DNA of 64,000 bases from Bacillota bacterium (GCA_012842395.1 DUSX01000034.1:258375-322374), one strand, 5' to 3'; shown: positions 1 through 64,000, counted from the stretch's first letter. Program-made: numbers and translations. Notes: generated from the letters alone by a model not told the origin.

Positions 1-1635
1 GTCGCAGGCCACGGCAAGCAGCGCTTGTCTTGAGAAGTCAAACGGCGAGTCGAACACGATCTCGAGTGGCGGCTCGCTCGGGCCCGTGAGGCCGACTTCC
101 TTTCTAAAAAAGCCAAACTCTCCTCGCACGGTCAGAGTGGCTGAGGTAAACACAGCCGACTCGACTTGGGAGAAGAGGCGTTCCCCAAGGATCGGCCCGA
201 CGTCGAGAGGCGTCGCCACGAGCTCGACGTCGTTGGGAAGCATCTCGGCCCAGTACACGTGCGTTTCATCCCCCCGGCGCATCACGAAGTCGAGGGCTGC
301 GGCCTCCGAGGAAATCCTCACAGCCGAGCCCTGGAGCTCCGCCATGAGTCCCTGGAGACGCTCGTCGCCGTCAGCATCGAGGTCAGCGAGGCTGTCCAGC
401 ACAGAGCCGAGGTCGCGGGCCACCTCATCCGCCCTGATGATGACGCGTTCGGCGCCGGGAGCGATGTCCTCCTTCCAGGCCGCCGACGCGACGAGCTCGT
501 CCTTCAATCTCACCGCGCGTTGCCTCGCGCGGTCACGCTCGCCTTGGCCCTCCCGCGAGCTATCCCACCCCATCTCTCTGCGAACAGGGTCAGGGCCCAA
601 GGGATCCATCACCCGCGTGAGCGAGTCGAAGAACCACTCGACGCTCTCGCGCAGGCGCTTGACGCTCTCGGTGGCAACGTCCACCAGGCGTCCCACACTG
701 GCACGCTCGCCTTGTGCGCCCTCTCCGTCGGCGTCGCGAAACAGGCTTGCCCGGAGCGATGCAAGCAGCCCGCCCTCGCCTCTTCGGCCGTCACCCCTGC
801 CGCGTCCCCGCTCTGCGCGCACGAGGTCTTGGCAGGCCTTGCGCATTTGCGCGAGGCTCGCACGGCGACCTAGCCTTTCAGCCGCGACCTCTGGGACGTT
901 GTGAGCCTCGTCGAAGATGACGTAATGATAATCTGGAAGAACCCGCGCACCCGGCATGCCCGGGCCCGTCGCCCTGAGCGCAAGGTCGGAGAAAAGCAGG
1001 TGGTGGTTGGTGACCAGGATGTCCGCTTGTTCCATCTCCGCCCTCGCCCGGGCGAAATAGCACGTGGAAAGATAGGGGCACCTCGCGCGAAGGCACGACA
1101 TGGAGTCGGACGCGATCTGGTCCCAGAGAGCCTGGGGCACCGCAATATGGAAGTCCGACTTCGAGCCAGTGGGGACGCTCGGCAATTCGGAAAGGACGGC
1201 CGCCAGGGCCTGCCTGAAAGCCGGGTCGGCCGGGGGGTCATCGGCCTCGCTCGCGACGCGTGCAAGCTTGCGCCGGCACACGTAATTGGCTCTGCCTTTT
1301 ACTAGAGTGAAACGGAACCGCGCGCCGAGCGCGCGCGAGAGGCCGGGGAGGTCCTTGTGGATGAGCTGCTCCTGAAGGTTTATCGTGTTTGTGGACACGA
1401 CGACCTTCTCGTTGCTTTCGCGAGCCCACAGCACGGCAGGCACGAGGTACGCAAGGGACTTGCCGGTGCCGGTGCCGCTCTCGATGAACGCGTGACGAGA
1501 GGTGGCGAACGCCTTCCAGACCGCGATGGCCATTTCGACTTGGGGCTGCCTCACCTCGTAACCCTCGAATGCCGAGGCGAGCGGCCCGTGCGCTGAAAAG
1601 ACAGCCGCCACCTCGTCCTTGCCGACCCGCGACAT
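1..1635 (-). CDS. dinG: DinG/XPD-type ATP-dependent DNA helicase, 3' end cut off
   Basis: Superfamily 2 helicase of the DinG/Rad3 group, which unwinds DNA 5' to 3' during repair. 545 residues are visible and the frame is open to the window edge, so the C-terminal helicase motifs are missing. Seen: a Q-motif-like YEVRQPQ near residue 27, Walker A ESGTGTGKS at 52-60, four cysteines spread over about residues 120-195 (VCRRK, SCLRARC, CPYLSTC) in the arrangement that holds the XPD/DinG 4Fe-4S cluster, VTNHHLLFSDL, and the DEAH box IFDEAHN near 240. The ATG at 1635 follows the nfo stop directly (TAGATG), so the gene is coupled to nfo and both belong to a DNA-repair pair. No exonuclease domain precedes the helicase, unlike Bacillus DinG. 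Confidence 0.9.
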   Translation of the reverse strand, partial: MSRVGKDEVAAVFSAHGPLASAFEGYEVRQPQVEMAIAVWKAFATSRHAFIESGTGTGKSLAYLVPAVLWARESNEKVVVSTNTINLQEQLIHKDLPGLSRALGARFRFTLVKGRANYVCRRKLARVASEADDPPADPAFRQALAAVLSELPSVPTGSKSDFHIAVPQALWDQIASDSMSCLRARCPYLSTCYFARARAEMEQADILVTNHHLLFSDLALRATGPGMPGARVLPDYHYVIFDEAHNVPEVAAERLGRRASLAQMRKACQDLVRAERGRGRGDGRRGEGGLLASLRASLFRDADGEGAQGERASVGRLVDVATESVKRLRESVEWFFDSLTRVMDPLGPDPVRREMGWDSSREGQGERDRARQRAVRLKDELVASAAWKEDIAPGAERVIIRADEVARDLGSVLDSLADLDADGDERLQGLMAELQGSAVRISSEAAALDFVMRRGDETHVYWAEMLPNDVELVATPLDVGPILGERLFSQVESAVFTSATLTVRGEFGFFRKEVGLTGPSEPPLEIVFDSPFDFSRQALLAVACD

Positions 1636-2517
1636 CTACCAGCTCACCGCCTCAGCCGCGAGGCGGCGCAATACAGCGAGGTTGCGCGCGTCGTCGTCGA
1701 GGGTTTTGCGAGGAGTCTCGAGGATGAAAGGAAGATGGGCGAGCTTCGTACAGCCGAGAATGGTGCGGAAGCCGTCTTCGCCGATGCATCCCTTCCCGAT
1801 GTCAGCATGACGGTCCAGGTGCGACCCGAGATCTCCGACGGAATCATTGGCGTGCACCAACGCGAGGCTCGTCCAGCCCACGGTGGCCTTCAGCTTTTCA
1901 AGGACTTCCGACAAGCCCTCCGCGGTCCGGATCTCATAGCCTGCCGCGAGCACGTGGCAGGTATCCAAGCATATGCCCAGCGGCACAGCACGTGCCCGGT
2001 CCATGATCTCCATCTGTTCCTCGAACGTCTTGCCTATCTCCGTGCCAGCGCCAGACACCATCTCCAGGAGGAGGCGTGGCTTTTCTGCAGCCCCGTTGCC
2101 CGTCGAGGGCGTGTGACACGCGATCTCGCACGCGTCCACGATCGCCGAGGCGATCCTGGCGATGCCGGCCGCCTCTCCCGAGCCGAGATGGCTCCCGGGG
2201 TGAAACACGAGCATCTCGGCACCGACCGCCTTTGCGAGCATGATGTCATGGGCAAGCGCGTCCCGCGACGCCTCATACGTCTCCTTCTTCGGGGACGCGA
2301 GGTTGAGCAGGTACGGAGCGTGGATGACGAGCGGCTGGATCCCCGCGGCCGCGAGACCCTCCTTGAAAACCCGGGCCTCTTCTTTATCGATCACCCCCGC
2401 CCGGAGGCTTCGCGGGCTTCGCGAGAACATCTGCATCGTGTCACACTTGAGGAAGCGGGCGGCTTCGAGAGCGCTCCGGAGACCGCCGGCCCTGTTCACG
2501 TGGGCGCCGAACTTCAC
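1636..2517 (-). CDS. nfo: Endonuclease IV (AP endonuclease)
   Basis: Zn-dependent TIM-barrel nuclease that cuts 5' to abasic sites in base excision repair. 293 residues, normal length for the family. The metal-site signature is complete: LVIHAPYLLNL, VFHPGSHLG, LLEMVSG, CLDTCHVLAAGY, LVHANDS, HLDRHADIGKG and PFILETP supply the expected His, Glu and Asp ligands. The start is GTG at 2517, preceded by GGGGGTGAT. The stop touches the helicase start. Function is secure from motifs. Confidence 0.97.
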   Translation of the reverse strand: MKFGAHVNRAGGLRSALEAARFLKCDTMQMFSRSPRSLRAGVIDKEEARVFKEGLAAAGIQPLVIHAPYLLNLASPKKETYEASRDALAHDIMLAKAVGAEMLVFHPGSHLGSGEAAGIARIASAIVDACEIACHTPSTGNGAAEKPRLLLEMVSGAGTEIGKTFEEQMEIMDRARAVPLGICLDTCHVLAAGYEIRTAEGLSEVLEKLKATVGWTSLALVHANDSVGDLGSHLDRHADIGKGCIGEDGFRTILGCTKLAHLPFILETPRKTLDDDARNLAVLRRLAAEAVSW

Positions 2518-2622
2518 GGCACATCACCCCCGTGGGCAGGTATTCGCTGCTCGGAAGGGATTTCCTGCAAAGGCAGGGGCCACGCCCGTTCGCAGGTTGG
2601 GTCCGTGAGGATGGGTTTCTCG

Positions 2623-3459
2623 CTATCTGCGCCCGAGGGCGTCCAGAAAGCGCAGGAAAGGATTTCGTTCGATGGCCGCCGTGATGGAGTGACGCTCGGC
2701 GTAAACGTGGACCAAACACAACGCCAGAAGCGCCGCCACTCTTGCCGCCACCGGGGTGGTGAGCGCGAGCCAGTAGCCTAGCGCCGCACCGAGGGGGTTG
2801 CTCCCGGCGTCCCCGAGCATGCCGCGCTCCGCCAGATCGTCCCGAATCTCCGCGAGGATAGCCCCGGCGAGGCCCACCGGAACCAGGGCCGGGGCCCGCA
2901 AACCGGTGGCCACTGCGAGTGCCGTCGCTCCCACCAGGTATGCTTTGGCGGCACGCCCGGGCCTGAGGTCAAGAAGGTTTGAGAGATTCGCCGCGAGGGC
3001 CACCACGAGCGCGTCCAACGCCAGGGCGGGCGCGGGCAGGGCTGGGGCAGCAGTGCGGATGGCTATGGCCGCAGACACCAAGATGACGCCCGCCTTCAGG
3101 AGCCCAGTGGTGACGATCCCCTTCTTGAAGAGCGCGGTCGCATGCCCAGTTATCCCCCGGGACTCGCTCGAACCGAAAAGGTCATCAACTACGCCCGCTA
3201 GCATGGCCGCGTTCACGACGATGAGGCATGGGCCGGCCAAGGCCCAGCTCGCGTCCGGATCCGGCAGGAGGGCCATGACGGCCCCGGACGCAATGGTCGC
3301 CGAGGCTACGAGAGGGATCCCCATTGACGTGGGAACAGGGCGCCCGGCATAGTTCGGCCGGAGGTGTCCCCAGCGCGCCAACATGGCGCGGCCCAGCGGG
3401 ACCAAGCCGAGCGTGAGGATGTACCCAAGCACCAAACACGCCGCCAATGCTCTAGTCAC
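2623..3459 (-). CDS. MraY/WecA-like membrane glycosyl-phosphotransferase (family 4)
   Basis: Polytopic membrane protein of 278 residues with about eight or nine hydrophobic segments. It resembles the polyprenyl-phosphate sugar-1-phosphate transferases: the N-terminal PTSMGIP echoes PT.GG, LAGVVDDLFG carries the paired Asp, NLLDLRPGRA corresponds to the NxxDGxxGL loop, and GMLGDAGSNPLG to the GDxGSxxLG motif. It is shorter than typical MraY (about 320) and the loop motifs deviate, so the substrate is unknown. GTG start at 3459 overlaps the end of the family 2 glycosyltransferase by 8 bp, so the two are translationally coupled. Family inference is good; exact reaction is not known. Confidence 0.75.
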   Translation of the reverse strand: MTRALAACLVLGYILTLGLVPLGRAMLARWGHLRPNYAGRPVPTSMGIPLVASATIASGAVMALLPDPDASWALAGPCLIVVNAAMLAGVVDDLFGSSESRGITGHATALFKKGIVTTGLLKAGVILVSAAIAIRTAAPALPAPALALDALVVALAANLSNLLDLRPGRAAKAYLVGATALAVATGLRAPALVPVGLAGAILAEIRDDLAERGMLGDAGSNPLGAALGYWLALTTPVAARVAALLALCLVHVYAERHSITAAIERNPFLRFLDALGRR

Positions 3460-4174
3460 CCCCCATCCCGGACCGCGGGCGTGGAATGGCGCGGCTCGCG
3501 AGGGCCCGTGTCACCCAATACAGCTGCCGTCCTCTGTGAACGAACCCGGCAAGGTCCCGGCCCGTCACCCTGTGCGACATGTCGCATTCGACCTCCACGA
3601 TGCGGTACCCCCGCCTCGCAGCGTCGATCGTGAGCGCGACCTCCACACCGAACCCCTCGGCGAACGGCACGAGCCCGAGAAGAACCTCACGTCTTGCCGC
3701 CCGCTGGCCCGAAAGTGGGGCCGAGAGGGAGAGACCGCATAAGCATCTCACGCCGAGAAAAGCCAGGGTCCTGACGATGCCGAATCCTCCCCTCTTGGCC
3801 CCGCCGCAGCAGGCCCGCGGGAACGTCGCGATGCTCATGTCCGCCTCGCCGCGCGCAATGGGGTCGACGAGCCTGCCCAGCTCGGACGCTGTCTCAGCCA
3901 GGTCCGCATCGAGAAAGACCACGACGTCCCCGGTGGCACGCAGAACGCCCCGGGTGAGCGCGGCACCCTTTCCCAAGCGACGGCCAGTCTCTATCACGTC
4001 TGCGCCTGCAGCAAGCGCGACAGAGGCGGTCCCGTCCGTGGATCCGTCGTCGACCACGAGCACCTCGCAATCGACACCGCAGGTCCTAGCGGCCATCCTC
4101 GCCGCCGTCACCGTGTCCGCAATGGTGCGCCTCTCGTTGTGCGCGGGAATGACGACGGAAATGCGCCCTTTCAT
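3452..4174 (-). CDS. Family 2 glycosyltransferase (GT-A fold)
   Basis: Soluble GT2 enzyme of 240 residues. Seen: N-terminal ISVVIPAHNE, LVVDDGSTDGT, and the DxD-type FLDADLAET motif, followed by LSGQRAARREVL and a C-terminal HRVTGRDLAGFVHRG, a layout shared with polyprenyl-phosphate sugar and glucosyl-phosphoglycerate synthases. A longer frame opens at 4366, but the ATG at 4174 overlaps the steB-like stop as ATGA and has a GGGGA Shine-Dalgarno nine bases upstream, so it is the better start. Context suggests glycosylation of a lipid carrier together with the downstream MraY-like protein; donor and acceptor are unknown. Confidence 0.85.
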   Translation of the reverse strand: MKGRISVVIPAHNERRTIADTVTAARMAARTCGVDCEVLVVDDGSTDGTASVALAAGADVIETGRRLGKGAALTRGVLRATGDVVVFLDADLAETASELGRLVDPIARGEADMSIATFPRACCGGAKRGGFGIVRTLAFLGVRCLCGLSLSAPLSGQRAARREVLLGLVPFAEGFGVEVALTIDAARRGYRIVEVECDMSHRVTGRDLAGFVHRGRQLYWVTRALASRAIPRPRSGMGGD

Positions 4175-5130
4175 TGTGATAGTCCCCATAGGTCCGGCAC
4201 GCGTATCTCCGAACCGCCCTTGATCCCGAAATGGCCTCTCCACCCGGCGAGCGCGTAGACGAGAGAAAGGCGCCCCAGCGGGAGATCGACGCAGTCGACC
4301 GTGGAGATCCCCTCGCGCCTGTAATCGGCAATCTGCGAGACTTTCACGTTCCAGCCTTCCACACACACCACGTCCACCTGGAGGGCCTTCACAGCTCTCA
4401 CGATGGGGATCCCCGCGTCAGCGGGCGTGAATCCCGGGTCTAGACTGCCCACCACGAGCACGACCGCGTCCGCCCGCCCGCCGCGTCCGCCCCCTCGCTC
4501 CTCCGCGCCCGCAGTATCAGCATCCCCGCTGCCCCCGGGACGAAGCAGGTTCTGCCCGGCCACGGACACGTATCCCAGGTTCAAAAGAGAATGCAACACC
4601 GGCGAGGCTTCGCCGGCCACGAGGTACGCGGCAAGCGCTGAGGCCACTTCCCGTGTCACTACCTCCGCCCGAGACGCAGGCACCCCTAGCGACGACGCGA
4701 ACTCCACGGCTTGCCGGCCGGACGCCGGCGCAAAGCTTCCAAGGACGTCGACCACCCGCACCAGCTGGCCTCCGGCATCCACAATCGCGCGCCCGATCCG
4801 CTCCACCTCTTCGGCGGGCATCGCCTCCCGGCACACCACGATGGCCACCCGCCTTCCTGCAAGCTTCCCACGCACAAGCGAGGCCACCACGGTGTCCTCA
4901 AAGTCGAGAGACGCGGTCAGGGCTCGTTCGGAGGCGGCAAGCCGCGCCCCGAGGCTGTCCCTCTCAGCCTTGAGAGCTGCGAAATCCTCTTCGAGCCGGT
5001 CGATCATCTGCTCCTGCCGCTCGACAAGAGCGCTGTCGGTCACCATCGCGATGCCGACAAGGATGCCCACCCCGAGCGCGAGGAACACAGCCACAAGGGA
5101 GGCCACATGCCATTTCATGTCGATCATCAC
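4171..5130 (-). CDS. SteB/MctB-like membrane-anchored protein (copper transporter family name)
   Basis: 319 residues: one N-terminal transmembrane helix (about 8-30, VASLVAVFLALGVGILVGIA), a coiled coil at about 35-70 (VERQEQMIDRLEEDF...), then an extracytoplasmic alpha/beta domain. This is the architecture of the family annotated as 'copper transporter' (MctB) that pairs with SteA in Actinobacteria, where SteAB works at the septum. Here it follows steA by 61 bp and overlaps the glycosyltransferase start by ATGA, so a role in cell envelope or division is more likely than copper transport. That role is an inference from neighbourhood. Confidence 0.8.
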   Translation of the reverse strand: MMIDMKWHVASLVAVFLALGVGILVGIAMVTDSALVERQEQMIDRLEEDFAALKAERDSLGARLAASERALTASLDFEDTVVASLVRGKLAGRRVAIVVCREAMPAEEVERIGRAIVDAGGQLVRVVDVLGSFAPASGRQAVEFASSLGVPASRAEVVTREVASALAAYLVAGEASPVLHSLLNLGYVSVAGQNLLRPGGSGDADTAGAEERGGGRGGRADAVVLVVGSLDPGFTPADAGIPIVRAVKALQVDVVCVEGWNVKVSQIADYRREGISTVDCVDLPLGRLSLVYALAGWRGHFGIKGGSEIRVPDLWGLSQ

Positions 5131-5191
5131 GAATGGCCCACCCCTTCCGGCCCATCTACCTGCAAGAGCCCCGTGTTAGAAGAGCCCCATC

Positions 5192-6316
5192 CTAGAAGAG
5201 CCCCATGTCGAGCTTGAGCCTGATGATCACGAGCCTCAGGATCTGCCTAGCCATATCGGATTGCACGGCCGCGAGCGTCAGAGGAACCAGCGCGGCCACG
5301 ACGAGGAGGACTATGTAGCCCGTTCTCATGCGGCCCTTGTAGAGCTTGCTCACTCCCTTGGCGTCCACGAGAGCGGAACCCACTTTGAGGCGGGTGAGGA
5401 AGGTAGATGCCATTCCTGGGCGGCCCTTGTCGAGGAAATCCTCGAGGCTCGAGTGGGCGCCGACAGCCACGATGAGCTCCGCGCCGTTCTCGTGGGCGAG
5501 GAGCATCGCCAGGTCCTCGCTCGTGCCCGGAATGGGGCACACGGCGGCGTCGAGGCCCATGCGCCTGATTCGCTCCAGACCAGGGGCCCGGCCGTCCGGG
5601 TAGGCGTGGACCACGATCTCACTGCCGCGTCGCAGCGCTTCATCAGACACGCTGTCCATGTCGCCCACGATGATATCTGGAGAGAAGCCGATCTCGACAA
5701 GAGCGTCCGCCGCGCCGTCCACCGCGATGAGCACAGGGCGTACTTCCTCGATGTAGGACCTTATGGCTCGCAGGTCCTCACGGTAGTCCCTTCCCCGGAC
5801 CACCACGAGCGCATGTCTTCCGGCGATCCTCGTGCGGAGCGGAGGGAAGGGATGGTCGCCGAGGATCGCTGATTTCTCCTGCCGCGCGTGCTCGATGGTG
5901 TTCGACACGAACGCGTCCAGCTCGCGTGAAAGGCCGTGGCGCGCCTTCCCGATCTCGCGCTCGAGCGAAGCCAGCGTCTGGACGCGGCCCATGCCCACCA
6001 CCTTTCCCTGCCTGAGCACGGCGTTCCCCTGCAGCTCAATGACGTCGCCATCCCGGACGAGATCCATGATATGCGGGCCGACATCGTCGATGACGTACAC
6101 GCCGGCCCGGCACAACACGAGCGGCCCCGGATTGGGATAACGACCGCTTACGGACTTACGCGCGTTCACCACGGCCCGTGCCCCCGCGGTGGCGAGCGAC
6201 TCGCACGCGACAACGTCGATGTCCTCGTGGTCGACCACGGCGATCTCGCCGGGACGCAACCGTGTCAGGAGGTTCTTGGTCTTGCGGTCAACCCTGGCGA
6301 CGCCTCTGTACCTCAC
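5192..6316 (-). CDS. steA: SteA-like putative cytokinetic ring protein
   Basis: 374 residues. The N-terminal half matches the SteA pattern (RLRPGEIAVVDHEDIDVVACE, ARAVVNARKSVSGRYPNPGP). The middle has a thiamine-pyrophosphokinase-like fold (DIIVGDMDSVSDEAL, ILGDHPF), and a single transmembrane helix lies near residues 333-352 (TGYIVLLVVAALVPLTLAA). SteA acts with SteB in cell separation in Corynebacterium. The GTG start at 6316 has CGGAGGG eight bases upstream. First gene of the steA-steB-GT2-GT4 cluster and placed just downstream of spo0A, so a link to septation or sporulation is plausible but untested. Confidence 0.88.
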   Translation of the reverse strand: MRYRGVARVDRKTKNLLTRLRPGEIAVVDHEDIDVVACESLATAGARAVVNARKSVSGRYPNPGPLVLCRAGVYVIDDVGPHIMDLVRDGDVIELQGNAVLRQGKVVGMGRVQTLASLEREIGKARHGLSRELDAFVSNTIEHARQEKSAILGDHPFPPLRTRIAGRHALVVVRGRDYREDLRAIRSYIEEVRPVLIAVDGAADALVEIGFSPDIIVGDMDSVSDEALRRGSEIVVHAYPDGRAPGLERIRRMGLDAAVCPIPGTSEDLAMLLAHENGAELIVAVGAHSSLEDFLDKGRPGMASTFLTRLKVGSALVDAKGVSKLYKGRMRTGYIVLLVVAALVPLTLAAVQSDMARQILRLVIIRLKLDMGLF

Positions 6317-6354
6317 GCGGCCGCCCTCCGCACGTTCTCTTGGGTCTTCGCCAC

Positions 6355-6415
6355 CTCCCCCTCTCGTGGAATAGTATGCTAAGCCCCGGAAGTTATCATT
6401 CGACCCGGTGCGGCC
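6355..6415 (-). promoter_or_regulatory. Weak candidate promoter of steA
   Basis: On the minus strand CATACTAT (7 of 8 to the sigma-E -10 consensus CATACAAT) lies about 50 bp upstream of the steA start, with GAATGAT 16 bp further upstream as a poor -35. The spacing is one or two bases longer than usual for sigma-E, so this is only suggestive. A pair of adjacent NotI-type palindromes (GCGGCCGC twice) lies just upstream near 6411-6428. Confidence 0.25.
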
Positions 6416-6486
6416 GCAGGCGGCCGCAGAATTTGTCTAGCTGCGGTTTTATACCCGCCCGCCATGCGCTTTTCATCCGGTTTTTC

Positions 6487-6697
6487 CCTAAGCATGACGC
6501 CACAAGTTTTCGTCTCGTTTCTTGACGCCGCTAGGTTTGCCGGTGCTTGCACGATGGGGTGTGGAGAATTCGGTTGCCTTAAGCGCCGAATTCGAACGAG
6601 GAGCGCACAAGGCGCGCCGTCCCCGGAGGGCAAGGCCGATAGCCTTGGCAGGACCCCTCCGCCGAAAGGCGGCGCGAACGCTTGGCGACATACTTGG
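6487..6697 (+). repeat. MITE-like dispersed intergenic element, copy A
   Basis: About 211 bp. Ends CTAAGCATGACGCC and GGCGACATACTTGG form imperfect terminal inverted repeats (11 of 14). Inside are the family core GAATTCGAACGAGG, CCCCGGAGGG and GCAGGACCCCTCCGCCGAAA, and a CAAGGC-CGATA-GCCTTG hairpin nested in CGGAGGG/CCCTCCG. It sits between spo0A and steA and contains no credible gene. Together with the flanks it fills the 574-bp gap 6317-6890. Confidence 0.8.
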
Positions 6698-6724
6698 TTT
6701 CAGTCGTGCTGCAGTAAGTTTTGA

Positions 6725-6749
6725 GCCCCGGGAGTACTACTTCCGGGGC
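6725..6749 (-). terminator. Strong stem-loop downstream of spo0A
   Basis: Arms GCCCCGGGAGTA and TACTTCCGGGGC pair in 11 of 12 positions around a single-base loop, about 140 bp after the spo0A stop. No U-run follows on the minus strand, so it may be a Rho-dependent end, an RNA-stability hairpin or a decayed repeat rather than a standard intrinsic terminator. Confidence 0.4.
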
Positions 6750-6890
6750 CCTCTTGCAGACGCTCTTGAAAGGCCAGCAGGTGGTTCGTCTCCTTGTATG
6801 ATGCCGGCAACGGGTGGCCGCGCCCGCAGCACCGGCACGCTGGCGCGCCGGAGTTGCGCCCGCCGCCCGCCGTCTGTGCTTGATTGATCG

Positions 6891-7670
6891 TCAGCTCGCA
6901 CGCATTTCCAGGCGCAGCTTGTCAGCGACCCTGGCGATGAACGCGGAGTTGGTGGGCTTTCCTTTCTCGCTGCTCACCGTGTGCCCGAACACGCTGTTAA
7001 GGAACTCGATGTTCCCGCGGGTCCACGCGATCTCGATAGCGTGCCGGATGGCGCGCTCAACCCGGGGAGCGGTGGTGTCGAACTTCTGCGCCACCCTCGG
7101 ATAGAGCTCTTTGGTGACCCCATTGAGGAGGCCAACCTCGTTGACGACCATGATGATGGCCTCTCTGAGGTACATGTAACCCCTGATGTTGGCGGGGATC
7201 CCCATCTCGTGGATTATCCGGGTGACCTCGGTGTTGAGGTCGCGCGGGGCCTCGGCTGGACCGGCCCTTCTCTTTCTCACGACCTCCCCGCTCTGGGCCA
7301 CTTGCCGGATGCGCTGGGCCAGCGTCTCCATATCGAACGGCTTGAGTATGTAGTAATCGGCACCGAGCTCGATGATGCTCTGGGTCATGTGCTCCTGACC
7401 GATGGCCGTCAGCATCACGAACCGCGGCCGCCTTGGAAGATCCTGTTTCGCGAGCCGTTCCAGAACGCCTATGCCGTCGAGGTGCGGCATAATGATGTCC
7501 AGGACGACCACATCAGGGTTAGTACTGGATATGCTTTCGAGGGCTTCCAGGCCGTCATAGGCGATTCCGACCACTTCCATATCCGGCTGCATGTTGATGA
7601 ATTCCTTCAAGACCTCGCACAGCTCGTGGTTATCATCGACTATAAGGACGCGTGTCCGACCACAAGCCAT
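6891..7670 (-). CDS. spo0A: Sporulation master response regulator Spo0A
   Basis: 259 residues. N-terminal receiver domain ([10 protein letters not shown] acidic pair, phosphoacceptor Asp in [13 protein letters not shown], Thr in MLTAIG, Lys in ILKPFD), a basic linker, then the Spo0A-specific DNA-binding domain ([60 protein letters not shown]). Phosphorylated Spo0A commits the cell to sporulation. The ATG at 7670 is preceded by GAGGTGG. It follows spoIVB by 120 bp, the standard order in spore formers, and has its own sigma-H-like promoter at 7735-7761. Confidence 0.98.
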
Positions 7671-7734
7671 AGAACCACCTCATCCGACGCTGCCAAATGC
7701 TAGTATTGCTGCCCTTGCCCATCGACGTTTTAGG

Positions 7735-7761
7735 ATTCTACGCCTCCGGATGAAGTCCTGC
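7735..7761 (-). promoter_or_regulatory. Sigma-H-like promoter of spo0A
   Basis: Minus strand GCAGGACTT, 11 bp, GTAGAAT. The sigma-H consensus is RnAGGAwWW, 11-12 bp, RnnGAAT, so only one position (C for A/T) departs and the spacing is ideal. It lies 65 bp upstream of the spo0A start, matching the sigma-H-driven Ps promoter known for Bacillus spo0A. A weak 0A-box-like CGTCGAT lies at 7721-7727. Confidence 0.6.
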
Positions 7762-7790
7762 CCCCCGCGCGCGGAAAATCCCTCTCGCCG

Positions 7791-9515
7791 CTATGCGGCG
7801 CGGACCAGCGAAGCACCTCCGGGACTCGGCACGAGCCGCGGTGGAGGGATCGGACCCGCGCCCGCGGCTCTCGCGGCCTTCGCACTTGACTCACGTGCGA
7901 AGAGCCCGGCTTCCCTCGCGAGCCACTCCGCCAGAACGCCGTACCCCCGGGTCTGGTCGGACACGAACACGTGGGTCAGCACGCCCACGAGTTTGCCGTC
8001 CTTGACAATGGGGCTACCTGACATGCCCTGAACTATGCCACCGGTGAGGGCGAGGAGCCTCGGGTCCACTATCTTTATGACGAGGCCCTTGATCTGCGGG
8101 GCCGCCTGCCTCGCCACCCGCTGGATCTCCACGCGGAATCTTTCGACGCGGTTGTCCTCCACCACTGTGTAGAGATCGGCGTACCCTGGCGTCACCTCCT
8201 CGGCCATTGCGATGGGTATGGCCTCCTTGAAGTATGGGTTGCTCGGAACCTTCGTGAGCGTGCCGAAGATGCCGAACTTGGTGTTTCGTTCTATAGTGCC
8301 GATGACGTCCTCTTCCCCGCTGAAGCTCCCGACTTTCTCGCCCGGTTGACCACGGCTGCCGTGGTGGATGCCCAGGATCTGCGCCTGAACTATCCTGCCT
8401 CTCGCCACGTCCACCTCTTTGTTCGTGGCGGCGTCAGTTATGACGTGCCCGAGGGCGCAATATACCCGTGACTCCGGGTCATAGAACGACAGCGTTCCCA
8501 CGCCTGCAGCATTCTCTCGAACCCAGATGCCGATCTTGTACTGCACTGCGGGCCTTCCTTGCTCCGCGAGGCCCGCGGAATCCTCAGCCTCTACCTCAAC
8601 GGGATTCACACGAACGGCTAGGGCCCTCGAATCGCGTAGGATGCTGATCTCGACCGGTTTCCCCGTTCGTCCAGCGAGGTCGATGGCCCGTTCCACCTCG
8701 GACTTGTCATTGACAGCCCGTCCGTTGATGCTCACGATGACGTCGCCGACCTCGATCCCAGCTTCACGTGCTGGGTAGCGACGTTTCCCGTCCACCCCGA
8801 CGACCGGGTAGTGGCCCACGACCACGACCCCCCTCGCGGCGAGCAGCACTCCTATGGCGTGTCCGCCCGGCACAACCCTGACCTCTGGGACCACGCTCAC
8901 AAGGAGGCGCCTGACAGGAATCACGTCCAAGAGCCGCACCTCGAGGCTGGTCTCGCCCTGAGCGAGAGGAACAAGCCTTACCCCAGCGCCCCGCCCGCTT
9001 GGTGTCCCTGTTGCGCCGGATGAGACCGAGTCCATGCGCACCAGCTCCGCGCCTGTCAGGCGGAACCCCACGTCAAACGGGACCCGGACCCAAAGGTCGC
9101 GGGTGGACCCCTCGAGGATCACGATCCTCTCGGGCAGGGTCCCGAAGGTCAAGCAGTACGCGATAGCGCAAGCAAGAATCGCGAGAAGAACGACAGATTG
9201 GGCCCTTGACCTCGTCCTCGCCCTGTCGCCTCTCCGTCCGTCCGAGCCAGTGCCGCTCCCTGCACTGGCAGGTTCGCGAGCCCCACAATGCCCCTGGGGA
9301 CCGTCTGGGGCTTGTCCGCAACGGTCGCCGCATCGGCCTGGACGGCCCTCGTGGCCATGGCCGCGCAGGCTCTCTGCAATCGTGACCGGTATCTCGTTTC
9401 CGCCAACGGTAGTGGAATCGTGCCTGTGGTCGTTCCGACCTTGTGTGCTGGCGCTCGTGTGTCCCAAGCGTGGCAACCCCCGGCAGACGCATCTCGCAGG
9501 CGCCCAAAGTCGCAA
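7791..9515 (-). CDS. spoIVB: SpoIVB serine peptidase (PDZ + S55)
   Basis: Forespore-secreted peptidase that triggers pro-sigma-K processing. Seen: transmembrane anchor near residues 106-124 (SVVLLAILACAIAYCL), LPERIVILEGS, a PDZ domain (about 250-320, REAGIEVGDVIVSINGRAV), and the S55 catalytic part with YCALGHVITDA (His) and GIVQGMSGSPIVKDGKLVGVLTHVFV (nucleophilic Ser). The 574-residue frame has about 100 low-complexity residues before the anchor, longer than the family norm (about 425), so the true start probably lies well inside 9515, but no clear RBS decided it. Confidence 0.93.
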   Translation of the reverse strand: MRLWAPARCVCRGLPRLGHTSASTQGRNDHRHDSTTVGGNEIPVTIAESLRGHGHEGRPGRCGDRCGQAPDGPQGHCGAREPASAGSGTGSDGRRGDRARTRSRAQSVVLLAILACAIAYCLTFGTLPERIVILEGSTRDLWVRVPFDVGFRLTGAELVRMDSVSSGATGTPSGRGAGVRLVPLAQGETSLEVRLLDVIPVRRLLVSVVPEVRVVPGGHAIGVLLAARGVVVVGHYPVVGVDGKRRYPAREAGIEVGDVIVSINGRAVNDKSEVERAIDLAGRTGKPVEISILRDSRALAVRVNPVEVEAEDSAGLAEQGRPAVQYKIGIWVRENAAGVGTLSFYDPESRVYCALGHVITDAATNKEVDVARGRIVQAQILGIHHGSRGQPGEKVGSFSGEEDVIGTIERNTKFGIFGTLTKVPSNPYFKEAIPIAMAEEVTPGYADLYTVVEDNRVERFRVEIQRVARQAAPQIKGLVIKIVDPRLLALTGGIVQGMSGSPIVKDGKLVGVLTHVFVSDQTRGYGVLAEWLAREAGLFARESSAKAARAAGAGPIPPPRLVPSPGGASLVRAA

Positions 9516-9648
9516 TCAAGGAGGCACGTTTTCGCGCGCCTCCTTGACCTGCGGTTACACCTGCAAGATTACCCTGCCCGGGAGCATGTTTTTTATGCCC
9601 CTAAAACTTTGCATGTGGTGCTTGCGGTTGTCAGCTACTGGGTGAGGA

Positions 9649-11052
9649 TCACCCCTGAGGCAGCGATGACCATGAGGAGGAACCCTGCCGCACGAGCCGG
9701 GCTATGAAGAAGCCGTCCATCGAGTGGATGTGGGGAAACGTTTCGACATAAGGCGACCCTTGATCGGGGAAAGCGTGCAAGAACCCGCTCGGCAGGTAAT
9801 CTTTGGCGGAATCGACGGAGAAATCGGCGTGTGTCTCGAGGAATCTCCGAACGACCTCCCTATTCTCCTCGGGCTCGATGCTGCACGTACTGTACACGAC
9901 GACACCGCCGGGCTTCACGAGCGCCGCCGCGGCAGCCAGAAGGTTCTCCTGTTTCGAGACAAGATCCGCGATGTCCTCGGGCTTTCGCCGCCACCTCAGG
10001 TCAGGCCGTCGCCTCAAGACCCCGGTGCCCGTGCACGGAGGATCCACAAGCGCTCTATCGAACAAGCGCTGTGCTATACGGGCGTCGCTAGACGCGAGGC
10101 GTGTCGCATCGCACACAAGGGTCGTGATGCACCGGATTCCGAGTCGTTCCGCGTTTTGTCTGAGGAGCCTCACCCTGTGCTCGTGGACATCGACCGCCAG
10201 GATCTCCCCGCGGTCGCCCATGAGCTCCGCGGCGTGCGTGGTCTTGCCTCCCGGAGCGGCTGCGATGTCTAGCACGCGTTCGCCGGGGGCAGGGGCGAGC
10301 ACGTGAGATACCAGCATAGAGCTGGAGTCCTGCATGAAGAACTCACCGTTTGAGAAGGCACGGTGAGCAAAGAGGCCCGCGCCGTCGCGAACCTCGATCG
10401 CTTCGGGAACGTAGGGCGACGGGCAGACCTCGAGACCGGACTCGGAAAGGTCTGCTATGAGCCTCGTCCGGGATGTTTTCAGCGTGTTCACCCTGATCGT
10501 CACCGGAGGGTTCTCGTTATTTGCCGCGCACAGGCGAGACGTTGTGTCAAAGCCGAACCGCGCAAGCCATCTGGAGACCATCCATTCAGGGTGCGAGTAC
10601 TTCACCGCAAGGTGATCCACAGGGCTCGTCGCAGCATCGGGGAGGGCCGCCCTTTCGGGGTCCCGCACGAGGGCCCGCAAAACGGCGTTTACGAATGAGG
10701 CGGCGCCGGCGTGGCCGAGCGCGCGGGCGGCCTTGACCGACTCGCTCACCGCCACAGGCGCAGGGATCCGTTGGAGGTAAAGGATCTGGTATGCCCCAAG
10801 TCGGAGCGCGTTGCGAACGACCGCGTCCATCCGCTCGGGGGGGCGTGCGGCGAAGGCCGCGATCATGTGGTCGAGCGCTTTTCGCATCTTCGTTACGCCG
10901 TACACGAGCTCGGTGGCAAGAGCACGATCGCGCTCCGAAAGCTTGACGAGCCCGAGAGCGCGATCCCTTGCGGCCGTGGCGTAAGCTGCATTTTCGTCGA
11001 TCTCGATTAGCGCCCGCAGCGCGGCCCCACGAGCGCCACACGTCACATCCAC
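9649..11052 (-). CDS. rsmB: 16S rRNA (cytosine-967-C5)-methyltransferase RsmB
   Basis: 467 residues: N-terminal NusB-like RNA-binding domain (about 1-150, YGVTKMRKALDHMI, LRLGAYQILYLQRIP) and a C-terminal SAM-dependent RNA methyltransferase domain (VLDIAAAPGGKTTHAAEL, VDPPCTGTGVLRRRPDLRW with the first catalytic Cys, VVYSTCSIEPEENREV with the second). The start is GTG at 11052, with no strong RBS. Follows the YugP-like peptidase by 67 bp in the usual Firmicutes order fmt - peptidase - rsmB. Confidence 0.96.
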   Translation of the reverse strand: MDVTCGARGAALRALIEIDENAAYATAARDRALGLVKLSERDRALATELVYGVTKMRKALDHMIAAFAARPPERMDAVVRNALRLGAYQILYLQRIPAPVAVSESVKAARALGHAGAASFVNAVLRALVRDPERAALPDAATSPVDHLAVKYSHPEWMVSRWLARFGFDTTSRLCAANNENPPVTIRVNTLKTSRTRLIADLSESGLEVCPSPYVPEAIEVRDGAGLFAHRAFSNGEFFMQDSSSMLVSHVLAPAPGERVLDIAAAPGGKTTHAAELMGDRGEILAVDVHEHRVRLLRQNAERLGIRCITTLVCDATRLASSDARIAQRLFDRALVDPPCTGTGVLRRRPDLRWRRKPEDIADLVSKQENLLAAAAALVKPGGVVVYSTCSIEPEENREVVRRFLETHADFSVDSAKDYLPSGFLHAFPDQGSPYVETFPHIHSMDGFFIARLVRQGSSSWSSLPQG

Positions 11053-11119
11053 AGATGAACCAGTCCTGCCTCAAGCGCCCGAGTGTTCTAGAGCCCGCAC
11101 CGGGCCTCAACCTCGATGC

Positions 11120-11812
11120 TCAGTCCCGACGGCTGCCCCGCAGGATCAGCAATCGCAGGAGCTGCGTCACCGCCACGGCCGTGGCCGCCACATACGTCAG
11201 GCCTGCAGCGTTCAAGACTTGGCCGGCGTGGCGGAGTTCCTCCTGCGTCATGTACCCGCCGCGGCCCAGGAACGCCAGCGCCCTGCTGCTTGCGTCGTAT
11301 TCCACCGGAAGCGTCACCACGGAGAACGCGACTGCCCCGACGAATAGCCAAATCCCCAACGTCATCAGCCATTCGAGCCCGGTCCCCGCGAAGATGAAGC
11401 CGATCATGAACAGCGGAAACGCGAGGTTGGACCCAAAGGTGACTACCGGCACGAGGCTCGTGCGCACCGCCAGGGGCGCATAGCCGCAAGCGTGCTGTAT
11501 TGCGTGACCTGCCTCGTGCGCCGCGACTCCTAGGGCGGCAAGGGAGTCTCCGTTGTACACCTCGGCTGACAAGCGAAGGACCTTTGCCCGCGGATCATAA
11601 TGGTCCTGGAGCCTTCCGGGGATTTGCTCGATCCTCACGGAGTCCAGGCCATTGGCATCGAGGATGCGCCTGGCCACCTCGGCGCCGCTCACGCCGCTTG
11701 CCGCCCTGACCCTCGAATACGTGTTGAAGACGGTCTGGACCCTGCTCTGCGCCCAGAGGGCGAACAGCATCGCCGGGAATATCAGTATATAAGTCGGGTC
11801 CCAAAAGAACAT
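11120..11812 (-). CDS. YugP-like membrane zinc metallopeptidase
   Basis: 230 residues. An N-terminal membrane segment (FFWDPTYILIFPAMLFAL) is followed by the zinc-binding HEAGHAIQH motif near residue 115 and three more hydrophobic segments, as in the YugP / 'zinc metallopeptidase' family found between fmt and rsmB in many Firmicutes. Substrate unknown. The ATG at 11812 has GGGAGGG seven bases upstream; the longer in-frame start at 11863 has no such site. Confidence 0.88.
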   Translation of the reverse strand: MFFWDPTYILIFPAMLFALWAQSRVQTVFNTYSRVRAASGVSGAEVARRILDANGLDSVRIEQIPGRLQDHYDPRAKVLRLSAEVYNGDSLAALGVAAHEAGHAIQHACGYAPLAVRTSLVPVVTFGSNLAFPLFMIGFIFAGTGLEWLMTLGIWLFVGAVAFSVVTLPVEYDASSRALAFLGRGGYMTQEELRHAGQVLNAAGLTYVAATAVAVTQLLRLLILRGSRRD

Positions 11813-11868
11813 CACGCAACCCTCCCAAACGTTGCGAATGCTGGTTGGCAAACCTCCGTCCAAGCATA

Positions 11869-11897
11869 ATTATAATCGACCACGCGCTGGAATTAAA
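11869..11897 (-). promoter_or_regulatory. Sigma-A-type promoter for the peptidase-rsmB operon
   Basis: Minus strand TTTAAT, 17 bp, TATAAT. The -10 is perfect, the -35 matches three of six positions, and the spacing is optimal. It lies in the AT-rich gap between fmt and the peptidase, 57 bp from the peptidase ATG. Confidence 0.45.
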
Positions 11898-11948
11898 CCC
11901 ACCGGGCCTGTCGTCCCCCGGGGCGGCGCGGCGCGGAACCGCGCAACC

Positions 11949-12896
11949 TCAGCGCCCAAGGACCGTCCCGGGGCTCATCGGGTGGCCGCGAAGGTAGTCC
12001 CCGGCGGGCATGCGCCTGCCTCCCTCAGCCTGAACCTCCGTAACCAAGTACGCGCCGTGCCCCGCCTTCACGAGAAAACCCTCCCTGGTGGTCTCGCACA
12101 CAGTTCCCGGAACGACACACGGGAAGGCCCCACCGGCGGCACCGGCCACAGGCCGGCCCATGAAGACCTTCAGAAGCGCTCCGTCACGTCTCGTGAACGC
12201 ACCAGGTTTGGGGTTTCCCGCCCGCACTAGGTTGTGGATGACACCAGCGCTCTCGCGCCAGGCGATCTCGAACTCCTCCGGCTTCACCCGCGGTGCATGT
12301 GTCGCGGCTCTCTCGTCTTGCCGAATCCTCGGCGCGCTCCCCTTCTCGATCAGCTCGAGCGTCTTTGCGAGAAGCGCCGCGCCCCGCTCCGCAAGCTCCT
12401 TTCGAAGCTCACCTGCGGTGGCGTTCTCTCCGATGGGGACCTCCTCCTGCAAGATGATGTCCCCCGTATCCCAGCTCTCCGCCATATACATGGTGGTCAC
12501 ACCGGTCAGCCGTTCTCCTGCCATGATGGCACGTTCGATGGGCGCCGCGCCTCGGTACTTGGGCAAGAGCGAAGCATGCACGTTCACACATCCGTGCTTC
12601 GGAAGCCTCAAGACCTCGGGTGGGAGCAAGAGCCCGTAAGCCACCACGACTATGACGTCAGGCCGGGCTTCCTTGAGAGCGGCGATGACTCCCTCGTCCC
12701 TCAGCGTTTCAGGTGTGAGCACCCGCAGACCGGCCGACAGGGCGAACTGCTTCACGGGCGTAGGCACGAGCCGCCTGCCGCGCGTCCTGGCCCTATCAGG
12801 CTGTGTGAGCACGCATGCGACGCAGTGACCCGCCTCGACGACCGCCCTCAGCGACGGCACGGAGAATTCCGGGCTCCCCATGAAGACTACCACCAT
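11949..12896 (-). CDS. fmt: Methionyl-tRNA formyltransferase
   Basis: Transfers formyl from 10-formyl-THF to initiator Met-tRNA. 315 residues. Seen: VVVFMGSPEFSVPSL at the N terminus, NVHASLLPKYRGAAPIERAI (catalytic region with the HxSLLP motif), TGVTTMYMAESWDTGDIILQ, and a C-terminal OB-like domain with HNLVRAGNPKPGAF. ATG at 12896 starts one base after the def stop, so def and fmt are coupled; an upstream in-frame start at 12920 would overlap def. Confidence 0.97.
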   Translation of the reverse strand: MVVVFMGSPEFSVPSLRAVVEAGHCVACVLTQPDRARTRGRRLVPTPVKQFALSAGLRVLTPETLRDEGVIAALKEARPDVIVVVAYGLLLPPEVLRLPKHGCVNVHASLLPKYRGAAPIERAIMAGERLTGVTTMYMAESWDTGDIILQEEVPIGENATAGELRKELAERGAALLAKTLELIEKGSAPRIRQDERAATHAPRVKPEEFEIAWRESAGVIHNLVRAGNPKPGAFTRRDGALLKVFMGRPVAGAAGGAFPCVVPGTVCETTREGFLVKAGHGAYLVTEVQAEGGRRMPAGDYLRGHPMSPGTVLGR

Positions 12897-12897
12897 G

Positions 12898-13470
12898 TCA
12901 CCGGTCAACCTCTTCTTCAACGATATTCGTGGCTTTGTCGACGAAGAGAATGCCGTCCAGATGGTCTATTTCGTGCTGAAGGGCTCTCGCCAAGAGCCCC
13001 TCGCCCTCCACGCGCTTGACGTTGTGCCCGCCCGGGCTGAGAGCCTCCACGGTCACCGTTTCCGCGCGCACAACCTCGCCGGTTATGCCCGGCAGGGAGA
13101 GGCATCCCTCACGCGCCGTGGCCTCGCCACTGCTTCTCACGATGCGAGGATTGAAAAGCACCACGGGGCCCTCGCCGACATCCACCACAATGAGCCGAAC
13201 CGGAACGCCGACTTGGGGAGCGGCAAGCCCCACGCCATCAGCCGCGTACATCGTCTCCAGCATGTTGTCCGCGAGCACCAGCATGTCCTTTGTGATCTTC
13301 TTGAGAGGAAGAGACTGCTTTCTAAGGATAGGATCGTTGAACTTGCGGATCTCCAGGACCAGCTCGCACCCCTCCCGTGCCTCCCCTGACCCCGCAACGC
13401 CTCGCCCGCGAGCGGCCGGAAGGCCGTCTCCCATTGTTCCGTTGCGTACTGCGCGCCGCGCCGCACGCAC
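12898..13470 (-). CDS. def: Peptide deformylase
   Basis: Removes N-formyl from nascent proteins. All three motifs are present: GVGLAAPQVG, EGCLSLPG and HEIDHLDGILFVDK (metal ligands Cys and two His). The family's N terminus corresponds to LEIRKFNDPILR, which begins near 13356, yet the only standard start codons in frame are GTG at 13470 and ATG at 13434. Either there is a 26-38-residue extension or a CTG codon near 13362, behind GGGAGGGG, is used. Lies 15 bp after priA. Confidence 0.94.
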   Translation of the reverse strand: MRAARRAVRNGTMGDGLPAARGRGVAGSGEAREGCELVLEIRKFNDPILRKQSLPLKKITKDMLVLADNMLETMYAADGVGLAAPQVGVPVRLIVVDVGEGPVVLFNPRIVRSSGEATAREGCLSLPGITGEVVRAETVTVEALSPGGHNVKRVEGEGLLARALQHEIDHLDGILFVDKATNIVEEEVDR

Positions 13471-13485
13471 GCGGCTGTCCGGTCG

Positions 13486-15744
13486 CTAAAGCACGTTTTC
13501 CGGATCCACGTCCACCTGCACCATTATACCACGATGGCGACCAGGGCAAACCTCAAGCCCCCTTCGCAGCACCGCCGTCAGCGCCTCCACCGGCGCGCCT
13601 TTCAGAAGAACCTGCCATCTGTAAAGCCCCTTCACCCGGCTCACCGCGCACGGCGAGGGCCCCAGGACCCACACGCCCGGAGGTGACCCGCCGAGCTCTC
13701 TCGCGGCGACGCGCAGTGACGCGCCGAGGCTCGTCGCCTGCCGCTCGACCTCCCGTGGGTCGTCGCCGGACACGACCGCCAGCCCGAGGTGCACGAAGGG
13801 AGGGTACGAAAGGTCGCGCCGTCCGCGGATCTCCTCCTCGTAGAACCCGATGTAATCGTGATCCTTCGCACGCAACACGGCGTAGTGCTCCGGCGTGTAG
13901 GTCTGGACGATGACCTGGCCTGGCCTCGAACCCCTTCCGGCTCGTCCCGCAGCCTGCGTCAGGAGCTGAAACGTCCGCTCGCCCGCCTTGTAATCGGGAA
14001 GGTTGAGGCACGTATCGGCGCTCACCACCCCGACCAACGTGACGCGCGGGAAATCATGGCCCTTGGCCACCATCTGCGTGCCAACGAGGATATCGTACTC
14101 GCCCCTTCGGAACATCTGGATTATCTTTTCGTGGGCCATCTTGGTGCGGGTGGTATCGAGGTCCATTCGCACCACCCGCGCCTGCGGGAAGATCCGGTTG
14201 ACCTCACGCTCCACCCTCTCGGTGCCAGCGCCGAAGTACTTGATGTAGCTGCTTCCGCACTTCGGACATGTGTCGGGCACCGCCTCCTCGTGATCGCAAT
14301 AGTGACAACGCATGCGTCCTTCCTCGGCGTGGTATGTCAAAGCCACGTCGCACTCGGGGCACCGCATGGCGTGCCCGCATTCCCGACAGAGCACGAATGT
14401 GGAATGACCACGCCGGTTGAGAAAGAGTATCACCTGTTCACGGCGGACCAGCCGTTCACGTATGGCCCTCACGAGCGCCCTGGAGAAGACGCTCCTATTG
14501 CCGTGCGCGAGCTCATCGCGCATGTCCACGATCTCGACACGAGGCAGAGGCCGCATCTCTACGCGGGTGGTCATGGCAACGTAGTCATACTCACCGGTCT
14601 TCGCTCGATAGAACGACTCCACAGACGGCGTGGCGGACCCGAGCACGCACACGCACCCCGCAAGCCTGGCCCTCTCGCGGGCGACCTCCCGGGCGTGGTA
14701 CCTCGGCGACTCCTCCTGCTTGTATGAGTTCTCGTGCTCTTCATCCACGACGATGAGGCCCAGGTCGTGGACGGGCGCGAACACCGCAGATCGCGCCCCG
14801 ACGACGATCCTTGCCTCGCCCCGTTCGGCCCTGCGCCATTCGTCGTACCTCTCGCCCGCCGAAAGCCGGCTGTGCAGAAGCGCCACCAGCTCGCCGAACC
14901 TCTCGCGGAACGCGCCAGCAAGCTGTGGCGTCAACGCGATCTCCGGCACGAGCACGATGGCCGATCTGCCGTGCGAGAGCGCCGACTCTATGGCACGCAT
15001 GTACACTTCAGTCTTGCCGCTGGCGGTCACGCCATGAAGCAATATAGGTCTTGGCGAGCGCGCCTCCATTGCGGCGAGGATCGTCAAGACAGCTCTCTCT
15101 TGATCCTGCGTCAGGCGGAGAGGCACTCGGCCCCCTGGAGCCGGAGACCCCATGAACGGGCTTCGCATCACCTCGACCCTGCGCGAGACCAGTATGCCCT
15201 TGCGAATCAGTGCACGCACGGCGTCTTGGTTCCCGCGGACGATCGAATCGGCGCCTTCGATGTCGGTGTCTCGGTCTGAAGATGACACGCCTCGTTCAAC
15301 GAGCGCCCGGATGAGCCCGGCCTGACGGGGCGCACGCCTCTCGACCGCCGCCGCGAAAGCCATCGCTTCCTCCGACGACACCGCAAGCTCGATGCGGGTC
15401 TGCGTTTTCGGGCTGGCTTCTCTACGCCGGACGGCAGCCGGGAACATCTGGGCCATGGCCTCCGCGGGCAGGCAGAGATAGCGCCCGGCCATCCACCGCG
15501 CGAGGGCCATCATGTCGTCGGAAAGCGGCGCCGCCCCAGAGGCCACGTCGATGATGTCTTTCACGTTGGGCACGTCCGCCGTCTCGACGAACCCCACGAT
15601 GTATCCCACGAGTTTGCGCCCGCCGAAAGGGACCACCACGGCGCTCCCTACCCTGACGCTTTCGCGCAGCCGGTCGGGAACCGCGTAGTGAAAGGGCTTG
15701 GCTGCCCTCGTGGTCGGAATATCCACGACTACCTCTGCAAACAA
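13486..15744 (-). CDS. priA: Primosomal helicase PriA
   Basis: Restarts stalled forks. 752 residues from the TTG at 15744, which has GAGGAGG seven bases upstream; the frame stays open to 15960 but that stretch has no RBS and no similarity to PriA. Seen: N-terminal DNA-binding domain (VVVDIPTTRAAKPFHYAVP), LLHGVTASGKTEVY (Walker A), IVVDEEHENSYKQ (DEEH), the four-pair zinc-binding cysteine region CRECGH...CPECD...CHYCDH...CPKCG, and the helicase motifs TQMVAKGHDFPRVTLVG and LLTQAAGRAGRG. Confidence 0.96.
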   Translation of the reverse strand: MFAEVVVDIPTTRAAKPFHYAVPDRLRESVRVGSAVVVPFGGRKLVGYIVGFVETADVPNVKDIIDVASGAAPLSDDMMALARWMAGRYLCLPAEAMAQMFPAAVRRREASPKTQTRIELAVSSEEAMAFAAAVERRAPRQAGLIRALVERGVSSSDRDTDIEGADSIVRGNQDAVRALIRKGILVSRRVEVMRSPFMGSPAPGGRVPLRLTQDQERAVLTILAAMEARSPRPILLHGVTASGKTEVYMRAIESALSHGRSAIVLVPEIALTPQLAGAFRERFGELVALLHSRLSAGERYDEWRRAERGEARIVVGARSAVFAPVHDLGLIVVDEEHENSYKQEESPRYHAREVARERARLAGCVCVLGSATPSVESFYRAKTGEYDYVAMTTRVEMRPLPRVEIVDMRDELAHGNRSVFSRALVRAIRERLVRREQVILFLNRRGHSTFVLCRECGHAMRCPECDVALTYHAEEGRMRCHYCDHEEAVPDTCPKCGSSYIKYFGAGTERVEREVNRIFPQARVVRMDLDTTRTKMAHEKIIQMFRRGEYDILVGTQMVAKGHDFPRVTLVGVVSADTCLNLPDYKAGERTFQLLTQAAGRAGRGSRPGQVIVQTYTPEHYAVLRAKDHDYIGFYEEEIRGRRDLSYPPFVHLGLAVVSGDDPREVERQATSLGASLRVAARELGGSPPGVWVLGPSPCAVSRVKGLYRWQVLLKGAPVEALTAVLRRGLEVCPGRHRGIMVQVDVDPENVL

Positions 15745-16123
15745 GAAGCTGCCTCCTCGCGCCAGCGCTGCCTTACTTTTTCTACGCGAGGAAACGAAAA
15801 CCTTCACTCGCAGCCAGAAGCAACCCGCGCGCAGGGTGGTCCGGCAGCGTTTCCACTCGTGTGCGTGGACGATGCCCTGTGGGGCCCCGGACCACCGACA
15901 GAGACCATGTAGGTGAGGATGCGTTGCCTTTGCTTGTCCCCATTTCGGAGGCGCCGGCACGAGAGCGTTCGGGGACGGGCACGGAGACGGAGACGGAGAC
16001 GAGGGCGGCGGCCCGCGGGCCGCCGCGGGGCTCGCGCGGTGCGGGCGGCCCCAGGATCAATACCCGTGAGTAATATGCGCCGGTGCAGAAACGGATATGC
16101 TGGCCAGGGCAACGCCCGGCAAC
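15745..16123. other. Gap between the YqeG-type gene and priA
   Basis: 379 bp with no supported gene. It holds a short tandem repeat (GGAGAC three times, about 15982-16000) and a perfect 22-bp palindrome at 16005-16026, centred on CCCGCGGG. The palindrome could end the yqeG transcript but has no U-run. Confidence 0.5.
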
Positions 16124-16681
16124 CTAACGCGGCCCGCGCGAGGCACCCCCGGGTCTCGGGCGGCAATCGCCGCCCTCCAAGCAGAGCATGCCACGCCTGG
16201 CGAGGCAGTCCAGCACCACCCTTTCGAGCTTTCTCACTATGCGGGTGGTTACGAATTCCCTCTGTGAAGTGGGGACAACGAGGATGGTGTACAGGCCGGC
16301 GAGGTTCCCGCCGAGGACATCGGTGAAGATCTGATCACCGATGACGGCGGTCTCCTCTGGGGAGGTGCCCAGCAAGGCGAGCGCCGCTCGGAACGCGGAC
16401 CGCATCGGCTTCAGCCCCCTGGCGGCGGGGATTCCGAGAGCGCCGGAGACGGTCTCTATGCGCTTGCGGAGGTTGTTCGAGAGCACGCAAAGACGGATGC
16501 CCCGCGCTCTCGCGTCGTCGAAGAACGCCGGAACCCCCGCGGGGATCTCGGAGCTTCCCCAATCCACCAGCGTGTTGTCCATGTCGAACACGATGCCCCT
16601 TATACCGCGCGCCGCGAGCATCGAGAGGTCGACCTGGCAGACGGACGGCACGTAGAGGTCGGGGCACAGTATGGACAGCAA
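16124..16681 (-). CDS. YqeG-type HAD phosphatase
   Basis: 185 residues of the YqeG/HAD-IIIA family. Seen: nucleophile motif IVFDMDNTLVDW, CVLSNNLRKR (motif II Ser/Asn), GLKPMRSAF (motif III Lys), and IGDQIFTDVLGGN (motif IV acidic pair). In other Firmicutes yqeG sits with yqeH and aroE, and the physiological substrate is not settled (phosphatidylglycerophosphate phosphatase in some lineages). The C-terminal 30 residues are Arg/Pro rich and extra to the family. Confidence 0.88.
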   Translation of the reverse strand: MLSILCPDLYVPSVCQVDLSMLAARGIRGIVFDMDNTLVDWGSSEIPAGVPAFFDDARARGIRLCVLSNNLRKRIETVSGALGIPAARGLKPMRSAFRAALALLGTSPEETAVIGDQIFTDVLGGNLAGLYTILVVPTSQREFVTTRIVRKLERVVLDCLARRGMLCLEGGDCRPRPGGASRGPR

Positions 16682-16757
16682 GCCGATCCCTCCTGCCGGC
16701 GGGGATGTCTACGCAGGTATTATAGCATGCATCCCGGTTTCCTGCGAGGCTCGCGGT

Positions 16758-16968
16758 CCAGGTATGGCGCCGTGAGCTTTCGTCTCCTTTGTTGACGGTG
16801 CTAGGGTTGCCGGTGCTTGCACGACAGGGCGTGGAGAACTCGGCCATCTGGCGCGCCGAATTCGAACGAGGCGCGCCGCAAGCGCGCCGTCCCCGGAGGG
16901 TAACACCGGCAATCCGGGGCAGGACCCCTCCGCCGAAAAGCAACGCGAACTTTTGGCGATATATCTAG
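16758..16968 (+). repeat. MITE-like dispersed intergenic element, copy B
   Basis: 211 bp between sigK and the YqeG-type gene. Ends CCAGGTATGGCGCC and GGCGATATATCTAG pair imperfectly (10 of 14). It contains the perfect GGCGCGC-CGCAA-GCGCGCC hairpin and an outer CGGAGGG/CCCTCCG stem. The rest of the gap 16682-17003 shows nothing else. Confidence 0.8.
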
Positions 16969-17003
16969 AGAGGCGTGCCTTGCCTGCGCCCAGCCGCAGT
17001 CTC

Positions 17004-17708
17004 TCAGTTGTAACCCTCGGCGATCATCCCCTTCTGCAGCTTCATGAGGGCTCGTTTCTCGATACGGGAAACGTAGGACCGTGAGATGCCCAGGTGCTTG
17101 GAGATCTCCCGCTGCGTCCGCCGCAAGCCGTCGCCGAGCCCGTACCGCATTTCGATGACCTTTTTCTCCCGCCTTGTGAGTTCGCGAACTTTCTCCGCGA
17201 GCTTTCCCTCCTCCACCGCGCCCTCGACGACCATGGTTACCTCGTCAGGCTCCGTGCCGAGCACGTCGATGAGGGTGATTTCGTTCCCTTCTTTGTCGGC
17301 GCCGATGGGGTCGTACAGGAGGACCTCGCCTTTGTTCCTCCGCGTCGCTCGCAGATGCATCAAGATCTCGTTCTCGATGCACCGGGCAGCGTACGTCGCA
17401 AGCCTGGTCCTCTTTTTTTGATTGAACGTGTCTATGGCCTTTATCAGGCCGATAGTGCCTATGGATATGAGGTCGTCCTGGTCCTCGCCGGTGCCCTCGA
17501 ATTTCTTCACGATGTGCGCCACCAGCCTGAGATTACGCTCGATGAGGATGTTCCTCGCATCCTCGTCGCCCATCTCCTTCCTGGCGAGGACCTCTGCTTC
17601 CTCCTTTTCCGAAAGGGGAGGCGGAAACACATTGCCGCTCGAGATGTAGGATGCAAGGAACCACAAGCCTCGCAAGAGCAATGCCGAACCTATCAGCAGA
17701 TCGAGCAC
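17004..17708 (-). CDS. sigK: Mother-cell sporulation sigma factor SigK
   Basis: 234 residues, complete and uninterrupted. The N terminus is a hydrophobic pro-sequence (LLIGSALLLRGLWFLASYISSGNVFPPPLS) that SpoIVFB would remove. Then come region 2 (ARNILIERNLRLVAHIVKKFEGTG, DLISIGTIGLIKAIDTF), LATYAARCIENEILMHLR, and region 4 with TQREISKHLGISRSYVSRIEKRALMKL. The start is GTG at 17708 behind CAGGGGGTGG. No skin-type element interrupts the gene. SigK rather than SigE is favoured by the FPPPLS..EE junction and the RNKGEVLLYDPIGADKEGN segment. Confidence 0.95.
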   Translation of the reverse strand: MLDLLIGSALLLRGLWFLASYISSGNVFPPPLSEKEEAEVLARKEMGDEDARNILIERNLRLVAHIVKKFEGTGEDQDDLISIGTIGLIKAIDTFNQKKRTRLATYAARCIENEILMHLRATRRNKGEVLLYDPIGADKEGNEITLIDVLGTEPDEVTMVVEGAVEEGKLAEKVRELTRREKKVIEMRYGLGDGLRRTQREISKHLGISRSYVSRIEKRALMKLQKGMIAEGYN

Positions 17709-17943
17709 GCGCCTGCCACCCCCTGCAAAAGACTCACTAGTATAGATATGAGCGTAACCCCCGGAAGTGCGTGTCCATGCCAGTGACGTCGCTAGGAATA
17801 GCAGGCACTATCGTGTGCCGTGGTCGCAGTGTCCCGAGGAGTGGGTGGCCCGGCGCCGCGACTCGTCTTGTCGCACCTACCCAAGCCGGGAGCGCGTGAG
17901 CGCGCTCGTCGGCGGCGACGGGCGGCGTTGCGCCGCCCCGACC

Positions 17944-18189
17944 TCACGTCTCTTCATCGTCTCCCCCTTTGTTGCGGCGGATTATTCTCGCAACGACCCT
18001 CATCTTGACGTACCCTACAGCCACCAACGCCGCTCCGGTGAGAACCCACCAGTACCATGCCATCCCGGAGGTCCCTCCTTCCATGCGCGCTGTTGCGGGC
18101 GTGTCCCCGCTCGTCACCGTGGGTCGGCCGACTGACGCCTCCCGCGTGCGCGTGCGGCCGGCTCGCGACAGGTCACCGCTGTCTATCAT
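17944..18189 (-). CDS. Small membrane protein of the exporter operon
   Basis: 81 residues if started at the ATG at 18189, which overlaps the permease stop as ATGA like the other joints of this operon. 39 residues if started at the internal ATG at 18063, which has AAGGAGGGA upstream. Both forms share a Trp-rich single transmembrane helix (WYWWVLTGAALVAVGYV) followed by a basic-then-acidic tail (RIIRRNKGGDDEET). No family recognised. A small subunit or anchor of the ABC-2 exporter is a guess from position. The 235 bp between it and sigK hold nothing obvious. Confidence 0.6.
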   Translation of the reverse strand: MIDSGDLSRAGRTRTREASVGRPTVTSGDTPATARMEGGTSGMAWYWWVLTGAALVAVGYVKMRVVARIIRRNKGGDDEET

Positions 18190-19208
18190 GGGCGCAGACC
18201 CACGCGCCTCCTGAACGCGACCAACACCATCATCAGGAAAGGCAGCGAACAGGCCAAGGTCACGAGCGCCGAAAACCAGAAGCCGTGCGTGGCCAGGGAT
18301 GGAGCGTACAGGGTCTTCAGCGCCTCCATCTGCCAGTAGTTCGGCAAGACGTAGAAGAGGAACTGGAACCTCCCCGGCACGAGGATGGCCCCCAGGGGAA
18401 TCGCGAGATAGGCCGGCATGGCTATCTTGAGCATCGCGATAGCCGTGATCTGGTTGTGGCTGAAGAGGCCCGTGACCATGCCGACTAGAGCGGATAGAGG
18501 GCCCGACAAGGCTGCGAGCGTCAGGAGGCGCAAGACGCTCACGGAGCGCCCCACCATGATGTAGTTCACCCCTGCCGCCACCGCCGCCCCGAGCGCGGTC
18601 GCGAGGAGGCCTCGCGCCACCGCATACTCGCTTACCCGCGTGGGGGATACCGCAAGCGCTTGGATGGCTTTGGTATCCCGGTCGTCCACTATGGTGAACC
18701 CCGAGAGCGTTCCGGCGAGGAAGAGCGTCCCCATGATGAGTCCGAGCGCCACGAGGTCGAACACGATGGACCCGCCTGCTCCGAGGTTTACCTCCTCATA
18801 GTCGGCGCCGGCGCCGCCGTGATCGATGTCTTCCAGGATGGTCTCGTACGTTTCGACGAGCGCCCGCGGCTCGTTGCCCTCGAGCACGAGGCAAAGCCCG
18901 CCTTCGTCGTCAAGCACACCGGCGGCGGCGTCCAGGCGTTCCACCCGGGAAATGATGCCTGCGCGGTCGGACAGTACCACATCGCCGTAGCCCCGAAACT
19001 TGTCGACCACGTCCGGGCTCAAGCCGCGGTCGACCGCGAAGACCAGGCTGGAGCTCTCGGCTGCGGGGATGAGTAGCTTGAGCACGAGCGCCAGGAGAAG
19101 GGGTGCAACGATAATGTACACCATCACGTTGTCGCGCAAGGCCGCAGTGAAATCCTGGCGCATCAGCGAGAGAACGCGTTTTAACGAAAACGTCCCTGGG
19201 GTGCCCAC
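18186..19208 (-). CDS. ABC-2 type exporter permease, second subunit
   Basis: 340 residues, six transmembrane segments in the ABC-2 pattern: one near residue 25-45, a large extracytoplasmic domain, then five C-terminal helices including the conserved TFLAGTLSGFTIVDDRDTKAIQALAVSPTR-like region before the third. The GTG at 19208 has GAAGGAGGGAAGG directly upstream; the frame is open to 19592, but that stretch overlaps the other permease gene. Substrate unknown. Confidence 0.85.
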   Translation of the reverse strand: MGTPGTFSLKRVLSLMRQDFTAALRDNVMVYIIVAPLLLALVLKLLIPAAESSSLVFAVDRGLSPDVVDKFRGYGDVVLSDRAGIISRVERLDAAAGVLDDEGGLCLVLEGNEPRALVETYETILEDIDHGGAGADYEEVNLGAGGSIVFDLVALGLIMGTLFLAGTLSGFTIVDDRDTKAIQALAVSPTRVSEYAVARGLLATALGAAVAAGVNYIMVGRSVSVLRLLTLAALSGPLSALVGMVTGLFSHNQITAIAMLKIAMPAYLAIPLGAILVPGRFQFLFYVLPNYWQMEALKTLYAPSLATHGFWFSALVTLACSLPFLMMVLVAFRRRVGLRP

Positions 19209-20260
19209 GACCTTCCCTCCTTCATCAGGTTCCTCTCCGTCAGGAACAGGCAGAGGGCATAGGCTGCGACGCTCTCCGCGACGAGCGCTCCCACGAGGGG
19301 CAGAATCGGCTTTCCTGAGGGAAACAGGACCTCGCGGATCGCGAAGACCGCGGGATACGACGGGACATACGAGAGCCAACGGGGCGAGAACGTCGGAAAC
19401 ACCATCGAGGCCGCTGGAATCATGTTCACCGTCAGTAACAGGACCGCCGGCAACAACCATTCCGAAAGGTCCTGGAAAAAGGAGGCCACGGAAATCCCGA
19501 TCAGCGTGTAAAGGGCCGCGCCCAGCGCCATCAGGGGCACGATGGCACCGTAGTTCACCGACCGCCCCATCGTCGATGCGAGCACCCCGCACCCGTAGAC
19601 GCTCCCTAGCACCGCGAACGCGAGGGTCTTCGATAAAACGTAAGCGACTTTCCCCCCAGGACTCACCCTGTACGCCTTGATTGTGCCCTCGTGCTTCTCC
19701 TGGAAGATGAACACCGCCACGAACATGAACCCAAGCACGATGACCTCGAACGCGATGAGCCCCGGGAGAGCGGTCAAGTTGAGGGGCACAGGCTCGGCCT
19801 GCGGTCGCAGGAACCTCACGCGGGACGACTCTCCGGAAAACTGCCGGCCCTCGCTTCCAGTGACGCGGCGCACCATGGCGTTTAGCGTGGCCTTGAGGAT
19901 GTTTACGCCTTGGGGGGTCACCCCATCGGAATGCATGATGGTTATTCTCGGATGGGTCTTGGAGCCCGTGAAGAGGACTCCGATGCCGCCCCTATCCTTG
20001 CGCACCACGCCCCGCAGCGCCTCTTCGTCAGACAGGAACTTGCCTGGGTCAACACCGCTCTGTCGCAAGACGGTCTCGTACGGCGCGCCTTCGGTCTGGT
20101 CCACAAAGTAATAGGTCTCTGCGGGCTGCCAGTCCTTCGGCAGGACGAATCGCACCGTCACGGCCATCATGACGATGAGAAACACGAGAACGGGCATCAT
20201 CGCGTTGCGAAACGCGAGGACGAGGTCTTGCTTGAACAGCCTGAAGAAGCGCCTCATCAC
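19181..20260 (-). CDS. ABC-2 type exporter permease, first subunit
   Basis: 359 residues with the same topology as its neighbour: a first helix at about 20-40 (MMPVLVFLIVMMAVTVRFVL), an extracytoplasmic domain, then five helices from residue 170. FIFQEKHEGTIKAYRVSPGG is the typical cytoplasmic loop. GTG at 20260 (or ATG at 20257) overlaps the ATPase stop. It pairs with the downstream permease and the upstream ATPase to form a heteromeric exporter; drug, peptide and lipid are all possible substrates. Confidence 0.85.
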   Translation of the reverse strand: MMRRFFRLFKQDLVLAFRNAMMPVLVFLIVMMAVTVRFVLPKDWQPAETYYFVDQTEGAPYETVLRQSGVDPGKFLSDEEALRGVVRKDRGGIGVLFTGSKTHPRITIMHSDGVTPQGVNILKATLNAMVRRVTGSEGRQFSGESSRVRFLRPQAEPVPLNLTALPGLIAFEVIVLGFMFVAVFIFQEKHEGTIKAYRVSPGGKVAYVLSKTLAFAVLGSVYGCGVLASTMGRSVNYGAIVPLMALGAALYTLIGISVASFFQDLSEWLLPAVLLLTVNMIPAASMVFPTFSPRWLSYVPSYPAVFAIREVLFPSGKPILPLVGALVAESVAAYALCLFLTERNLMKEGRSWAPQGRFR

Positions 20261-21111
20261 GCGAGCTCCCTCCCGGTAAGGCTTATGAAGATCTGCTCGA
20301 GCGTGGCTTCCTGGGAGTGGATGGTCAGCACGTCCCCGTGGTCGATGAGGTCATGGAGCAACGCCCGGTCTTCGGCTCTCTCAGTGAACAGCACTCGGCT
20401 CTTCACGTTACCGTCTTCCCTGTACTCCACTCTGATCGATCGTTCTCCGTATCTCAGTTTGAGGGCTCGGGGCGAGTCCATGGCGACGATGCGCCCTTCG
20501 TTCAAGAAAGCCACCCGGTCGCACAGCTCGTCGGCGACGAACATGTTGTGGGTGGTGAGGAAGACGGTGCACCCCTCCCGCTGTTTTTGGCGGATGATGT
20601 CCTTGATGCGGCCCGACAGGGCGGGGTCGAGTCCTGACGTCGGTTCGTCCAGGAAGAGTATGCTCGGGTTGTTGACGAGGGCGCGGGCGAACACCAGGCG
20701 CTGCTTCATCCCTTTCGAATACGAGCCGGCGCGCCTGTGCGCGGCCTCGCGCAGACCAACCATGTCCAGGAGCCTCATCGGGTCTTGGGTCGGCACGTCG
20801 AAGAGCCCGGCGTAATACGCCAGGTTCTCGAACCCGGACAGCTTCTCGTACACGTTCGGCTGCTCGAATGAAACGCCGATCTTGTTGAAGAAGTCGGGCC
20901 CGAGCCTCCTCACGGACTTGCCATCGTACAAGACGTCCCCCTTTTGGAGCCTAAGGAGCCCGGTCATGATGTTCTGGACCGTGCTCTTCCCGGCTCCGCT
21001 CGGGCCCAAGAATCCGAAGACTTCTCCCTTGGAGATCGTGAAGGACACGTCGCTCACGGCGTACCGACCTTCGCCTGTGTAGTCGTGGTATACGTGGGAC
21101 ACTTCGATCAT
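20257..21111 (-). CDS. ABC exporter ATPase
   Basis: 284 residues. Walker A GPSGAGKST, Q-loop GVSFEQPNVYEKL, signature SKGMKQRLVFARAL, Walker B SILFLDEPTSGLDP, H-loop VFLTTHNM. After the ATPase core a C-terminal extension (about 215-284) resembles the CcmA/NatA drug- and sodium-export group. ATG at 21111 overlaps the regulator stop as ATGA. Confidence 0.93.
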   Translation of the reverse strand: MIEVSHVYHDYTGEGRYAVSDVSFTISKGEVFGFLGPSGAGKSTVQNIMTGLLRLQKGDVLYDGKSVRRLGPDFFNKIGVSFEQPNVYEKLSGFENLAYYAGLFDVPTQDPMRLLDMVGLREAAHRRAGSYSKGMKQRLVFARALVNNPSILFLDEPTSGLDPALSGRIKDIIRQKQREGCTVFLTTHNMFVADELCDRVAFLNEGRIVAMDSPRALKLRYGERSIRVEYREDGNVKSRVLFTERAEDRALLHDLIDHGDVLTIHSQEATLEQIFISLTGRELA

Positions 21112-21461
21112 GACGATTCCCCCTCTTCACCCGGCCCCACGCGGGGCCCTTTCACGGAACGGATGATCCGTTCCATCTGGTCGAGGTACGAACGCAGGGC
21201 CTCGTAACCTCCCGCAGTCAGGGAAACGCTCGTCTCGGGCCTGGTACCCTTGATGCGTTTGTGGATGCGGACGTAGCCTGCTGCTTCGAGGTTCCTGAGC
21301 TGAACGGAGAGGTTCCCGGCGGTAAGCCCCAGATTCTCCTTGAGCTCGTTGAAGAGCACCCGGTCCTTGGTCTGGGTCGCCAGGTAACTGAGGATGAGCA
21401 GCCTCGCTCGCTCGTGAATCACCCTGTCGATGGCGAAACCCGTCCTCCTGTCCTCAGTCAC
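21108..21461 (-). CDS. Winged-helix transcriptional regulator of the exporter operon
   Basis: 117 residues. The winged-helix part is VIHERARLLILSYLATQTKDRVLFNELKENLGLTAGNLSVQLRNLEAAGYVRIHKRIKG in outline: helix-turn-helix around LFNELKENLGLTAGNLSVQLRNLE, then a wing (KRIKGTRPETSVSLT), as in the small PadR/MarR-like 'transcriptional regulator' family that controls ABC-2 exporters. GTG at 21461 behind AAGGGGAA is chosen over the open frame to 21635, which would run into the divergent gene's leader. It is the first gene of the overlapping operon and probably autoregulates it. Confidence 0.78.
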   Translation of the reverse strand: MTEDRRTGFAIDRVIHERARLLILSYLATQTKDRVLFNELKENLGLTAGNLSVQLRNLEAAGYVRIHKRIKGTRPETSVSLTAGGYEALRSYLDQMERIIRSVKGPRVGPGEEGESS

Positions 21462-21657
21462 GGTCGTGTTCCCCTTCGCGATCCTCGATCCGTGAGGCGG
21501 CAGCGCCGCTCTTGGCCGGCGCCCCCGCAGGAGGATGAGGCCGGGCTTGGTCGAATTCATGAAGCGGCACGTGCTTGCAACTCGGGAATCACGGGGCGCG
21601 AAGGACGATTCCCCGCGGCAAGCCGCGGACATCAAGCAAGTCAGGAGGCGGGACGTG

Positions 21658-22626
21658 ATGATGGACCGATTGGAAGGGATCGAGCCCGTCCAGCGCTACC
21701 GGGGCTGTCTTCTGGGTCTCGCAGTGGGAGACGCCGTGGGAGCGCCTCTGGAATTCCATCGCCCCGGGTCATTCGAACCCATCGATGACATGGTCGAAGG
21801 ACGGCGTTTCGGGCTTACGCTCGGACAATGGACGGACGACACGGCGATGGCGCTGTGCCTCGCGGATAGCCTCATAAATCGCAGGGGGTTCGACCCCACG
21901 GACCAGCTTGAGAGATACCTGCGGTGGCGCCGCGACGGCTATCTCAGCTGCACGGGCTACTGCTACGGCATAGGAATAACCGTGAACGCCTCGCTGGACC
22001 GCTTCGAGCGCGTCCGGCAGCCGTACTGCGGCTCCACCGATCCGTACACGGCCGGAAACGGCTCGATAATGCGCCTGGCGCCTGTGCCCATGTTCTACGC
22101 GTTGAGCCCGCGTGAGGCTGTGGAGAGATCGGGGGAGAGCTCCCGGACAACCCATCAGGCCGCAACGGCCATCGATGCTTGCCGGTACTTCGGAGGCCTC
22201 ATCGCGGGAGCGCTCCGCGGCGAGACGAAGGAGACCCTTCTCCAAGACCGTTATTCGCCCGTTTCGGGGCTTTGGGACGAGAAGCCTCTCGTGCCCGAGA
22301 TAGACGAGATCGCGCGGGGGTCGTTCAAGCGCCGTAACCCACCGGAAATACGCGGCTCGGGATACGTCGTCAAGTCGCTCGAGGCCGCGCTCTGGGCTTT
22401 CTACCACAGCGATTCCTTCAAGGACGGCTGTCTCATGGCCGTGAACCTCGGGGACGACGCCGACACCACGGGCGCCGTGTACGGGCAGCTCGCAGGGGCT
22501 TACTACGGAGAGAGAGGGATTCCGGAAGGATGGCTCGCCAAGCTGGCGTGGCGCGATACCATTGTCAGCATGGCGGAACAGCTCTTCGCGCTTTCCCGCC
22601 AAGTCGTCCGGGAGAATCAACCGTAG
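21658..22626 (+). CDS. ADP-ribosylglycohydrolase family protein
   Basis: 322 residues. Dinuclear-Mg hydrolase family (DraG/ARH), which removes ADP-ribose from proteins or small molecules. Seen: [34 protein letters not shown] (metal Thr-Asp-Asp), [12 protein letters not shown], and the C-terminal metal site [24 protein letters not shown]. Target unknown, and no partner ADP-ribosyltransferase is visible. ATG at 21658 (or 21661) follows AGGAGG by nine bases. It is one of only two plus-strand genes and is divergent from the exporter operon. The 212 bp downstream (22627-22838) show no feature. Confidence 0.92.
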
Positions 22627-22838
22627 CCTTGGGCATCACTTACTGCTTAGGAAATCGCCGCTGGTTGCCATTTGCATCCTTTCGATGGCGCCGGCTGCAG
22701 GCTGGCATGGACGACTACCGGGAACAAGCGAGGCCTGAGACGGACGAGTGAGGCCCAAGACCATGAGGCGGGCCCACAGCCAGGAGACAGGCCCTGAGCC
22801 CGGGCGCATCAGGCGTAGCGATCCCCGTGCGAAGCAGG

Positions 22839-23885
22839 TCATGCTTTCCCGGGACGGACACCTTTCTCCAAGATGGCCCGGGCCGCAGAGGCGTTCCCCC
22901 ACTCTCCCCACGCCCGAGGCGGCATGCCGCAGAGCAACGCGGCGAGAAACCCGGCATTGAACGCGTCGCCGGCCCCCGTGGTGTCGACCGCGCTCACCGG
23001 ATCGGCAGGGCATTCGAGCACAACAGGGCCGAGCTCACCCGGGCTCAGGCCGCTCACGCCCGGAATGCGGGAGGCGGCCGCCCCCGGCCCCAGCGCAACG
23101 ATCGACCCCAGCCGCCCGAGCTTCAATCCCAGGCAGGGCACCCGTTGGAGCATGGCTTGAATTCCGGATTCCATCGCCTCACAACCCGAGATAGCACGCA
23201 GCTCGGAAGCGTTGGCGACCAGGACATCTGCAACCGCGATCATCCGCTCGACGACACGACCAGGCAGCTGACTTACGATTGGAGCGGGGTCGAAGGCGAC
23301 GACCCCGCCGGCCGTTCCCGCCGTCTCCGCAGCCCTCAGGTACAGCGCGGCCTGTTCATCATCATGCAAACCGTACCCGGAGACCAGGAGGAGCGGCGCG
23401 CTCCGAAGCGCATCCTCGAGGCCCGGAGTCATGCCCACCGGAATGGACGCAGCTCCGCGCCACGAGAACATCGTCCTCTCACCGCTTGAGTCAGCGAAAG
23501 AAAGCACGTATCCCGTTGCACCCTCCGACGCTACGTATGAAAGGTCTACGCCCGCCGCCTCGAGGTGACGACGCAGGTATCGCCCGTCCTCATCGTCCCC
23601 AACCGTTGTGACCAGGGAGCAAGGTATCCCCAGCCTCGCCAGGCCCGTGCTCGCGTTGAGCCCCGCCCCGCCCGGGAGCCTCGCCGAGGAGCGGATCACC
23701 GCTTCCCCGCCGGCCTCCGGCATCTGGTCGATGCCGCAAATGCGATCTACGAGTGCGTCTCCAAACACCACAGCGCGAGGGCCCTTATAGTAACGCCGCG
23801 CCTCGAGCCCGGCGAGACGCTTCTTGCAGCCTTGACTCCCTTCATCCAAAGATCGTATGACCTCCTTTGTCGTCAGGGTCGGCAA
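22839..23885 (-). CDS. PfkB-family carbohydrate kinase
   Basis: Ribokinase-fold sugar kinase, 348 residues. Seen: VVFGDALVDRICGIDQMPEAGGE at the N terminus, GGAGLNASTGLARLG (PfkB signature 1), and SAVDTTGAGDAFNAGFLAALL (signature 2 with catalytic Asp and anion hole). About 35 N-terminal residues precede the usual start, so initiation may be further downstream. Lies 30 bp after the galK stop, so it is likely co-transcribed with galK/galT. Substrate is not determinable; it is not a lacC-type match I can assert. Confidence 0.85.
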   Translation of the reverse strand: MPTLTTKEVIRSLDEGSQGCKKRLAGLEARRYYKGPRAVVFGDALVDRICGIDQMPEAGGEAVIRSSARLPGGAGLNASTGLARLGIPCSLVTTVGDDEDGRYLRRHLEAAGVDLSYVASEGATGYVLSFADSSGERTMFSWRGAASIPVGMTPGLEDALRSAPLLLVSGYGLHDDEQAALYLRAAETAGTAGGVVAFDPAPIVSQLPGRVVERMIAVADVLVANASELRAISGCEAMESGIQAMLQRVPCLGLKLGRLGSIVALGPGAAASRIPGVSGLSPGELGPVVLECPADPVSAVDTTGAGDAFNAGFLAALLCGMPPRAWGEWGNASAARAILEKGVRPGKA

Positions 23886-23915
23886 GCGAGACCCACCACG
23901 CCCGCGCGCTCACGG

Positions 23916-25103
23916 TCAAAAACAGATCGGGCCTGCCCCGTCCTCTGCCCTACATACATACACCCGGGGCTGGGAAGAAAGCCTCGATGGGTCGACCTTC
24001 TGCATGTACCGCGCAATCACGATTCGTTCGAACTCCTCCACCGCATCCTCGTGCACCAAGTTCACGGTACATCCTCCGAAGCCCGCTCCGGTCATGCGAG
24101 CCCCGACCACTCCCGGGGCACCCAAGGCTGCCTCGACCATTGCCTCGAGCTCGAGGCAGCTTACCTCGTAGAGGTCCCGAAGGCTCTCATGGGAGGTCAC
24201 CATGAGCCTGCCGAATTCGTCTACCCGCCCCCCGCGAAGAGCCTCCACGCTGCGCAACACCCGCTCGTTCTCGAGGACGACGTGCCTCGCCCGCGCCCCG
24301 ACGTCTTCCGGAAGCTGCGCCTGCGCGCTTGCAAGCTCAGAAGGCGAAACGTCCCGCAGGGACTGTATGCGCATCCCCCGGCCTCGAAGGAGCGTTACCG
24401 CATCTTCGCACTGCCGGCGCCGGTGGTTATACTCCGAGTCGCGCAGCCCGCGCCGAACTCCGGTGTCACATATCACGATGGAGTACTCTCGTGGCAGAGG
24501 GACCGGCTCCCAATCGTACGTGCGGCAATCGATGAACAACGCGTGCCCCGCCCTCCCGAGCGCCGACGCGAACTGGTCCATGATCCCACATTTGACACCC
24601 ACGAAGGAATTCTCCGCTCTCTGGCACAGCAAAGCCAGGTCGCGTGCGCTCGGACGAAAGTCCGCGCCCGCCTGGCCAGCCACGAGCGTGGCAGCCAACG
24701 CGCAAGCCATTTCCAGCGCCGCGGACGAGCTGAGCCCCGCGCCCGCGGGCACGTCCCCCGAGACCACCATGTCCATGCCGCGCAGCGGGGCGCCGAAGTC
24801 TCGGAGGGCTTTCAATGTCCCCCGGATGTAGTTGCTCCACAGGCGTTCGCGGTCATAGTCGATGTGGCCAAGGGCAAACTCCACGCAGTCTCCATAGTCG
24901 AGCGAGCGGACGCGGACCGTCTCGTCGGGTCGTCCTCGGACCGCGCAGGTCACGTCGCGGTCTATCGCGGCGGGCAGCACAAACCCCTCGTTGTAGTCGG
25001 TATGCTCCCCGATGAGGTTCACCCGGCCGGGGGCGCGCACGACGAGGATGTCTTCGTTGGTCCCGTCGCCAGCGCCGAACGTGCCCACGAGGAGATCGCG
25101 CAT
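23916..25103 (-). CDS. galK: Galactokinase
   Basis: GHMP kinase phosphorylating galactose at C1 in the Leloir pathway. 395 residues from the ATG at 25103 (AGGAAGG eight bases upstream), a normal family length. Seen: VRAPGRVNLIGEHTDYNEGFVLPAAID (galactokinase signature), GDVPAGAGLSSSAALEMACA (ATP loop), CGIMDQFAS, and GARMTGAGFGGCTVNLV (C-terminal GHMP motif). The frame is open 82 codons further to an ATG at 25349 that lies inside a MITE-like element. Pairs with galT upstream; no galE is in the window. Confidence 0.96.
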   Translation of the reverse strand: MRDLLVGTFGAGDGTNEDILVVRAPGRVNLIGEHTDYNEGFVLPAAIDRDVTCAVRGRPDETVRVRSLDYGDCVEFALGHIDYDRERLWSNYIRGTLKALRDFGAPLRGMDMVVSGDVPAGAGLSSSAALEMACALAATLVAGQAGADFRPSARDLALLCQRAENSFVGVKCGIMDQFASALGRAGHALFIDCRTYDWEPVPLPREYSIVICDTGVRRGLRDSEYNHRRRQCEDAVTLLRGRGMRIQSLRDVSPSELASAQAQLPEDVGARARHVVLENERVLRSVEALRGGRVDEFGRLMVTSHESLRDLYEVSCLELEAMVEAALGAPGVVGARMTGAGFGGCTVNLVHEDAVEEFERIVIARYMQKVDPSRLSSQPRVYVCRAEDGAGPICF

Positions 25104-25332
25104 GCGCACGGCCTTCCTGCGGGCTTGCGCTGACCCGCCACGACGGCCGCGCACCACGCACGCACCCTCGCAAAGCCCTGCGCGGGAGCTCTGCCAAGCA
25201 TCGGAACCCTCGGGGCTACCGGTGCCGGAGAAGCCTTCGCATGAGCCTGCCGGGATATGTTCACTGAAGCGTAGAACCATGGCAGATCGCTCCGCTCCTT
25301 CCCCGTGATCGCCACGGTCGCCCTGCGGGCTT

Positions 25333-25549
25333 CTAAGGTATGTCGCCATGAGTTTCCGTCTCCTTTCTTGACGGCGCTAGGGTTGCCGGTGGTTGGACGA
25401 CGGGGCGTGGAGAATTCGGCTGTCTCGTGTGCCGAATTCGAACGAGGCGCGCCGCAAGCGCGCCGTCCCCGGAGGGCAACACCGGCAACCCTGCCTGGGT
25501 AGGACCGCCCCGCCGAAAAAACAGCGCGAACTTTCGGCGACATACTTAG
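25333..25549 (+). repeat. MITE-like dispersed intergenic element, copy C (best ends)
   Basis: 217 bp between galT and galK. Ends CTAAGGTATGTCGCC and GGCGACATACTTAG are inverted repeats identical apart from one extra G. The galT stop codon TAA (25546-25548) lies inside the right end. Read on the minus strand, the left end gives AAAGGAGACGG and then ATG at 25349, in frame with galK. Internal GGCGCGC-CGCAA-GCGCGCC hairpin is identical to copy B. With the flank 25104-25332 it explains the 442-bp gap. Confidence 0.85.
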
Positions 25550-26526
25550 AGGTCGCAAGGGGGTGTGGCCCGCAGCGTCGCGGCTGTCTCCTCAGGGAGG
25601 GTATCGTTGATGAACGTCCCGGCACCCGACTCGCATCCAGCGAGATACTTCAACTTCGTCTTGGTCCGATTGGGCGGATAGAACTCGATGTGATAGTGAT
25701 AGTGCGGATACTCCCGCCCATCGGTGGGAGCCTGATGCATCACCATGATGTACGGCAACGGAAACCCGAAGAGGTTGTCATACTTCTGAAGCACCGCTTT
25801 CAGGATCTCCGCGAGCCCCCAACGCTCGTCGTCCCCGAGGTCTAGGAGGCTTGGGGCGTGCCTACGAGGCAGAATGTGCACCTCATAGGGATAACGGGCG
25901 AAGAACGGTACCACTGCCACGAATTCCTCGTTCTGCGCCACAATCCGCCTGCCATCACGGGTCTCCCTGCCGATGATGTCGCAGAAAAGGCACCGGCCGG
26001 TCGAGCGCCAGTGCCGCTCCGCGTTTTCCAGCTCGCGCGCGGGCCTCGGCGGAATGAACGGGAAAGCGTAGATCTGACCGTGAGGGTGTTCGAGCGTGAC
26101 CCCGATGACGTCCCCCTTGTTCTCGAAGATCAACACGTAGTCGACATAGTCGAGGCTTCCGAGCTCCTCGTACCGGTCCGCCCACACGTCGATCAGCCGG
26201 GCTATGTCCACCACGTCCGACATCGCGAGACTCCCCTTGTGGTTCGCGGAGTACAGCACGACCTCGCAGATACCCTTGGACGGCTGGACCTCGTAGAGGT
26301 CGTCCCCTTTCACGCTCGGCTCAGGCGGAACCCGGCGAAACGACGGAAACTTGTTCTCGAAGACAACGATCTCGTAGTCCTCCGCGGGCACCTCCGTGGG
26401 AGGTGCACCTGGCCGCGTGGGGCACAGGGGACAGAAATCCGCCGGAGGGTGGTACGTCCGGTCCTGCCGATGGGTCGCGGTGACGACCCATGCCCCGAGC
26501 ACGGGGTTCCACCGGAGCTCAGACAT
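25546..26526 (-). CDS. galT: Galactose-1-phosphate uridylyltransferase
   Basis: 326 residues. HIT-superfamily transferase exchanging UMP between UDP-glucose and galactose 1-phosphate. Seen: N-terminal WVVTATHRQDR, first zinc pair CPLC, NKFPSFRR, the active-site HPHGQIYAFPFIPP (nucleophilic His in HPH), second CLFC, EVHILPRRH, and HYHYHIEFYPP. Starts 2 bp after the small upstream gene. The stop codon lies in the terminal repeat of a MITE-like element, which may have replaced the original 3' end. Confidence 0.96.
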   Translation of the reverse strand: MSELRWNPVLGAWVVTATHRQDRTYHPPADFCPLCPTRPGAPPTEVPAEDYEIVVFENKFPSFRRVPPEPSVKGDDLYEVQPSKGICEVVLYSANHKGSLAMSDVVDIARLIDVWADRYEELGSLDYVDYVLIFENKGDVIGVTLEHPHGQIYAFPFIPPRPARELENAERHWRSTGRCLFCDIIGRETRDGRRIVAQNEEFVAVVPFFARYPYEVHILPRRHAPSLLDLGDDERWGLAEILKAVLQKYDNLFGFPLPYIMVMHQAPTDGREYPHYHYHIEFYPPNRTKTKLKYLAGCESGAGTFINDTLPEETAATLRATPPCDL

Positions 26527-26528
26527 GC

Positions 26529-26762
26529 TCAGCCCTCCTCCCCAGGGACGGAACCGCGGCCGCCGGCTGTTGTGTGCGTGTCCGACGTCGCCCCAGGGCT
26601 TCCCGTGGAGTCGCCGTCCCCGGCCGAGCGTTCGAAGGTGTAGTATATGAGATAGCGACCATCCTCTTTGGTAATGCGCTCCTTGACAAGCCGTCCTTTC
26701 GCGCGTCGGCGCGCCTCGCGCTGCTTATCCCGCTCGACGTCACACCGCCCATTCGCGTTCAT
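26529..26762 (-). CDS. Small basic protein upstream of galT
   Basis: 77 residues from the ATG at 26762 (84 from 26783). The first half is very basic (ERDKQREARRRAKGRLVKERI), then KEDGRYLIYYTFER, then a disordered Gly/Ser/Thr tail. The stop is only 2 bp from the galT start, which argues for a real, coupled gene rather than chance. No domain recognised. The KE.I.KEDGRYLIYYTF block looks structured and is the part to compare between genomes. Confidence 0.55.
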   Translation of the reverse strand: MNANGRCDVERDKQREARRRAKGRLVKERITKEDGRYLIYYTFERSAGDGDSTGSPGATSDTHTTAGGRGSVPGEEG

Positions 26763-26851
26763 TGCCGTCGCCCCCGACAACATGTCTACCGGGCCCAGCC
26801 AGGCCCGCCGCGCAGCCCTGCCTTCCTCAACTCAAGCCTGCCGGCCCGGAC

Positions 26852-28201
26852 TCACACGAGGATCCAGGCCATTATGGCGATGGCGATGATCGCGGTGACC
26901 CCCGTGATGAGCGACGAGACCGTCTGGCACCTGTAGCCGGTCGGAACGTCCATGCCGGACAGCTGGGTAACGACCCAAAAGTAGCTGTCGTTGGCATGTG
27001 ACACGACCATGGAACCCGCGCCGATGGAGAGGACGACGAGTGCCTTCGCCGTCTCGCTAGCCAAGCCGAGCGGGGTGAGGAGCGGCGCCACGAGGGCCGA
27101 CGTCGTGATCAGGGCAACCGTGGAGGATCCTTGAGCAGTCTTTAGGGCAGCGGAAACGAGGAATGGGAGCAGTATGCCCATGTGCCACCTGCCAAGCGTC
27201 GTGCCCAGGTAATTCGCCAGGGGGGTCGCCCGGATGACATTTCCGAGCGCTCCACCCGCAGCCGTGATGAGGATGATCCATCCCGCCGTGGTGACGCCCG
27301 TGCCTATCCAATCGCTCCACACCTCGCGCGTCAGCTTTGGCACGGTGAGAAGCGCGAGGAAAGTCCCAACCAAGAGCGCGGTGACAGGATGGCCGATGAA
27401 ATCGAAGAACGTTTTCCACCCGCCGCTTCCGAAGGGCGCGCTCGGAAGGTCCGCCACGGACTTAAGGAGTATGAGCACCACCGGGGCAATGATCGGCGCA
27501 AACGACTTGATAGGAGAGGGCAAAGCCTTCTCGTCGCCGATGCCGCCTTTTGCCGTGCCTGCCCCCGACTCCATCGGGGCGACCGGATACTTCGAGGCCA
27601 CCTTCTCCGCGAACCACCAGCCCGCCAACATCGCGGGGAACGCGGCGATGAGGCCGTAAATGATGACCCGGCCCAGGTCCGCTCCGATGGTTCCGGCTGC
27701 AGCAATGGGGCCCGGCGTGGGCGGCACCAGAGTGTGCGTCGAGTAGAGCCCCATCGAAAGGGCTATCGCCATCGTCGCCAGGCTGGTATCGGTCGCCGCG
27801 GCGAGCGCCTTGTTCAATGGGGAGAGGATCACGAACCCCGAGTCACAGAAGACCGGGATCGACACCACGTATCCGGTAAGAGCCATTGCCAGGGCCGCAC
27901 GGGCGCGCCCGACCAAGCGCAGCATGGTCCGGGCCATCGTCTCGGCACCGCCGCTTTTCTCGAGGATCGTGCCCATCGCAGCACCCAGGGCGATCACAAT
28001 GCCAATGGAGGACACCGTGCTCCCGAAGCCGCTGGTGATGTTGTCAACGATCGCAAGAAGCGGCATCCTTGCCAGCAGCCCCATGATGAACGACGCGAGG
28101 ATCAGCGCAAGAAAGGCGTGCATCCGCACGCTTGCGGTTGTATAGATGATGAACACAACCACCAACGCAAGCGCAACGACGAGCCAAGCTCCGCTCACCA
28201 T
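26852..28201 (-). CDS. GntP-family gluconate/sugar-acid permease
   Basis: 449 residues, about 12 transmembrane segments, H+-coupled carboxylate symporter of the GntP family. Seen: LVVALALVVVFIIYTTASVRMHAFLALILASFIMGL in outline, GFGSTVSSIGIVIALGAAMGTILEKSGGAE, PVFCDSGFVILSPL, HTLVPPTPGPIAAAG (family signature), ALKTAQGSSTVALIT and the C-terminal SHANDSYFWVV. GGAGGATG lies before the ATG at 28201. Physical link to gluconokinase and 6PGDH supports gluconate or a close relative as substrate. Confidence 0.93.
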   Translation of the reverse strand: MVSGAWLVVALALVVVFIIYTTASVRMHAFLALILASFIMGLLARMPLLAIVDNITSGFGSTVSSIGIVIALGAAMGTILEKSGGAETMARTMLRLVGRARAALAMALTGYVVSIPVFCDSGFVILSPLNKALAAATDTSLATMAIALSMGLYSTHTLVPPTPGPIAAAGTIGADLGRVIIYGLIAAFPAMLAGWWFAEKVASKYPVAPMESGAGTAKGGIGDEKALPSPIKSFAPIIAPVVLILLKSVADLPSAPFGSGGWKTFFDFIGHPVTALLVGTFLALLTVPKLTREVWSDWIGTGVTTAGWIILITAAGGALGNVIRATPLANYLGTTLGRWHMGILLPFLVSAALKTAQGSSTVALITTSALVAPLLTPLGLASETAKALVVLSIGAGSMVVSHANDSYFWVVTQLSGMDVPTGYRCQTVSSLITGVTAIIAIAIMAWILV

Positions 28202-28247
28202 CTCTTTTCATCCTCCTTTTCGTTGCCTTTCCTGGGACCTATTGATA

Positions 28248-28269
28248 CGATACCGGCTTACCGATATCG
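28248..28269 (-). promoter_or_regulatory. Inverted repeat upstream of the GntP permease
   Basis: Arms CGATACCGG and CCGATATCG match in 8 of 9 positions around a 4-base loop, 47 bp upstream of the permease ATG. A candidate operator; no U-run makes a terminator unlikely. The rest of the gap 28202-28469 is featureless. Confidence 0.35.
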
Positions 28270-28469
28270 TCATCCTGGGACGGCCACCGGCCTGCGCGAC
28301 TCCCCGGACCCGGCGCACGGACACGGAGGGTTCCTGGAGCCTAAGGATTAGCGCCCCTTCTTGGACCTTCGCGGTTGCTCGTCAATCTACAGCCGATCTA
28401 CAGTTCGCCGCTCCTCCTCGTATTCCTTCGATGGCTCCGACGCTGCCCCGGCGCTGCCTCCGGAGCCGG

Positions 28470-29507
28470 TCACGTCGCGTTCTCGATGACCACTTTTATC
28501 CTCTGAGGCTGCTCCATCAGATCCATCGCCTCATGGATCCGCGCGAGCGGCAGGCGGTGCGTCACGATTCGCTCCGGATTGACGAGGCCTTTCTCCATCA
28601 AGTCTATGGCCTTTGTCATAACCCGTGGCGTCACCGAGAACGACGCGTCCATGCGAATCTCCGTGAAATGAATCGTTGCAGGCGAGACCTCTACCGTGCC
28701 TGGGACGATGACTCCGAACATGTTCACCCGCGTCCCTTTCCTGCAGAGCCGAAACGCGAGGCTCGCGGCCTCGAGAACGCCAGCCGCCTCGAACACGATG
28801 TCCGGCCCCGCCGGCAGGATCTCCCTTACCGACTCAACCGGGTCTTTAGCACGTGAGTTGATGATGTGGGTCGCCCCGCACTCTAGCGCGCGTTCGAGCT
28901 TGTACTGCTCGACGTCTATGAGCACGAGGCGCCCGGCCCCGGCCGCCTTGGCGATCTGGGTCAGGAGCAGGCCCATGGACCCGGCCCCGATGATGACCAC
29001 GTCCTCCCCGACACGCATCTGGCTGTACTCGATGAGCCCCTTGTACGAGCCTGCAAGCGGCTCGGTCAGAGCCGCTGCCGTGAACGATAGGCCCGAAGGC
29101 TTCCGGAACACGCTCCCTGCCGGAACCCGCACGTACTCCGCAAACCCGCCGTCGAGCACGCGCGGGAAGCCGTCGCCACCGATGACCGCCCCGTGCTCGC
29201 AATAGTGGTGCAGACCGAGTCGGCACATCCTGCATCGGCCGCAGTACACAGCGGGAGAGACGATCACCTCATCCCCCCGGTCAAGGCCCTCGACCCCCGG
29301 GCCGACATCGTCGACGACGCCGGCGATCTCGTGGCCCATGATGATCGGCGGCTTGTAGTTGCGCCTGGCGCCGGTGAAAGCCGAATAGTCGGTGTGACAG
29401 ATCCCGCAGGCCGCGACTCGAACTACCACATCGCCTGGCCCGGGTTCCGGCTTCGGAACGTCTTTCAAGACGAGCTGCCTCGGGCCCTCAAGGACCGCTG
29501 CCAACAT
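28470..29507 (-). CDS. Zinc-dependent alcohol/polyol dehydrogenase (MDR family)
   Basis: 345 residues. Catalytic zinc ligands in GICHTD and GHEIAG, structural zinc in YCGRCRMCRLGLHHYC, and an NAD(P)-binding Rossmann fold (VVIIGAGSMGLLLTQIAKAAGA, LVLIDVEQYKLERA). Most like the sorbitol/threonine dehydrogenase branch, so it probably oxidises a sugar alcohol or reduces a keto-sugar acid in this island. ATG at 29507 behind AAGGGGGG is chosen over 29561, which would overlap 6PGDH. It begins 35 bp after the gnd stop. Confidence 0.92.
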   Translation of the reverse strand: MLAAVLEGPRQLVLKDVPKPEPGPGDVVVRVAACGICHTDYSAFTGARRNYKPPIIMGHEIAGVVDDVGPGVEGLDRGDEVIVSPAVYCGRCRMCRLGLHHYCEHGAVIGGDGFPRVLDGGFAEYVRVPAGSVFRKPSGLSFTAAALTEPLAGSYKGLIEYSQMRVGEDVVIIGAGSMGLLLTQIAKAAGAGRLVLIDVEQYKLERALECGATHIINSRAKDPVESVREILPAGPDIVFEAAGVLEAASLAFRLCRKGTRVNMFGVIVPGTVEVSPATIHFTEIRMDASFSVTPRVMTKAIDLMEKGLVNPERIVTHRLPLARIHEAMDLMEQPQRIKVVIENAT

Positions 29508-29542
29508 CAAAATCCCCCCTTTGCAAGAGGCCCGCCGCGCCC

Positions 29543-31138
29543 TCATAGGCCGCGCTTCCACTCAGTGTGGAAGACGCCCGGCCGGTCCACTCTCTTGTAC
29601 GTGTGTGCGCCGAAATAGTCACGCTGAGCCTGGATGAGGTTTGCCGGAAGGACGGCCCGACGGTACGAGTCGTACCAGGCCAGGGCCGAGCTCATGGCAG
29701 GAGTCGGAAATCCTTGAAGGGCGGCGGCGCTCACCACCTTGCGCCACCCTCGCTGGGCCTGCGCCATGACCCGGCGGAAGCGCTCAGTAAGGAGCACATT
29801 GTCCAGTTCCGGGTTGCCGACGAACGCCTCGGCCACATCGGCCAGGAGACGCGCCCTGATGATGCACCCACCCCGCCAGGTCCGCGCCACGGTCGCAAGG
29901 TCAAGCCCCCAGCCGTATTCGGCGGACGCGTGCCTCAGAAGGGCGAAACCCTGGGCGTATGAACAGATCTTCGACGCGTAGAGCGCGTCCCTGAGATCCG
30001 CGATGTCTACACCCGTTCCCTTCCGCCCGTCATCGTCGGGGACCCTGCCAGGCTCACCACTACGGCGACACGGCAGGGCACTACAGGTCGCGGCGGCATC
30101 CCGCGCACCTCCGGCGCCCGCCACGACAGGCCCGGGCAAGACCCCCGAAGCACGCTCGCGCTCGCTCTTGAGCGCGGACATATACCGTGCGTACACAGCC
30201 TCAGCTATTGTCGGCGCGGCTACTCCAAGCTCCAGCGATTCTTGGCTCGTCCACTTCCCCGTGCCTTTCTGTTCGGCCTCGTCCAGGATAACGTCGACCA
30301 AAGGCCGCCCGGTATCGGCATCGACTCGTCTCAAGATCTCTGCGGTGATCTCGATGAGGTACGACCCGAGGTCGCCCAAGTTCCACTCGGCAAACACATC
30401 CGCGGCCTCCGCGGGCTCGAGGCCGCAGACCTCACGCACAAGACCGTATGCCTCGGCGATCAGTTGCATGTCGGCGTACTCGATGCCGTTGTGAACCATC
30501 TTGACAAAGTGACCGGCGCCGCCCGGGCCGAGATAGGCAGCGCACGGCTCGCCGTCCTCCGTGGCTCGCGCTGCAACGCCGCGGAACACGTCCCGAAGAA
30601 GCGCCCAGCCGGCCGGAGCGCCCCCCGCCATCACGCTTGGCCCGCGTCTCGCCCCCTCTTCGCCGCCGGAGATGCCGACCCCAAGGTAGTAGACTCCGCG
30701 CTCAGCAAGGGCCCTCTCCCTCCGCGCGGTGTCACGGAAGTGGGAGTTGCCGCAATCTGCGATGACGTCCCCCGGCTCGAGCGCTGGGGCGAGTTGCTCG
30801 ATGACGGCATCCACCGGAGCGCCGGCCTTCACCATGAGGATGATGCGCCGCGGCACCGAAAGGCCGGCCACAAACTCGGCTAACGACCGCGAAGGGATAA
30901 TCGCGTCTCGGTACCCGTTAGCGTGCGCCTTGTTGACGAACTCCTCCATCGTCGCAGCCGTCCTGTTATACACGGCCACCCTGTACCCGTGATCGGCGAT
31001 GTTGAGCGCAAGATTCTGCCCCATCACCGCGAGCCCCACCAAGCCGATGTCGGCCTTCTGCCCCCGCGGCGGCCTCGCGCCAGGCCCGCGCAGCCCCCCT
31101 TGGCAACAGCTGGCGTCGTTTTGCATCGCATTTCGCAT
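29543..31138 (-). CDS. gnd: 6-phosphogluconate dehydrogenase, decarboxylating
   Basis: 531 residues. Converts 6-phosphogluconate to ribulose 5-phosphate, CO2 and NADPH. Seen: IGLVGLAVMGQNLALNIADHGY, AYNRT, GVGISGGEEGARRGPSVMAGG, GHFVKMVHNGIEYADMQLIAEAY (catalytic Lys), ILDEAEQKGTGKWTSQE, YASKICSYAQGFALL, and the C-terminal FHTEWKRGL. About 30 extra residues rich in Ala/Gly/Arg are inserted after ASGVLPGP, between about 340 and 385, where the family has a short loop. The N terminus has a roughly 28-residue non-homologous leader, so a later start is possible. Confidence 0.95.
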   Translation of the reverse strand: MRNAMQNDASCCQGGLRGPGARPPRGQKADIGLVGLAVMGQNLALNIADHGYRVAVYNRTAATMEEFVNKAHANGYRDAIIPSRSLAEFVAGLSVPRRIILMVKAGAPVDAVIEQLAPALEPGDVIADCGNSHFRDTARRERALAERGVYYLGVGISGGEEGARRGPSVMAGGAPAGWALLRDVFRGVAARATEDGEPCAAYLGPGGAGHFVKMVHNGIEYADMQLIAEAYGLVREVCGLEPAEAADVFAEWNLGDLGSYLIEITAEILRRVDADTGRPLVDVILDEAEQKGTGKWTSQESLELGVAAPTIAEAVYARYMSALKSERERASGVLPGPVVAGAGGARDAAATCSALPCRRSGEPGRVPDDDGRKGTGVDIADLRDALYASKICSYAQGFALLRHASAEYGWGLDLATVARTWRGGCIIRARLLADVAEAFVGNPELDNVLLTERFRRVMAQAQRGWRKVVSAAALQGFPTPAMSSALAWYDSYRRAVLPANLIQAQRDYFGAHTYKRVDRPGVFHTEWKRGL

Positions 31139-31199
31139 CGCCTTTTCAACCCTTTCCTAGCGCGTCTATCCGCCTCGAGCTCCGGCGCGCAGCACCGGA

Positions 31200-32096
31200 T
31201 CACCCCTTCACGGCTCCGGCGGTCAAGCCCGCGATTATATACCTCTGCGCGACAAGCGCGATCACGAGGATGGGCACGGTGATCACGACAGCTGCCGCCA
31301 TGAGCCCGCCCCAGTTGATCTCCGAGTAAGACAGGAAGTTGAAGACCGCTATCGGCAGCGTGCGAGTCCGCGCCCCTGTCAGAACCACTGCGAACATGAA
31401 GTTGTTCCAGGAGAACACGAACGAGAGAATTGAACTCGTGAGTATTCCCGGGCCCGTCAAGGGAAGCAGGACACGAAGGAAGGCTCCTGAACGTGTGGAC
31501 CCGTCCACCATCGCAGCCTCCTCGAGCTCCTTGGGCAGAGACTCAAAGAACGGCACCATCACCCAGATGATGAACGGCAGTCCGACCAGCATGTGGCTGA
31601 GAATGAGAGACGTGTATGTATCCACCAGGCGCAACCTTGAGAAGAGTATGAACCATGGTATGAGGAAAGTGATCCCGGGAACGATTCGTGCGACGAGGAT
31701 CACGAGCGCAAGCTTGCTCTGGCGGAAGCGGGCGATCGAGTACGCCGCAGGCAAGCCGAGAAGGAGCGAGAAGAAGGTCGAGCCCGCTGCGATGACGAGG
31801 CTGTTCCACATGAAGTGCACGAACTGATACTGCCCGAAAACCTCCCGATAATGCAGGAGGGTGGGTCTGAATACCCACGTTGGAGGCGTGCGGATGATGT
31901 CTGCCTGCTGCTTGAACGACGAAACCCCCATCCAGAGGAACGGAAACACGAACGGTACTATGATGATGAAAAGCAGCAACCCGTAGCCGATTTCCCTCCA
32001 GAGCCGCGCTCTCGACGCCGCCCGCCTGCGCGCTTCTGGCGACGGCGTCCTCCATTGCCTCTTGCCTTCCGCCTCATTCAGGCCCACTCCGGACAC
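31200..32096 (-). CDS. Carbohydrate ABC importer permease, MalG type
   Basis: 298 residues, six transmembrane helices. Carries the EAA loop ELEEAAMVDGSTRSGAFLRVLLPLTGPGI that docks to the ATPase, and a C-terminal AQRYIIAGLTAGAVKG typical of sugar (CUT1) systems. Follows the MalF-type permease by 13 bp. No ATPase gene is in the operon, so a shared MsmK/UgpC-like ATPase elsewhere is likely. Confidence 0.93.
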   Translation of the reverse strand: MSGVGLNEAEGKRQWRTPSPEARRRAASRARLWREIGYGLLLFIIIVPFVFPFLWMGVSSFKQQADIIRTPPTWVFRPTLLHYREVFGQYQFVHFMWNSLVIAAGSTFFSLLLGLPAAYSIARFRQSKLALVILVARIVPGITFLIPWFILFSRLRLVDTYTSLILSHMLVGLPFIIWVMVPFFESLPKELEEAAMVDGSTRSGAFLRVLLPLTGPGILTSSILSFVFSWNNFMFAVVLTGARTRTLPIAVFNFLSYSEINWGGLMAAAVVITVPILVIALVAQRYIIAGLTAGAVKG

Positions 32097-32109
32097 CTCC
32101 GCACCCCCG

Positions 32110-33129
32110 TTAGGCCTCGACCGGTCTTCGGGCCCAGCTCAGTATGATGGCCGACCCGAGCACTATGGCAAAGAATATCATCAGCAGCGCAGAGGCCTTG
32201 CCCATCTGGAAGTACTGGAAACCGAGCACAAACGAGTAAATGTTCAGCGTCTCCGAGGCGAAGCCCGGACCGCCTTGCGTCATCGTGTAGATGATGTCGA
32301 ACGTCTTCAAGGCATCGATGGCCCTGAGAGTCATCGCCGCCACAATGGCCGGCTGCAGCAGGGGAAGCGTCACATGTCGCACGGTCTGCCACGGCGTCGC
32401 GCCATCGACCAACGCAGCCTCGAACGGGTCGCGAGGCAGGGCCGTCAACGCCGCGAGAACTATGAGCGTGATCATCGGGGTCCACTGCCACACGTCTACC
32501 AGCACGAGCGACGGCAAAGCCTGCCGGGGAGAGGCCAGCCAGTGCAGCGGCGGCAGACCGAGAACGCTCAGGAGGTAGTTGGCTATGCCTATGGTAGGCT
32601 CGTATATGAGCAGCCACACCATACCGACCGCCACAGGCGTTGCAACCATGGGAAGGAGGAAGATCGTCTTGACAAGGTTCTTGCCCCGCATGTCGCGGTT
32701 GAGCGCGAGGGCGATAGCCACCCCCAGCACCGTCTCCAGCACCACCGCGAGCACGGTGAAGTAGAACGTCCGCCACACCGCGCCTGAGAATCGCTGATCA
32801 CTGCCGAGAAGCGATGCATAGTTCGCGACGCCCACCCAGGCCGGCGGAGACATGGACGACATGCTCCACTCGGTGCAGGAAAGCCGCAGCGTGTAAACGA
32901 GTGGAAACACCATCATCACGACGATGAACGCCAAAGCCGGTAAGGGAAATACGTACCGGAGGTTTCTATCGAGCCAGCCGCCGCGCAACCTGACCCACCT
33001 CCATGTTCGGCCCAGCGGGAGGACACTGCAGACGTGGTGGGGTTCGAATGGGGTCCGCCCGCTGAACGCCCGGGCTGGCTGACGACGCCCGACAGCGTCG
33101 CCAGCGTCGCCAGCCAGCCCGCGAGGCAT
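32110..33129 (-). CDS. Carbohydrate ABC importer permease, MalF type
   Basis: 339 residues from the ATG at 33129, one base after the binding-protein stop. A TTG at 32988 behind GGAGGTGGG is an attractive alternative that would start right at LRGGWLDRNLRYVFPLP. Six transmembrane helices and the EAA loop DPFEAALVDGATPWQTVRHVTLPLLQPAI are present. The C terminus YFQMGKASALLMIFFAIVLGSAIIL matches CUT1 sugar permeases. Confidence 0.92.
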   Translation of the reverse strand: MPRGLAGDAGDAVGRRQPARAFSGRTPFEPHHVCSVLPLGRTWRWVRLRGGWLDRNLRYVFPLPALAFIVVMMVFPLVYTLRLSCTEWSMSSMSPPAWVGVANYASLLGSDQRFSGAVWRTFYFTVLAVVLETVLGVAIALALNRDMRGKNLVKTIFLLPMVATPVAVGMVWLLIYEPTIGIANYLLSVLGLPPLHWLASPRQALPSLVLVDVWQWTPMITLIVLAALTALPRDPFEAALVDGATPWQTVRHVTLPLLQPAIVAAMTLRAIDALKTFDIIYTMTQGGPGFASETLNIYSFVLGFQYFQMGKASALLMIFFAIVLGSAIILSWARRPVEA

Positions 33130-33130
33130 C

Positions 33131-34429
33131 TCATTTCTCCTTGTCCAGAAGAGCCTGATAGTCTGCGTTCGCCTTCTTGGCCGCCGCGGCCACATCGCCG
33201 CCCTCGATGGCGGTCACGATGACAGAGCCAACGATGTCTCTGGCCTGGCCAACCGCTATCACGTTCGGGCGGTCATACGGCACCCCGATCTTGCTGGATT
33301 GGACTATGACCTGCACGAGCTGCGCTGGGAAGTTCCTTATCCCCTCTTCGCTCTCCCACACCGACGTCCGTGCGCTCGGTACCTGCCTGCTCTGTGTCTT
33401 CAGGGTCGTTTCCTTGCTCGTGGCCCACTCAATGAACTTCCACGCCGCCTCCTTGTGGCGCGACGTGGCGCTCATGGAAAGCCCCCAGGAGACGATGGAG
33501 TACGGCCTCGCCCCTGCCGGTCCCGCCGGGAAGACCGCGAAGCCCACCTTGTCGCCCACCTGCGACTGCGCGGGATCGAGGAGGTTGGAGTAGAAGACCG
33601 AGGCATCGGTGTACATGGCTGCCTTGCCCTGCGCGAAGATGGCAAGAGCTTGAGGCCAGCTCATGTTGAGCACTCCAGGAGGGCCGTACTTACGGAGGAT
33701 ATCGCCGTAGAACGTGAACGCCTTTATGGCCTCAGGCGTATCCAACATCGCCTTTCCGTCCTTGTCGAACGTGCCTCCGAAGCTATACAGGTAGCTCGAG
33801 AACTGCGTCACGGCCGGAGACCTTTGTCCCCGAGACACTATGCCGAACATCCCTTTGCTAGGATTATGGAAATGTTTGGCAGCAGCCTCGAGCTCCTCCA
33901 GTGTCGTGGGAACCTTGATGCCGTCCTTCGCGAACAAGTCCTTTCTGTAGTAGATGATCTCTTGCTCCGTCACGATGGGCACCCCTGTGAGGAAGCCCTT
34001 CACCGTCTCCGCCTGGAGCGCTGCTGGGAAGAAATCCTGGAACTGCCAGTTCGCGGGAGTAAGGTCAGGGTTGTCGATGAACTGCTTCAGGTCTGTGTAC
34101 CATCCGTTCTGGCAGAACTGCTTGGCTTCTTGCAAGGGCCTTTGCATGAACACGTCGATGGTCGATGTCCCGGACGCGAACTCCACGCTCAGTTTCTGCG
34201 TGAGCTGGTCTTCGAAGTAGGATTCCACGTTCACCTTGATGCCCGTGGCCGCTTCGAACTCGGGGATAAGCGGCCGGATCGCGTCGGCCCAGGGATGGTT
34301 TGCAAGGACCACCCGGAGGGCCGTTCCCTTGTAAGGTTGCGGTTGCGCAGCGCTCCCGGCGGCGATGCCGGTCACCCCCAGGAGTGCCACGGCAATGAGC
34401 CAACAGGCAAGCCTCACACGCCGCTTCAT
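33131..34429 (-). CDS. Extracellular solute-binding protein (family 1, sugar type)
   Basis: 432 residues. N-terminal signal peptide (KRRVRLACWLIAVALLGVTGIAAGSAAQ, probable signal peptidase I site; no lipobox Cys is evident). The mature part has the cluster B sugar-binding pattern: LRVVLANHPWADAIRPLIPEFEAATGIKVNVESYFEDQL, GTSTIDVFM, VPIVTEQEIIYYRKDLF and a Trp-containing hinge near WGLSMSATSRHKEAAWKFIEWATS. AAGGGAGGAG lies before the ATG. First gene of the three-gene importer. Confidence 0.92.
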   Translation of the reverse strand: MKRRVRLACWLIAVALLGVTGIAAGSAAQPQPYKGTALRVVLANHPWADAIRPLIPEFEAATGIKVNVESYFEDQLTQKLSVEFASGTSTIDVFMQRPLQEAKQFCQNGWYTDLKQFIDNPDLTPANWQFQDFFPAALQAETVKGFLTGVPIVTEQEIIYYRKDLFAKDGIKVPTTLEELEAAAKHFHNPSKGMFGIVSRGQRSPAVTQFSSYLYSFGGTFDKDGKAMLDTPEAIKAFTFYGDILRKYGPPGVLNMSWPQALAIFAQGKAAMYTDASVFYSNLLDPAQSQVGDKVGFAVFPAGPAGARPYSIVSWGLSMSATSRHKEAAWKFIEWATSKETTLKTQSRQVPSARTSVWESEEGIRNFPAQLVQVIVQSSKIGVPYDRPNVIAVGQARDIVGSVIVTAIEGGDVAAAAKKANADYQALLDKEK

Positions 34430-34563
34430 CGTGCTCTCCTCCCTTGCATGTTGAGCATTCCCTCAGCAACTGCACGTTGCCTCGAACCCCGATGCACGAC
34501 TCCCACCGCACGCACTACGACGTCCGAATGACCACTTGTGCAGGGCCTCGATATCCCCTTGCA

Positions 34564-35901
34564 TCACCCCTTTCGCTTCCGTGATCCGGTTTGTATGTCC
34601 ATAGGTGCCACGGACGTAAGAGCCTCGAACCCTGGGCGACCGGATAGCTCCTCCCACATGCTCTCCGACACCCAGATCCGTTCCAACTCAAGCGTGTTGC
34701 GAATTCGCACCACTCGTGCCTGCTCGGGTCTCACGCCTGTTACGGTTAGAAGGGCCAACGCCACCGCGTCGCGCGCCGTGGGTACCACGATGGGAAGCCG
34801 GGCCGACGCGAGCACCCGGGAAGTCACCGCGTTCGTGTACATCTGCACGAAGTCTATCCGGTCGAGCACGTCCTGCGTCGTGATGTCTGCGACGCCGATC
34901 CCGCTGGCGTTCCCATGGGCCTCCGCGGTGAGGCCGAGAACCACTATGCGTTGGGCCTGGAAGCCGCCAACGCCTGCCATTGTTGGCTCGGAATACCGGC
35001 CGGTCACGTTGGGGTCCATCCCGTCGCCACTGATGTCCTTGCCGATCTCGTCGACGACCAGCACATCACAGGAGTCGAACAGAAACCGCCCCATCTTCCG
35101 TCGAGCGATCTGCAGAAGCTCGGGCTCCCGCCGAAGGATGTCCTCGGCAGGCACGACCTCGATGAGCGCAACCTCGCCGGTGGCGTTCTCAACGGTAGCT
35201 ACGCCGAAGAGGACGCGCGTTCGTGCCAAGATGAGCCGGGCGGCCTCCGGAATGAGCTCAGGAAACCTGGAAAACCCCGCGGCATGGAGGCTCGTGGCGC
35301 CCACGTGTTTACCAAGGCCGATGGTGAGGATCTTCGCAAGTCCGCTCTCGATCGGACCACGAAAACACGTGTGAGGCTTGACGCGGTTGATGACGATCAC
35401 CCCGTCGGCCTCGTACGCCTCGCGGCCGAAGTACACCGGCACACCCGAGGTTAAGCGCCCCACCTCGACCACATCCATCGAGGCCCTCACCTCTATGCCT
35501 AGCGTGCGCTCGCTGATGCCGTAGTCGGCAAGGACTTGCCTCTGCCCCTCGGCCGTGGCACCACCGTGACTGCCCATCGCGGGGACGATGAAAGGACGGG
35601 CGCCGCGCGCGCGCACCGCCTCAGCCACGCTCGCCACTATCTCCGGGAGCCCCGCAAGGCCCCGGCTGCCCACCGCGATGGCAACGCGCCCGCCTTTACG
35701 TATCCTGGCCTCGACCCCCGACCGCGCCATCTTTTCGCTCAGGACTGAGCGAATGTCGGTGATCTTGCCACGCTCCAAGGGCTGACGCACCCACAGCCCC
35801 CTGGGCAACGGGACGTCAACGCCCGAAAAGCCTTCGGGTCGAAGCCCGGCGAGCGCCCCTTCCGCGTAAAGCCTCCGCACGACACACTCGTCCCTTTCCA
35901 T
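34564..35901 (-). CDS. LarA/DUF2088-family protein, candidate nickel-pincer sugar-acid racemase/epimerase
   Basis: 445 residues, the size of lactate racemase LarA (about 424). Seen: IRKGGRVAIAVGSRGLAGLPEI, VPAMGSHGGATAEGQRQVLADYGI, GVIVINRVKPHTCFRGPIESGLAKILTIGLGKHVGA. In LarA the corresponding segments carry the substrate His, a nickel-ligand His (PH) and the Lys that binds the pincer cofactor; His and Lys are both present here. LarA relatives include racemases or epimerases for several 2-hydroxy acids, and a D-gluconate 2-epimerase has been reported. Lying next to gluconokinase makes that the best guess, not a demonstrated activity. No larB/larC/larE in the window. Start at 35901 is not decided by a strong RBS. 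Confidence 0.72.
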   Translation of the reverse strand: MERDECVVRRLYAEGALAGLRPEGFSGVDVPLPRGLWVRQPLERGKITDIRSVLSEKMARSGVEARIRKGGRVAIAVGSRGLAGLPEIVASVAEAVRARGARPFIVPAMGSHGGATAEGQRQVLADYGISERTLGIEVRASMDVVEVGRLTSGVPVYFGREAYEADGVIVINRVKPHTCFRGPIESGLAKILTIGLGKHVGATSLHAAGFSRFPELIPEAARLILARTRVLFGVATVENATGEVALIEVVPAEDILRREPELLQIARRKMGRFLFDSCDVLVVDEIGKDISGDGMDPNVTGRYSEPTMAGVGGFQAQRIVVLGLTAEAHGNASGIGVADITTQDVLDRIDFVQMYTNAVTSRVLASARLPIVVPTARDAVALALLTVTGVRPEQARVVRIRNTLELERIWVSESMWEELSGRPGFEALTSVAPMDIQTGSRKRKG

Positions 35902-36121
35902 GACCGCGCCACGGCCTCCTGGCGAACGCCTGCCTCATCTGGCAGCCTAGTCGCCTCGTCCCTAGCCTCCCTGCTGTCCTGAGCGCATGCCCAGCTCGGG
36001 AGCCGCACCAGGGGGCTCCTGCAATGCGCCTTACGGGCGTGGGCGCCGCGAACGCAGGCCTCTGCCATCGTCGATGTATGGTTCCGAGCCGTCCCAGGTC
36101 GTTCCTTCAGTCCGCGCGCTC

Positions 36122-37741
36122 CTACTGTGGGTCGTCCTCCGCCAACAACCTCGCGTAAAGGGCCCTATGCCTTGCCAGCCCCTCCAAATAGCGGGCATGC
36201 CGGGCATCGTCTGGGGTGAAGATCCTTCCGAGTGCGGCCGGAGGGTCAGGGCCGTCTCCCAGCATCCCCATGGCGCGCAACGCAAGCAGCGCAGCGCCCC
36301 TCGCGGACGGTTCGGGTTCGCTCGACTGCACCACAGGCCGCCCCAGGACATCGGCCAATATCTGGAGCCACACGGCGATCCGGGAGGCTCCGCCGGAAGC
36401 GATGATCGTTCGGTTGTTCTCGCCAGCCGCCGGGAGCCTCGCGTATATCTCCGCGAATCGATAGGCTACCGCCTCTAGCCCTGCGCGCACTATCTCTTCA
36501 GGAGTGGTCGCCAGGCTCAGGCCCGAGATGGTGGCACGTGCGCCGGAATGCCATCCCGGGCTCCGTTCACCGGCGATGAACGGCAGGACCGTGAGAGAGT
36601 GGGAATCCGGCGCCACGTTGGCCACAGCCTCTTCCCACCCGGAATCCGCCGTGGCCTCCGCCTCTCCCCTCTCTGGCTCGAAGGAGAGACGAAGAACCCT
36701 CATGAACCACGCCAGGATGTTCCCGCCCTCGCTCAACGCCCCACCCACCAGGCTGCGGCGACGGTCCACTTTGTAAACCCAAAGCCCCGGCGTGATGCGG
36801 GGGTCACCGGCTTCCACCACCCGGAGTGCGCCACTCGTGCCGAGCGCAAGAGCCACATGCCGCGAGTCGTCCGCGCCGCTTCCAAGATTGTGGGCGGCGC
36901 CGTCACCTACGGCAGGAAACCACGGAACCGAAGCGAGCTCGGGCCAGCGCTTGTCGAAGGGCGGCCGAAGGCCAGCAAGAGGTTCGTCTACATCGACAAG
37001 GGGCGAGAGCTGGTCTGGCGTGACCCCGAGCGCATCGAGCAGCGAACCGTCCCATGCGAGGCGCGCGCGATCGAGAAGCCCGGTCCACGATGCCACTGAG
37101 TAACTGCACCGCGCCCGCCCGAAAAGCTTACACTCGAGGTACTCCCCGATGCTCACCCACCGTGCGATGCGTGTGAACACTTCAGGGCTCGTACGTTTGA
37201 ACCACGAAAGCCGCACCGTGAGATAGCTAGTGTGAAGAGGACATCCCGTCCGCTCATATACCTCGGCCCACGGAAGGGAGACGCGCAGCCTCGCTACATC
37301 CTCTTCGCCACGAGTGTCCGCCCAGGTGAAAAGAGGTGTGAGAGGTCGCCCACCGCGGTCGAGCCCACACACGCTGGACACAAACGTCGTCACGGCCACA
37401 CCACATATGGCCGCCGCCGCGCCCCGCGGCCCGTGGCCCGATAGAGCGCGGGCCCGTTCAAGTGTGCCGTCGACGCAACTCCACACGCTTTCTGCGAGCT
37501 CCACGATGTCTGCCTCGCTGGCGCCGCTTGCCGACACCCTAACCCTTGCAGGCGCCCGGGAGAGGGTCGCCGGCAGCACGCGGGCTCTGCTGTCCACCAG
37601 CATGCTCCGCACCGTCGACGTGCCCAGGTCGATCGCCAGGACGAACGGCGGCGCAGCTTCAGTCGGGTTGACGGCCTGCCCCGAGAGTTCTCGCGCATTT
37701 GACACGTGCGATACACCAGCTCCACGGCCTTGCGGGCCCAT
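36122..37741 (-). CDS. FGGY kinase, gluconokinase-like
   Basis: 539 residues. FGGY fold: LAIDLGTSTVRSMLVDS (phosphate 1), TWADTRGEEDVARL and RTGCPLHTSYLTVRLSWFK, which track the gluconokinase pattern (TWADNR, RTG.PIHP...K..W), SVASWTGLLDRARLAWD, then the second domain with LALGTSGALRV, LPFIAGERSPGW (FGGY signature area) and IIASGGASRIAVWLQILADVLGRPV. It has gluconokinase features rather than xylulokinase ones. ATG at 37741 lies 3 bp after the gntR-type stop. The 220 bp between it and the LarA-like gene show nothing. Confidence 0.85.
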   Translation of the reverse strand: MGPQGRGAGVSHVSNARELSGQAVNPTEAAPPFVLAIDLGTSTVRSMLVDSRARVLPATLSRAPARVRVSASGASEADIVELAESVWSCVDGTLERARALSGHGPRGAAAAICGVAVTTFVSSVCGLDRGGRPLTPLFTWADTRGEEDVARLRVSLPWAEVYERTGCPLHTSYLTVRLSWFKRTSPEVFTRIARWVSIGEYLECKLFGRARCSYSVASWTGLLDRARLAWDGSLLDALGVTPDQLSPLVDVDEPLAGLRPPFDKRWPELASVPWFPAVGDGAAHNLGSGADDSRHVALALGTSGALRVVEAGDPRITPGLWVYKVDRRRSLVGGALSEGGNILAWFMRVLRLSFEPERGEAEATADSGWEEAVANVAPDSHSLTVLPFIAGERSPGWHSGARATISGLSLATTPEEIVRAGLEAVAYRFAEIYARLPAAGENNRTIIASGGASRIAVWLQILADVLGRPVVQSSEPEPSARGAALLALRAMGMLGDGPDPPAALGRIFTPDDARHARYLEGLARHRALYARLLAEDDPQ

Positions 37742-37744
37742 CCG

Positions 37745-38428
37745 CTACCCGATATTCGCGGCAGGCTCCTTGGAGGCCGGACTCTTCATTCGGGTCATCT
37801 CCGCGACGATGGCCCGCCGAACCCCCTCGAGGTGACCTTGGAGAAGGCGTTGTGCCAAGGTCGCGTCGCCTTTCTGCATGGCCTCGAGGATGGCGATGTG
37901 TTCGTCGAGTGCCTCCTCAACACGCACGTTGAGGTTGCGCATGAGGTCTATGAGGGCCAGAATTCGCGCCGAGAGGTCGCGAAGGCGCTTGTTCCCCGCA
38001 GCGCGGATGATCTCCACGTGAAACTTGCGGTCCAGCCGCTCGAAAGCCCTCCGCTGCTCGTCGCCGCCGAGCGAGCGGAGAGCCTTCGTCTCCTCCAGCA
38101 AGGCGGTAACGTCCGACGGTCGCATTTCTTTCATGGCGCGGCGGAGGGCGTACAGCTCGATCATCTCGCGGATGTCCGCGATTTCCTCCACATCCTGAAC
38201 CGACAACTCAACCACGTAGTACCCGACGCGCGGTGCGAGCATCACGAGACCCTCTTCGACAAGCGCGTTCAGGGCGTCCCTCACCGGTGTGCGGCTCACG
38301 CCGAAGCGTTCCGCAAGGGAGTCTACGGCGAGGCGGGTGCCCGGGGGGAGCCGCAGAGAGACGATGTCTTCGCGCAGGATGCCTCGTATTTGCTCAACAA
38401 GGCTTGTGCTCACTATGCGTTCGTCCAT
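37745..38428 (-). CDS. GntR-family regulator, FadR subfamily (FCD domain)
   Basis: 227 residues. Winged helix at about 10-75 (IREDIVSLRLPPGTRL-type region, LAERFGVSRTPVRDALNALVEEGLV) followed by an all-helical FCD effector domain at about 85-215 (EIADIREMIELYALRRA, FHVEIIRAAGNKRL, DEHIAILEAMQKGDATLAQRLLQGHLEG), which usually binds a carboxylate through a metal. First gene of the sugar-acid island and next to the gluconokinase-like gene, so it is the probable repressor of the island. Confidence 0.93.
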   Translation of the reverse strand: MDERIVSTSLVEQIRGILREDIVSLRLPPGTRLAVDSLAERFGVSRTPVRDALNALVEEGLVMLAPRVGYYVVELSVQDVEEIADIREMIELYALRRAMKEMRPSDVTALLEETKALRSLGGDEQRRAFERLDRKFHVEIIRAAGNKRLRDLSARILALIDLMRNLNVRVEEALDEHIAILEAMQKGDATLAQRLLQGHLEGVRRAIVAEMTRMKSPASKEPAANIG

Positions 38429-38444
38429 TTCTCACCACCGAATA

Positions 38445-38463
38445 TAATATATCACATATTATC
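38445..38463 (-). promoter_or_regulatory. AT-rich dyad upstream of the GntR-type regulator
   Basis: ATAATATATCACATATTAT is a perfect inverted repeat with 7-base arms and a 5-base spacer, 17 bp before the regulator's ATG. It stands out in GC-rich surroundings and is well placed for autoregulation; the AT tract also overlaps the likely promoter. The remaining gap to 38839 (about 375 bp) holds nothing I can support. Confidence 0.5.
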
Positions 38464-38839
38464 CATCAGCTCAACTATCCATCCAGCAGTTCCCGAGAGC
38501 CACCGGCAGCCCCCTGTCCAGGCGTTGGCTTGCGCCACGCGCAGGTCATTTCAGCTCCGGAAAGCGCCGCCACTCTTGCCGGTATCGCCCGAGCCACGCT
38601 TCGACACCGTGGCCCGTCCTGTCGCCGCAGGCCTCAATCTCGTTCAACACCGTCACGACACGTGCCTCCCCTTGGATCCTCGGTCTCGCGCCGGGGCAGC
38701 TCTTCGCATGCCTTCGGAGCCCCTGGCGACCGGGCGGTCTCCGGAGGATAGCTCGTGCGGGCTTTCCATGGACCTTCATGGACCAGCCAGCGGGCTCGGC
38801 GGTTGCTCATCCTAGAAATGGCCGCGCGCGGCCGATTCC

Positions 38840-39613
38840 CTAAAGCAAGCCTTTTCTCGCTAGGCGCTCCCTGACGACGCTTTCGAAGTCGTCCAATCCT
38901 ACAGGCCCTGAGAACACAGGCGCGCCATCGATATACAGGTTCTCCTCGCCGAACTCGAGCGCTTCGTCGCGCGTGTGGATGACGTGCTCCGCAGTGGTGA
39001 CTTTATCCGAGATGGACCTCGCCAAAGCAAGGCGTGTCCGGTAGTAGTGGATGATCCATGGACACCTCGCATTGAACACGGCCTCCACCTTCACCTCGCC
39101 CGCGGAGGGCGCGAGGTCCCTCGCCACCTGCACCAACGCGACCCGGGCGTCCGCACCGCCCGCGCGCAACAGCAAGAACCCCGGGTCGCTCCGCTGCGCC
39201 ACGGTAAAGCCGAACTTCTCGAAGAACCCAACAGGCATCCAGTCCGGGTACGTGAGCACCGCAAGTCCGCGTGCATGCCCTGAAGCCTTCAGCGCAAGCT
39301 CCATGAGAGCCCTTGCGATTCCCAGGCCCCTCGCATTCTCGAGAACCCACAAGCACCTGAGAACCCAGAGGCCATCTCCTTCCAGCGGCAGGGGCGCAGC
39401 CTCGATGGGCATCACCTCAACGCGACCGACCGGCTCTCCGCCGAGGAAAGCCCCAAACACCCTGGCGCCCATCGCCGCCGCGCGCCTCTGAGCCGAAACG
39501 CTCTCCTCAAGGAGCCTCGAGACTTCGTCAGAGCCGACCCCGGGCGGCACGCACATCACGTTCAAATCGTGGACCTCTTCAGGGAGGATCTCATGGATTC
39601 TGACGTGAGCCAT
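38840..39613 (-). CDS. GNAT acetyltransferase with YoaP-like C-terminal domain
   Basis: 257 residues. GNAT core at about 1-145: VFGAFLGGEPVGRVEV, then the acetyl-CoA loop WVLENARGLGIARALMELAL, and PVGFFEKFGFTV. The C-terminal half (NARCPWIIHYYRTRL, IDGAPVFSGPVGLDDFESVVRERL) matches the thioredoxin-like tail seen in YoaP-type GNAT proteins. Acceptor unknown. ATG at 39613 has AGGAGG eight bases upstream and is preferred over 39712. Confidence 0.88.
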   Translation of the reverse strand: MAHVRIHEILPEEVHDLNVMCVPPGVGSDEVSRLLEESVSAQRRAAAMGARVFGAFLGGEPVGRVEVMPIEAAPLPLEGDGLWVLRCLWVLENARGLGIARALMELALKASGHARGLAVLTYPDWMPVGFFEKFGFTVAQRSDPGFLLLRAGGADARVALVQVARDLAPSAGEVKVEAVFNARCPWIIHYYRTRLALARSISDKVTTAEHVIHTRDEALEFGEENLYIDGAPVFSGPVGLDDFESVVRERLARKGLL

Positions 39614-39974
39614 GCGCATCACCTCCTGTGCGATGGCCGGCTTCCCGCTCTCCCGGGGTCCCCGGTCCCCACGTTGCGCCTTCCTCGTGGGGCTCTTCTG
39701 CAAATCGATCATGAGCCGCGCGGCTGCCTTCTCGCACGAGCGGCCTCACGAAGCAGCAAGCCGGCGCACGTATGGAATTCCCCACGAACATGGAGAACTC
39801 CTTGCGCGCGACACACGCGACCGCGACAGCATAGCCAGGCGGTTGCTGGGAACGCTACGTTCCGAGGCGGAGAGGTGGTTTCGCAGCCCCGTTCCGCACC
39901 CGACGAAGCATCCCGGACGGAAACGACGCACCGCCAATACGACGGCCAATACGATAGGCAGAGGTGTTCCAAGG
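39614..39974. other. Divergent intergenic region between the GNAT gene and the PBP
   Basis: 361 bp. It holds a perfect small dyad GGAACG-CTA-CGTTCC at 39849-39863 and two direct copies of GCCAATACGA at 39933-39942 and 39945-39954, just upstream of the PBP RBS. No confident promoter hexamers were found on either strand. Confidence 0.45.
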
Positions 39975-41678
39975 TTGCCCGAGAAAACCTCCCTGCGCGT
40001 GTGCGGCCTCGCCCGCATCTTCCTCGTGGTTTTCAGCGTCCTCGTGGCGAGGATGGCCTTCGTCCAGCTGGTCATCGGCGAAGACCTTGCCGAACGGTGC
40101 CGCGACCAACGCGCGCTGGCGCTCGCCACGATGCCCGTGCGCGGCGCGATCTACGACCGCAACATGCGTGTGCTCGCAGGGGACTTCAAAAAGCCTGCCG
40201 TGGTGGTGTTTCCCGGATCGGTGAAGTCGCTCGAGAGCGTTGCTGGAATGGTGGCCGAGGTGGCGGGCGCGCCGACGGGCCGGGTCCTGTCGCGCCTGAG
40301 CTCCCCGGCACCGTTCCTGGTCCCCGCGGGGATCCTGTCCTCTCCCGCGTTCGCCGCGACCAGTCCGGCAGCCCCCTATACGGAGGCGCTCCGCGACCCT
40401 GGGGTCGTGGTGGTTGAGCAACCCGTGCGCTATGATCCCGAGGGGATCGGCGCACACGTCATCGGCTACGTCGATCCCTCCGGCAGGCACGGTATGTCGG
40501 GCGTGGAAGCGCTCCTCGACCGGTACCTGAGCGGCGAAGACGAAGCCAAGGTAGCGGTTTTCACGGACGCGAAGGGCGCTCCCCTCCGAGGCCTGGGAGT
40601 CCGGTGGTTGCCCGGAAAGCCCGCCCGGGCCGGCGTGAGGCTGACGATCGACCGGGATATCCAGGCCCTCGTTGAACAGGTCATGGACGACACGATCAAG
40701 CGCGGCGCTGTCGTGGTGATGGACCCCAGATCGGGCGACGTGCTCGCCATGGCGAGTCGACCCACCTTCCGACCGGATGACATAGCGACAGCCATGAAGG
40801 ATCCGGCGTCACCCCTTGTAAACCGCGCGCTCAGCGCGTACCCGCCCGGCTCGGTGTTCAAGGTGGTCGTGGCCGCGGCCGCTCTGGAGGCTGGAACCGC
40901 CTCGCTGAGAGACACCTTCCACGACGCCGGTTACGTGGATGTCGGTGGTGTCAGGTTCAAGTGTCATTCATACGAGCAAGGCGGCCACGGAGACATCACG
41001 TTCCTTGACGCCATGGCATACTCGTGCAACACCGCTTTCATCGCGACCGCCCTCCGCGTGGGCGCACCACGTCTCGTAGACCTCGCGCAGCGGCTGGGGC
41101 TGGGAGCCACAACGGGAATCGCTCTCCCCGGCGAACAGGCCGGCGTCCTTCCGGACGCGCGATCCATGTCCCTACAGGACGTCGCGAACCTCGCGATAGG
41201 CCAGGGGCGCATCACCGTGACTCCTCTGCAAGTCGCCGTGATGATGTCGGCCGTGGCAAACGGCGGGCTCGTCCGCAGGCCGAGGCTGGTGATGGAGATC
41301 GTGCCTTCCGACCCCTCTGCCAGTCAGATGGCCGCCCGCACCATCCGGCCTGAGGATCCGGTACGTGTTCTCTCCGAAGACACGTGCCATCAGCTCGTTT
41401 TCATGCTCGAGACGGTTACCAGGTGGGGGACAGGAACGGCGGCCTGGGTAGCGGAGGGCGGCTCGTGCGGGAAGACCGGCTCCGCCGAAACCGGAAAGGT
41501 AGACGGCACGGGTTCACCTTTGGCCCATGCGTGGTTTGCGGGCTTTGCCCCGCTCTCCGAGCCGAGGCTCGTCATCGTCGTGTTCGTGGAGGAAGGCATG
41601 TCCGGCGGCAAGACCGCCGCACCAGTATTCGCCCGCATCGCAAATGGCGCGCTCAAGCTCTATCCCGCCGCGAAATGA
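39975..41678 (+). CDS. Class B penicillin-binding protein (transpeptidase)
   Basis: 567 residues. One N-terminal transmembrane helix (GLARIFLVVFSVLVARMAFV), dimerisation domain (MPVRGAIYDRNMRVLA), then the transpeptidase: YPPGSVFKVV (SxxK with catalytic Ser), MAYSCNTAF (SxN) and SCGKTGSAET (KTG). No PASTA repeats, so unlike classical SpoVD; closer to short PBP2/PbpA-type enzymes that may work with a SEDS partner elsewhere. TTG at 39975 behind AGAGGTG is preferred, because the 121 codons upstream in this frame look non-coding. Confidence 0.92.
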   Translation: MPEKTSLRVCGLARIFLVVFSVLVARMAFVQLVIGEDLAERCRDQRALALATMPVRGAIYDRNMRVLAGDFKKPAVVVFPGSVKSLESVAGMVAEVAGAPTGRVLSRLSSPAPFLVPAGILSSPAFAATSPAAPYTEALRDPGVVVVEQPVRYDPEGIGAHVIGYVDPSGRHGMSGVEALLDRYLSGEDEAKVAVFTDAKGAPLRGLGVRWLPGKPARAGVRLTIDRDIQALVEQVMDDTIKRGAVVVMDPRSGDVLAMASRPTFRPDDIATAMKDPASPLVNRALSAYPPGSVFKVVVAAAALEAGTASLRDTFHDAGYVDVGGVRFKCHSYEQGGHGDITFLDAMAYSCNTAFIATALRVGAPRLVDLAQRLGLGATTGIALPGEQAGVLPDARSMSLQDVANLAIGQGRITVTPLQVAVMMSAVANGGLVRRPRLVMEIVPSDPSASQMAARTIRPEDPVRVLSEDTCHQLVFMLETVTRWGTGTAAWVAEGGSCGKTGSAETGKVDGTGSPLAHAWFAGFAPLSEPRLVIVVFVEEGMSGGKTAAPVFARIANGALKLYPAAK

Positions 41679-41702
41679 AACGGTCGTGCGCGCCACCCGG
41701 CC

Positions 41703-42857
41703 CTATCGAGCCTGGGTTTTGTCCTGGCGGCGCAGGAGGGCAAGAGCCCGTTGGTGTTCACTGAAAGTGCGACTGAAGACGTGGCCGCCATGCTCGTCGG
41801 CGGCGAAGTAGAGGTAGTCTACATCAGCGGGGTGAAGCGCGGCCTGGATCGAAGAAAGCCCCGGCGAGGAGATGGGGCCTGGGGGAAGGCCCGGCACAAC
41901 GTACGTGTTGTAGGGTGAGTCCACCCTGAGGTCCTCGTATGACAGGCGCTCTTTCCATGTGCCGAGCGCGTACTGAACCGTGGCGCAGGACTGAAGCGGC
42001 ATATGCCGTTTAAGCCTGTTGTAGAAGACCGCGGCCACGATGGGCCTGTCGCTCGGGATCCGCGCCTCCCTCTCGACTATGGATGCTATCGTGACAACCC
42101 CGTGCAAGCCTAGGGCCTTGGCAGCATCGGAGACGCCGTCCTTGTCGAACTCCGGCAGCACCAACTCGGCGAAGCGTCTCACCATCGCGGCGATGATGGT
42201 TTCTTCGGGGACTCCCGACTCAACCTCGTACGTGTCGGGAAAGAGGTAACCCTCTAGATTGCCCGAGAATTCCCTGCCTCCCGCCTGGACAGAAAAACCT
42301 TTCACCTCGCCCCTGGCAAGCGCCAGGAATCTCTCGCGAGACGCGAGCCCCTTGGCCTCCAGCAAGCCCGCGATCTCGGCGACGTCGTAGCCTTCGGGAA
42401 CCGTGAACCGGACACGCTCCACCCGCCCCTCTGCCAGCACGCGGAGGATCCCAAACACACCCATGCGGGAGCTCAACCGGTACAAGCCCGCCTTGAGCTT
42501 GTCTTGAACGCCTGACATTCGCGCCACAGCGTCAAATGCCACTCCGGATCTGACGAGTCCCTTTTCAACCAGTATGTCGGCGATCCTCGACGAAGTGAGC
42601 CCCCGTTCGATTCGCACCTGGACCGCCTCGCCCGACCCAAATGGGAGTACAAGGAAAAGGGCCCACGCAAGGCCAAGCACGACGGGCACACACACAAAAG
42701 CAACCACGCGCCACATCTTTCGCCGGCCCTTCGCAGCAGATGTGGCGAGGTTCGTCTCGAGCCTCGCCTTCGGGCGCCTCGCCCGCCAGGCACTCAAGAA
42801 AGATGGGGCGAAAACGCCTCCCCGTCTGCCTTGCCTTCCCTGGACCCCGCCTCTCAC
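41703..42857 (-). CDS. mltG: Endolytic peptidoglycan transglycosylase MltG
   Basis: 384 residues from GTG at 42857. Transmembrane helix at about 48-72 (MWRVVAFVCVPVVLGLAWALFLVLP), LysM-like segment, then the YceG catalytic domain: IASIVEREARIPSDRPIVAAVFYNRL (catalytic Glu), MPLQSCATVQYALG, YNTYVVPGLPPGPISSPGLSSIQAAL and DVDYLYFAADEHGGHVFSRTFSEH. Cuts nascent glycan strands and releases them from the lipid carrier. The start is uncertain, since up to 47 residues before the helix are low complexity. Confidence 0.95.
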   Translation of the reverse strand: MRGGVQGRQGRRGGVFAPSFLSAWRARRPKARLETNLATSAAKGRRKMWRVVAFVCVPVVLGLAWALFLVLPFGSGEAVQVRIERGLTSSRIADILVEKGLVRSGVAFDAVARMSGVQDKLKAGLYRLSSRMGVFGILRVLAEGRVERVRFTVPEGYDVAEIAGLLEAKGLASRERFLALARGEVKGFSVQAGGREFSGNLEGYLFPDTYEVESGVPEETIIAAMVRRFAELVLPEFDKDGVSDAAKALGLHGVVTIASIVEREARIPSDRPIVAAVFYNRLKRHMPLQSCATVQYALGTWKERLSYEDLRVDSPYNTYVVPGLPPGPISSPGLSSIQAALHPADVDYLYFAADEHGGHVFSRTFSEHQRALALLRRQDKTQAR

Positions 42858-42875
42858 ACCATCACATTCCCAAGA

Positions 42876-43226
42876 CTAGTCTTCGTCCTCGTCTTCGTCC
42901 TCGCCCTCATCTTCGTCGTCTTCGGCATCTTCATCCTCGTCTTCGTCCTCTTCGCAGACATCCTCGAGGTCTGCGCAGATCGCGCTGGTCACCTTCTCGT
43001 ACTCGTCATCATCCAGGTCAACCAATACCTCCTCGCCGTCCTCGTCGGTCTCCACCCGGAAGATGCAAGCCTCAACTTCTTCGTCGTCCTCCGCCTCGCT
43101 GTCCGCATCCTCGGGGACCAGGATGACGTAAGTGTTTCCGTCGAGCTCCATGACATCCTCCACGGAGAAGCTCTCTTCTTCGCCGTCCTCGTACACAAGG
43201 GTTATGACATCATCGATCTCTGGCAC
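42876..43226 (-). CDS. DUF1292 protein with long acidic tail
   Basis: 116 residues from the GTG at 43226, which has AGAGGTGG close upstream (another in-frame GTG at 43235). DUF1292 core: IDDVITLVYEDGEEESFSVEDVMELDGNTYVILVPED in outline, then ACIFRVETDEDGEEVLVDLDDDEYEKV. The last 25 residues are almost only Asp and Glu, encoded by an imperfect GAC-GAG-GAT repeat. Usual neighbour of ruvX and mltG in Firmicutes; biochemical role unknown. Confidence 0.9.
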   Translation of the reverse strand: MPEIDDVITLVYEDGEEESFSVEDVMELDGNTYVILVPEDADSEAEDDEEVEACIFRVETDEDGEEVLVDLDDDEYEKVTSAICADLEDVCEEDEDEDEDAEDDEDEGEDEDEDED

Positions 43227-43330
43227 TTGGGCCACCTCTCTTTCACATCCGAGTGTATCCGTACCGCGTCGTGGGGTCAATGCCCACTTCGCCTGCTGTC
43301 AGCCGCTATGCTCTCCATGCGGACATGCTT

Positions 43331-43897
43331 TCATTCGTCACCGAGCTGCGGCAGGCCCGCCTCCTCGTGCCCTCCCTCATCGCCCCGCGCACCCTGGCGT
43401 GCTTCCTGGCCCAAGCGACCGCGCTCCTCCCCAACCGCGCCGCGCGTTCCATGGTGAGAGTCGCATCCGGGCTCAACACCGTCACTGGGCTTGCGACTGT
43501 CGAGATAACTTTGGAGGATTATAGCAGCCGCCACCGAATCGACAACCTGCCTCCGCCGCCGCCGGGAGACGTCCGCCTCGAGCAGGGCCCGCTCCGCAGA
43601 CACCGTCGACAGCCGCTCGTCCCAGAGGACCACGGGCACGCCCGCCCTGTCCTCGAGAGCTTCCGCAAGCCGCTTCGCTCTAGCGGCGCTCTCGCCGAGC
43701 GACCCGTCCATGTTCATCGGCAGGCCCACGACAACGAGGGCGACCCCATTGCCGCGAACGAGCGAGACCAGCCGCGCCAGGTCGCCCCTGAACGATGCCC
43801 TCGTGATCACACCCGCGGGTTGCGCGAAGCATCCAGTCGGGTCAGACAGCGACACGCCGATGGTCTTTGTCCCTACATCAAGCCCCATGACCCTCAA
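43331..43897 (-). CDS. ruvX: Holliday junction resolvase-like RuvX (YqgF)
   Basis: 188 residues from the TTG at 43897, which gives the family N terminus MRVMGLDVGTKTIGVSLSD and has AAAGGTGG upstream. RNase H-like fold: VVVGLPMNMDGSLGESA, VVLWDERLSTVSAERAL, DSVAAAIILQSYLDSRK. Acts in 16S rRNA 5' maturation or related nuclease functions. After the normal end at about residue 142 there is an unrelated Gly/Arg/Glu-rich extension of about 45 residues, likely a lost stop codon or a disordered tail. It starts 6 bp after the aldo/keto reductase stop. Confidence 0.9.
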   Translation of the reverse strand: MRVMGLDVGTKTIGVSLSDPTGCFAQPAGVITRASFRGDLARLVSLVRGNGVALVVVGLPMNMDGSLGESAARAKRLAEALEDRAGVPVVLWDERLSTVSAERALLEADVSRRRRRQVVDSVAAAIILQSYLDSRKPSDGVEPGCDSHHGTRGAVGEERGRLGQEARQGARGDEGGHEEAGLPQLGDE

Positions 43898-43902
43898 CCG
43901 GC

Positions 43903-44907
43903 CTAGACCACCTTTATGCAGAACTCGGGGCACGCAGCCTGGCAGTACCCGCACAGAACGCACCGGGAGGTGTCCACCGTCGCGCGACCGGACGTCGGCG
44001 AGATCGCGAGCGCCCCGTGGGTGCACCTCGCCACGCACGTCCCACAGCCGGTGCACCACGGCTCGATGAGGAGGGCCTTGTTGTGCCGCGTCCGCTCGCG
44101 GAGCTCGTCATCGGGATGCTGGCCCTCGAATATGGCAAGGTCCATTCTGAGCTCATCCAGCGTCTTCACGCCCACGGCGATGGAATCAACGCACTCCTGC
44201 CCCAGAGCCCACCGCAGGGCGCCTTCCACATCGTCCAGCAAGGCTCCGCCGCCCAGCGCCTTCATTGAGTAGATGCCCTTGCCGGCCAAGTGTGCGTCCC
44301 GTACCGCCGCCAGCATCTCGCTTGCGCTCCCGTCGGCTATCCCGATCCCCGACCTATTCAGAAGAGGATGTATCACGTCGATCTCAGGCATCAGGGTGGC
44401 CGCCCTCACGCACGCCACGTGGTGGGTGGACACTCCGACCGCACGCACCTTCCCTGCCTCACGTGCGAAAACCAGGTATTTCAGCGCTTCCTCGTGTCCC
44501 TTCAGCGTCAAGGCCGACTCCTGCTCGTGGAGGAGGAAGATATCTATGTAATCGGTGCCCAAGGATCTGAGCGCCCGTTCCACGGTTTCACGCATCCCCT
44601 CATACGTGTAATCATATGACTTTGAGGCGATCACCAGTGTGTCCCGGCTCCAACTCCGGGCGCCATTCCCCCCGAAGACGGCCTCACGGATGTAATCGTA
44701 TGTGTTGTAAAGCTCAGCGGTGTCGATGAAGTTGACCCCTGCGTCCAGCGCCGCCCGCAGGAGCAAAGCGCCCTCTTCCACAGGCAGCTTTGCCTGCAAC
44801 GGCCCCATAGTCAAGGTGCCGAAGCACATCCTCGACACGACGAGTCCCGTCCTGCCGAGGGCCCTTCTCTCGAGACCGCGGGCGACCTTCCGCGGCCCCG
44901 CGTCCAT
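43903..44907 (-). CDS. Aldo/keto reductase fused to a 2[4Fe-4S] ferredoxin domain
   Basis: 334 residues. AKR barrel at about 15-265: FGTLTMGPLQ, NFIDTAELYNTYDYI (catalytic Asp/Tyr), IASKSYDYT (Lys), GTDYIDIFLLHEQE (His), GVSTHHVACV. The C-terminal 45 residues carry two cluster motifs, CTGCGTCVARC and CVLCGYCQAAC, each CxxCxxCxxxC. This is a clostridial-type 'aldo/keto reductase with ferredoxin domain'; it probably passes electrons between a pyridine nucleotide or ferredoxin and an unknown carbonyl. It intrudes into the otherwise housekeeping ireB-ruvX region. Confidence 0.92.
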   Translation of the reverse strand: MDAGPRKVARGLERRALGRTGLVVSRMCFGTLTMGPLQAKLPVEEGALLLRAALDAGVNFIDTAELYNTYDYIREAVFGGNGARSWSRDTLVIASKSYDYTYEGMRETVERALRSLGTDYIDIFLLHEQESALTLKGHEEALKYLVFAREAGKVRAVGVSTHHVACVRAATLMPEIDVIHPLLNRSGIGIADGSASEMLAAVRDAHLAGKGIYSMKALGGGALLDDVEGALRWALGQECVDSIAVGVKTLDELRMDLAIFEGQHPDDELRERTRHNKALLIEPWCTGCGTCVARCTHGALAISPTSGRATVDTSRCVLCGYCQAACPEFCIKVV

Positions 44908-45013
44908 CGCCCCGCCGCCCGCTCCAGCCGCAGTGTACGATTGCCCCAGAAACCCGCCCCCCTCCCGGTGTGACAGTGCGCGCGTCGGCCCCTCGTCTCG
45001 CCTCCGACCCCGT

Positions 45014-46240
45014 TCAGCCGCGGCCCGCGGCGTCCACGTCTCCTACGATCACGTGGATCCATGAGGGGAAACGAGGCAGCCGGGCCTCGCTGTCAGCCTG
45101 TGGGTATATGGAAAACCCGCTCACGCCCTGCCGCGTCGCAAGCAGCGATTCAGCCTCCCGGACGCTCTTGCCCGCGAGTTCACGCGCGAGCTTGTCCGCA
45201 TCGACCTTTGCCGAGACCCTGGCCTGCGCGGTCACATCGATCGATGCTGCCGCAGAGCTTTTCCGCGCGGCCCCGGTTATCTTCATTTCCACTGCGGATG
45301 AGATAACCTCTCCGCCCCCGGCCACGACCTCGGAGAGGAACTTGCCCCGCGCCACCTTTAAGACCTCAGCCTCCTTGACCGCAAGCGCGCTCGCGCTCGC
45401 GCGGCACGATGCCCGCAGTTCCGCAGATGGAGTAAAAGGAGCCGCGCTGAAAGTAGGTTCCTGTCGCTCCACTACGATGGTGTCGCGGACGACGCTGAAA
45501 CCGGCCGGGCTCTTTACTGCAAGGCGCGCTGCCGCCTCCCTCGCAGCTTCCGATGCAATGAGCCTGCGGGCCGTCGCGAGGTCGACGGGTGAGACTGCAG
45601 GCGTTATCTTGTCCTCGCCACCGGACGTGGGTTCGGGGTTCGTGACCTTTAGGCCCGGGAATGCGCCCGCAACGACGACGGTAATGCGTCCAGCGGCGAC
45701 GTTCCCGCTGGTCCCGGGTTCCTCCGCCTCCACGTCCACCACAGTCATCCCCGAATCCGCGTCGACCGCAAGCCCCATGAAATGCCTTACGGTGGCAGGG
45801 GGGACCACGGCCGCTTCGACCGTGCGAAACCGCACCCCCGCCGCCGTGGCGACCATCGTGCCCTTGGGCACACTCACAGCACGCTCCGTCTCATTGACGA
45901 ACGCGACGCGCCCGCTCGCCTTGGTGGCCCCCGACCGCACAGATCCGGACACCGGCACCTTAACGGACACAGTGAAGGAGTCCTTCACCGCGCGAGCAGG
46001 CACCCGCCCGCCATCGACATCCACGACCGTCACAGCCGTGGACGCCTCAACCGTCACCTTCCGGCACACCTCCGACACCTCGGGCGAGACCACCACTGTC
46101 GCCCTGGGCCAGAAGGCGTAGAGCACGCAGAAAATCAAAAGGGCCGCAAGGCCCGTCGTCATGGCAGGCCCGCGCCCGAACCACATTTCGAAGCCGCCCC
46201 GCATCGAAACCGTAGGGCCAACGCGTCTTCCCATTCGCAC
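45014..46240 (-). CDS. Membrane-anchored protein with baseplate-J-like domain
   Basis: 408 residues. One N-terminal transmembrane helix at about 27-46 (MTTGLAALLIFCVLYAFWP), then an extracytoplasmic part. The segment GRVAFVNETERAVSVPKGTMVATAAGVRFRT, followed by VVDVEAEEPGTSGNVAAGRI, has the pattern of the Baseplate J/gp47 family. No other phage genes are near, so it is probably a host cell-surface protein that reuses this fold. Ala/Val/Ser rich throughout. It lies between ireB and the AKR gene, with gaps of 62 and 106 bp. Start uncertain: GTG 46240 or ATG 46234. Confidence 0.65.
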   Translation of the reverse strand: MRMGRRVGPTVSMRGGFEMWFGRGPAMTTGLAALLIFCVLYAFWPRATVVVSPEVSEVCRKVTVEASTAVTVVDVDGGRVPARAVKDSFTVSVKVPVSGSVRSGATKASGRVAFVNETERAVSVPKGTMVATAAGVRFRTVEAAVVPPATVRHFMGLAVDADSGMTVVDVEAEEPGTSGNVAAGRITVVVAGAFPGLKVTNPEPTSGGEDKITPAVSPVDLATARRLIASEAAREAAARLAVKSPAGFSVVRDTIVVERQEPTFSAAPFTPSAELRASCRASASALAVKEAEVLKVARGKFLSEVVAGGGEVISSAVEMKITGAARKSSAAASIDVTAQARVSAKVDADKLARELAGKSVREAESLLATRQGVSGFSIYPQADSEARLPRFPSWIHVIVGDVDAAGRG

Positions 46241-46302
46241 AGCGAAGCGCTCCGCGCCCCTCCCAAAACCCGTCGTGAAAGCCCGTGCCAGCTCCGCCCA
46301 AC

Positions 46303-46560
46303 CTATCTGCCTTCCAGGTAATACCGCACTAGCTCCTCTATGATCTCGTCTCGCTCGAGCTTTCGAACGAGGTTCCGGGCGCCCTTATGGCTCGTTATGT
46401 AAGTGGGGTCCCCCGACATAAGGTATCCGACGATCTGGTTTGTCGGGTTGTACCCCTTCTCCTTCAACGCCTCATAGACCTCCAAGAGTAACGCCCTGAC
46501 GCTGACCACGTCCTCAGAAACGACCCGAAACGTCTGAGTCTCATCAAGCGGTCCTTTCAC
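46303..46560 (-). CDS. IreB-family regulatory phosphoprotein (UPF0297)
   Basis: 85 residues from the GTG at 46560, matching the family start ([13 protein letters not shown]); the open frame to 46632 adds unrelated residues. Core [62 protein letters not shown] is typical in outline. In Enterococcus IreB is phosphorylated on Thr residues near the N terminus by the PASTA kinase IreK; ETQT here supplies candidate sites. Usual place between alaS and ruvX. Confidence 0.95.
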
Positions 46561-46732
46561 AGCAGCGTCACGCTCCCCCTGTCGTAGCTCCCCAGCACCT
46601 CGCCGTATGCCGGCACGCTCGCCAGCGCGCATCGCGTTTCGCGCCCGGCGACCTTTCCACTCTTCCGCACCCCGCCTGCCTCGCGGCCTGAATCCGCATC
46701 CCGAGACGCTACGCCGCCACCAGCGAAGTCAC

Positions 46733-49423
46733 TCAGTGCAGTAACGCCCTCTCTATCCTGGCCTTCGCCGCACCGAGGGCCTCCTTGAGCTTCGCCGCGT
46801 CGCGAGCGCCCGCCTGCGCCATGTCAGGACGCCCGCCGCCACCTCCGCCCGCCGCCTCAGCCGCGGCTTTGACGATATCCCCCGCTCGCAGGCCCCTATC
46901 TATGAGATCCCTCGTGACCGTCACCACGAAAAGCGCCTTTCCGTCAAACCTGGACCCCAGGACCACCGCGCCTGATACAAGCTTCTCCCGCACCGTGTCA
47001 GCAAGCTCGCGAAGCGCAGGCCCGTCGAGTCCTTCCGCCTCCGCCACCACGACCTTCGCCCCGTCTATCTCCGTCGCTTCGCTGAGTAGCACGTCCACCT
47101 GCGACCGGGCCATTCTCGCTTTGAGCGACTCTATCTCTTTCTCGCGCGCACGGAGGGTCTGCACGAGCCTCGACACTTTCTGAGGGAGCTCGTCGGGATT
47201 GCCCTTGACCTCCGCTGACGCGCTCTCGAGCAGCGCCTGCTGGGACCTGAGAAGCGCTAGGGCAGCCTTTCCGCTCACCGCCTCCACCCGCCTGATCCCC
47301 GAGGCCACTGCACCCTCGGACACTATCTTCACGAGCCCGATCTCTCCGGTGCGCCCCACATGGGTGCCACCGCACAGCTCCTTGCTGCAGTCGTCTATCC
47401 TGACGACCCGGACCCGCTCACCGTACTTCTCACCGAAGAGCGCCATGGCGCCCATCGCCTTGGCCTCCTCGAGGGCCATCTCCACCGCCTCCACCGGCGA
47501 GTCGGCGAGAACCCACTCCAGGACCATGTCCTCGACCCTGCGGATCTCGTCATCCGTCATTGCCGAATGGTGGGAGAAGTCGAACCTCAGCCTGTCTTCG
47601 GCGACCAGCGAGCCAGCTTGAAACACGTGGTCTCCAAGGACCCTTCGGAGAGCGGCGTGGAGGAGATGGGTCGCTGTGTGATTACGGGCGATGGCGCGGC
47701 GGCGCTCCGCGTCCACAACGGCCTCCACTTTGTCGCCCGTTGTGATGACGCCGTGCTCGACGGTGGCGTTATGAATGACGATCGCCTCCGACGCGCGCAC
47801 CGTTGTCGTAACCCTTGCCTTCCCGGAAGGACCCGTGATCGTCCCCGAATCGCCTACCTGCCCGCCGGATTCGCCGTAGAACGGCGTGACGTCCAGCACT
47901 ATCTCGACATTCTGCCCCGCGCTCGCGCGGCTCACCGGTTCGCCGTCGACAAAAATGGCGCACACCTTGGACTTGGCGGCAGTCGTCTCGTATCCGACAA
48001 ACCTCGTGCCAAGGCCCGTGAGGGCCTGCGCCTTCGCCGTCGAAAGGTCGCCCATGTAACCCAGGTCTTGCCGCGCTGCCCGCGCCCGCTCGCGCTGCTC
48101 CTGCATGGCGGCGGAGAACCCCGCCTCGTCTACGGTCATCCCGCTTTCTTCAGCTATCTCGCGAGTGAGCTCCACCGGGAACCCATACGTGTCGTAAAGC
48201 CTGAACGCATCCGCGCCGGGGATCTCGTTCCTACCTGCCTCGCGAAGCTCCGCGACAAGGCCCTGAAGGATGCTCGTCCCCTGATCGAGCCTTCCGAGGA
48301 ACCGCTCCTCCTCGACGGACAAGGTCTTTCGTATGTGGTCCCGCCTCTCGACGAGCTCGGGGTACGAGTCGCCCATCACCGAAATTATGACGTCCGCCAC
48401 ATCGGCCAGAAACGGCCGCGTGATGCCGAGGAGCCTGCCGTGGCGCACCGCACGCCTTATGAGCCTCCGGAGCACGTACCCTCTGCCTTCGTTGGCTGGC
48501 AGGACCCCGTCGGCTACCAGGAAGGTCACCGCGCGGGCGTGGTCGGTGATTATCCTGACTGATACATCAGTGTCGAGCGTAGGCTGCCCCTGCCGTCGCC
48601 CTCCCGTCGCTTTTCCGTAGACAACCCCACCAAGCTCAGCGACGGCATGCGTGATGGGCCTCATGGCGTCAGTATCGAACACCGTCGGGACGCCCTGCAT
48701 GACCGCGGCCACCCGGTCAAGCCCCATGCCGGTGTCGATACCCTTGCGTTCGAGAGGCACATAGTTGCCGGCCTCGTCGTGATGGAACTGTATGAACACC
48801 AGGTTCCATATTTCCATGAACCTGTCGCAGTCGCAGCCCAACTTGCATTCGGGCCTTCCGCAGCCAAACTCCTCGCCGCGGTCGACGTGGATCTCAGAAC
48901 ACGGCCCGCATGGGCCGACACCAATCTCCCAGAAATTGTCCTTCTTGCCGAAGCGCTTTATGCGCTCCGCGGGCACCCCCACGTCTCTCGTCCAGATCTC
49001 GAACGCCTCGTCATCATCCAGGTATATAGTCACCCAGAGCCTATCTTCGGGAAGGCCGAGGTGCTCCGTGACGAACTCCCATGCCCATGGGATCGCCTGT
49101 TTCTTGAAGTAATCCCCAAACGAGAAGTTGCCCAGCATCTCGAAAAACGTGAGGTGCCGGGCGGTCTTGCCGACATTGTCGATGTCAAGGGTGCGGACGC
49201 ATTTCTGACACGTGGTCACCCTCTGCGACTCCGGCTTGGCGGTGCCGAGGAAATAGGGCTTGAAGGGCACCATGCCCGCGCCCGTAAGGAGAAGCGTGGG
49301 GTCGTTGATCGGTATGAGGGAAGCGCTCGGCAAAGGCTTGTGCCCCTTGCCGACGAAGAATTCTCTGAACATGTCGCGTATCTCGCGGGTACCAAGGGCC
49401 CGAATACCTCGTTCAGCCTGCAA
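46733..49423 (-). CDS. alaS: Alanyl-tRNA synthetase
   Basis: 896 residues. Class II catalytic core (MFREFFVGKGHKPLPSASLIP, RVTTCQKCVRTLDIDNVGKT, HLTFFEMLGNFSFGDYFKK), tRNA-recognition domain, editing domain (NHTATHLLHAALRRVLG, CGGTHVGRTGEIG zinc/editing motifs) and the C-terminal DHHA1 domain with GGGGGGRPDMAQAG. The ATG at 49432 touches the GGGAGG Shine-Dalgarno with no spacer, so the in-frame TTG at 49423, nine bases from it, is the better start; adding the three extra codons from 49432 changes little. No T-box leader precedes it. Confidence 0.97.
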   Translation of the reverse strand: MQAERGIRALGTREIRDMFREFFVGKGHKPLPSASLIPINDPTLLLTGAGMVPFKPYFLGTAKPESQRVTTCQKCVRTLDIDNVGKTARHLTFFEMLGNFSFGDYFKKQAIPWAWEFVTEHLGLPEDRLWVTIYLDDDEAFEIWTRDVGVPAERIKRFGKKDNFWEIGVGPCGPCSEIHVDRGEEFGCGRPECKLGCDCDRFMEIWNLVFIQFHHDEAGNYVPLERKGIDTGMGLDRVAAVMQGVPTVFDTDAMRPITHAVAELGGVVYGKATGGRRQGQPTLDTDVSVRIITDHARAVTFLVADGVLPANEGRGYVLRRLIRRAVRHGRLLGITRPFLADVADVIISVMGDSYPELVERRDHIRKTLSVEEERFLGRLDQGTSILQGLVAELREAGRNEIPGADAFRLYDTYGFPVELTREIAEESGMTVDEAGFSAAMQEQRERARAARQDLGYMGDLSTAKAQALTGLGTRFVGYETTAAKSKVCAIFVDGEPVSRASAGQNVEIVLDVTPFYGESGGQVGDSGTITGPSGKARVTTTVRASEAIVIHNATVEHGVITTGDKVEAVVDAERRRAIARNHTATHLLHAALRRVLGDHVFQAGSLVAEDRLRFDFSHHSAMTDDEIRRVEDMVLEWVLADSPVEAVEMALEEAKAMGAMALFGEKYGERVRVVRIDDCSKELCGGTHVGRTGEIGLVKIVSEGAVASGIRRVEAVSGKAALALLRSQQALLESASAEVKGNPDELPQKVSRLVQTLRAREKEIESLKARMARSQVDVLLSEATEIDGAKVVVAEAEGLDGPALRELADTVREKLVSGAVVLGSRFDGKALFVVTVTRDLIDRGLRAGDIVKAAAEAAGGGGGGRPDMAQAGARDAAKLKEALGAAKARIERALLH

Positions 49424-49455
49424 AGCATGCATCCTCCCACGTCCGAGTTATCTCT

Positions 49456-49498
49456 ATCATAGCGAATCGCGCCGGGGGTGTCAACGCGAACACCCCCG
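49456..49498 (-). promoter_or_regulatory. Consensus sigma-A promoter of alaS with dyad over the -35
   Basis: Minus strand TTGACA (49479-49484), 17 bp, TATGAT (49456-49461). A perfect 9-base inverted repeat CGGGGGTGT/ACACCCCCG with an 8-base loop covers 49473-49498, including the -35. Expected transcript start is about 25 bp before the alaS TTG, leaving no room for a T-box. Confidence 0.7.
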
Positions 49499-49581
49499 TC
49501 CCCGCGCCGTTTCCCGCCCCTGCCCCCTTCCGGCCGCGCGGCCAGCTGCAGAGGGACACGCCTCGAAGGCCGACCGCACGA

Positions 49582-50652
49582 TCAAGGCACAAGCTTCGCG
49601 TGCAGGTATCTGAGGATCACTTTGATCATGGCCGCCACTGGCACGGCAAGCAGGACCCCGATGAGCCCGAAAAGGTGGCCCCCCGCAAGGATCGCAAAGA
49701 TCACCGCAACCGGGTGCAGGCCGACTTGTTCGCCGAGGATGTTCGGCCCCACGACTGCGCTCTCAAACTGGTTTACGAGCACGAATAGCAAGATAACATA
49801 CAACGCGAGCACCGGCGATTTCAGTGAAGCGAGAATCACGGCAGGGACTGCGCCTATGATCGGACCGAAGTACGGCACGACATTGAAGAGCCCAGCCACA
49901 AGCCCGATGACGAGGGCGAAGTCAACGCCGATGATGGACAGGCCCGCGAAGATCAGCACGCCGACGACGGCCGACACAAGGAGTTGTCCCCTGATGAACG
50001 AGCCCAATGCCTGGTCCATCTCGATAAGCAGGCCCACCACCTCGCTGCGCCAGCGCGAAGGTATCCACGACAGGAGCCACATCTTGATCTCCGGGAAATC
50101 CATGGTAAAGTAGAATGCCAGCACGGGCACGAGAACGAGCATGGTCATCTTGGGAAGGAGTTCCGGAACGGCCCCCACAGTTCGGCGCACGAGGTCAGCA
50201 AGCGCCGTTTCCGCTCTGCGGATCCCGTCGTCCAGGGCGCCTTTCAGAGGCTCCGGTATGTTGAACCTGTTGAGCCTCGCGTAAAGCGCCGCGAGCCGGC
50301 TCTGGATCTCCTGGGCCTGCCCCGGAAGGACCTCAGCAAGCATCTCGAGCTGCGAGAACAGCCTGGGAAACAAGTACACTCCCAGGAGCGCAATCAGGAG
50401 CGTGAACCCAACGTACACAACGAGCGTGCCAGCGCTCCTGGGAGCTCCTCGCTTTTCGAGGTACGTGACTAGCGGGTTCATCAAGTACGAGAGGCCGAGG
50501 GCAAGCAGAAACGGGGTAAGTATGGCCCTCACCCGGAAGAGAAATAGCGCGGCCCCCAGGACAACGAGAATGTGCAGAAACCAAGGCAAGATCCGCACCG
50601 CTTTCTCGCGCCGACAACGGATGGGGTTTTCGTGAGCGTCGGTCTCAGCCAT
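49582..50652 (-). CDS. AI-2E/PerM-family membrane exporter
   Basis: 356 residues. Seven or eight transmembrane segments with the family layout: two N-terminal helices (ILPWFLHILVVLGAALFLF, LTPFLLALGLSYLMNPLVTYLEKRG), a long amphipathic periplasmic-side region, and the C-terminal conserved block GLVAGLFNVVPYFGPIIGAVPAVILA, VNQFESAVVGPNILGEQVGLHPVAVIFAILAGGHLFGLIGVLLAVPVAAMIK. Close to YtvI-type proteins of spore formers. Substrate unknown. Usual neighbour of alaS in Firmicutes. Confidence 0.92.
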   Translation of the reverse strand: MAETDAHENPIRCRREKAVRILPWFLHILVVLGAALFLFRVRAILTPFLLALGLSYLMNPLVTYLEKRGAPRSAGTLVVYVGFTLLIALLGVYLFPRLFSQLEMLAEVLPGQAQEIQSRLAALYARLNRFNIPEPLKGALDDGIRRAETALADLVRRTVGAVPELLPKMTMLVLVPVLAFYFTMDFPEIKMWLLSWIPSRWRSEVVGLLIEMDQALGSFIRGQLLVSAVVGVLIFAGLSIIGVDFALVIGLVAGLFNVVPYFGPIIGAVPAVILASLKSPVLALYVILLFVLVNQFESAVVGPNILGEQVGLHPVAVIFAILAGGHLFGLIGVLLAVPVAAMIKVILRYLHAKLVP

Positions 50653-50759
50653 GCGCGAGGCTCATCCTTCTTACGCAGCGCCCGCTTGGCGTCACGTGCG
50701 TGTTTGCTGCCCGCCGCCCTCTTCGCCGGGCCTGCCGCCCCGCCTCGCCTCGTCACATC

Positions 50760-50960
50760 GTCGTACGCTTGCGATACTCCTCAGTCCGTAAGGTCCAGCC
50801 CGGGTCGCCAGTGGCTGCACGACGGGGGCGCCACGAATTCGGTCGTCTCACGCGCCGAACTCGAACGGGGCGCGCCGGAAGCGCGCCGCCCCCGGAGGGT
50901 GTGGCCGGCAAGCCCCGCACCCCCAGGAAAAGAAACGAGGCTCGCGGCGACATGCTGTGC
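50760..50960 (+). repeat. MITE-like dispersed intergenic element, copy D
   Basis: About 200 bp in the gap 50653-51027. The right end GGCGACATGCTGTGC and the internal core (ACGAATTCGG, GAACTCGAACGGGG, GGCGCGC-CGGAA-GCGCGCC, CCCGGAGGG) are clear; the left end is degraded. Instead of the inner stem of other copies it has GGGTGTGG/CCGCACCC, an 8-bp stem at the equivalent place. Confidence 0.7.
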
Positions 50961-51027
50961 CCTCCGCTCGCCGCCCGCGGGTCTGCGGCCCGGGGCGCGC
51001 GCTCTGGCGTTCAACCCTGGCACCTAG

Positions 51028-51291
51028 CTAATCCGCCCTGCCGAGCCGCAGGCGCCTGCCAGCGGCACGAGTCTTTTCGCCGGCGTTCACGATGCTCCTG
51101 CCGACCTGCGTGACCATCCGCCCTGCCGCCTTGGTCATCATCGCGCGAGCTGAGCGGGCCGCGCGGGCTTCGTCCGATGCGTCCCCGAGGAGCGTCCTCG
51201 CGCGCGCCCGACGTGACCTGAAGTAGAAATACGCGCCGATCGCAGCGCCGGCGGCGCTTCCGGCTATGATGGATCTCCAGAGTCTCCTCAT
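51028..51291 (-). CDS. Small YtxH-like membrane protein
   Basis: 87 residues: an N-terminal hydrophobic helix (IIAGSAAGAAIGAYFYF) followed by a strongly basic, Ala-rich helical tail (RSRRARARTLLGDASDEARAARSARAMM...). General architecture of YtxH-type general-stress membrane proteins; no specific motif. GGGAGGCGG lies upstream of the ATG at 51291. It lies between mnmA and the AI-2E-type gene, flanked by two MITE-like elements. Confidence 0.65.
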   Translation of the reverse strand: MRRLWRSIIAGSAAGAAIGAYFYFRSRRARARTLLGDASDEARAARSARAMMTKAAGRMVTQVGRSIVNAGEKTRAAGRRLRLGRAD

Positions 51292-51314
51292 AGCTACCGC
51301 CTCCCTTTCAGGAG

Positions 51315-51512
51315 GTTAGTATGCCCACAGTGTGAAGGAAAAAGCGAATGGAAAATGGCTCCTTGCACGATCGCGGGCGGTCCCTCCCGGTAGTCGGACA
51401 GTTCGAACGAGGCACGCCGCAAGCGCGCCGTCCTCGGAGGGCAAGGCCGGATAGCCTTAGGCAGGACCGCCCCGCCGGAAAGTAGCGCGAACTTCTGGCG
51501 ATATACTTTTAG
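51315..51512 (+). repeat. MITE-like dispersed intergenic element, copy E (internally shortened)
   Basis: About 198 bp. Right half intact (GTTCGAACGAGGC, GGCACGC-CGCAA-GCGCGCC, CAAGGC-CGGATA-GCCTTA, GGCAGGACCGCCCCGCCGGAAA, GGCGATATACTTTTAG). The left end GTTAGTATGCCCAC is a plausible decayed terminal repeat, with about 40 bp of the family's left arm altered. The mnmA stop codon TAA (51509-51511) lies inside the right end. Confidence 0.75.
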
Positions 51513-52690
51513 TGTCGGTTGCGCAGGCTTTTCGAGATGATGCCGCCGCCGACCACTACCTCTCCGTCGTAGAACACGACCGACTGCCCGGGCGTCACGG
51601 CCCTCTGCGGGGTCGAGAACCTCACCTCGACCTCCCCGGGCCCAGAGCCTATCGAATCGCCCCCGCGGGTGCGATCTTCACCGGGGCGCGCGGCCAGCGG
51701 CGTGACCGTTGCGAGCACTGCCGGCGTGCGGTACCTTATCTTGGCCTCGACCTCGATCGGTTGCTCGAGCCGGTCGAATGGTATCCAGTTGAGCTCGGAA
51801 GCGATAAGCCCCTCCGCCATCAGGTCGCGCTGGCGGCCGACTATCACGGCGTTCCTGGCCGGGTCGATGTCAACGACATAGAGCGGCTCTGCCGACGCGA
51901 TCCCGAGTCCTCTTCTCTGGCCTATCGTGTAAAACGCGATCCCCTCATGCTCCCCGAGGACCTTCCCCTCGACGTCGAGGATGGGCCCGGGGTCTCGAGC
52001 CTCGGGCATATACTCGCGCAGGAATCTCCTATAATCGTCATCTGGTATGAAGCATATCTCCTGGCTCTCGCGCTTTTCAGCAACGGGAAGCCCGAGCGAC
52101 GCCGCTATCCGACGGACCTCGTCCTTCCTGAACGCGCCTACGGGAAAGAGCGTGTGGGCAAGCTCGTCCTGGGTCATCGAGTAAAGGACGTACGTTTGGT
52201 CTTTTCGAGCGTCCTTTCCGGTGAGAAGAAGGTGCCGCCCGGTCTCTCGGTCGCGGCAGATCCGCGCGTAGTGGCCGGTGGCAATGAACGACGCCCCTAT
52301 CTCCTTGGCCTTGTGCAAGAGGTGTCCGAACTTGATCCGCTGGTTGCACCTCACGCACGGATTGGGCGTGCGGCCCGACACGTACTCGCGCGCGAAGTAG
52401 GATATGACCTCCTCTTCGAACCTCTCCTCGAAGTTGAGCACGTAGTACGGGATGCCGAGAGTCGACGCGACGCGACGCGCATCCTCCACCGCTGCGATCG
52501 AACAACACCCACCTTCGCGCTCGCGGGTGGAGAACGCCCGCGGCCAGACCTGCATGGTGGCGCCTATGACCTCGAAGCCTCTTTCCTTGAGCAAGGCCGC
52601 GGCGACCGAGCTATCCACCCCGCCGCTCATCGCCACGAGAACGCGCCGGGGCGCGCATGCGGGTGCGGCCTCGAAACCCTCAGCACACAT
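51509..52690 (-). CDS. mnmA: tRNA-specific 2-thiouridylase MnmA
   Basis: 393 residues. Makes s2U at wobble position 34, taking sulfur from the cysteine desulfurase encoded in the same operon. Seen: VLVAMSGGVDSSVAAALLKERG (PP-loop), PNPCVRCNQRIKF (catalytic Cys), FIATGHYARI, LLTGKDARKDQTYVLYSMTQ, SQEICFIPDDDY (second catalytic Cys). Start ATG 52690 or TTG 52693, both overlapping the nifU stop. The stop codon sits in the end of a MITE-like element. Confidence 0.97.
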   Translation of the reverse strand: MCAEGFEAAPACAPRRVLVAMSGGVDSSVAAALLKERGFEVIGATMQVWPRAFSTREREGGCCSIAAVEDARRVASTLGIPYYVLNFEERFEEEVISYFAREYVSGRTPNPCVRCNQRIKFGHLLHKAKEIGASFIATGHYARICRDRETGRHLLLTGKDARKDQTYVLYSMTQDELAHTLFPVGAFRKDEVRRIAASLGLPVAEKRESQEICFIPDDDYRRFLREYMPEARDPGPILDVEGKVLGEHEGIAFYTIGQRRGLGIASAEPLYVVDIDPARNAVIVGRQRDLMAEGLIASELNWIPFDRLEQPIEVEAKIRYRTPAVLATVTPLAARPGEDRTRGGDSIGSGPGEVEVRFSTPQRAVTPGQSVVFYDGEVVVGGGIISKSLRNRH

Positions 52691-53130
52691 CAAGCCTCGC
52701 CTACTGCCATCTCATCCCCGCCACTGGAAGCCTGTGGGCCGCCCGGGCCCGGCACGCGCTTTCTTGCGAGATAGTCCTCGATAGCCTTGTGAAGCGCGTC
52801 CGCCGCCAGGTTCGAGCAGTGCATCTTGTTGGCGGGAAGGCCGTCGAGGGCCTCCGCCACAGCCTTGTTGGATATCTCCATGGCCTCCTCGAGCGTCTTG
52901 CCCTTGACGAGCTCCGTCACCATGCTGCTCGTGGCGATGGCCGCACCGCAGCCGAACGTCTTGAACTTCGCGTCAACTATTCTGTTGCCCTCAACCTTTA
53001 TCGATAGCTTCATGACGTCCCCGCAAATGGGGTTCCCCACCATCCCGACGCCGTCGGGGTTCTCTACTTCCCCAACGTTCCTCGGGTTAGTGAAATGATC
53101 CATTACCTTCTGGGAGTACAACTGCCCCAT
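52690..53130 (-). CDS. nifU: Fe-S cluster scaffold protein, NifU/IscU type
   Basis: 146 residues. IscU-like scaffold: YSQKVMDHFTNPRNVGEVENPDGVG, then the three cluster Cys in GNPICGDV, TFGCGAAIA and KMHCSNLAAD. Accepts sulfur from the desulfurase and passes clusters to apoproteins. ATG at 53130 gives the family start MGQLYSQKV; the frame extends to 53151. Operon order rrf2-nifS-nifU-mnmA. Confidence 0.95.
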   Translation of the reverse strand: MGQLYSQKVMDHFTNPRNVGEVENPDGVGMVGNPICGDVMKLSIKVEGNRIVDAKFKTFGCGAAIATSSMVTELVKGKTLEEAMEISNKAVAEALDGLPANKMHCSNLAADALHKAIEDYLARKRVPGPGGPQASSGGDEMAVGEA

Positions 53131-53181
53131 CCCCTCTCCTCTCCGCTTCACAACAAACCCACATCGAACGCGGTCGAAGTG

Positions 53182-54408
53182 CTACCTCCGTTTCATGAGG
53201 GGCTCCGGCGTTCCCTCGCACTTGGCGCAGGAAGCCTCGCCCAGGCCCGCCTCTGCCCCGAAGGGCGACATAGCCCTGAGCTTCGCGACTATGCCCGGCA
53301 GATGTTCGAGCACGTAGTCAACGTCTTCTTCGGTGTTGTAACGCCCAAGGGTCAGCCTGAGCGAACCATGCGCCACCTCATGCGGGATACCCATCGCGAG
53401 CAGCACGTGGGATGGCTCGAGCGACCCTGAAGTACACGCAGACCCACTTGATCCGCACACGCCCAGCATGTCGAGGTTCAGAAGGAGCGACTCGCCTTCT
53501 ATGAACTCAAAGCAGAAACTCGCGTTGCCCGGCAGGCGACGCGTCGGGTGGCCGTTCAGCCTGACGTGAGTGATCCGGTCCATGACGCCCCTGATGAGGC
53601 GGTCGCGCAACTGGGAGACGCGGCCCGCTTCGTCGTTCATCTCGGACACCGCGAGCTCAAGGGCCTTCGCTAGGCCGACGATGCCGGCCACGTTCTCGGT
53701 GCCAGCCCTTCTGTTCCGCTCCTGCCCGCCGCCGTCGAGATATCTCTCCATGCGCACCCCCCTGCGCACGTAGAGCGCGCCAACTCCCTTTGGCCCGTAG
53801 AACTTGTGCGCCGAGAGCGACAGAAGGTCCACGCCAAGACGATTCACGTCGATGGGTATGTGCCCGGCGGTTTGCACCGCGTCCGTATGGAAGTAGACGC
53901 CGTGCTCCTTCGCGATCCTGGCGATCTCCTCGATGGGCTCGATCGTGCCCACCTCGTTGTTGGCGTGCATTATGGAAATGAGGATCGTCTTGTCTGTGAT
54001 GGCCGCCTCCACGTCGGCCGGGTCGACCATTCCGTACGAATCCACGGGAACGTACGTCACCCGGAACCCGCGCTTCTCCAGGCGCTTCGCGCTATCGAGG
54101 ACGGCATGGTGTTCTATGGCCGAGGTTATGATGTGGTCGCCCCTGTCGCGGTTCGCGAACGCGACCCCCTTTATCGCGGCATTGTCAGCCTCGGTGCCGC
54201 TGCCAGTGAAGACGATCTCCCCGGCCTCCGCTCCAAGGATCCTTGCGACCGTATCGCGCGCCTCGTCCAGGGCTGCCCTCGCCTCCCGGCCTATGCCGTA
54301 TATGCTCGACGGGTTGCCATACTTGTCTCCGAGGTATGGCAGCATGGCCTCGACCACTTCCCGGCGAGGCCTCGTCGTGGCCGCATTGTCCAGATACACT
54401 GTCCTCAT
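53182..54408 (-). CDS. nifS: Cysteine desulfurase, NifS/IscS type
   Basis: 408 residues. PLP enzyme that turns cysteine into alanine plus persulfide. Seen: [59 protein letters not shown] (PLP Lys), and the mobile loop [21 protein letters not shown] with the active-site Cys. Extra C-terminal [11 protein letters not shown]. Source of sulfur for nifU and mnmA in the same operon. Confidence 0.97.
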
Positions 54409-54541
54409 GTCATATCATCTCCTGCTCGCAAGAGACTCAGGATTCCAAGCCGCTCGCGTCTCCCTTCGCCCGGCTCGACCAACCTGCGCAGCGTGCGCCG
54501 CGTCCGCTCCCCCAGCCTGATCCCCCGACTCAGTCCCTGAC

Positions 54542-55114
54542 CTATAGTGTTGCCACATCGGTGACTCGTGCTTGCCCTCTCGCAGAACGCCTGGACCTCC
54601 TGCCCGCCGCACCGGCCGTCACCGCTTCAGTGGGTCCCCGGGCGCCCCGGGCGCACGCCGCTGCGGCACCGCAAGAGCCGCACGAGTCGCTGGTCAAAGA
54701 CGCTGTCTCGTCGCACAGATCCTTGAGGCTGATGGAGTCGAGCACCCGGTTGATGCAGTCTTTGAGCTTCTTCCACACCAAGCGCATCGTGCACTCGTCT
54801 GCCCGTTCGCACGCTTCGACAGGATCACCCTCCCCGACGCATTCCGCGGGGTCGATGGGCCCCTCGAGCACCCTGACTATATCGCCGATGGTGATGTCCG
54901 CCGGGCGCCTCGCAAGCTCGTAGCCGCCTTGTGCCCCTCTCGAGCTTATCACAAGCCCGGCGCGACGCAGGCTCGCCATGAGTTGTTCGAGGTAGTTCTC
55001 GGACACCATCTGCCGCTCGGCGATGCCCTTGAGCGGAACCGGACCTTCACCGTAGTGAAGGGCCAGATCGTACATGGCCCGCACTCCGTACCTCCCTCGA
55101 GTGGACAGCCTCAC
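54542..55114 (-). CDS. Rrf2-family regulator, IscR/CymR-like, with candidate Fe-S cysteines
   Basis: 190 residues from the GTG at 55114 (AGGTGAGC upstream), giving the family N terminus MRLSTRGRYGVRAM; GTG at 55123 adds three residues. Winged helix: LKGIAERQMVSENYLEQLMASLRRAGLV. Three cysteines in ECVGEGDPVEACERADEC are spaced as in IscR, so a 2Fe-2S cluster is likely. After about residue 140 there is a Cys/Gly/Ala/Arg-rich tail (CGSCGAAAACARG) not usual in the family. Probable repressor of its own Fe-S operon. Confidence 0.92.
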   Translation of the reverse strand: MRLSTRGRYGVRAMYDLALHYGEGPVPLKGIAERQMVSENYLEQLMASLRRAGLVISSRGAQGGYELARRPADITIGDIVRVLEGPIDPAECVGEGDPVEACERADECTMRLVWKKLKDCINRVLDSISLKDLCDETASLTSDSCGSCGAAAACARGARGPTEAVTAGAAGRRSRRSARGQARVTDVATL

Positions 55115-55153
55115 GAAGCTCACCTGCCTTTACCCGGACGCCGCCGGCGCCAT

Positions 55154-55216
55154 GAATTCCGACTAAACCCGTTGGGATTCCGGCAACACTATACCACGGC
55201 TGATCGGCCTTGTCAA
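55154..55216 (-). promoter_or_regulatory. Strong promoter and operator-like dyad of the rrf2-nifS-nifU-mnmA operon
   Basis: Minus strand TTGACA (55211-55216), 17 bp, TATAGT (55188-55193). Just downstream, at about +1 to +27, the dyad GAATTCCGAC (55154-55163) / GTTGGGATTC (55171-55180) pairs in 8 of 10 positions with a 7-base spacer, a layout like Rrf2/IscR operators. It predicts roadblock or occlusion-type autorepression. Confidence 0.65.
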
Positions 55217-55251
55217 CGTCGCGGTCGTGGCCGTCGCGGCCTCGCCTGGTT

Positions 55252-55385
55252 ATTGCGAGGGGTTGTCGGTGATTGCACGAGGGATGTCGAGATCCGGCCA
55301 CTGGCCTCACGGGCCGGGCTTTGGCGAAGCACGCCCCGCTCGGGGCGCCATCCCCGAGTGCGACACCGGCGAGCCGGCAACTGAT
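55252..55385 (+). repeat. MITE-like dispersed intergenic element, copy F (diverged, partial)
   Basis: About 134 bp between rarA and the rrf2 promoter. Aligns with the family through GGGGTTGTCGGTGATTGCACGAGGG, a hairpin CGCCCCG/CGGGGCG at the place of the GGCGCGC hairpin, and ATCCCCGAGTGCGACACCGGC; the terminal repeats are not recognisable. Probably an old copy. Confidence 0.55.
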
Positions 55386-55416
55386 GGAAATAAGACAAAG
55401 GCTAACGCGCCCTCAC

Positions 55417-56766
55417 CTAGCGATCGGGGCGGGGACGTTCGCGCGCCTCCCTCCATTTCGCGAGACGCTCGGAGATATGTTTCTCGTAGCCGTTCGCCGA
55501 CGGCTCGTAGTACACCCTTCCGACGAGTTCATCGGGCAGGTATTGTTGCTGCACAAAGTGGCCTGGGAAGTCGTGAGGATACTTGTACCCGGCCCCATGG
55601 CCGAGCCTGGCCGCGCCCCTGTAGGAGGCGTCACGGAGGTGCGTCGGCACGCTGCCTTGGCGCTCCTTCTCTACGTCCTCCATGGCCCGTCCGATGGCAA
55701 CGCATGCCGAGTTGCTCTTCGGCGCCGTGGCAACATATATGGCCGCCTGGGCCAGCGGCAGTTTCGCCTCGGGCCAGCCGACGAACTTCACGGCCCAGGC
55801 CGCCGCGCACGCCACGAGAAGCGCGTGGGGGTCCGCGCATCCCACGTCCTCAGCCGCCTGGATCACGATCCGTCTCGCTATGAATTCGGGGTCCTCGCCC
55901 GCCGCGGCCATTCTGGCAAGCCAGTAGACTGTGGCATCAGGATCCGATCCCCTCATACTCTTGATGAACGCCGATATCGTGTCGTAATGCGCGTCTCCGT
56001 CGTGATCGTAAAGAAGGGCGCGGCGCTGGATGGAATCCTCCGCCACCTCCAGGGTGATGTGTCGGACCCCCCGGGAGTCGGGCGGCGTGGTGAGCACGGC
56101 AAGCTCGATGGCGTTCAGCGCGGACCTTGCGTCCCCGTTCGCCATCCTCACAATGTGATCGAAAGCCTCGCTATCCACCTCCACCGAGAATCCCCCGAGC
56201 CCGCGCTCGCGGTCCTCAAGAGCTCGGCGAAGAATGGCGGCGATCTCTTCATCACTAAGTGGCTCCAGACGGAAGATGCGGGACCGGGACACGAGAGGCG
56301 CGTTCACCTCGAAAAACGGGTTCTCGGTAGTGGCCCCGATGAAGATGACCGTGCCGTTTTCCACGGCCGGCAGCAGCGCGTCCTGCTGCGATCGGTTGAA
56401 CCTGTGGACCTCATCGATGAAGAGTATGGTCCTCTGCCCGTGTAGACCGAGCCTTTCCTCTGCCTCAGCGATCACCCGCCTCAAGTCGGCCACCCCTGCC
56501 GTAACTGCGTTGACCTGTTCAAAATGGGACCTCGTCATTCCCGCGATGACCATCGCGAGCGTCGTCTTGCCGGTCCCCGGTGGCCCGTAAAGGATCATCG
56601 ACGTGAGGCGGTCGGCCTCGATGGCCCGGCGCAGCAGCTTGCCCGGCCCCACCATGTGTTCCTGCCCGACGAACTCGTCCAGGGTTCTCGGTCGCATGCG
56701 CGCGGCAAGAGGCGCCTCGCGTCTCAATGTTTCCTCCGCTTGGCGACTGAACATGCCGGTGTCCAC
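55417..56766 (-). CDS. rarA: Replication-associated recombination protein A (RarA/MgsA)
   Basis: 449 residues. AAA+ ATPase related to clamp loaders: RMRPRTLDEFVGQEHMVGPG, LYGPPGTGKTTLAMVI (Walker A), ILFIDEVHRFNRSQQDALLPAVE (Walker B), FIGATTENPFFEVN (sensor 1), then the helical MgsA C-terminal domain (LLYDHDGDAHYDTISAFIKSMRGSDPDATVYWLARM in outline; GYKYPHDFPGHFVQQQYLPDEL). Acts at stalled forks. A second in-frame ATG lies at 56754. Confidence 0.96.
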   Translation of the reverse strand: MDTGMFSRQAEETLRREAPLAARMRPRTLDEFVGQEHMVGPGKLLRRAIEADRLTSMILYGPPGTGKTTLAMVIAGMTRSHFEQVNAVTAGVADLRRVIAEAEERLGLHGQRTILFIDEVHRFNRSQQDALLPAVENGTVIFIGATTENPFFEVNAPLVSRSRIFRLEPLSDEEIAAILRRALEDRERGLGGFSVEVDSEAFDHIVRMANGDARSALNAIELAVLTTPPDSRGVRHITLEVAEDSIQRRALLYDHDGDAHYDTISAFIKSMRGSDPDATVYWLARMAAAGEDPEFIARRIVIQAAEDVGCADPHALLVACAAAWAVKFVGWPEAKLPLAQAAIYVATAPKSNSACVAIGRAMEDVEKERQGSVPTHLRDASYRGAARLGHGAGYKYPHDFPGHFVQQQYLPDELVGRVYYEPSANGYEKHISERLAKWREARERPRPDR

Positions 56767-57136
56767 GTCTCCCCATACCTCCGTGCGCCCGATTAGTTGC
56801 CGTCTCGTGCGGCGTCCTTCTCGGACGCTCGCCAGATCCGCTGTTCAACGGCACTCAAGAGCCTTGCGAGATGGCGAAGGCAAAAAAAAGAAGACCCCAC
56901 CGTGCCGTCTTACCGGTAACATCTCATATCCCTGCGCCCTGCAGGTGGGTGCCCTCCCGGATGTTTTACGTGTCCGCATGACGCGGCGTACGCGCCGCAC
57001 CCGGAGGCCGGGCTCCCTTTCATATGGTGTTGGAACAGAAGTTACCAGCACCACATCGCACACGGTAGGGTCTTTCGCTCTGCGCTTGCGCATCAAGGCT
57101 GCGCCAAAGCAATAATACCACAGCGCCAGCGAGATT
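56767..57136 (-). other. Gap after aspS, with weak intrinsic terminator
   Basis: 370 bp. On the minus strand AAGAC (56907-56911), an 11-base loop and GTCTT (56891-56895) are followed by a run of eight T (56882-56889): a short-stem terminator candidate for aspS. No supported gene is found; the open frames here lack RBS and family similarity. Confidence 0.4.
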
Positions 57137-58951
57137 TCAAGATTCCTCGCCGTTGCCCGCGACATCCATTCTTTGCCCATTGACCACTTCTATGTGCAGC
57201 TCGTCGAGCTGTTCCCTGGAGATGGGTCCCGGCGCTCCTGTCATCGGGCACACGGCCCGCTGCGTCTTCGGAAACGCGATCACGTCGCGGATGGTCTTGC
57301 GCCCTGCGAGCAGCATCACCACTCTGTCGAATCCCAGCGCGATGCCGCCGTGTGGCGGGGCCCCGTACTCGAAGGCCTCCAGGAGGAACCCGAACTTCTC
57401 CTGGGCATCCGCGGGCCCGAGCCCCAGCGCCCGGAAGACCCTTTCCTGAAGATCGCGCCGATGCAGCCTGATGCTGCCGCTCCCGAGCTCGACGCCGTTC
57501 ATGACGAGGTCATACATGTTGGCGCGAACGGCGAGAGGGTTCGTCTCCAGGAGGTCGATGTCGTCGTCGAGAGGAGCCGTGAACGGGTGGTGCACCGCGA
57601 CGATCCTGCCCTCCTCCTCGCTGAACTCCAGGAGCGGGAAATCCACGACCCACACAAACGCCATCGTGTTCTCGGGAATGAGCCCAAGCTTCGTTCCCAG
57701 GTGCAGGCGCAGCCTGCCCAGAGCGTTCTGCACCGTGGGACCCGGACCGGCCGAGATCAAGATGAGGTCTCCCTCGCAAGCGCGCGTGGCCTCGACGATC
57801 TGGCAAAGCTCACCTTCGGAAAGGAACTTACGGACTGCGGACCGAAAGTCGAGCCCGTCTCCGGGCCCTCGTGACACGCTGATCGACACTAGCCCCTGCG
57901 CCCCGAAACCCTTCGCTATCTCCTCGAGCTCCGAGACCTCTCGGCGCGAAAACCCGCCGCATCCGGGCGCCACTATGGCAGCTACCTTGCCACCTGTCGC
58001 CACTGCCTCCCGGAAGACCCTGAAGCCGGAACCCTCAACCACCTTGCTGATGTCGTGCAGCTCCATCCCGAACCTCGTGTCCGGCTTGTCCGACCCATAT
58101 CTCTCCATCGCTTCAGCGTACGATAGCCGCGGGAAAGGCGTGCTCACGTGCACCCCCAATGTCTCCTCAATGCATGCCGCCATCATTGCCTCGGTGAGAC
58201 CGAGCACGTCGTCGCGTTCCACGAAAGACATCTCTATGTCTATCTGCGTAAACTCGGGCTGGCGGTCGGCTCGAAGGTCCTCGTCCCGAAAACACCGGGC
58301 GATTTGAAAATACCGGTCGAAGCCGGCGACCATCAGGAGCTGTTTGAAAAGCTGCGGCGACTGCGGGAGAGCATAGAACTTGCCCGGGTTGAGGCGACTC
58401 GGCACGACGTAGTCGCGGGCTCCCTCGGGCGTGCTCTTGATGAACATGGGAGTCTCGATCTCGACGAACCCTTGCGAATCCAGGAATCTCCGCACAGCCA
58501 TGGTGAGCTTGTGCCGGAAAATGAGATTACGCTGCATGTCCGGCCTGCGAAGGTCGAGATACCTGTAACGCAGTCTCAGGAGCTCGTCCGCCTCGAGCCC
58601 TTCCGTGATGTAGAAAGGCGGGGTCTTTGACTTGGAGAGAACCTCGATTCCCTCGGCCACGACATCGATGGTGCCCGTGGGAATGGACGGGTTCTCGGTA
58701 CCCGATGGGCGTCTCTCGACCACGCCGCGAACCTGGACCACATCTTCGCTCCCCAGTTTCTCCGCGACGCTGTGGGCCTCAGGTGCGATCTTGGGATTGA
58801 ACACCACCTGTACGATCCCGGAGCGGTCCCTGAGATCGATGAACACAAGCCCCCCAAGGTCCCTGCGTTTTGCGACCCAGCCCGCCAACGTGACTTTCGA
58901 TCCGACGATAGCCTCCGAAAGGTCCCCTGTCATGTGCGTCCTTTTCTGCAT
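57137..58951 (-). CDS. aspS: Aspartyl-tRNA synthetase
   Basis: 604 residues. Bacterial-type AspRS: OB-fold anticodon domain (RTHMTGDLSEAIVGSKVTLAGWVAKRRDLGGLVFIDLRDR in outline), class II core (TPEGARDYVVPSR, QSPQLFKQLLMVAGFDRYFQIARCFRDEDLRADRQPEFTQID), the GAD insertion domain, and motif 3 GGIALGFDRVVMLLAG. ATG at 58951 gives the usual MQKRTH start; GTG at 58960 is an alternative. Whether it is discriminating or also charges Asn cannot be told. No T-box leader was seen in the 220 bp upstream. Confidence 0.97.
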   Translation of the reverse strand: MQKRTHMTGDLSEAIVGSKVTLAGWVAKRRDLGGLVFIDLRDRSGIVQVVFNPKIAPEAHSVAEKLGSEDVVQVRGVVERRPSGTENPSIPTGTIDVVAEGIEVLSKSKTPPFYITEGLEADELLRLRYRYLDLRRPDMQRNLIFRHKLTMAVRRFLDSQGFVEIETPMFIKSTPEGARDYVVPSRLNPGKFYALPQSPQLFKQLLMVAGFDRYFQIARCFRDEDLRADRQPEFTQIDIEMSFVERDDVLGLTEAMMAACIEETLGVHVSTPFPRLSYAEAMERYGSDKPDTRFGMELHDISKVVEGSGFRVFREAVATGGKVAAIVAPGCGGFSRREVSELEEIAKGFGAQGLVSISVSRGPGDGLDFRSAVRKFLSEGELCQIVEATRACEGDLILISAGPGPTVQNALGRLRLHLGTKLGLIPENTMAFVWVVDFPLLEFSEEEGRIVAVHHPFTAPLDDDIDLLETNPLAVRANMYDLVMNGVELGSGSIRLHRRDLQERVFRALGLGPADAQEKFGFLLEAFEYGAPPHGGIALGFDRVVMLLAGRKTIRDVIAFPKTQRAVCPMTGAPGPISREQLDELHIEVVNGQRMDVAGNGEES

Positions 58952-59180
58952 AAGCCTCACTTCTCCGTCCGCGCGCTCAAGCCGAACCCTTTGTCTTAAC
59001 AGCGCCCTGTCGCAGCCGGCTTGCGGCCTTGGCAGCCGCCGATAAACCTCGCCCGGCGCCTCCCCGGGGCGGGGTGCGCCGGGCTGGTCATACGCGATCT
59101 CTTCCGTTACGATTGGTGCCGGCCGCCTGGAGTGCCTTGCGTGTCCCGAGACACCCCGGGCGCGTCCACACGCGACCCTT

Positions 59181-60467
59181 TCAGACGGTCAAGCCCCGGC
59201 ATTCGCGAGAGAGAGCCTCCGCCAAGCCTTCAAGCGCCGTTTGGGTCTGCTCTCCCGTGGCCATGTCCTTCACCGTCGCCACGCCCGCTTTGAGCTCCTC
59301 CTCACCGAGGATCACGACCTTCCGTGCCCCACACCTGTCCGCGTGCTTCATCTGGGCCCTTAGGCTGCGCCCCATGTAGTCGAGGTCCGAAGCCACGCCG
59401 AGCCCGCGGAGGGCGTTCACGAGCTTGAACCCCTCTGCCCTGGCAGCATCGCCCATGGTTACGACGAAGACCCGGATTCCGGTCCCCGAGGTCTCCCTCG
59501 AAGACTCTCCTCTCGCTGCCTTGAGCACCATGACGGCCCTCTCAATGCCTGCCGCAAACCCGACCCCCGGCGTGTGCTCGCCCCCGAGGTCCTCGGCCAG
59601 GCCGTCGTACCTCCCGCCGCCACCAAGCACGTCCTTGGCCCCCAATTCGGAGTGAACCACCTCGAAGACTGTCTTGGTGTAATAGTCAAGCCCCCGTACG
59701 ATGCGATGATCGATCTCGTACGCGAGCCCAAGGGCCCTGAGGTACGCGGTCACGCTTTCAAAGTGACGCCTGCACTCGTCGCAGAGGAACTCGATTATCG
59801 TCGGGACTCCTTCTGAGATCTCCCTGCATCCCTCGTTCTTGCAGTCCAGGACCCGCAGCGGGTTCCGCTCGAGCCGTCGACGGCAATCCGTGCAGAGTCC
59901 CTCCTCGTGCCCAGCGAGCGCGTTCACCAATGCCTCTTTGTAGCGCGGGCGGCAGCGGGGACATCCAATGGAGTTCAGGTGCACTACAAACCCCGAGAGC
60001 CCAAGGCGCTTGTACACATCCACGAGCACCGAAACGACCTCGGCGTCGAGGGCCGGGTCGGCGGACCCTATCGCCTCCACGCCGAACTGCGTATGCTGTC
60101 TGAACCTCCCTGACTGCGGCCGCTCGTACCGGAACATGGGACCGATGTAGTACATCTTCACCGGCTGAGGGAGCACATTCAGGTTGTGTTCAAGATAGGC
60201 CCGCATGCACGGGGCCGTGCCCTCTGGGCGAAGCGTTATGCTGCGCCCGGCCTTGTCCAGGAACGTGTACATCTCCTTTTCAACGATGTCCGTGACCGCC
60301 CCGACCCCGCGCTCGAACAGCTCCGTATGCTCGAAGATGGGCGTTCGGATCTCGCCGTATCCCGCGTTGCGGCACACTTGGCGCACGACGTCCTCGACCT
60401 GGAGCCACAAGTCTGAGTCGCCGGGAAGGACGTCAGCGGTGCCCCTTGGCGCTTTCAACTCGGCCAT
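59181..60467 (-). CDS. hisS: Histidyl-tRNA synthetase
   Basis: 428 residues. Class II core with RGTADVLPGDS, TLRPEGTAPCMRAYLEHNL, FRYERPQSGRFRQHTQFGVEAIG (motif 2), RGLDYYTKTVFEV (His A), GGGGRYDGLAEDLGG, and a C-terminal anticodon domain (VFVVTMGDAARAEGFKLVNALRGLG). A cysteine-pair insertion (CPRCRP...CTDCRRRL...CKNEGC...CDEC) of the usual bacterial type lies at about 170-235. AGGAGG lies before the ATG. A tandem pair of CTGTGCGCGTTTG at about 60485-60514 precedes it. Confidence 0.97.
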   Translation of the reverse strand: MAELKAPRGTADVLPGDSDLWLQVEDVVRQVCRNAGYGEIRTPIFEHTELFERGVGAVTDIVEKEMYTFLDKAGRSITLRPEGTAPCMRAYLEHNLNVLPQPVKMYYIGPMFRYERPQSGRFRQHTQFGVEAIGSADPALDAEVVSVLVDVYKRLGLSGFVVHLNSIGCPRCRPRYKEALVNALAGHEEGLCTDCRRRLERNPLRVLDCKNEGCREISEGVPTIIEFLCDECRRHFESVTAYLRALGLAYEIDHRIVRGLDYYTKTVFEVVHSELGAKDVLGGGGRYDGLAEDLGGEHTPGVGFAAGIERAVMVLKAARGESSRETSGTGIRVFVVTMGDAARAEGFKLVNALRGLGVASDLDYMGRSLRAQMKHADRCGARKVVILGEEELKAGVATVKDMATGEQTQTALEGLAEALSRECRGLTV

Positions 60468-60631
60468 GTGCTGGCCTCCTCATGCTGTGCGCGTTTGGAC
60501 TGTGCGCGTTTGCACTTTGTCCTTATCCTTTTGAACGACGGACAGCTTCCGCCGTCCACCGTCCGGTGAGTCGTCAACGAATAGTCAGGTCCTCGATGAG
60601 CAATCACTGAACGGCAGCTCCAAGGCGCCTG

Positions 60632-61852
60632 TCATCTGGTCCCGGCTTGGCCTCCTCCGCTGGCGCCGCCGGTTTTAGCCGGCGCGCTGCTTCCTGCGCT
60701 GCTCCCCGAAGTGGTCCCGGACGTCGCAGGCGTGCCCGCGGCCTTGTTCTTGCGCTCCTGCAGATCGCGGATCTCGGCGATCCTCGCTTCCTCCGCCTTG
60801 GCATCCTCACTAAGGCCCATGCTCTTAAAGAGCGATTGCAGGCGGACGTGAAGCAGGATGTCAAGCCCCCCGTTTTCGGAAGCCGTCTTGAACTCCTGCC
60901 GCGCCTTGTCGCGAGCGCCCGCGTCACGGTACACTGTTCCGAGGAGAAGCCGGATGTAAGGCTCCTCCGGGTACAGGTCCCTCGCCTTCTCAAGGGCCTG
61001 GGTGGCACCGGCTAGGTCTTTCTTGCCTAGGTACGCCTGGGAGAGCCCCACGTACAAGTAAGCGTTGTCAGGCTCCTTCTTTATCGCCTCTCCGTACTCA
61101 GCGATCGCATCATCGTAGGCCTTCTCTTGGAGCTTCTTTACAGCACGGATCTCCGGGTCGTATATCTCTATCTTAGCGTCCTTCCTAAGGCCGTCAAGCC
61201 ACTTGACGAGAGCCTCCTGCTGAGCAGCGGTCTCGAGCCGGCTCTCGATGTCAGCGCGCTTGTCCTCGAAGTCCTTCCCCTCCGCAGGCTTGCCCGTCTC
61301 CTTCGTGTAAGCCTGCTTGACCTCGTCCTCTGACACGGAAACCTTCGACTGGACGAGCGTGAAGAGCGTCTGAGCGGCTAGGCTGTCGCGGATTTGCTTC
61401 TTGAGCTCGCTCTCCGTCAAGTTGTTCTCCTTCAGCGCGGTGCGGAACGCCTCTTCATTGGGGAAGGCGTCCATCTGTCTCTTGAACTCATCCTCGACTT
61501 GCTTGGACGGGACCTGGATCTTCTCCTTCTTCACCGCCTGGCTGATGAGAACGCTGTTTATGATCTGGTCGAGCACCGACGCCCTGATCGGTCCCCTCGT
61601 TTCCGGAAGCACTCTGCCGGTGTTCTCGTACTCTGCCAAAAGGGCGTCTTTGAACCCGCGGTCCACCACGTCCCACGTGATCTTTGTGCCGTTGACGCTC
61701 GCAACGATCCCGAGCTCGTCCGCTGACGGCCGTCGCATGAAGACGGTTCCGGTGTAAGCGAGGCCCCCGACAAATGTTACGGATATCACTATAATGACGG
61801 CCTTCGCCAGCTTCGAGCTCTTCTTTCCTCGAAAGCCCAGGAACAAGAGCAT
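60632..61852 (-). CDS. SurA-N-like membrane-anchored protein with TPR repeats
   Basis: 406 residues from the ATG at 61852 (GAAGGA upstream); the open frame to 62017 adds unrelated residues. N-terminal transmembrane anchor (KLAKAVIIVISVTFVGGLAYTG), a SurA N-terminal chaperone domain at about 50-195 (VASVNGTKITWDVVDRGFKDALL, LDQIINSVLISQAVKKEKI), where a parvulin domain would normally follow. Instead come TPR repeats (about 235-350: AYDDAIAEYGEAIKKEPDNAYLYVGLSQAYLGKKD) and a Thr/Ser/Gly-rich tail. Probably an extracytoplasmic chaperone or assembly factor; no PPIase core is seen. Confidence 0.8.
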   Translation of the reverse strand: MLLFLGFRGKKSSKLAKAVIIVISVTFVGGLAYTGTVFMRRPSADELGIVASVNGTKITWDVVDRGFKDALLAEYENTGRVLPETRGPIRASVLDQIINSVLISQAVKKEKIQVPSKQVEDEFKRQMDAFPNEEAFRTALKENNLTESELKKQIRDSLAAQTLFTLVQSKVSVSEDEVKQAYTKETGKPAEGKDFEDKRADIESRLETAAQQEALVKWLDGLRKDAKIEIYDPEIRAVKKLQEKAYDDAIAEYGEAIKKEPDNAYLYVGLSQAYLGKKDLAGATQALEKARDLYPEEPYIRLLLGTVYRDAGARDKARQEFKTASENGGLDILLHVRLQSLFKSMGLSEDAKAEEARIAEIRDLQERKNKAAGTPATSGTTSGSSAGSSAPAKTGGASGGGQAGTR

Positions 61853-61964
61853 CTCCTCCAATCCTTCACACGCAGTACGCACGGTACGCTGTGATTCTAC
61901 CCGACGCCCGCTACCAGTGTCAATGTGGTTCCCGCCCAGCCCACGCCGCCACGCGGGTCGCGGC

Positions 61965-62591
61965 TCACCACCTCTCTCGACCGATCGTCGTGGAAGAACC
62001 GTGGCCGGGGTACACAACGGTGTCGTCAGGAAGCCGGAACAGCTTCGTCTCGATCGACCGCACTAGGGTGTCATACGAGCCCCCAGGGAAATCGGTCCTC
62101 CCCACGCCTCCTCCAGCGAACAGCGTGTCGCCGCAAAACACCACGCCGTCGCCTACGAGCGAGATGCTTCCTGGAGTATGCCCCGGCGTGTGAACCACGC
62201 GCAGCTTCACCGACCCCGCGACCACCTCGTCCCCTTCCCGGAGCAGCCTGTCAGCACCGGGGCCTTTGATGCCTTCCCCTCCTGACCCCGGGACCGACAC
62301 AACCAGTGCAGAGAGGTTCAAGCTCGGCTCGACGAGCGCCTGCGCATCCGCCTCGTGAATAGCGATGGGCGCGCCCGTAGCCGCCTTGACGCCTCCGTTT
62401 CCCGCGATGTGATCCACGTGGCCGTGGGTGTTCACGATAATTTCGCACTCGAGTTCGTTTTCCCGCAGCGCCGCCAGGATCTTGGCAGGCTCGTCCCCGG
62501 GGTCGATAACCACAGCTTTGCGAGTCTTCTCGCACGCCACGACATAGCAATTGGTACTGAGCGCGCCTACGCGCAGGGTCCTCACCATCAC
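61965..62591 (-). CDS. MBL-fold metallo-hydrolase (glyoxalase II-like)
   Basis: 208 residues. Metallo-beta-lactamase fold with NTHGHVDHIAGNGG (HxHxDH), VVHTPGHTPGS, VFCGDTLFAGGVGRTDFPGG and YPGHGSSTTIGRER, the ligands for two metals. Belongs to the small hydroxyacylglutathione-hydrolase-like group that always sits beside dtd and rel in Firmicutes; substrate unknown in vivo. Confidence 0.93.
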   Translation of the reverse strand: MMVRTLRVGALSTNCYVVACEKTRKAVVIDPGDEPAKILAALRENELECEIIVNTHGHVDHIAGNGGVKAATGAPIAIHEADAQALVEPSLNLSALVVSVPGSGGEGIKGPGADRLLREGDEVVAGSVKLRVVHTPGHTPGSISLVGDGVVFCGDTLFAGGGVGRTDFPGGSYDTLVRSIETKLFRLPDDTVVYPGHGSSTTIGRERW

Positions 62592-62690
62592 CGCGCCTCG
62601 TCATCCTCCCGCTGCACGACGCTCAAAAGACCTTGCGGCCTGCGGCCCTGCGACCTTTCCTACGCCGAGCGGCCGCCGGCACCGTTTCCC

Positions 62691-63149
62691 TCAAAACAGC
62701 TTCTTGCTATCGAGCAGGATCGTGACAGGACCGTCGTTCTCCACGAAGACCGTCATGGTCGCCTGAAACTTGCCCGTCTCCACGATGAGGCCTGTCCCGC
62801 GCAGTTCCTTCACGAACGCCGTGTAGAGCTCGAGGCCCTTCTCCGGCGGCGCGGCCTCGGTGAAGCTGGGCCGCCGTCCCCTGCGACAGTCGCCGTACAA
62901 CGTGAATTGCGAGACCACAAGCACCGGTAGCCCGAGGTCGAGGCAGGAAAGGTTCATCTTGCCCTTATCATCGTCGAGGACACGCAGGTTCGCCACTTTC
63001 TCGGCTAGGTACCGCGCGTCCTCCTGAGAATCACCCGAACCGACCCCGAGAAAGACCACGAGCCCCGGGCCTATCCTGCCCACAGTCTCGCCGTCCACCA
63101 CGACGTACGCTGACTTGGCCCGCTGCACCACGGCTCTCACATCCGCCAC
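62691..63149 (-). CDS. dtd: D-aminoacyl-tRNA deacylase
   Basis: 152 residues. Hydrolyses D-aminoacyl-tRNA and mischarged Gly-tRNA(Ala). Conserved motifs [25 protein letters not shown] (catalytic SQFTLYG) and the terminal [13 protein letters not shown] with the cross-subunit Gly-Pro. Starts 18 bp after the rel stop, as in most Firmicutes. Confidence 0.97.
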
Positions 63150-63167
63150 CTACACCCCATCCGCTGT

Positions 63168-64000
63168 CTACACTGACTGGAGCTGTTGCGCGCTGGCATG
63201 GTGCGCCCTGTGCACATCGGTGACTCCGTGGACGCGCCTGACCCTGCTCATGATGGAGTTTAGGTGGTCTATGCCCGTGATCTCAACCACCATGTTCACC
63301 ACTGCCATGTGGTCCTTCGTCGTCCTCGCGTTCACCGCACTTATGTTAGCGCGGAGCTCGGTGACGGCCGACATGATGTTGGAGAGCAGCGCGACCCTGT
63401 CGTGTGCCTCGATCTCCAGCTCAACCGGGTAGGAGTTGTCCTCGCCGAACTCCCACTCAACCTCGATGTTCCGCTCCGGGGAGTTCCGGAGCCATGCCAC
63501 ATTCGGACAATCGCGCCTGTGCACGGAAACGCCCTTTCCCCTCGTGATATATCCGATGATCTCATCACCCGGCACGGGGCTGCAGCACCTCGCCATCCTC
63601 ACCAGCACGTTGTCGACGCCCTTCACCCTGACCCCTTGTCCCGCCGGACGCTTCCGCCTGGGAACGAGCTGGGTGGGCTCCTTTTCCTCCTTGTCGAGGC
63701 CTGGTTTCTCCGGGGCAAGCCGCGCCACCACCATCGTGGGCGACACCTTTCCGTCACCGACCGACGCGAGCAAGTCTTCAGCGTCGGTGAATCCCAGCCG
63801 CTTGGCCGCAACGAGGAGCTTCTCTTCTTTCAGATTGTCGTGCACCTCGAGGCCTTGACGGCGGAGCTCCTTCTCCAGGAGGTCGCGGCCACGCGGCACA
63901 GCCTCCTCGCGTCGCACCTCTCTGACCCACTGCCTTATCTTGTTGCGAGCTTTCGAGGTCTTGACGAACGCGAGCCAGTCGAGGCTGGGCGCTCCGGGCC
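63168..64000 (-). CDS. rel: RelA/SpoT-type (p)ppGpp synthetase/hydrolase, C-terminal part only
   Basis: About 277 C-terminal residues; the gene continues past the window, so the hydrolase, synthetase and most of the TGS domain are absent. Seen: DWLAFVKTSKARNKIRQWVREVRREEAV after the TGS, GRDLLEKELRRQGLEV, the RIS/zinc-finger stretch VDNVLVRMARCCSPVPGDEIIGYITRGKGVSVHRRDCPNV and the ACT domain (ELEIEAHDRVALLSNIMSAVTELRANISAVNA). Bifunctional Rel is the norm in Firmicutes. Confidence 0.95.
   Translation of the reverse strand, partial: PGAPSLDWLAFVKTSKARNKIRQWVREVRREEAVPRGRDLLEKELRRQGLEVHDNLKEEKLLVAAKRLGFTDAEDLLASVGDGKVSPTMVVARLAPEKPGLDKEEKEPTQLVPRRKRPAGQGVRVKGVDNVLVRMARCCSPVPGDEIIGYITRGKGVSVHRRDCPNVAWLRNSPERNIEVEWEFGEDNSYPVELEIEAHDRVALLSNIMSAVTELRANISAVNARTTKDHMAVVNMVVEITGIDHLNSIMSRVRRVHGVTDVHRAHHASAQQLQSV

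Follow-up and report, generated by a model that had tools for sequence, protein, structure and literature searches.

What connects SteA, a cell-division factor that is predicted to be essential in Mycobacterium tuberculosis (where it is TapA) and has an unexplained GDP/UDP-binding pocket, with two proteins resembling sugar transferases? The question is raised by a stretch of 64,000 nucleotides from a Bacillota bacterium (GCA_012842395.1, DUSX01000034.1:258375-322374), referred to here as the window, in which steA, steB, a GT2 gene and an MraY-like gene follow one another on the minus strand, with spo0A ahead of steA:

7791 to 9515, minus strand: spoIVB
6891 to 7670, minus strand: spo0A (TIGR02875, 385 bits), 574 bp upstream of steA
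5192 to 6316, minus strand: steA (NCBIfam NF040608, 497 bits), encoding a membrane-anchored protein with a thiamine pyrophosphokinase (TPK)-like nucleotide site
4171 to 5130, minus strand: steB, of the MctB family (Pfam PF11382, 126 bits)
3452 to 4174, minus strand: a GT2-fold glycosyltransferase resembling GpgS (GT81), from PF00535 (97.5 bits) and its AF2 fold
2623 to 3459, minus strand: an MraY-like (PNPT-fold) membrane protein of 278 aa, from its relatives' profile, AF2 fold and motifs
1636 to 2517: an endonuclease IV gene, next after the MraY-like gene

The preliminary description of this locus had reported the four open reading frames in this order, with steB and the GT2 gene overlapping by an ATGA and the GT2 and MraY-like genes by 8 bp, all of which was confirmed. 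It had also regarded the set as translationally coupled, which holds for the two overlaps, but not for steA and steB, which are separated by 61 bp. Nor are spo0A and steA coupled by overlap, and a consensus scan of the gap between them, on their own strand, matched neither a promoter nor a terminator; spo0A is a neighbour, probably outside the four-gene unit.

The most divergent member of the unit is the membrane protein, which matched no Pfam or NCBIfam family when searched as a single sequence. Aligned with 70 relatives from several phyla, its affinity is clear: 47 of the 70 match PF00953 at E<=0.01, a profile of the relatives finds MraY in the PDB (E=1.5e-9), and the AF2 model (pLDDT 96.3, pTM 0.93), with nine predicted long membrane helices, has only MraY or DPAGT1 among its best 35 Foldseek matches in the PDB, each at probability 1.00. 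Three motifs locate the expected catalytic centre:

3181 to 3186, minus strand: D92-D93, the Mg2+/catalytic pair of PNPT enzymes, identical in 70/70 relatives and the same in this genome's true MraY and WecA
2944 to 2979, minus strand: N161-LLD164-LRPGR169-AAK172, keeping the N..D of MraY, with the uridine-loop GLDG changed to LRPG(R)
2797 to 2820, minus strand: M214-LGD217-AGSN221, the second Mg2+ Asp motif, with M214, G216, D217, G219 and N221 each in 70/70 relatives

The profile, the fold and the Asp residues of the DD, NxxD and GD motifs (70/70) place the protein in the PNPT superfamily, bearing out its original description as divergent and MraY/WecA-like. In MraY, where D193, D196 and D265 have known roles, the last Asp of the GLDG loop contacts uracil. 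The key Asp motifs previously ascribed to the protein are indeed present, except that its uridine loop has a Pro in place of the second Asp. The protein shares its fold with MraY, WecA and DPAGT1, together with the DD pair and the NxxD and GDxG motifs, whereas LRPG(R) in place of (D)GLDG, a missing HHH loop and one membrane helix fewer set it apart from MraY and WecA proper. The replacement loop is itself conserved, with N161, D164, P167 and R169 in 70/70 relatives, K172 in 69/70 and R166 in 67/70, while the HHH/HIHH loop and last helix of MraY, judged against the genome's true MraY and WecA, are absent from the family. H106, K122, R169, K172 and N221 are specific to the family, and invariant or nearly so. 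F262 of MraY was dropped as a second uridine marker, as the genome's own true MraY has an Ile there. Since this genome also encodes one true MraY and one WecA-type enzyme, both with GLDG and HHH loops, the MraY-like protein represents a further, separate PNPT branch, in which residue conservation suggests an intact catalytic centre combined with a remodelled nucleotide site.

The neighbouring GT2 protein carries two conserved features, of which the second is particular to its own family:

3902 to 3910, minus strand: the DxD motif D89-A-D91, both Asp invariant in 55 relatives
3701 to 3712, minus strand: the SGQR signature S155-R158, invariant in 55 relatives

Mannosyl-3-phosphoglycerate synthase (MpgS) and dolichyl-phosphate mannose synthase (DPMS) are both among the relatives of its fold: the nearest PDB structures to the AF2 model (pLDDT 92.9) are GpgS, then MpgS, ArnC and DPMS. 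The GT-A fold and DxD motif are common to GpgS and the polyprenyl-phosphate GT2s ArnC, DPMS and AglJ, and an LSG...PFA.G.GVE stretch is also found in GpgS. However, the protein falls far under the cut-off in all curated scores for these enzymes, with 113.7 bits against 262 for GpgS (NF010496, GT81), its best NCBIfam match, and 87 bits against 325 for AglJ; it also differs from GpgS in its own SGQR and C-terminal HRGRQ, and the GRVT acceptor stretch of GpgS is not preserved in the alignment. In three genomes (L085, L153 and L161), the GT2 and MraY-like proteins form a single polypeptide.

Whether these transferases accompany steA and steB elsewhere had been set beforehand as the test on which the idea of a common function would stand or fall. 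It was applied to 101 genomes of the window's phylum and 100 of Actinomycetota, drawn over species, in which an E-value below 1e-30 defined a strong MraY-like ortholog, and weak matches of about 1e-4 to 1e-13 were taken as true MraY or WecA. An ortholog was present in 67 of the 68 genomes with SteA from the window's phylum, and 0/33 of those without; the corresponding figures for Actinomycetota were 46/50 and 0/50 (Fisher p ~1e-25 and ~1e-23 respectively, uncorrected for shared ancestry). The sole exception in the window's phylum, G114, has a contig ending ~14 bases after steB. The MraY-like gene lay downstream of steA on the same strand in every case that could be placed, at 0.7-2.4 kb in the window's phylum (61/61) and 0.9-7.5 kb in Actinomycetota (43/43 on the same contig). 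Hence, across about 200 genomes, the test did not refute the idea: the association is near perfect for the MraY-like gene, and is reinforced by the fusions.

The other members are somewhat less constant. Clean profiles, that for GT2 being built from alignment A2, detected SteB at 19, GT2 at 19 and the MraY-like protein at 20 of 20 Bacillota loci, which were taken from genomes already known to have steA and the MraY-like gene. Among 41 Actinomycetota loci with the MraY-like gene, drawn, like the Bacillota ones, without a sequence pattern, SteB was found at 36 and GT2 at 28, and GT2 is therefore not obligatory, being absent near steA in 13/41. Loss of SteB from roughly one in four genomes of the Bacillota sample was considered and rejected, as most cases reflect relocation instead: at least 12 Bacillota genomes carry the gene at another site, and only in two did none turn up. 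Over 80 SteA loci, and in other genomes besides, spo0A precedes the unit in most Bacillota, recN and pyrG flank it in Actinomycetota, and it is present in Armatimonadota too. MurJ occurs in the same segment at 11/41 Actinomycetota loci, but was rejected as proof of a dedicated flippase; the genomes tested have no other full-length MurJ, and this one may therefore sit there as a housekeeping gene. Overall, the evidence supports the four genes being one functional unit.

A unit of this kind need not be a biosynthetic one. The MraY-like protein could be a pseudoenzyme, a PNPT-fold scaffold that anchors or regulates septal SteA, with GT2 glycosylating something else. The replacement of GLDG by LRPG(R), the loss of the HHH loop and last helix, and a pairing with SteA that is strict even without GT2 would all fit such a role. 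Yet a scaffold would not need D92, D93, N161, D164 and D217, which are invariant in 70/70 relatives across several phyla, and the three fusions to GT2 likewise argue against it, making this explanation unlikely.

Alternatively, the position of the unit beside spo0A might indicate a sporulation-specific module, in which Spo0A would control the modification of the sporulation septum or spore envelope by the lipid-linked sugar. It is true that, in 53/68 genomes with SteA from the window's phylum, steA is found downstream of spo0A at a distance of no more than 2.5 kb, and a position of steAB downstream of spo0A in Clostridia is already in print (PMC12977500). However, the Bacillota genome G055 has the unit and no Spo0A match over the cut-off, many genomes have Spo0A over the cut-off and lack the unit, and in the window 574 bp intervene. 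Furthermore, the unit is regular in Actinomycetota, including Coriobacteriia and, without GT2, Actinotignum, making a spore-specific role unlikely. Hence, of the earlier suggestion of a lipid-linked sugar at the septum or spore envelope, a division-linked sugar fits these data and the tie to the spore is not supported; adjacency to spo0A is found in most of the genomes with SteA, and not in all. The module is probably not spore-specific, though it operates in spore formers, and we regard the sporulation reading as quite improbable. Least convincing of all, to the point of being very improbable, is that GT2 produces a compatible solute, as a genuine glucosyl-3-phosphoglycerate synthase, within a housekeeping neighbourhood (recN, pyrG, nudix) of no shared function, for despite GpgS being its closest fold and best curated match, and the flanking genes being housekeeping ones, it scores far below the GpgS cut-off, is fused to the MraY-like protein in three genomes, and belongs to a neighbourhood that alone cannot explain an MraY-like ortholog in 0/83 genomes lacking SteA.

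The SteA protein of the window matches its family model over residues 4-368 at 497 bits, against a cut-off of 150, PF12555 in its C-terminal domain at 47 bits, and the solved 9hmy chain at 236 bits; SteB similarly exceeds the Pfam gathering score of 25.6 for the MctB family. SteA carries a motif of the type GDxDS, which has a known role in TPK:

5651 to 5665, minus strand: GDMDS, residues 218-222 of SteA

The surrounding stretch matches PF04263 and PF01973, as in thiamine pyrophosphokinase and MptE. However, SteA aligns only to positions 9-45 of the 113 in the TPK profile, and is not itself a thiamine diphosphokinase (TIGR01378, 38 bits against a cut-off of 76.4). In Corynebacterium glutamicum, SteA is septal together with SteB (PMC6705760), and is stabilised by GDP or UDP (PMC12977500); septal localisation and complex formation with SteB have been described from Corynebacterium and Mycobacterium alone (PMC6705760, PMC12977500), and PMC12338722, on TapA-MctB, considers an enzymatic activity possible.

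In what appears to be this lineage, the unit is incomplete. SteA is present and the MraY-like protein missing in four Actinomycetota genomes; their gene order is recN-steA-(steB)-pyrG, and their SteAs form one fully supported group in the tree with the solved structures 9hmy and 9hmz, which, from their names and sequences, are taken to be the Corynebacterium and Mycobacterium SteAs of PMC12977500. From this grouping, the four genomes would be Mycobacteriales or near kin. The SteA motif was GD[MFV]DS wherever the MraY-like gene accompanies it (64/64 genomes), and degenerate in 4/4 without (GNPDQ, GNPDE, GDPDK and GDPDK), although both changes fall on a single branch of the tree, so that the correlation counts as one observation. 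These numbers come from genomes drawn without a sequence pattern, as the 80-locus set was partly picked by DIIVGDMD, and is biased for GDMDS. The solved SteAs have GDPDQ/GNPTG at this site, and the four SteAs also lost H30, H237, E267 and H288, among other positions. The window shares SteA, an MctB-type SteB and their adjacent order with the systems described in Corynebacterium and Mycobacterium (PMC6705760, PMC12977500; TapA-MctB in PMC12338722), but differs in retaining an intact GDMDS, and GT2 and MraY-like genes behind steB, where the group of solved SteAs has lost both transferases and GDxDS, and has the order recN-steA-steB-pyrG. Hence the only lineage with a studied SteA is one in which the transferase is absent and the pocket changed.

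On balance, we consider it somewhat probable that the four genes represent an ancient division-site module, in which SteA is the nucleotide-binding partner coupling a transferase pathway to septal wall cleavage. The strict pairing, fusions and conserved catalytic residues argue for one pathway, in which GT2 and the MraY-like transferase would generate a polyprenyl-linked saccharide, probably from a donor other than a conventional UDP-HexNAc. SteA and SteB would be anchored at the septum, in Bacillota too, with SteA as a dedicated partner that may bind the substrate or leaving nucleotide of the pathway, while SteB and a peptidoglycan hydrolase would in turn link the pathway to cleavage of the septal wall. 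A bolder and rather doubtful version gives SteA, outside Mycobacteriales, an enzymatic activity of its own, either pyrophosphokinase-like or nucleotide-transferring. It would then activate a small acceptor that GT2 has glycosylated, leaving the MraY-like protein to move this non-UDP-activated group to polyprenyl phosphate; in Mycobacteriales the pathway would have disappeared, with SteA retained only to regulate wall hydrolysis and signalling.

Neither transferase was found mentioned with SteA in the literature searched, which was that of one library: the word glycosyltransferase is absent from PMC12977500, and a search with Clostridioides difficile locus names returned no relevant paper. The data described here suggest that the SteA pocket is left over from a pathway still present in most SteA-bearing bacteria, consisting of a dedicated PNPT-fold transferase, usually with a GT2 protein. 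If so, the role of this pocket becomes testable. They also delineate a branch of PNPT proteins whose nucleotide loop is altered, of relevance to MraY as a target of nucleoside antibiotics, and suggest that Clostridia and many Actinomycetota have, where they divide, a lipid-linked saccharide that has yet to be described.

In Coriobacteriia-type loci, a membrane protein of 750-850 aa, with no accepted match in Pfam or NCBIfam, is encoded immediately ahead of the MraY-like gene; the protein is present in 14 of the 41 Actinomycetota loci. Within the cluster of Coriobacteriia-type genomes the GT2 gene adjoins a MurJ gene, both lying on the opposite strand, and this MurJ gene is the sole full-length copy of the genome. 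In Oleimmundimicrobium-type Actinomycetota, the start of steA is overlapped by a gene whose product, a membrane protein, resembles peptidase M23 in a weak match. Examples in sampled loci (L-numbers) are:

L069:14490-16826, 750-850 aa membrane protein gene
L101:14389-16932, 750-850 aa membrane protein gene
L067:14214-16463, 750-850 aa membrane protein gene
L101:12019-14302, GT2 and MurJ gene pair, opposite strand inside the cluster
L064:9213-9995, membrane protein gene with weak M23 match, overlapping the steA start

Separately, the window encodes a 6S RNA, and the genome that holds it (G000) carries a second Spo0A-like gene outside the window, scoring over the curated cut-off:

window 56890-57074, - strand, 6S RNA (94.7 bits)
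G000:C18:212629-213393, second Spo0A-like gene (252.7 bits)

In 12 Bacillota genomes lacking steB at the steA locus, the gene lies elsewhere (L122-L133), and in all 12 an SLT lytic transglycosylase gene is found within a few kb of the relocated steB, its identity being confirmed by Pfam in L127 among these loci, where it follows coaE. Hence SteB is once more tied to a wall-cleaving enzyme.
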